From a virus, in the IMG/VR virus record IMGVR_UViG_3300006793_000388, positions 1 to 20,310 of that record: a DNA stretch of 20,310 bases. One strand, 5' to 3'. A model generated the notes under the pieces. That model did no database searches. It worked only from the letters and a program-made list of their open reading frames with translations, and was not told the DNA's origin. Within the stretch, counting starts at the first letter, position 1. Every line of letters starts with the position of its first letter. The position numbers and the translations under genes are program-made. This document shows, in pieces, positions 1 through 20,310 of the stretch.

Positions 1-2700
1 CACCCCTGCTAAATTAACATTATCAACGTGGTAGTAATTAGAATTTGAAGTGCCGTCATTGGTGTCAGAGTTTATATGTACGCCCGTACTGTCAATACTG
101 AAAGACGGCTGCTCTAATGTAGGAGACGCTGTGCCGTCAGCACAAGCAAACCTAATTTCGCCTTTAACTCGCCCATCAGTAACACCAGTACCGTCATCTT
201 TAATAGAAACACCGATGCGAGCGTAGTCTTTTTGCACCCCATATCTATTATCACCTTCAAAAACTAAAGCACCTAAAACGTCACCGTCATCACCTGCGTC
301 TCCACCGCCATCTCTTTTAAGGCGTATTTCAGGTAAGAAATTCCCGTCAGCAGTAGTAGATTTAACTTCGAGATTACCATTTATCGTGGTGTCACCAGTA
401 GTTAGAGTGTCACAGTCAACCGTACCTGTTACGTCTATGCCTGTAGGTGCAACTGTTAAAACTTTAGTATGGTTAGCTCCATTTTTCACCCACGTTTCGT
501 GCTGGGCTTTTTCAAAGTCCTCAGTAACATCTATTGTTCTAACCTCTGTCCACGCATACTTCGATTGACCAGAGCCAGAACCCGACTCATCATTCATACC
601 GTAATAATTTATTTGGCCTAGCCTTTCACCTACAGCGTCAGCGTGTAAGTTAATAAAATCTAAATCTGGAGATGGGTCAGTGCCGCTACCTGTAGTAGAT
701 ATTGCAACTGTATCTTTACACTCAACCGTACCTGTTACGTCTAAGCTAGAAGCTATATCTACACCTGAACCCGTAGCTTTTAAGGCATCAATGTGTCCGC
801 CGTTATTATTACCAACTCTTAAAATAACTTTTTCGTGCGTATCATCTCCAGCGTGTATTACTAGATTAGTAAGAGGTGAGCCAACACTGTCTGCTTCTGT
901 GTATATTAAGTGCTCGTCATTCTGTGGAGTGCTAGGGTCAGCAAGTTTTATTTTTGAACAAGCAACTGTACCTGTAGTTGTTGTAGATTCACCACCAGTT
1001 AAGTCAATGTAGTCAGCAGTTAGACCGTCAGAAGCGGCAACCGTACCTGTTACGTCTATGCCTGTAGCTGTGGTTTCTAGCGTGGCAGCCTCATCGTTCC
1101 CGTGAGAAATCTTAACTGAACCATCGTCTCCATTGTGGATAAATATCTTGTTTTTATTATTAGCGTTTTTCAGCTCAATGTTCGCGCCTCTAATTACAAG
1201 GTTGCCCGTTCCTACATCTTCAATTACGCTGTGTGAGCCGTTGTGATATATCTCTAAATCTGGAGTCGTAACATTGCCGAACTGTAGCTTGTCGTTATCG
1301 CCTAGCTTGACACCATCAGCAGTTACCGTACCTGTTACGTCTAAACTGCCTGAAATATCTACTCCAGACTGTTTAGTTTCTAACTTAACACCAGTGTTAG
1401 TGCCGCCACCCCAATGCAGAGCAGTTGAGCCACCCTCATTAGCCTGTATTAAAGTTACAGTAGCATTTCCGTTTTGAACTCTAAAATCATCTGCGGCTAT
1501 TCTTAAATTACCACTGCCTGTTTCAGCTATATAAGAGTCAGTTCCATTGAAGTGGAGTTTTAACTCGCTATTGTTCCCAAGCTCAATAAATTCACCGTTA
1601 CCTAACTTCACCTTATCAGCAGTAACCGTACCTGTTACGTCTATGCCGTTATTTGTAGTTTGTAACTTTAACCCCTCATTATCACCATTACGATGATAAA
1701 GCTCTGCCGTTGCATTATCCCAAGCTATTAAATTTGCGTTTGCATCATTTCTTAACGAGCCATTCTGCCCTTTAATTACAAGCGCGCCAGCGCCAGTCTG
1801 CTCAATAACACCGTTACCACCAGTAGCTTCATATATCTCCAACTTACCAGCGGATTCTCCGCCTAAAGTAATTCTTTCGTTATTACCTAGTGCTACACCA
1901 TCAGCAGTTACCGTACCTGTTACGTCTATGCCTGAATCACTAATTTCTAAACGTGAAAGACCATCGTCCACATTAACAAAGCGCATTTTAGTATCTGTAG
2001 TTGCGCCAAAAACATCTACATACCACGCGTTTGAATCATCAACATCTCTCTGGAAGTTTATTTGACCACCCTCACTAGCACCACCTGTAGGGTGTAATGT
2101 TAAGAGGTCAGCAGTAACTGTACCTGTTACGTCAATGCCTGTCTTAGAAACAGTTAAAGACTCTGTGCCGCCCGCAACAACTCTTACTTTGTCAGTTCCG
2201 TCATCATTAGACTGGATAAATAAACTGGTATTAAGACCATCTACGCTCGCATATATTTTGGCTTCGTCTGTACCCTCAGCACTGAATCTAATTTGATCAG
2301 CACAGATAGCCCCTGTAGAAGTAGTTGACTTACCACCAGTTAGGTCAATGTAGTCAGCAGTTAAACCGTCAGAAGCGGCAACCGTACCTGTTACGTTTAT
2401 GCCTGCGCCTGTCTCAGTTAATTTAGAGCTGTCTATCCATTTACTAGAAGCGTTGTCGTATTTAAGTAAAGAGCCGTCAGCAGGGCTAGTTAAATTAACA
2501 TCGAGCATTTCAGACAGCTCATTAGATGCCTGAACCTCAGTGTATTTAGCTAATCTATGACCACCTTTTGTAGAGCCATCGTGAACCCTAACCGTATCGT
2601 TAGTAGTATCGACAGTAAGCTCGCCCTCAGCACCAGTAAAGCCTGTGCCGTCATCGTGCTGCGCTTCTGTGCCTCGTCTTGATTTAATTTCTGTAGCCAT
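1..2700 (-). CDS. Tail fibre / receptor-binding-like protein with DVTGTV repeats (C-terminus beyond window)
   Basis: An open frame of exactly 900 codons starts at ATG 2700-2698 and reaches the left edge without a stop, so the C-terminus is missing. Residues 1 to about 52 (MATEIKSRRGTEAQ, then AEGELTVDTTNDTVRVHDG) resemble the N-terminal virion-attachment domain of the major tropism determinant family. The rest is a chain of 69-105 residue units, each carrying (D/N)VTGTV; eight copies begin near residues 102, 190, 259, 354, 454, 549, 654 and 756. Units contain phrases such as LEIYHNGS and KLHFNGTDSYI, as in trimeric beta-rich fibre shafts. It is the last structural gene seen, after the tail hub, which fits a host-recognition fibre at the tail tip. 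The adhesin tip or chaperone domain would lie outside the window. The fibre role is well supported; the receptor is unknown. Confidence 0.85.
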   Translation of the reverse strand, partial: MATEIKSRRGTEAQHDDGTGFTGAEGELTVDTTNDTVRVHDGSTKGGHRLAKYTEVQASNELSEMLDVNLTSPADGSLLKYDNASSKWIDSSKLTETGAGINVTGTVAASDGLTADYIDLTGGKSTTSTGAICADQIRFSAEGTDEAKIYASVDGLNTSLFIQSNDDGTDKVRVVAGGTESLTVSKTGIDVTGTVTADLLTLHPTGGASEGGQINFQRDVDDSNAWYVDVFGATTDTKMRFVNVDDGLSRLEISDSGIDVTGTVTADGVALGNNERITLGGESAGKLEIYEATGGNGVIEQTGAGALVIKGQNGSLRNDANANLIAWDNATAELYHRNGDNEGLKLQTTNNGIDVTGTVTADKVKLGNGEFIELGNNSELKLHFNGTDSYIAETGSGNLRIAADDFRVQNGNATVTLIQANEGGSTALHWGGGTNTGVKLETKQSGVDISGSLDVTGTVTADGVKLGDNDKLQFGNVTTPDLEIYHNGSHSVIEDVGTGNLVIRGANIELKNANNKNKIFIHNGDDGSVKISHGNDEAATLETTATGIDVTGTVAASDGLTADYIDLTGGESTTTTGTVACSKIKLADPSTPQNDEHLIYTEADSVGSPLTNLVIHAGDDTHEKVILRVGNNNGGHIDALKATGSGVDIASSLDVTGTVECKDTVAISTTGSGTDPSPDLDFINLHADAVGERLGQINYYGMNDESGSGSGQSKYAWTEVRTIDVTEDFEKAQHETWVKNGANHTKVLTVAPTGIDVTGTVDCDTLTTGDTTINGNLEVKSTTADGNFLPEIRLKRDGGGDAGDDGDVLGALVFEGDNRYGVQKDYARIGVSIKDDGTGVTDGRVKGEIRFACADGTASPTLEQPSFSIDSTGVHINSDTNDGTSNSNYYHVDNVNLAGV
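992..1064 (-). repeat. 73-bp near-identical repeat inside fibre gene, copy A
   Basis: This copy matches 2333-2405 at 70 of 73 positions by eye. Two of the three differences are synonymous leucine changes and one swaps Asp for Asn. It encodes DLTGG upstream-reading into ADYIDLTGG and the DVTGTVAASDGL motif. The two copies lie in the same reading frame and orientation. Confidence 0.85.
2333..2405 (-). repeat. 73-bp near-identical repeat inside fibre gene, copy B
   Basis: This is the partner of the copy at 992-1064, same strand and frame, about 1.34 kb away. It spans the first of the eight (D/N)VTGTV motifs in the protein. Such pairs can recombine to add or delete whole shaft units. Confidence 0.85.
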
Positions 2701-2728
2701 AGTCTTGCTCGTTTGTTAATTTTTTAAT

Positions 2729-3283
2729 TTAAGTTAAAACGCTGTAAGCCTGAACACCTGAAATTGCATTTTCATCTGCAACAGAGCAGGTAAGCCGAAA
2801 AAGGCCAACAGCATTAACTATTGACTCATCTACATCTAGGTAAATTTCATCTCCAGCTTGCAAGGTATAGTTATCGCTGTGTGTTTTTAGTTCGCCGTCA
2901 TCTGCGTTTTGCGATGCACCTAAATTTGTAACACTTGCTGAGCGCAACCTTTCCATCTGAACAGTAAACCTACTAGAAGTGTCTCCTACTTGCGAAAAAT
3001 TGTAACATTCCCAAGCAAGTTTATATTCCCCAGTAACTCTTATAATTATCTTTATAGCTGGCGACTTGCTCGCTAGTAACATAGCACTTGTTTCAGCAAT
3101 AATCACATTACCCGCAACAGGAGTTGTATCACACCCCTCTAGCGCAACGTGCTGTATTCTAGGCGCACCGGATGAACCCTCAGCAGTTGCAGTATCGTTA
3201 TCTTTTAACGCTTGCATAAGCTGTTGCGTTAAAGGCGCATCTACCGCCACCTCTGTATCTGATATTGCTCGATAAGTAGTCAT
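2729..3283 (-). CDS. Tail-associated structural protein, unknown function (184 aa)
   Basis: The start at 3283 has a strong Shine-Dalgarno site (GAGGAA, 4-5 bases upstream), and the gene begins 7 bases after the hub gene stops. The N-terminus (TYRAISDTEVAVDAPLTQQL, then MQALKDN) followed by GAPRIQ is a pattern I recognise from small proteins coded beside tail hubs and fibres in aquatic phages. The remainder looks beta-rich (VIIAETSAMLLAS; IKIIIRVTGEYKLAWECYNF) with no enzyme motif, signal peptide or membrane segment. Its place between hub and fibre suggests a tail-tip decoration or fibre-attachment protein; this is inferred from position only. Confidence 0.7.
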   Translation of the reverse strand: MTTYRAISDTEVAVDAPLTQQLMQALKDNDTATAEGSSGAPRIQHVALEGCDTTPVAGNVIIAETSAMLLASKSPAIKIIIRVTGEYKLAWECYNFSQVGDTSSRFTVQMERLRSASVTNLGASQNADDGELKTHSDNYTLQAGDEIYLDVDESIVNAVGLFRLTCSVADENAISGVQAYSVLT

Positions 3284-3290
3284 AATTTCC

Positions 3291-6200
3291 TCAAACTATT
3301 ACATACGGTTCTTGACCGCCTGACATTTTAGCTCCAACCGTTAATCTTAACTCTAAACCTGAACCAGCTGAAGTGTCAGTGCAGGTTACTATTTGACCGT
3401 TAAAGTAATTCTTATGGCTCGCATCTGCGTAATCACTGCCCGAAGCTGGATTGCTGGTAATTGTAACAGACGTTACGCTGCCACCACTAGCCGTAGCGGT
3501 GAGTGATAAGCCTGTACCCTGACTAGCAGTTACTTCTGAGCCTGATATTGTAGTGTCTCCATTTGCAAAGCCTGTACCAGCCGACAAGATTGAGGCAGAT
3601 ATAAATGGTCTGCTATCTGAATTAACTACCGAATCGGCTGAGATATAAGACTCAGTAGCCCTAACGCCTGTATATGGGTCTGCCTCTGTTCCAGTGCCGC
3701 CACCAGTTGAGTAAGCCGCAACGCCATTAGCTGTAACCTGACCCGTATTTACTGTACCGAATCGGAATTGTTTAGCCTTAATTAAGAACTGCTGATTCTT
3801 ACTATCAAACTTAGTCGATAGAACCTGCATCTCTGTTTGTATCTTTGGCGCACCATATATATCAGTTATGTGCCGAGTAGATAAGTAAAAATGGTCGCCT
3901 GTGGATAACTGGTCATAAGACGCATCTAGTTTAAAAGTACAGGTTATAGGGGTTTTCTTAAACCTATTTAAAAGTCTTTGGCTAATACTGGTAGCAGTTG
4001 AGGTATCTTTTACACCCCAGCCGTATATAACCTTGTTAGACTCCTTACCGTATTCAAATGGAGTTTCTGAGTCAGAGTCGATATTAACGTAAAGGTTTTT
4101 GAATGACTTGGGCTTATCTCTATCCTCTACTGAGTTTCTTTCATTGTAGTAGTAGTAAACGCGAGATACCCTGTCCTTATCTGCCTGTATGAGTTTATAA
4201 CTATCTTCAATAATATGATCGTCAGTAACCGTAACTATTCCAGTAGGGTCTACCTCTGGCGTTTCTGCCCTCATAACTATCTGAGAGCTAAGGTCGTCAT
4301 AAAAGAAATTAACACCAACCATACCGCCTAACTGCGATAGCTGTTTATTAACCTCTTTAGGCTCACTTAGAATAGTGTCGATTCTAAATGTAGATAACCA
4401 GTTATTTTTCTCATCAACCCAAGAATAAACACCACCTGTTGTATTATTACAGGCTTCGGCAGGTACGCCAGCTTGATTAACTAGCAACTCATAAGCAACA
4501 TCGTTAATGGTTACGCCTGTACCGCCACCATCGTATTGGCCGAAGGCTAGGCATTTTTGTACTGCGTCATCAGCATCGTGTGCAGAACTTGTTGTACCCC
4601 ACTCTTTTCGCTTAATAAACGCTATTGCTGCTGTATCAGCATCCCTACCAAACCTTATTATTTCTTCATTTATCCTTAAAAACCCTGAGGTTCCAAACTC
4701 GGATTGTATTTGAGATGCGCTTGCAGTTTGCTCATCTACTTTAACCTCAACAGCTTTTGATGATAAGCCTGTGCTTGACGTGCCGCCAGCAGATACAGTT
4801 AAATCAAACTTATTAGTAGAACTTATTGTTATGACAAAATCTTTATTGTCGATATTTGTAAGGCCAGTTTCTGATATGTAAACAATATCATTATCTGAGT
4901 AATTATGATGGTCGCTTACGCTGACCCTAGCTACACCATTGTGATCTACTACGTCTGTTATTTCTAGCGTTGTATCACTAGCTGCTAAATTAGTCGAAAG
5001 TGATGCGTTAGAAGGCACTGGTACTTTAGCTTTTAACTCATCAGCTAATGTCATCGGGTCTTTACACTTAATAGTTAATACATCGTTATCTAAAAACATA
5101 GAGTCTATAATGTATTTCTTTTTGCCGTCTTGCGCTTGAACAGAGCCATCGTAAGCAACATAACCGTCAAACACTTCAATCGTTCGACCAACGTAATGCG
5201 GATTTCTTGCTAGTAACTTCTCAAAGTAAGTACCCTGATCTGTCGTTATGTAGCTTCGACTGGCTGCGTAGTCATCTGCGCCTGTGTCCGTAGAAACAAA
5301 ATCCCTTAACTTAATAGTGACATTAGAGCGTAAAGATATTCCTTTAGTGGGGACTATCTCAGTAGGCGCACTAGAAACAGATATAAGAGCAGGGTGAGCG
5401 TATTGCTCGATACCTGATAATCTTTCACCCATCTCTTGAGTAAAAATATATTGTCTTTTACCTGAGCTATTTACCCTGTAAGCATCTAGTGCTTGGCAGG
5501 TTTCTCTAGTGTTAAAGCAGGGCAGCCCAGTAGAGTCAGCAGTACATTCGGAAGGAAAAGTATTGCTACCAAAGACATTATCACAAAAGTCTAAAGACAA
5601 CCTAACGTACTGCATAGGCGTTCTAGGCGATAACTTATGTGCGTTTTGAAATATGTTATTAAGAGTTTCTTCAGCGCCACTTGTGAAGTTGACTGTTTTT
5701 GTCATTCCCGTTAATGGCGGGTTATTCCTGTACGGGTGAACTGAGATTGCATCATTGTTATTATCTATACCCGCTTGCATTACATCAGTTATGCCGTCAT
5801 CAGCAGTCTCATTTATAGGAAAATTATATTTTTCTTTTAAATAGCCTTGTATGGCCCACCTATCGTGTCGGCTGAGTAGAGCGTCAAAGATTAACACCTC
5901 ATAAATTGTGCCGCTGCTATCTTCGCCGTCAAGATTTCTCATTAAATTAATAACAACATCGTTGTCTAATTTAATATCGCTTTCTAATAAGCCATAATTA
6001 TTATGGTTATTAACATCTACAGCCTGAAGTGGCGCTGCGCTAATAGAGTCAGCTAAAACTTCAAAAATTGCTGGTGAGTTTTCCGTAACGGTAACAGGGC
6101 TAACAATTTCTTGCGTGTTATCACTGCCATCTTGAAATATAAATCGAGACTCTATCTCATCTCTGTTCGTGGCAATAGGCTGACCTTCACCAGCCTCTTT

Positions 6201-6575
6201 CACGAAAGACCAATCTGACGCGCCATCTACAGAGTCACAAGACACTATTACATTATTAGGGCTACTAAGAAAACTACCTGTTTGGGTTAATGTGGCAGCT
6301 ACAAACATATGGAATCGAGTAGGAAAGTTATCTATATTCTCGCAACTTAAATAATCACCATTAAAGACTATTCTCTTATTTGCTAAGTCGTAAGTAGGCG
6401 CTTCAGATTCCGTATTCTGCTCAAAGACATATTTGTTTTGGCTTTTATCAACCCACTGATATACAGGTCGATCTTGTACAGGTACGCCATCACCGTCATT
6501 AGCGTTTGGGTCTGCACCGTCAAGCCATAACAGTAAGTTATCGTATAAATGATAAGGCGTAAAAAGCTGGCTCAT
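3291..6575 (-). CDS. Tail tip / hub protein with N-terminal lectin-like domain (1094 aa)
   Basis: This is a large tail-tip protein in the hub position (third after the tape measure). Residues about 10-252 look like a concanavalin/LamG-type jelly roll: LLLWLDGADPNA near the start and YEVLIFDALLSRHDRWAIQG at 225-244 are the usual opening and closing of such domains. From about 320 a hub-type region begins (MQYVRLSLDFC), with cysteines at 331, 344, 353 and 360 (CX12CX8CX6C) around CFNTRETC. Such four-cysteine clusters occur in siphophage tail-tip proteins, and lambda gpL binds an iron-sulfur cluster with four cysteines; cluster binding here is inferred. The C-terminal 150 residues are Gly/Ser/Thr-rich and beta-like. 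ATG overlaps the stop of the preceding gene (ATGA), implying coupled translation. The tail-tip assignment is firm; exact hub homology is not. Confidence 0.75.
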   Translation of the reverse strand: MSQLFTPYHLYDNLLLWLDGADPNANDGDGVPVQDRPVYQWVDKSQNKYVFEQNTESEAPTYDLANKRIVFNGDYLSCENIDNFPTRFHMFVAATLTQTGSFLSSPNNVIVSCDSVDGASDWSFVKEAGEGQPIATNRDEIESRFIFQDGSDNTQEIVSPVTVTENSPAIFEVLADSISAAPLQAVDVNNHNNYGLLESDIKLDNDVVINLMRNLDGEDSSGTIYEVLIFDALLSRHDRWAIQGYLKEKYNFPINETADDGITDVMQAGIDNNNDAISVHPYRNNPPLTGMTKTVNFTSGAEETLNNIFQNAHKLSPRTPMQYVRLSLDFCDNVFGSNTFPSECTADSTGLPCFNTRETCQALDAYRVNSSGKRQYIFTQEMGERLSGIEQYAHPALISVSSAPTEIVPTKGISLRSNVTIKLRDFVSTDTGADDYAASRSYITTDQGTYFEKLLARNPHYVGRTIEVFDGYVAYDGSVQAQDGKKKYIIDSMFLDNDVLTIKCKDPMTLADELKAKVPVPSNASLSTNLAASDTTLEITDVVDHNGVARVSVSDHHNYSDNDIVYISETGLTNIDNKDFVITISSTNKFDLTVSAGGTSSTGLSSKAVEVKVDEQTASASQIQSEFGTSGFLRINEEIIRFGRDADTAAIAFIKRKEWGTTSSAHDADDAVQKCLAFGQYDGGGTGVTINDVAYELLVNQAGVPAEACNNTTGGVYSWVDEKNNWLSTFRIDTILSEPKEVNKQLSQLGGMVGVNFFYDDLSSQIVMRAETPEVDPTGIVTVTDDHIIEDSYKLIQADKDRVSRVYYYYNERNSVEDRDKPKSFKNLYVNIDSDSETPFEYGKESNKVIYGWGVKDTSTATSISQRLLNRFKKTPITCTFKLDASYDQLSTGDHFYLSTRHITDIYGAPKIQTEMQVLSTKFDSKNQQFLIKAKQFRFGTVNTGQVTANGVAAYSTGGGTGTEADPYTGVRATESYISADSVVNSDSRPFISASILSAGTGFANGDTTISGSEVTASQGTGLSLTATASGGSVTSVTITSNPASGSDYADASHKNYFNGQIVTCTDTSAGSGLELRLTVGAKMSGGQEPYVIV

Positions 6576-7477
6576 TCAATATACCCAATGGCGTTAATGT
6601 TCCAGTTTAGTAAAGTAGGGGAGCTATATGAAGGCTGTCGCAAAGACCTATCTATTGTGCAGTAATAAAGTCTATTCCTGTCCTCTGCAATTAAGCTATC
6701 ACTTTCACCACTAACACCTTGCGTATACATAACAAAGAAAGGGAATCTAGGCATATAGTAGCCAAGATATTCAATCATTGAAAAAGCCTTTTGCTCACCA
6801 TTTATTCTGGTGTTAAAAGCTGCATCAGTCGTATCTTCTAAATCAGATTCTTCAAAGTTGTTAAGTTTTATATTTAACTTTTGCGGAACTTTCCTCGTAT
6901 CAGAGAGTAACGGATTACCTTTATTGTTACGTTTTATTGTTGTCTCATAAGGCGTAAAGTTAGGCGGGGTAAATGGCGCAGATACATTAATACCAGAAGT
7001 TACCCACATACCCGCCGACATAATTGATATGTAACTCTCAGTAGTCCAGCCGACAGTAGTGATTTTTAATTGTCCCACACTTTTGTTTGAATCAGTCCAC
7101 ATAGCACCGAATGGTTTGTATAAATTATCAGCAGGTTTGTAAGTGTTAGTATAAATGCTGCCAGCATCTTCAAAGTCAAGGGTTGTAGACTGTATATCAT
7201 CGTCATCGTAATGAATTGTAATACCTTGATCTTTAGTTAGGTTGTGACCATAAATAGCAAAACCATTCATAGCCAAACCAGTAGGAAATGTTATTAAAAT
7301 AACAGCCTGAGTAGAGTTAGCTATCTTAAATGTACTTCCAGCGTTTTCATCTATGCAATTCTCAAAGCCGTGACCAGTCGCAGGTTCTCCAGCCTGATAA
7401 ACTATTCTTGTTGTTCCGCTTCTCTTGCGCCAGTATTCGTGGTGCAATTCGTTTTCTACTAAAAGTGCTCCAGCCAT
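6572..7477 (-). CDS. Distal-tail-like protein (301 aa)
   Basis: The gene directly follows the tape measure (TAATG overlap of one base) and overlaps the hub gene by ATGA, the position of distal tail or minor tail proteins in siphophages. Residues about 30-150 resemble a galactose-binding/discoidin-like beta sandwich: NCIDENAGSTFKI, then ILITFPTGLAMNGFAIYGHNL, then ITIHYDDDDI. The C-terminal half (PPNFTPYETTIKRNNKGNPL onward, ending LNWNINAIGYIE) is a tail-ring type segment without enzyme motifs. Residues FSMIEYLGYYMPRFPFFVMY in the middle are strongly aromatic. The likely role is the ring joining the tail tube to the hub; no specific homologue could be confirmed. Confidence 0.7.
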   Translation of the reverse strand: MAGALLVENELHHEYWRKRSGTTRIVYQAGEPATGHGFENCIDENAGSTFKIANSTQAVILITFPTGLAMNGFAIYGHNLTKDQGITIHYDDDDIQSTTLDFEDAGSIYTNTYKPADNLYKPFGAMWTDSNKSVGQLKITTVGWTTESYISIMSAGMWVTSGINVSAPFTPPNFTPYETTIKRNNKGNPLLSDTRKVPQKLNIKLNNFEESDLEDTTDAAFNTRINGEQKAFSMIEYLGYYMPRFPFFVMYTQGVSGESDSLIAEDRNRLYYCTIDRSLRQPSYSSPTLLNWNINAIGYIE

Positions 7478-10449
7478 TATGAACCCACCAATGCGTTAAT
7501 TTCTAAGCCGTCTTCAGTGGCTTCGTTAATAGCTTCTATGATACGTCTTGCACCTTCAGGGTCAATAGAGCCGTCTACAGTTACATTTATAGCTTGTGGT
7601 GCCTGTACTACTTCTGCCGCTTCAACGGGTTGCACTGGTGCCGACTCTGATGCTGCTCTGCCACCTCCGCCACCGTCACCACCACCACCAAGAGCAACAC
7701 CTATAGTGCCTGACCCGAAAGTAATTGCTGCTGTTTTTAAAGCAAGTGCTTTTGCCGCCTTCATTGCCACTGCTGCTTGCTTAACGCCAACAGCCGCTAA
7801 TTGTGGTTGGGATGTGGCGGCAGCTAACTGCGCATAAGCCGATTTTATACCTGCTGCCTCTATTGCGCCATTTATGAGCACTTTACCTGCACCCATTGCT
7901 GCATCAATAGCTACACCTTTTATGGCAGCAGATTTACCTTCACCAAGACCTTTTTTCAGGTTTTTAGAGACACTTTTAAGCGCCATATTTGAAACTTTTT
8001 CTACTATTTTTCTTTTCTTAATCTCTTTCTTGGTCAAAAGGTCTAATTCTTTTTGTTCCTCTTGAGCTATAATTTCTCTTTTTTCTTCATATTCTTGCTG
8101 TATTCTTTCCATTTTAGCGGTGTGCAAATCTAAAGCTAACTGTGTGCTAAACTCGCCAGAAGCAATCTGCCTATCCATTTCCTCTTGCGCGGCGGTTTCT
8201 TTTAATGCTTTTTCAAATGCAGCAGCTTCTACCAACCTGTTCTGCCTTTCAAGAATGTAAACAGCTACCTGCTCAAGCTCTGCCTCTTGGCTCGCTATAT
8301 TTTCTTCTGTTCTCTCTTGCTTTGCGGCAGACTTTTCATCTGCTTTTTTCTTTGCGTTATCTAACTTTTCTTGGGTATCTTTTTCGTCTTGAATCCTTTT
8401 ATCTATAGAGTCTTGAACAAATTTATCTGCTTCCGCTTGTGCAAGCCTATCTTTTTGTAATTTTATTTGCAGTAAGCTATCTAACTTGCCATACTTTTCA
8501 ACTTGAGCGTTATACTCCTGCTCATTTGCCATTAAAGCAGCATCTAACCTTGTTTTGTTGGCAGAAAACTCTAAGCCTTGGGCTTTTTGTAGCGACTCTG
8601 ATGTTTGTAGTAGCTTTAACTTATTCTTTCTTTCAAAGGCTGCTAATTCATCTGTATTCTTTTTATTTATCTTATCTAGCGCGTCTTGCGCCTGCTCATC
8701 TTCTACCGCAGCCTTAACAAGAGCATCTTCTTTTATTTTTTTTATCTCTGCCTTTATTGTATCTTCACTTCTAGTCCCAGCACCGCCAGAACCTACAGCT
8801 CTAGGGTCGCTTAATAAAAGAGATAGGCCAACAGGTACTTTAATCTTAGAAGTTCTTTCCAGCTCCGCATTTAATTTTGCTAATTTTTCTTCAGGCGTTG
8901 TTATTAGTGAGTCAGCTAAAAATCCAATCACACTAGCAAAAGCACCAACAACAACTGTAGCGAGCTTAGCAAGTCCTGTCACCTCAGCGAAACGCTCACC
9001 TAACAACGTAAAGTTATCTGATAATAAATCGGTTGCGCCAGCAAGCCCTCCACCCTTACCAGCACCACCAACTTGATCAGATAACTTTTCTATAATTATC
9101 GTTTGCGCAGCCAAAAGGTCGCCACTAAACTGTAGCTGCTTAATCTTGTCTGATTCAGCTTGAGTAAAGCTAACACCAGCTCTAGTTAGTGCTGTTAAGT
9201 TTCTTGATGGATCTTCTAAGGCCTTACCAAGCTGCTTAGCGCCCGATACAGCAGTAGTACCCATAACAGCGCCTAAATCTTGGGTTAGTGATATAGCGTT
9301 TCTAAATATATCACCCTGCACAGTTTTAAATGTTAGTAATACTCCTTGCGCCTCTCTCATTTCTGAAGCTGAGGCTAGGGTATCTCTAGCCATCTGCACA
9401 GCCATATCATCAAGAGATTTTGCTGAAAACCCAGCAGTCATTCCTGTAGACTTAACTATAGCCTCAAGTTTGAACATCTGTGTTTCATAGGCAGCAAATA
9501 CCTTCAAAGACTTCATTGCCGCAGCAGCTAAAGTTATGAAAGAAACACCCACAGCAAGACCGCGCACACCCACTCGGTTAAGCCCTGTAGCTATGAATGA
9601 CAATCTTCCTGATAGCCCGTTTAATGGGCCGCTAAATGCAGCAGTTGATGTTGAAGCATTCCTAAAGCCTTCTGAAAGTTTATCAGTTGCACTGGCACCT
9701 TTCTTGGTAGCTTCAGTTAATTTTTCTGCATTTTCTTCGAGCTTTTTCTCTTTTTTAGCTAACTTTTCAGCTTCTTTAGCAGCTTTATTTTTTCTTGAAG
9801 CAGACTCTTTGTAAGCGTTAATCTCAGCTTTACGAATAGCGTTTGCTTTTTTAGTTTCTTCAGACTCTTTTTGCTTATTTTCAGCAGCTTCTTTATTTGC
9901 TTGTGCTAATTCTTTTTGTTTTTGTGCAGCCCTTGTTCTTAACGCATCTTCTTTTTTGGCTGCATCAAAAGCCTTATCCAGAACGGCCTGAGCTTTTTGA
10001 GCCTCCTTTTCTTTGGCGGCTTGAGCTTTTAGGGATGCCTTTTCAATGGCTGTAGATTGTTTTTGTGCGGCGGCAGCAGCTTTATCGGCTGCTTTTTGTT
10101 GAGCAACAGCAGCTTTGACGGCTTCTCGCTCTTGTATTTGAGCTGATTTTTCAGCCGCCTTAGATTTAGCCTCCTCAGCTTTTTGTAAGCTGATAGCCGC
10201 ATCTTTATTTCTTTTTATCTGCTCTTGGTAGGCTTTTATTTCAGCCCTAGCAACTGCTGCACTTATTTTTTTTTGCTCAGAAGCTGCGCTGGCTTTTATT
10301 TTAGACGATGCCTTTATAGCATCATCGCCATCCTTGATTGATCTTGTAACACGTCCAGACTCCTTCGCAAGTTCTTTTAACTCATCATTAGCTTTTTTAA
10401 TTTTTGAAGTGTCTGCTTCAAATATCAGTCTTGCGATTGTGTCTGCCAT
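7477..10449 (-). CDS. Tail tape measure protein (990 aa)
   Basis: This is the longest tail gene downstream of the chaperone frameshift, the standard place for the tape measure that sets tail length and exits with DNA. Residues about 15-260 are rich in Lys, Ala, Glu and Gln and predict long coiled coil. A TMP_2-type core follows, with AMARDTL-like AVQMARDTLASASEMREAQG, LTRAGVSFTQAESDKIKQLQ and SGDLLAAQTIIIEKL. Hydrophobic segments lie near residues 295-315 and 495-518. A second Lys/Glu-rich helical region spans about 570-830, then a Gly-rich linker (about 917-926) and an INVTVDGSIDPEGARRIIEA tail. At lambda's ratio of about 0.15 nm per residue the tail would be near 150 nm (inference). AAAGG lies 8 bases before the ATG, and the start overlaps the end of the chaperone extension. 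Confidence 0.93.
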   Translation of the reverse strand: MADTIARLIFEADTSKIKKANDELKELAKESGRVTRSIKDGDDAIKASSKIKASAASEQKKISAAVARAEIKAYQEQIKRNKDAAISLQKAEEAKSKAAEKSAQIQEREAVKAAVAQQKAADKAAAAAQKQSTAIEKASLKAQAAKEKEAQKAQAVLDKAFDAAKKEDALRTRAAQKQKELAQANKEAAENKQKESEETKKANAIRKAEINAYKESASRKNKAAKEAEKLAKKEKKLEENAEKLTEATKKGASATDKLSEGFRNASTSTAAFSGPLNGLSGRLSFIATGLNRVGVRGLAVGVSFITLAAAAMKSLKVFAAYETQMFKLEAIVKSTGMTAGFSAKSLDDMAVQMARDTLASASEMREAQGVLLTFKTVQGDIFRNAISLTQDLGAVMGTTAVSGAKQLGKALEDPSRNLTALTRAGVSFTQAESDKIKQLQFSGDLLAAQTIIIEKLSDQVGGAGKGGGLAGATDLLSDNFTLLGERFAEVTGLAKLATVVVGAFASVIGFLADSLITTPEEKLAKLNAELERTSKIKVPVGLSLLLSDPRAVGSGGAGTRSEDTIKAEIKKIKEDALVKAAVEDEQAQDALDKINKKNTDELAAFERKNKLKLLQTSESLQKAQGLEFSANKTRLDAALMANEQEYNAQVEKYGKLDSLLQIKLQKDRLAQAEADKFVQDSIDKRIQDEKDTQEKLDNAKKKADEKSAAKQERTEENIASQEAELEQVAVYILERQNRLVEAAAFEKALKETAAQEEMDRQIASGEFSTQLALDLHTAKMERIQQEYEEKREIIAQEEQKELDLLTKKEIKKRKIVEKVSNMALKSVSKNLKKGLGEGKSAAIKGVAIDAAMGAGKVLINGAIEAAGIKSAYAQLAAATSQPQLAAVGVKQAAVAMKAAKALALKTAAITFGSGTIGVALGGGGDGGGGGRAASESAPVQPVEAAEVVQAPQAINVTVDGSIDPEGARRIIEAINEATEDGLEINALVGS

Positions 10450-11119
10450 TGTTTTAGCCTTTCTTCATCTAAGCCTAAAATGGCATCAATTTGCCACCTA
10501 TCGAAAGATTCATTGTATAATTGACAGTAGGCAAGAATATCTTGCAAGCCTACCCTCTCAACCCCCTTTATAATCTTGCAATAACAGTTCCAAGTCTCAA
10601 GCAGTTGAATACTAATTTCAGGCTCATTGAGAAGCTCTTTTGGAGCTTGCCCGCTAATCCTTTCAATAGCTTTCCACTGCTCAAGCCTTGTTGAATTACT
10701 GCCTTTTATCCTGCTATTAGCGTAAAAGACCCATTTGCCAAACTCAATTAACTCTTTGGCTTGGCTTTCGTAAAATTTGCCCTGTCAGCTATAAATAAAT
10801 CAACCTGATCTTTTATGTAAGGCGCTTTAGTGTAAAGCTCTTTACATAATTTTTTTGTAAACTTCTCATCAGTGCCTCTCCAACCTATAGTTGCAGCAAC
10901 AAGAGAGTCTATAGCGAATAAGTCGTCATCAAAATCTTTTTTATTTCTTAACGCCTCTATATACGCTCTTTGCTGTTTTTTTGCCTGATCTCTAAAGATA
11001 GAGGAATCAACACCAACAACCTTGACAAAAAGACCTGTTTTTTTGCCTTGATCGTCAAGTATTTCTAATTCAGACCCAGCATCGTGTAAATCAGTTGTAT
11101 ATAGTTCATTTAATTTCAT
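10425..11119 (-). CDS. Tail assembly chaperone, frameshift product (gpGT-like, about 231 aa)
   Basis: Reading the 123-residue ORF from ATG 11119 and slipping by -1 at AAATTTT (10772-10778) gives a fusion of about 231 residues that stops at TGA 10425-10427, 25 bases inside the tape measure gene. The extension begins YESQAKELIEFGKWVFYANS and ends LKQWQTQSQD; it has no ATG or GTG codon, and in its own frame a TGA lies at 10785-10787, just upstream of the slip site. It therefore cannot be made alone except by an unusual start. In lambda, gpG and gpGT bind the tape measure and the tail tube during tail assembly, and the -1 frameshift sets their ratio. The layout here is the same; the frame is coding by appearance (Trp- and acidic-rich, helical), but slippage has not been shown. 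Confidence 0.85.
10748..11119 (-). CDS. Tail assembly chaperone, unshifted product (gpG-like, 123 aa)
   Basis: This is the normal-frame product between the tail tube and tape measure genes. The sequence (MKLNELYTTDLHDAGSELEI, then WRGTDEKFTKKLCKELYTKA) is mixed helical with a folded N-terminal part, as in siphophage tail assembly chaperones, and does not enter the virion in known cases. It stops at TAA 10748-10750, eight codons after the slippery site. An AAGGGTG Shine-Dalgarno precedes the ATG. It is preceded by a terminator-like hairpin, so it is probably expressed less than the tail tube protein. Confidence 0.85.
   Translation of the reverse strand: MKLNELYTTDLHDAGSELEILDDQGKKTGLFVKVVGVDSSIFRDQAKKQQRAYIEALRNKKDFDDDLFAIDSLVAATIGWRGTDEKFTKKLCKELYTKAPYIKDQVDLFIADRANFTKAKPKS
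10772..10778 (-). promoter_or_regulatory. -1 ribosomal frameshift slippery heptamer A_AAT_TTT
   Basis: The heptamer fits X_XXY_YYZ exactly in the zero frame: GCA AAT TTT, where both tRNAs can re-pair one base back as AAA TTT. It lies in the only window where a shift would work, between the -1 frame TGA at 10785-10787 and the zero frame TAA at 10748-10750. A purine-rich CAGGG sits just upstream. I did not identify a convincing downstream stimulatory structure by eye. Confidence 0.8.
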
Positions 11120-11137
11120 AAATCACCCTTTTTTAGT

Positions 11138-11163
11138 TAAGTAAAGCCCCGACTAGCGAGGCT
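11138..11163 (-). terminator. Terminator-like hairpin after the tail tube gene
   Basis: On the minus strand AGCCTCG and CGGGGCT can form a 7-bp stem (one T-G wobble) around loop CTAGT, followed by TTTACTT. The U-tract is short, so it is likely a leaky terminator or processing hairpin. It separates the abundant tail tube gene from the chaperones. Confidence 0.6.
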
Positions 11164-11174
11164 ATTGGTTTAAA

Positions 11175-12107
11175 TTATAATGATGTGTCGATTGTTAATG
11201 CACCAACAGTGGGGCTAGAAGCTACTGCTACGAAGTCCATAGCTACAGATAGCAAGCCTTCACCACCCACTTCAACAGCACCAGTAGTATATATGATTTT
11301 AGGTAAATCAAACTTAAAGCCAGTAGAGCTAGAGCCAAGCTGAATACTTAGTGCGCTTGCAGTGTTTGCAATAAACTTCTCAAGCAAAACAGAGCTTGTG
11401 AAATGACAAGTCATAGAGCCACTTACACGACACTTACTAATACCACCTTGAATTGGAATAACCGCACCAACAGCGTTGGTAGTTTCTATGCCATTCTCAA
11501 TAGATAAAGAAAGGTCAGTACAAATTGAGTTTGCTGCACCTTCTACGATTACCGCATCAGACGAGTGAAAAGGGTTGTTAGCCTCAATGTAATTCGTGCC
11601 ACCATTGTCGGGGTCACTGTCATTACCAGCAGGTTCAGTCGTCATTGTTGCGCCAACAATACCGATAGAGCACTCAACAAGTCCGTCAGCAGGAATACTC
11701 ATTGAGAAGTTGTTAAACTCGCAACCAGTATAAACGTGTGCGTCATCACCAGCGTCTAAGTCAGTACCAAAATCTTGAACGATAGTGTAAGACTGACGCT
11801 CTGAACCAATTTGCATAAGCCCAGCACTTAACGCATCATCTCCCAAAACTCCGCGCAACATTTCTATGTATGCTGGCTGGTGTGCTAAATCAAAAGATAT
11901 TTCACCTGAAACAGAGTGAGCACCCATAATTACGTCTTGGACTTCACGATTACCCGTAATAACTGCGGATTCGTGATTAGTTTTGGCCAAACTTAAACTG
12001 GCAGACTTAAAAGGAATGATTGTGTAATCAATCCCAGCTACTTCTTCCCCATAAATTGTTTCTTCTTTAAAACCAACTACTACGTTAGTTCCACTTGCAA
12101 TTGCCAT
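11175..12107 (-). CDS. Major tail tube protein (310 aa)
   Basis: The product forms the hexameric rings of the tail tube. Evidence is position (between the tail terminator and the chaperone pair) and composition: a beta-rich, Gly/Ser/Ala-rich chain beginning MAIASGTNVVVGFKEETIYG, which is the typical opening of siphophage tube proteins of the tail_tube family, with SVSGEISFDLAHQPAYIEML and CEFNNFSMSIPADGLVECSI further in. Two related halves (residues about 20-170 and 175-310, each with a strand pattern of the type L.L...N.....) suggest internal duplication; this is tentative. The ATG has one of the best ribosome sites here (AGGAG, 7 bases upstream), fitting high expression. No extra Ig-like C-terminal domain is seen. 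Confidence 0.85.
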   Translation of the reverse strand: MAIASGTNVVVGFKEETIYGEEVAGIDYTIIPFKSASLSLAKTNHESAVITGNREVQDVIMGAHSVSGEISFDLAHQPAYIEMLRGVLGDDALSAGLMQIGSERQSYTIVQDFGTDLDAGDDAHVYTGCEFNNFSMSIPADGLVECSIGIVGATMTTEPAGNDSDPDNGGTNYIEANNPFHSSDAVIVEGAANSICTDLSLSIENGIETTNAVGAVIPIQGGISKCRVSGSMTCHFTSSVLLEKFIANTASALSIQLGSSSTGFKFDLPKIIYTTGAVEVGGEGLLSVAMDFVAVASSPTVGALTIDTSL

Positions 12108-12109
12108 AA

Positions 12110-12643
12110 TTAACTCCTAGCGGGCGTTACCGCATAATAAGATACATCTATATTTCTAACAAAAAATGCACCATCTCTGCGCCCAACGCCTAGTGATACG
12201 TTCAAAATTCTAACGGTAGTACCATTAGCATTAATTTTCATTCCTCTGGTGAAGTAGTTAGCTATACTGTCAACTCGATCAGTAAAGCCACCAACACCAG
12301 TTTTGCTGTAGTAGTCGATCTGAAATAAGCCATCGTGACGCTCTGTTCCAGAAGTACCAATACTAGAGGTACTTGTATCGGCTGGTAGTAAAGTGCCCAC
12401 AACCCACTCAGCATTTAAATTCGTTTTTAAAACATCAGACAAATCAAAGTCTGTGTTTTCATATATTTTATGCGTAATACTTAAATTTGTACCCATAGTG
12501 TTAAAGAGTGACTCAAAGCCAATCCGTATATTTCTGAAAGGCTTGGATAAATCTGGAGCAACACCATCTGTAATAGAGCCAGCATCAATGTTGTAAATGT
12601 CGCCAACAGATGCCTCTGTTATTAAGTTGTAATCAACGCTCAT
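12110..12643 (-). CDS. Tail terminator / DUF4128-like protein (177 aa)
   Basis: This gene sits between the gp10-like gene, which it overlaps by ATGA, and the tail tube gene, the usual place of the tail terminator that caps the tube and joins it to the neck. The N-terminus (MSVDYNLITEASVGDIYNID) is less typical, but SKPFRNIRIGFESLFNTMG and the end DGAFFVRNIDVSYYAV fit the DUF4128 tail-completion family, whose members are of similar size. No enzymatic motif is present. The call rests on family resemblance plus gene order. Confidence 0.7.
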   Translation of the reverse strand: MSVDYNLITEASVGDIYNIDAGSITDGVAPDLSKPFRNIRIGFESLFNTMGTNLSITHKIYENTDFDLSDVLKTNLNAEWVVGTLLPADTSTSSIGTSGTERHDGLFQIDYYSKTGVGGFTDRVDSIANYFTRGMKINANGTTVRILNVSLGVGRRDGAFFVRNIDVSYYAVTPARS

Positions 12644-13029
12644 TTAAAATCCTTAACTGCATTTCTCATAGCTCTACGCATCATACCTGTCGGCGCTCTG
12701 AAACTAGCACCATCTTCTATATCTTTAGCGTAATGTAAAGAGTTGGTAAGGTATATAGAATCTCCAATTTTTGATTTATCTATCTTACTGGTCACTCTTT
12801 CCACACTATCAAAGCTATCTGAGGCTTCTTTACCGTCTGGAAGTCTACCCTCTGTAGAAAAAATTGGAGAAAGAAAGCTCGCAAACCAGCTATTTTTTAA
12901 CTTTCCTGTGTCTACAGGTGTCTTATCAACAGTATCGACCATAGCTGTATTAACAACTTCCTTTACAACCTTGTGTGCATCTTCGAGAGCCACTTTGGTG
13001 TAGTTTTTAACTTCTAAGTCGAAGCTCAT
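12640..13029 (-). CDS. HK97 gp10-like neck / tail completion protein (129 aa)
   Basis: The pattern TPVDTGKLKNSWFAS, then a variable loop, then IYLTNSLHYAKDIEDGAS, then APTGMMRRAM is characteristic of the HK97 gp10 family, which acts at the head-tail interface. Length is normal for the family. Its ATG lies 23 bases inside the head closure gene, and its end overlaps the tail terminator start (ATGA), so the connector genes are translationally coupled. Confidence 0.82.
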   Translation of the reverse strand: MSFDLEVKNYTKVALEDAHKVVKEVVNTAMVDTVDKTPVDTGKLKNSWFASFLSPIFSTEGRLPDGKEASDSFDSVERVTSKIDKSKIGDSIYLTNSLHYAKDIEDGASFRAPTGMMRRAMRNAVKDFK

Positions 13030-13360
13030 AATAAATCACCGTAGTCGCTGGTTGCACTGGTGTAATCTCTATAACTCTGTAGTTTTCACCATTTATCGTT
13101 GCCGTATCACCGATCTTAGGCGGTGTTGCAGAGTACGCAACGGCAGGGAAATCTTTAAATGATAAGGAGTTATCCACTTCTTCATTTTTAATCTGGGCAA
13201 ATAAAACTATGTTCGCATCATAAGTAGTTTGACTACTGGAGCTAACACCCTGCGTAGGGTCGTATGTAACATTGCCATTTCTAGTAAACGTAACAGCCTG
13301 ACCAAACTCAGTGATCATTTTAGTGGCTGTACTTGCTAGTGGTGCATAATCAAAGGCCAT
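13007..13360 (-). CDS. Head closure / head-tail joining protein (117 aa)
   Basis: This small beta-rich protein has the head closure architecture: an N-terminal helix (YAPLASTATKMITEFGQAV), then TFTRNGNVTYDP, a long loop with a variable region, and PPKIGDTATINGENYRVIEI before a final strand (VIYYELRLRS). Similar layouts occur in lambda gpFII-type and SPP1 gp16-type joining proteins. It overlaps the stop of the upstream connector gene by one base (TAATG) and the next gene by 23 bases. Confidence 0.75.
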   Translation of the reverse strand: MAFDYAPLASTATKMITEFGQAVTFTRNGNVTYDPTQGVSSSSQTTYDANIVLFAQIKNEEVDNSLSFKDFPAVAYSATPPKIGDTATINGENYRVIEITPVQPATTVIYYELRLRS

Positions 13361-13635
13361 TATGCCCTCACAACCCTCATAGGGTTTCTAATTAGCTTTC
13401 TAAGCGCCTGTGTAGCCGCAGGAAGCAAAGTACGATCTGCGCTTGAGGATTTATACTCTACCTCTATTTCGCCTATCTTCTCTTTTACAGTCTCTCTGGA
13501 GATGGGGTCGTTAATACCAAAACCCTGCTCAAATCCATATGCCAGCTCGTAAATCGCAACTAACACCTCGTTAGGTATTTCATTACTATCTTTACCAAAA
13601 CCATCAATAACAATTCTGCTTCTAGGCCACTGCAT
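13360..13635 (-). CDS. Head-tail connector (adaptor), C-terminal part after in-frame stop (91 aa)
   Basis: The ATG at 13635 is Met69 of a longer frame that starts at 13839. The segment MQWPRSRIVIDGFGKDSNEI, then PNEVLVAIYELAYG, is the C-terminal half of the phage adaptor/DnaT-like family, which normally carries an N-terminal half ending in RATDYL. That half is coded in frame at 13684-13839 but is cut off by TAA. No Shine-Dalgarno site is visible before 13635, so independent start is doubtful. The adaptor lies between portal and head closure in the neck, where it is generally essential; a full-length product would have about 159 residues. Confidence 0.7.
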   Translation of the reverse strand: MQWPRSRIVIDGFGKDSNEIPNEVLVAIYELAYGFEQGFGINDPISRETVKEKIGEIEVEYKSSSADRTLLPAATQALRKLIRNPMRVVRA

Positions 13636-13683
13636 TGATTGTGTTTCGGTTGCTTTAAGCCCTATGAATGGTAAGGACTCAAA

Positions 13684-13839
13684 TTAATCTGTAGCTCGAA
13701 GGATGTATGCCTCTGCTTGAGCATCACTAATATCTACCCTTCCAACATATCGTGCATTTAAGTAGGCATCGTAATTGGCAACAGTAACATAACTGTTAGC
13801 AGTCGTTGATTGCGAACCTGTTTCTACCGTTAAAGCCAT
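13684..13839 (-). CDS. Head-tail connector (adaptor), N-terminal part ending in TAA at codon 52
   Basis: ATG 13839-13837 has a good AAGGTGG ribosome site. The product reads MALTVETGSQSTTANSYVTV, then ANYDAYLNARYVGRVDISDA, then QAEAYILRATD, then TAA at 13684-13686. This is the familiar N-terminus of phage adaptor proteins, in which the next residue is usually Tyr (RATDYL). The same frame continues after the stop, with FESLPFIGLKATETQSMQWP, through to 13360. A single base change TAT or TAC to TAA would explain the break. Confidence 0.75.
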   Translation of the reverse strand: MALTVETGSQSTTANSYVTVANYDAYLNARYVGRVDISDAQAEAYILRATD

Positions 13840-13850
13840 TTTACCACCTT

Positions 13851-13903
13851 AAAAAAATGGCCGACCTGCAAGGGAAAGGGAGGGAAACCCAAGCAAGCCG
13901 ACC
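13851..13903 (-). terminator. Intrinsic terminator after the major coat gene
   Basis: On the minus strand GGTCGGCTTGC (13903-13893) can pair over 11 positions with GCAGGTCGGCC (13869-13859), three of them G-T wobbles, with a further GGG/CCC pairing inside the loop. An A and seven Ts follow directly (13857-13851). The U-tract runs into the ribosome site of the adaptor gene, so read-through must supply the genes downstream. Confidence 0.72.
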
Positions 13904-13916
13904 AAAAGTTTCTAAC

Positions 13917-15068
13917 TTACTTCAAATGAATGATTGAGCTAATGAAGTCAGGCTTCCAAGCCTTAACGCCCCAAGCTAGTGCTACTTCAATCATAGATTT
14001 ACGGTAGCCTTTGTAGGTGCGAACCTCAAAAACTAAACCTGATCGTGGGTCAGTAACAATCAACGAATCAGTTGCTTGGTCGCCGCCTTCAGGTAAAGCA
14101 GGTGCGCGAACAGCTAATTCCATAGCTCGGCGGTGGAAAGCCAAGTTATGCGTGAAAGTACCACCTTCAGTAGTGATTGCATCGCCATCAGCAGCAGCCT
14201 CTTTAAGGCCTCGACCATTAATGTTAATTAACGTATCGCTAGAGTGGCTATTAACTACATACTGAGTAGCAGTTGAGTCATTAGCAATAGTGATAACATC
14301 ACCGCCAACAAAATCAGTGCTTCCGCCACCAACAGTAAGTGCAGTTTGACCAACCGCTTCTGTAGCATCGATTTCATAACTGCCAGCAGCACTTGAAGTG
14401 TGGATGCTTACACCACCAGATTCACGACAGTTAATGCCGTAGATTGGGAGTAAAATGCCCTGCTCGCGGACAGATGCAGTACCAGCTTCGTTTGCACGAA
14501 CCAGACCAGCAACTTTACGAAGGCTTGCTCCAGCAGCAGTACCCATAACTAAAGAAACATCGTCCATAGGGCAGCCGTTATCAACTAAGCCTTGACGAGC
14601 ATCAGCTACTAAATCAAAGCTGTCAGATGCAAACGCATCAGTAGCGTTATCGCCGTATGCTTGATAAGCGTTTGCTTTACCTTCTGCGTAAAGGTCAGCT
14701 TCAACCTCATTTGCAAGAACTCGCATTGCTTGAGCGATTAAATCACCGTAAACAGTCTCAAAGCCAACACCGTTGCTCAAGTGTTTAGCATCTTCACCTG
14801 TCATAGGAATTTGTACTGCTTTAGATTTTGAGATTGTTAAAATCTTATTATCTACAGTGATGTCAGTTCCTTCTGGAACAGTCATAGACTCATCAACATC
14901 AAACGAAGCAGCAGCTTGAGTAAATGCAGCACGAACAGTGTCACCTTTAGCGGCGCGAACTGAGTCTGAATTCATACTTACAGAAGGGATAAAGCCAGTT
15001 AGCTCTCGGCCAACTGTGTCAGCAGCAGTATAAATATCCGCTGCCAAGTTATCTAATGTGTTAGGCAT
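13917..15068 (-). CDS. Major capsid protein, P22 coat-like (383 aa)
   Basis: The N-terminus (MPNTLDNLAADIYTAADTVG, then RELTGFIPSV) and residues about 38-92 (AAKGDTVRAAFT, TVPEGTDITVDNKILTISKS, IPMTGEDA) match the opening of the P22 coat (gp5) family of HK97-fold proteins. Residues about 225-300 (QTALTVGGGSTDFVGGDVIT and following) look like the inserted beta domain of that family. The C-terminus (RSGLVFEVRTYKGYRKSMIE, then AWGVKAWKPDF) is the usual beta-strand end. At 383 residues it is shorter than P22 gp5 (430). It follows the scaffold gene, has a GGAGAA ribosome site, and is followed by a terminator, all consistent with the main head shell protein. Confidence 0.92.
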   Translation of the reverse strand: MPNTLDNLAADIYTAADTVGRELTGFIPSVSMNSDSVRAAKGDTVRAAFTQAAASFDVDESMTVPEGTDITVDNKILTISKSKAVQIPMTGEDAKHLSNGVGFETVYGDLIAQAMRVLANEVEADLYAEGKANAYQAYGDNATDAFASDSFDLVADARQGLVDNGCPMDDVSLVMGTAAGASLRKVAGLVRANEAGTASVREQGILLPIYGINCRESGGVSIHTSSAAGSYEIDATEAVGQTALTVGGGSTDFVGGDVITIANDSTATQYVVNSHSSDTLININGRGLKEAAADGDAITTEGGTFTHNLAFHRRAMELAVRAPALPEGGDQATDSLIVTDPRSGLVFEVRTYKGYRKSMIEVALAWGVKAWKPDFISSIIHLK

Positions 15069-15089
15069 TTTGGTTCTCCAAAAAAATAA

Positions 15090-15770
15090 TTAAATGATTT
15101 TGCCGCCAGATTTAATGTATTTCATACGCTTTACCGAATCCATTGCATCAAAATCTGATCGACTTACTTGTTTGGTATCCCCAGCCCCGCTGCTTCCACC
15201 TGTTGCGCCACCCCCAGCGGCTTGTGACCCGTCAACCAAAAACGGGTATTCCGCCTTAATTGATTGTGTCAATTCTTCCACACTACTAACGGTCAAGTTA
15301 CCATTAGTATCTAAAACTCGTACCTCACCATCTACCAAAGATAGACGCGAAGATATTTGCTGCGACAACAAGTTGGCTCTGGCTGCATCCTTTGTAAGCG
15401 ATGCGGCAACTTTACTTGCCTGACCTTCCACCTGTTGCTGCTGTAAATTAGCCTTTAAAGTCGCTAACTCGTCAGCCGCCTTCTGTCGCTCTGACTCAGA
15501 ACTGTTGTATAACTGCTCAAAGTCGTTTGCCTTTCTTAGCTTTTCAGCCGTTTCTTGCCTTGCTAGTTCTTCTGCTTCGAGAGCCTTTTGCTGTACCGTT
15601 TTCTTTTCAGTTAGCAATTCGTCAATCTTACGCTTCAAACCACTTACATCTTCTTTCGGTACACCGTCTACATTCAATGTATAGCCATCTTCGCCCTGCG
15701 AATATAACCCCTTAACTGAATCGTCTAACGTATCGAAACTTTCTTCACTCACTTTGTATTGAATAGTCAT
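15090..15770 (-). CDS. Head scaffolding protein (226 aa)
   Basis: The product fits an internal scaffold that guides coat assembly and is then released or degraded. It lies between portal and coat, the standard place. Residues about 40-115 form a strong coiled coil rich in Glu, Lys, Gln and Ala (LKRKIDELLTEKKTVQQKAL). A small folded region follows (LLSQQISSRLSLVDGEVRVL), then a Gly/Ser linker (AAGGGATGGSSGAG), and a short basic C-terminus (MKYIKSGGKII) of the kind that binds coat protein in other scaffolds. No protease motif is visible. The ATG has an AGGGG ribosome site. Confidence 0.85.
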   Translation of the reverse strand: MTIQYKVSEESFDTLDDSVKGLYSQGEDGYTLNVDGVPKEDVSGLKRKIDELLTEKKTVQQKALEAEELARQETAEKLRKANDFEQLYNSSESERQKAADELATLKANLQQQQVEGQASKVAASLTKDAARANLLSQQISSRLSLVDGEVRVLDTNGNLTVSSVEELTQSIKAEYPFLVDGSQAAGGGATGGSSGAGDTKQVSRSDFDAMDSVKRMKYIKSGGKII

Positions 15771-15796
15771 CTATAACCCCTAGTTATAAAAATGTC

Positions 15797-15809
15797 GTCA
15801 CCCTGTGAC
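15797..15809. other. Small hairpin between portal and scaffold genes
   Basis: GTCAC, a 3-base loop, then GTGAC form a perfect 5-bp inverted repeat. On the minus strand it is followed by GACATTTTTAT, so it could act as a weak terminator or an mRNA processing hairpin. The stem is short; confidence is low. Confidence 0.35.
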
Positions 15810-15817
15810 AATTGGTT

Positions 15818-17272
15818 CTATATATCACTCTCATCTTCAGATGTCAAAGACTCTTGATCTTCTTCATCTAATTCAGGCTCAATTTCAGGTTCTTCTGGAA
15901 TTTTCGCCATTTCTGCCGCCAGCTCAGCGTCAATATCTTCATTAGTGCGACCGTCTTTAACAATGCCTTGCTGTCGAGCAAGTTCTTGCATATCAGACTT
16001 CGCAATAATGTTGCCTTCGTTCAACTGCATAGCAGCCATAAGCATTTGTGGGTCTGCAACGTCATCGAAGAACTTAGTGTTTAGGATAAAGGTTGGTTCC
16101 TGACTTGCACCCATAAACATACCGCACCATTCGATGCAGGTCTTAATGCCTTCGGACACATTATCCGCAATAGTAGTTAGGATAGAAGTTTCGCCAGCTT
16201 GCTCGATTAGACTTTGTGTCGCGGTCTTAGCTGCGCCGATTTCAATCATTCTTGCGCCAAGTTTTCGCATTTGCTCTTCTTTGCGAGCCATTAACCTGTC
16301 AGCTAACTGGTTTTCAGAAGCCTGTACAACAGAAAAGCCACCAGAATCACCTAAAAAGTGTCCAGCCATCGAGCCAACGGTAATTCCATCAGGGTTAGCC
16401 TCTTGGAACTGACTTAAGGACATAGTTGATGACACGCCAAGCGTTAATTGACCGTGAACAAAGCAGTTTTCTTCTAAATCGGCTGAATTTCTGTAATGTG
16501 CAATGTTAATGTGGCCAATATCACCAAGTGGCGGTACGTCAACGGTGGTGTCGTTATTTTCTGAGCCAATAATAAACAAAGGGATAAAATCAAACGTAGT
16601 TCCATCGGCTTTTGTCGGGGTATACTCTTTAGTTATATTCTCATCATCTCTATATAACTGTTGTGTATATACACCATTCCTTAAGCGTAAAACTCGGTAC
16701 TGTTTTTGGGGTTCATAGCCAAACTCATCTTTATCTGCGTCATATTCTTCGCAAAGTACGGCTAGGGTTAGGATTTTTTGCCCATTAATGACTTCTACGC
16801 GCCAATTAATGAAGTTTTCAGCAGTGTAGCGGTTGATTGTGGCTTTTGGAGATAATCTATCAAATTCTTCAAGTGATAAACCCGATTCTACTTCGGGGTA
16901 GTCAACTAATAGACAGTGACGACCTTTACCGATGACTTCACCAGCTACATCTTTGGCTAAACTTGTTAAAGACTCGCCAGCACCGTCAGAGTTATCTTTT
17001 AGGTACTCGACTTGAGGTGGGAGTATACATTCAGGTTCATTTCTGAAGATTGCACCTGCTAAACCTTCTTTAGTTTTGCCCGTGAAGTTTACAAAGACGG
17101 CCCGCTCTAAATAATTGATGTAACGAGCGTCTTGGCGGCTAACGCCTTCCATCGGAGGAAGGTATTTAGTGTTAGCTTCTTTAATGGCACGCTGACCTTC
17201 ACAACAGTCCTCGATCATTTGCCATTCTTTAATGTAGGTAGAATACTCTGGGTTTTGTTGTTCAACACTCAT
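15818..17272 (-). CDS. Portal protein, DUF4055 type (484 aa)
   Basis: The product should form the dodecameric ring at the DNA-entry vertex. DUF4055-like features include YIKEWQMIEDCCEGQRAIKE, YLPPMEG, YLERAVFVNFTGKTKEGLAG, IFRNEP, the VIGKGRHCLLVDYPE strand and FIPLFIIGSENNDTTVDVPP. PLGDIGHINIAHYRNSADLE with QLTLGV is the conserved core. The C-terminus is very acidic (about residues 445-484), which may stay flexible inside the head. It starts 2 bases after the large terminase stop with little ribosome site, suggesting coupled translation, and lies in the usual terminase-portal-scaffold order. Confidence 0.9.
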   Translation of the reverse strand: MSVEQQNPEYSTYIKEWQMIEDCCEGQRAIKEANTKYLPPMEGVSRQDARYINYLERAVFVNFTGKTKEGLAGAIFRNEPECILPPQVEYLKDNSDGAGESLTSLAKDVAGEVIGKGRHCLLVDYPEVESGLSLEEFDRLSPKATINRYTAENFINWRVEVINGQKILTLAVLCEEYDADKDEFGYEPQKQYRVLRLRNGVYTQQLYRDDENITKEYTPTKADGTTFDFIPLFIIGSENNDTTVDVPPLGDIGHINIAHYRNSADLEENCFVHGQLTLGVSSTMSLSQFQEANPDGITVGSMAGHFLGDSGGFSVVQASENQLADRLMARKEEQMRKLGARMIEIGAAKTATQSLIEQAGETSILTTIADNVSEGIKTCIEWCGMFMGASQEPTFILNTKFFDDVADPQMLMAAMQLNEGNIIAKSDMQELARQQGIVKDGRTNEDIDAELAAEMAKIPEEPEIEPELDEEDQESLTSEDESDI

Positions 17273-17274
17273 AA

Positions 17275-18513
17275 TTAGATCACAAATCTGAACGGCACAG
17301 CCGCTATAGGTTTAATAATAGGTAGTTCGTGGGCAATAGGATAAGTCGCAGCGTCTATTAAGTGATCTAAACCACTCGTTTTATCGGGGACACCGTTATT
17401 ATCATACGTCAATTGCTCTAAACTACTTGACAATTCAGGACATTGCTCCGAATTTACCATAACTTGCAGTGAATCGAAAGCGGCGTTCGCTGCCATCACT
17501 CGATCTTTGATAAAAGGGTTCTTTTTGGGTGCTCTACACTCAAATCCAGCCGCTTCTAAGAGAGTTATGTCGGATATACTTGCATTAACTGTTTTTCTGC
17601 TCGCGCCAGAGGCATCTGGGTAGATAGCAATGTTGTGGTCGGGGAATTTAGAGTTCAAAGTGTGAATCATAGTCGGGGTATCGTAGATTCCCGTTAATTC
17701 TTTAACTGCGTGATAAACACCTTCACGATAAACGAATACGACAGCAGACATATTGGTTACGTTGAAATCCATTCCGACCATTAGGAAATCAAAGCGCGTA
17801 ATAACCTCTTCGCTCTCATTTTTATCACGGTTGTACCCGTTATATACCGTTCCTTGGGTTAAGTTGACGAATTCACCGTTAAGATAGGCAGATAACAAGT
17901 TACTAGGGTAAATAGCCTTCAAGTTATCCACATAATCGGCAGGAAGGTGCGGATTAGACATAGTTGGGGCTTGGATTAGCTCAAAGCCTTCTCTGGGGTC
18001 TTTTTTCCAGTATTTATAGACGAATTTGAAGCCTTCAGGGGTAGTGGTCACTCCGATTGTATTGGGTTCACCACTGGGTTTGATCTCACGGTTACGAGCC
18101 ATTATTGCGCGGAATGCAGCCGCAGCCTCAGATTCTTTGAGGGTGTCTAATTCGTCAATATCGGCATCTGCGTGGGCGTAACCGATGATTCTGTTGACGT
18201 TTTCCATAGATCGGAAGATGATCTTTCCATAATTGCCTAGATCAATGTAGTTAAGGGGTGATTTATGGAGTTTATAGGGTATTTTGAGTTCGGTGAGGAG
18301 TTCCTCGAAGCGAGGCCACGCAATCATACGAATCAAATCGTAGGTTGGCTCGTAGAAACCCCTATTGGTACTAGGGTTGCGGAGTTTACCGATGATGCAA
18401 CGCTGCACCGCAGCTTCTGTCTTTCCCGCCCCGAAGCCAGCAACTAACGCTGGGAACTTCGCCTTGGTATTGATATAATCGAACTGCGGTTTGGTTGGTA
18501 CTAACTTAGCCAT
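17275..18513 (-). CDS. terL: Terminase large subunit (412 aa)
   Basis: This is the ATP-driven packaging motor with a nuclease domain. The ATPase part shows Walker A at 26-32 (GFGAGKT), Walker B near 115-123 (ADADIDELD, with D120-E121 as the acidic pair), and a coupling motif at 153-161 (IGVTTTPEG). The RNase H-like nuclease part shows MDF at 248-250 (D249), YPDASG at 298-303 (D300) and LDHLIDAATY at 382-391 (D383/D387), the three acidic clusters that bind metal. The length is near the low end for the family but no motif is missing. GGAG lies 4-5 bases from the ATG. It follows the small terminase after a 40-base gap containing a hairpin. Confidence 0.95.
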   Translation of the reverse strand: MAKLVPTKPQFDYINTKAKFPALVAGFGAGKTEAAVQRCIIGKLRNPSTNRGFYEPTYDLIRMIAWPRFEELLTELKIPYKLHKSPLNYIDLGNYGKIIFRSMENVNRIIGYAHADADIDELDTLKESEAAAAFRAIMARNREIKPSGEPNTIGVTTTPEGFKFVYKYWKKDPREGFELIQAPTMSNPHLPADYVDNLKAIYPSNLLSAYLNGEFVNLTQGTVYNGYNRDKNESEEVITRFDFLMVGMDFNVTNMSAVVFVYREGVYHAVKELTGIYDTPTMIHTLNSKFPDHNIAIYPDASGASRKTVNASISDITLLEAAGFECRAPKKNPFIKDRVMAANAAFDSLQVMVNSEQCPELSSSLEQLTYDNNGVPDKTSGLDHLIDAATYPIAHELPIIKPIAAVPFRFVI

Positions 18514-18526
18514 AAAGCTCCCAAAA

Positions 18527-18551
18527 TCCCCGAAGGGGAGAAATTTTTTTT
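18527..18551 (+). terminator. Terminator-like hairpin between small and large terminase genes (plus-strand orientation)
   Basis: TCCCC and GGGGA form a 5-bp stem around GAA, followed on the plus strand by GAAA and eight Ts. Read from the minus strand, which carries the genes, there is a hairpin but only ATTTT after it. It could stop antisense transcription, or shape translation of the large terminase, whose ribosome site lies just beyond it. No plus-strand gene is seen that would need it. Confidence 0.4.
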
Positions 18552-18553
18552 AG

Positions 18554-18904
18554 CTATTCTGGAGCTACGATTTCGATATTTATGGGTTCAATACGCGATT
18601 GTTGGTCAATATCCATCTTATCGGTCTGACCTAATAGGTTTTTACCTAAGAATATCGCTAATTGGGTGTTTCCATCCATAGCCATCTCTAGCTGTTTGCG
18701 TCTAAGCCCTTTAATGGCTTCAAAGCGACCTCTATCAATGGCAGCCTTGAAATCGGGGTTATTTCTATACCGATCTTCTATAACATCTTCGGAGCAGTTA
18801 AAGAACTTACCCAACTCTATAAAGCTACAGTATGAACGAGATAACTCCTCTACCTCTACTAAGTCAAATTCAATCATAGGTCTGCCGCGTTTACGATCTG
18901 TCAT
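18554..18904 (-). CDS. terS: Terminase small subunit (116 aa)
   Basis: The product should recognise phage DNA and present it to the large subunit. It begins with a basic, AT-hook-like KRGRP (about residues 4-8), then a helix-turn-helix-type segment (CSFIELGKFFNCSEDVIEDR). NPDFKAAIDRGRFEAIKGLR, QLEMAMDGNTQLAIFLGKNL and LGQTDK form the helical and C-terminal parts seen in many small terminases. The size is typical of short small subunits. It lies immediately upstream of the large subunit. The initiation site is weak (only GAG near the ATG). Confidence 0.88.
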   Translation of the reverse strand: MTDRKRGRPMIEFDLVEVEELSRSYCSFIELGKFFNCSEDVIEDRYRNNPDFKAAIDRGRFEAIKGLRRKQLEMAMDGNTQLAIFLGKNLLGQTDKMDIDQQSRIEPINIEIVAPE

Positions 18905-19059
18905 CTCAATTATCCGTTAAAAATTTATGTGGTGTATTACCGCGCCGTCTATATCAATTCCATTCGGTGCACCCCCCCTCTCTTGCTCTCACTGATACCC
19001 GCTAGGCTTTATATGCGCGCGTATACGGGAGAATATCGGGCAAGCAATACGATTAGGCG

Positions 19060-19089
19060 AGTATATAGGGAAATCGCTTAGAAAGGCAA
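19060..19089 (-). promoter_or_regulatory. Candidate sigma70-like promoter for the late genes
   Basis: On the minus strand TTGCCT (19089-19084) is separated by 18 bases from TATACT (19065-19060); an alternative -10, TATATA, gives 16 bases. It lies downstream of the terminator at 19176-19202 and about 155 bases upstream of the small terminase start, where a late promoter is expected. Phage late promoters often need special activators, so this match is tentative. Confidence 0.35.
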
Positions 19090-19175
19090 TGGCGCGTTAT
19101 AGTTAAAAAGGTATTGTGGCGAATGCTCAAATATATATTTTAATGTTTTTGAGTTGATTTGGTTAAATAAAGGGC

Positions 19176-19202
19176 AAAAAAAAGCCGGCAATTAAACCGG
19201 CT
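19176..19202 (-). terminator. Intrinsic terminator after the right-end gene block
   Basis: On the minus strand AGCCGG, an 8-base loop, then CCGGCT form a perfect 6-bp GC-rich stem followed by eight Ts (19183-19176). It ends transcription coming from the small genes at the right before the packaging and structural genes. On the plus strand no T-tract follows, so it works in one direction. Confidence 0.88.
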
Positions 19203-19257
19203 GTTAAGTGTTTTGTTATATGTATTTATCTAATGGTGAAGGTGACAGACTCCAAAA

Positions 19258-19271
19258 AGTTAATGTTAACT
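19258..19271. repeat. Short inverted repeat, possible operator
   Basis: AGTTAA and TTAACT flank a 2-base spacer, a 6-bp perfect dyad in the non-coding stretch just after the small ORF at 19296-19388. It may be chance in AT-rich DNA. Confidence 0.25.
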
Positions 19272-19295
19272 TATCCGTTATCTAACCAGGGGACT

Positions 19296-19388
19296 TTAAT
19301 TGTCATCATTGAACAAAAAGTCAATTGATTGATATATAAAAACACATAACGCAATCATTCCTATAACTTGTTCTATATCAGTTAGCAT
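19296..19388 (-). CDS. Small hydrophobic peptide, unknown (30 aa)
   Basis: The ORF reads MLTDIEQVIGMIALCVFIYQ then SIDFLFNDDN and starts one base after the stop of the gene at 19390-19665. Residues about 8-25 are hydrophobic enough for one membrane span, with acidic ends. GGAG lies 8 bases before the ATG, a proper ribosome site, and a terminator follows about 95 bases downstream. These points support a real gene, although length alone would not. It could be a small membrane protein such as a holin-like or regulatory peptide, but I recognise no family. Confidence 0.5.
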   Translation of the reverse strand: MLTDIEQVIGMIALCVFIYQSIDFLFNDDN

Positions 19389-19389
19389 T

Positions 19390-19665
19390 TTAATGGCTCC
19401 AGTCTTTAGAGTCGCTAAGGAATTGTTCTAAATCCCGTTTGCGTTGTATGCGGTCAATAATAGCCAGTGATAGCGTTAACGCATCATATAGCGCCCGCTT
19501 ACTATTAAATAACGCGATAGACTCAAACCGCCCGCTTGCATTGCCGTTAGAGTCTAAACTATACGATTGCCCAAACTGACTATAACAGTAAGCCTTACGC
19601 CCTAGTTCTATGTTCAGCCGCTCAATTTGAGCCGCTATATCGTCTAATTTAATTCTATTTTTCAT
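19390..19665 (-). CDS. Hypothetical protein (91 aa)
   Basis: I do not recognise this protein. It begins MKNRIKLDDIAAQIERLNIE, has a short middle with Tyr, Ser and Gly (KAYCYSQFGQSYSLDSNGNA), and ends with a helical, charged part (ALYDALTLSLAIIDRIQRKR). There is no signal peptide or membrane span. The ATG follows an AAGGGCG ribosome site by 5 bases. It lies 23 bases after the preceding gene and one base before the small hydrophobic ORF, so the block is probably one transcript. A small accessory or early phage protein is likely. Confidence 0.6.
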   Translation of the reverse strand: MKNRIKLDDIAAQIERLNIELGRKAYCYSQFGQSYSLDSNGNASGRFESIALFNSKRALYDALTLSLAIIDRIQRKRDLEQFLSDSKDWSH

Positions 19666-19688
19666 AATATCGCCCTTGTATTATATCA

Positions 19689-19982
19689 TTAAACCGTTGA
19701 TTTTAGTGCATTTAACGGCGCTATATTCCTTGAAACATAGCCGCTTACTTTACCGCGATAAACTTTTAACTGGTTAGGTAAAAACGCGGGGTTAGTGGTA
19801 TTAAAATGAACCGTAAAGTTAACCGTTAACTCTCGCGGATATAGATTTTTTTCGTATGCATTGATATAAGTATCAATTATCTTGTGCGAATGATTCTTAC
19901 CGCGTGATTTAAAATTCGCGCCTATTCTTTCGAATAATGCGCCGTCTTTATGGAATACTTCAAAAATACAATAGTTAAACAT
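19689..19982 (-). CDS. Hypothetical protein (97 aa)
   Basis: I do not recognise this protein. It opens MFNYCIFEVFHKDGALFERI, continues with a basic stretch (GANFKSRGKNHSHKII) and then beta-like ELTVNFTVHFNTTNPAFLPN and LKVYRGKVSGYVSRNIAPLN. It has a positive charge overall but no known DNA-binding motif that I can see. AAGGGG lies 8 bases before the ATG. It starts 12 bases after the stop of the next gene to the right, which suggests an operon. It is probably a small early or accessory phage protein. Confidence 0.6.
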   Translation of the reverse strand: MFNYCIFEVFHKDGALFERIGANFKSRGKNHSHKIIDTYINAYEKNLYPRELTVNFTVHFNTTNPAFLPNQLKVYRGKVSGYVSRNIAPLNALKSTV

Positions 19983-19994
19983 AATAAAACCCCT

Positions 19995-20310
19995 TTATAG
20001 TAATGCCGCTAATTTGTTTAAAGTATTTACATTAAAGAAAAAATTATTTCTTTTTTCATCAATTGCGCGCGCTTTCTTATTGCTGCCTTTTCGCTTTAAA
20101 GTGCCTACCGCGCCCGCTATATCGTCAAAACGGTAGTCCGTTTTATCCATATCAATTAAGGGGATTCTATCAAGCGTTTTAGGGCGTTTATATTCGCCCT
20201 TAGTTTCCGCCGTGTTGATAGCTATAACGGTGTTTAAACCGCCATTAATAGCCGCTGCCGTATGCTTTAACGTGCGCGCATTGTTAGCACTACCGCTAAA
20301 GGTTAAATGA
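19995..20310 (-). CDS. Hypothetical protein, C-terminal part (start beyond right edge)
   Basis: An open frame enters from the right edge (first full codon CAT at 20309-20307) and runs 104 codons to TAA at 19995-19997. It reads HLTFSGSANNARTLKHTAAA, then INGGLNTVIAINTAE, KRPKTLDRIPLIDMDKTDYR, FDDIAGAVGTLKRKGSNKKA and ends NVNTLNKLAALL. The basic segment (about KRKGSNKKARAIDEKRN) might bind nucleic acid; that is only a guess. No other frame on the minus strand stays open here, and the next gene starts 12 bases further on. I recognise no family, and the start is unseen. Confidence 0.55.
   Translation of the reverse strand, partial: HLTFSGSANNARTLKHTAAAINGGLNTVIAINTAETKGEYKRPKTLDRIPLIDMDKTDYRFDDIAGAVGTLKRKGSNKKARAIDEKRNNFFFNVNTLNKLAALL

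Follow-up and report, generated by a model that had tools for sequence, protein, structure and literature searches.

An in-frame stop codon in a phage head-tail adaptor gene is most likely an error in a single metagenomic contig

The window analyzed here, a 20,310-base stretch of DNA comprising a whole IMG/VR-type virus record that is probably a fragment, carries genes for the large terminase, portal, major capsid, head-tail adaptor Ad1, head closure Hc1, neck/tail completion, tail terminator, tail tube and chaperone. Profile annotation places the Ad1 gene between the major capsid gene and Hc1, and its neighbors are the normal head and neck set of a tailed phage. The following features, all on the minus strand, define the locus:

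13917..15068, minus strand: major head protein (phrog_283), intact, upstream of the adaptor gene
13360..13839, minus strand: head-tail adaptor Ad1 gene (phrog_477 / PF20557), interrupted at codon 52, defined by translation and profile matches
13684..13686, minus strand: in-frame TAA at codon 52 of the Ad1 gene, defined by translation and the alignment of relatives
13360..13635, minus strand: mechanical downstream open reading frame of 91 aa from an ATG (Met68), taken from the ORF list and not a separate gene
13007..13360, minus strand: head closure Hc1 (phrog_161), intact, downstream of the adaptor gene

Translation of the minus strand from 13839 to 13360 yielded 159 residues with a single internal stop, the TAA at codon 52 (13684-13686), reproducing the frame described in an earlier sequence-only reading of this DNA. 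With X placed at codon 52, the protein matched phrog_477 over residues 1-153 (E 9e-38) and PF20557 ('DnaT_2') over residues 1-158 (E 2e-35; 122.6 bits against a cut-off of 27), and because both matches span residue 52, the two sides of the TAA represent one homologous protein, as that reading had also proposed. A ribosome site, AAGGTGG, lies immediately 5' of the ATG, and the stop of the gene shares one base with the start of the downstream gene. Matched at full length flanking the stop and located where the usual order of capsid, adaptor, head closure, neck/tail completion, tail terminator and tube genes would place it, this is an ordinary phage Ad1 gene, which differs from the family in one in-frame TAA that is limited to the window copy. 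An AlphaFold model of the protein was of low confidence (mean pLDDT 59.9); Foldseek matches to this weak model included several phage necks and adaptors, none of them significant, and a sequence search found no relative of solved structure.

Elsewhere in the window, a slippery heptamer, A AAT TTT, lies on the minus strand at 10772-10778, close to where the tail assembly chaperone gene (10748-11119) ends; a -1 shift there adds an extension of ~115 codons that stops near 10425. This heptamer, present in 11 of the 13 relatives checked, is the usual G/GT-type programmed frameshift. Positions 18905-19389, between the open reading frame at 18554-18904 and the next, form a stretch of ~485 bases devoid of a gene-sized open frame, and positions 1-2700 (minus strand) encode a long fibre-like protein with recurring 'IDVTGTV'-type motifs that runs off the contig end.

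To place the stop among relatives, we compiled 82 distinct homologous genes, combining loci from an IMG/VR protein search with extra loci from a pattern scan. Codon 52 was TAT in 45 of them, TAC in 35 and TTT in two, with no stop in any; residue 52 is therefore Tyr in 80/82 and Phe in 2/82 distinct relatives, in keeping with the Tyr that had been expected of the family. The protein search itself returned 37 related loci, of which 35 extend across codon 52, each with Tyr or Phe at that residue. A degenerate pattern that placed TAA, TAG, TGA or TGG at this codon matched nothing in IMG/VR, as against 89 matches for its Tyr version, and a scan of genome contigs with a pattern permitting TAA, TAC or TAT gave one match, L122. 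The codon-52 stop thus appears private to the window contig among the sampled relatives, in collections that may omit records very near the window, such as an identical twin contig.

The nearest contig, IMGVR_UViG_3300010150_001596 (L002), aligns over all of its 6,476 bases to positions 11889-18364 of the window, with 99.8% identity, 13 mismatches and no gaps. Its adaptor gene is identical to that of the window outside codon 52, where it has TAT in place of the stop, the third base of this codon being the sole difference between the two genes. Over 11889-16008, the two contigs differ at only two positions, and both differences are protein-changing. For the remainder of the window, searches with two tail proteins turned up no near-identical contig, the best match reaching 89% in protein sequence, and the base comparison described below is accordingly confined to 11889-18364.

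We examined the 13 positions that differ from L002 in up to 14 further relatives. At five of these (12493, 13684, 16009, 18226 and 18346), the window base was absent from all sampled relatives; all five private bases are transversions, and three, the stop among them, are non-synonymous. At 16210, 17332, 17344 and 17728, by comparison, both alleles occur among relatives, and all four differences are transitions. Transversions make up 29-45% of the differences between same-group relative pairs at 2.5-6% divergence, giving a probability of ~0.002-0.018 for five of five in what is a post hoc test on five positions only, and codon changes between close relatives are mostly synonymous (139:42 in the comparison with L029). 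Since the private bases are all transversions and three are protein-changing, unlike the variation between close relatives, their pattern suggests base errors. As a side observation, weak and not counted as evidence, the changed base of codon 52 duplicates its neighbor (AAAAT to AAATT on the plus strand), a change that a phasing error could produce.

Single-base breaks also affect essential head genes of other contigs in the group. L004 (IMGVR_UViG_3300046167_000434) has a one-base frameshift at ~3868-3870, near codon 44 of its major capsid gene, which is lacking in its close relative L007 and is probably a contig error, and in L043 the capsid and scaffold-like genes appear to be frameshifted. 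Broken essential genes are therefore a known blemish of such contigs. Two stops flagged in L110 were discarded, as their alignments appear to overrun the true gene ends. A literature search turned up no account of artefactual stops in viral contigs.

Taken together, the absence of the stop from all 82 homologues and the TAT codon of the 99.8% identical L002 support the view that the TAA is probably an error of base calling, or of assembly at low coverage, in one metagenomic contig, the most likely of the explanations considered. While the stop is missing from the sampled relatives and from L002, the further step, to an error rather than a real but doomed recent mutation, is one that we infer.

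Codon 52 would read the same if the viral population contained a genuine, recently arisen nonsense mutant. Under this explanation, which we consider possible but rather unlikely, the mutation would be very recent, its 51-residue product inactive, and the phage genome either defective or rescued by co-infecting intact phages. One base change is enough to create the stop, an intact near-identical genome exists in L002, and the explanation is compatible with everything in the sequence alone. However, the adaptor gene should be essential, given the role of neck adaptors, and such genomes should be rare, the all-transversion private bases fit errors better than replication mutations, and the remaining genes of the window show no sign of breakage, which also leaves the decaying prophage that had been suggested earlier without support.

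Readthrough of the TAA, whether programmed or by a phage or host suppressor tRNA, would yield a full-length adaptor. The sequence 3' of the stop is fully conserved, as this explanation predicts, but a very recent change or an error predicts the same. Published work on orthologous in-frame stops with suspected readthrough, which share with this case the conserved coding sequence flanking the stop, takes recurrence of an identical stop in two or more independent genomes as the mark of a functional one (PMC7918605); here the stop is found in one genome, with none of the 82 distinct homologues and no stop-pattern match in IMG/VR sharing it. Furthermore, TAA closes the tape-measure, tail tube and chaperone genes, as had been noted from the sequence, and in all is the terminator of 12 out of 17 other genes checked, so that its efficient suppression would lengthen many proteins. 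Reassignment or strong suppression of TAA is implausible for this reason, and an alternative code with TAA as a sense codon was rejected on the same count, in line with the earlier judgment that a wholesale code change is unlikely. Searched with ARAGORN, the window yielded no tRNA. An Rfam search for tRNAs, in which 14/14 controls were positive, likewise found none in the window's record and 11 related records, though all of these may be fragments; among 21 sampled loci, 20 had no tRNA, the exception being L095 with one tRNA-Met. Overall, we regard readthrough as very improbable, and its narrower version, a genuine TAA decoded as an amino acid in the host by a suppressor tRNA encoded outside the sequenced fragment, as slightly more improbable still.

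Least credible, with next to no probability, is an adaptor formed from two separately translated chains (residues 1-51 and 68-159): although an in-frame ATG 48 bases past the stop opens the 91-aa frame, this frame is not a separate gene, since its Met68 lacks a 5' Shine-Dalgarno sequence and is Leu in many relatives, and moreover the largely conserved residues 52-67 would be missing, the low-confidence model sets residue 52 within a helix (39-55), and no homologue was found to be naturally split at codon 52, whereas the sequence-only reading had named split homologues as the outcome favoring two genes.

Thus, of the four explanations initially put forward for the interruption, an error or a recent nonsense mutation is supported, while suppression and two chains are not: none of the sampled relatives has the stop, no tRNA turned up in the window or the 11 related records, the internal start is not conserved and lacks a ribosome site, and the homologues are unsplit. 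Recoding, suppression and a split protein are without positive support, and the finding is most likely an ordinary one, revealing no new way to read the genetic code. The phage itself probably has a Tyr codon at position 52 and probably makes a normal adaptor of 159 residues. More generally, the case advises caution: when one metagenomic contig alone shows a stop, near-identical contigs should be consulted before suppression or gene splitting is proposed.
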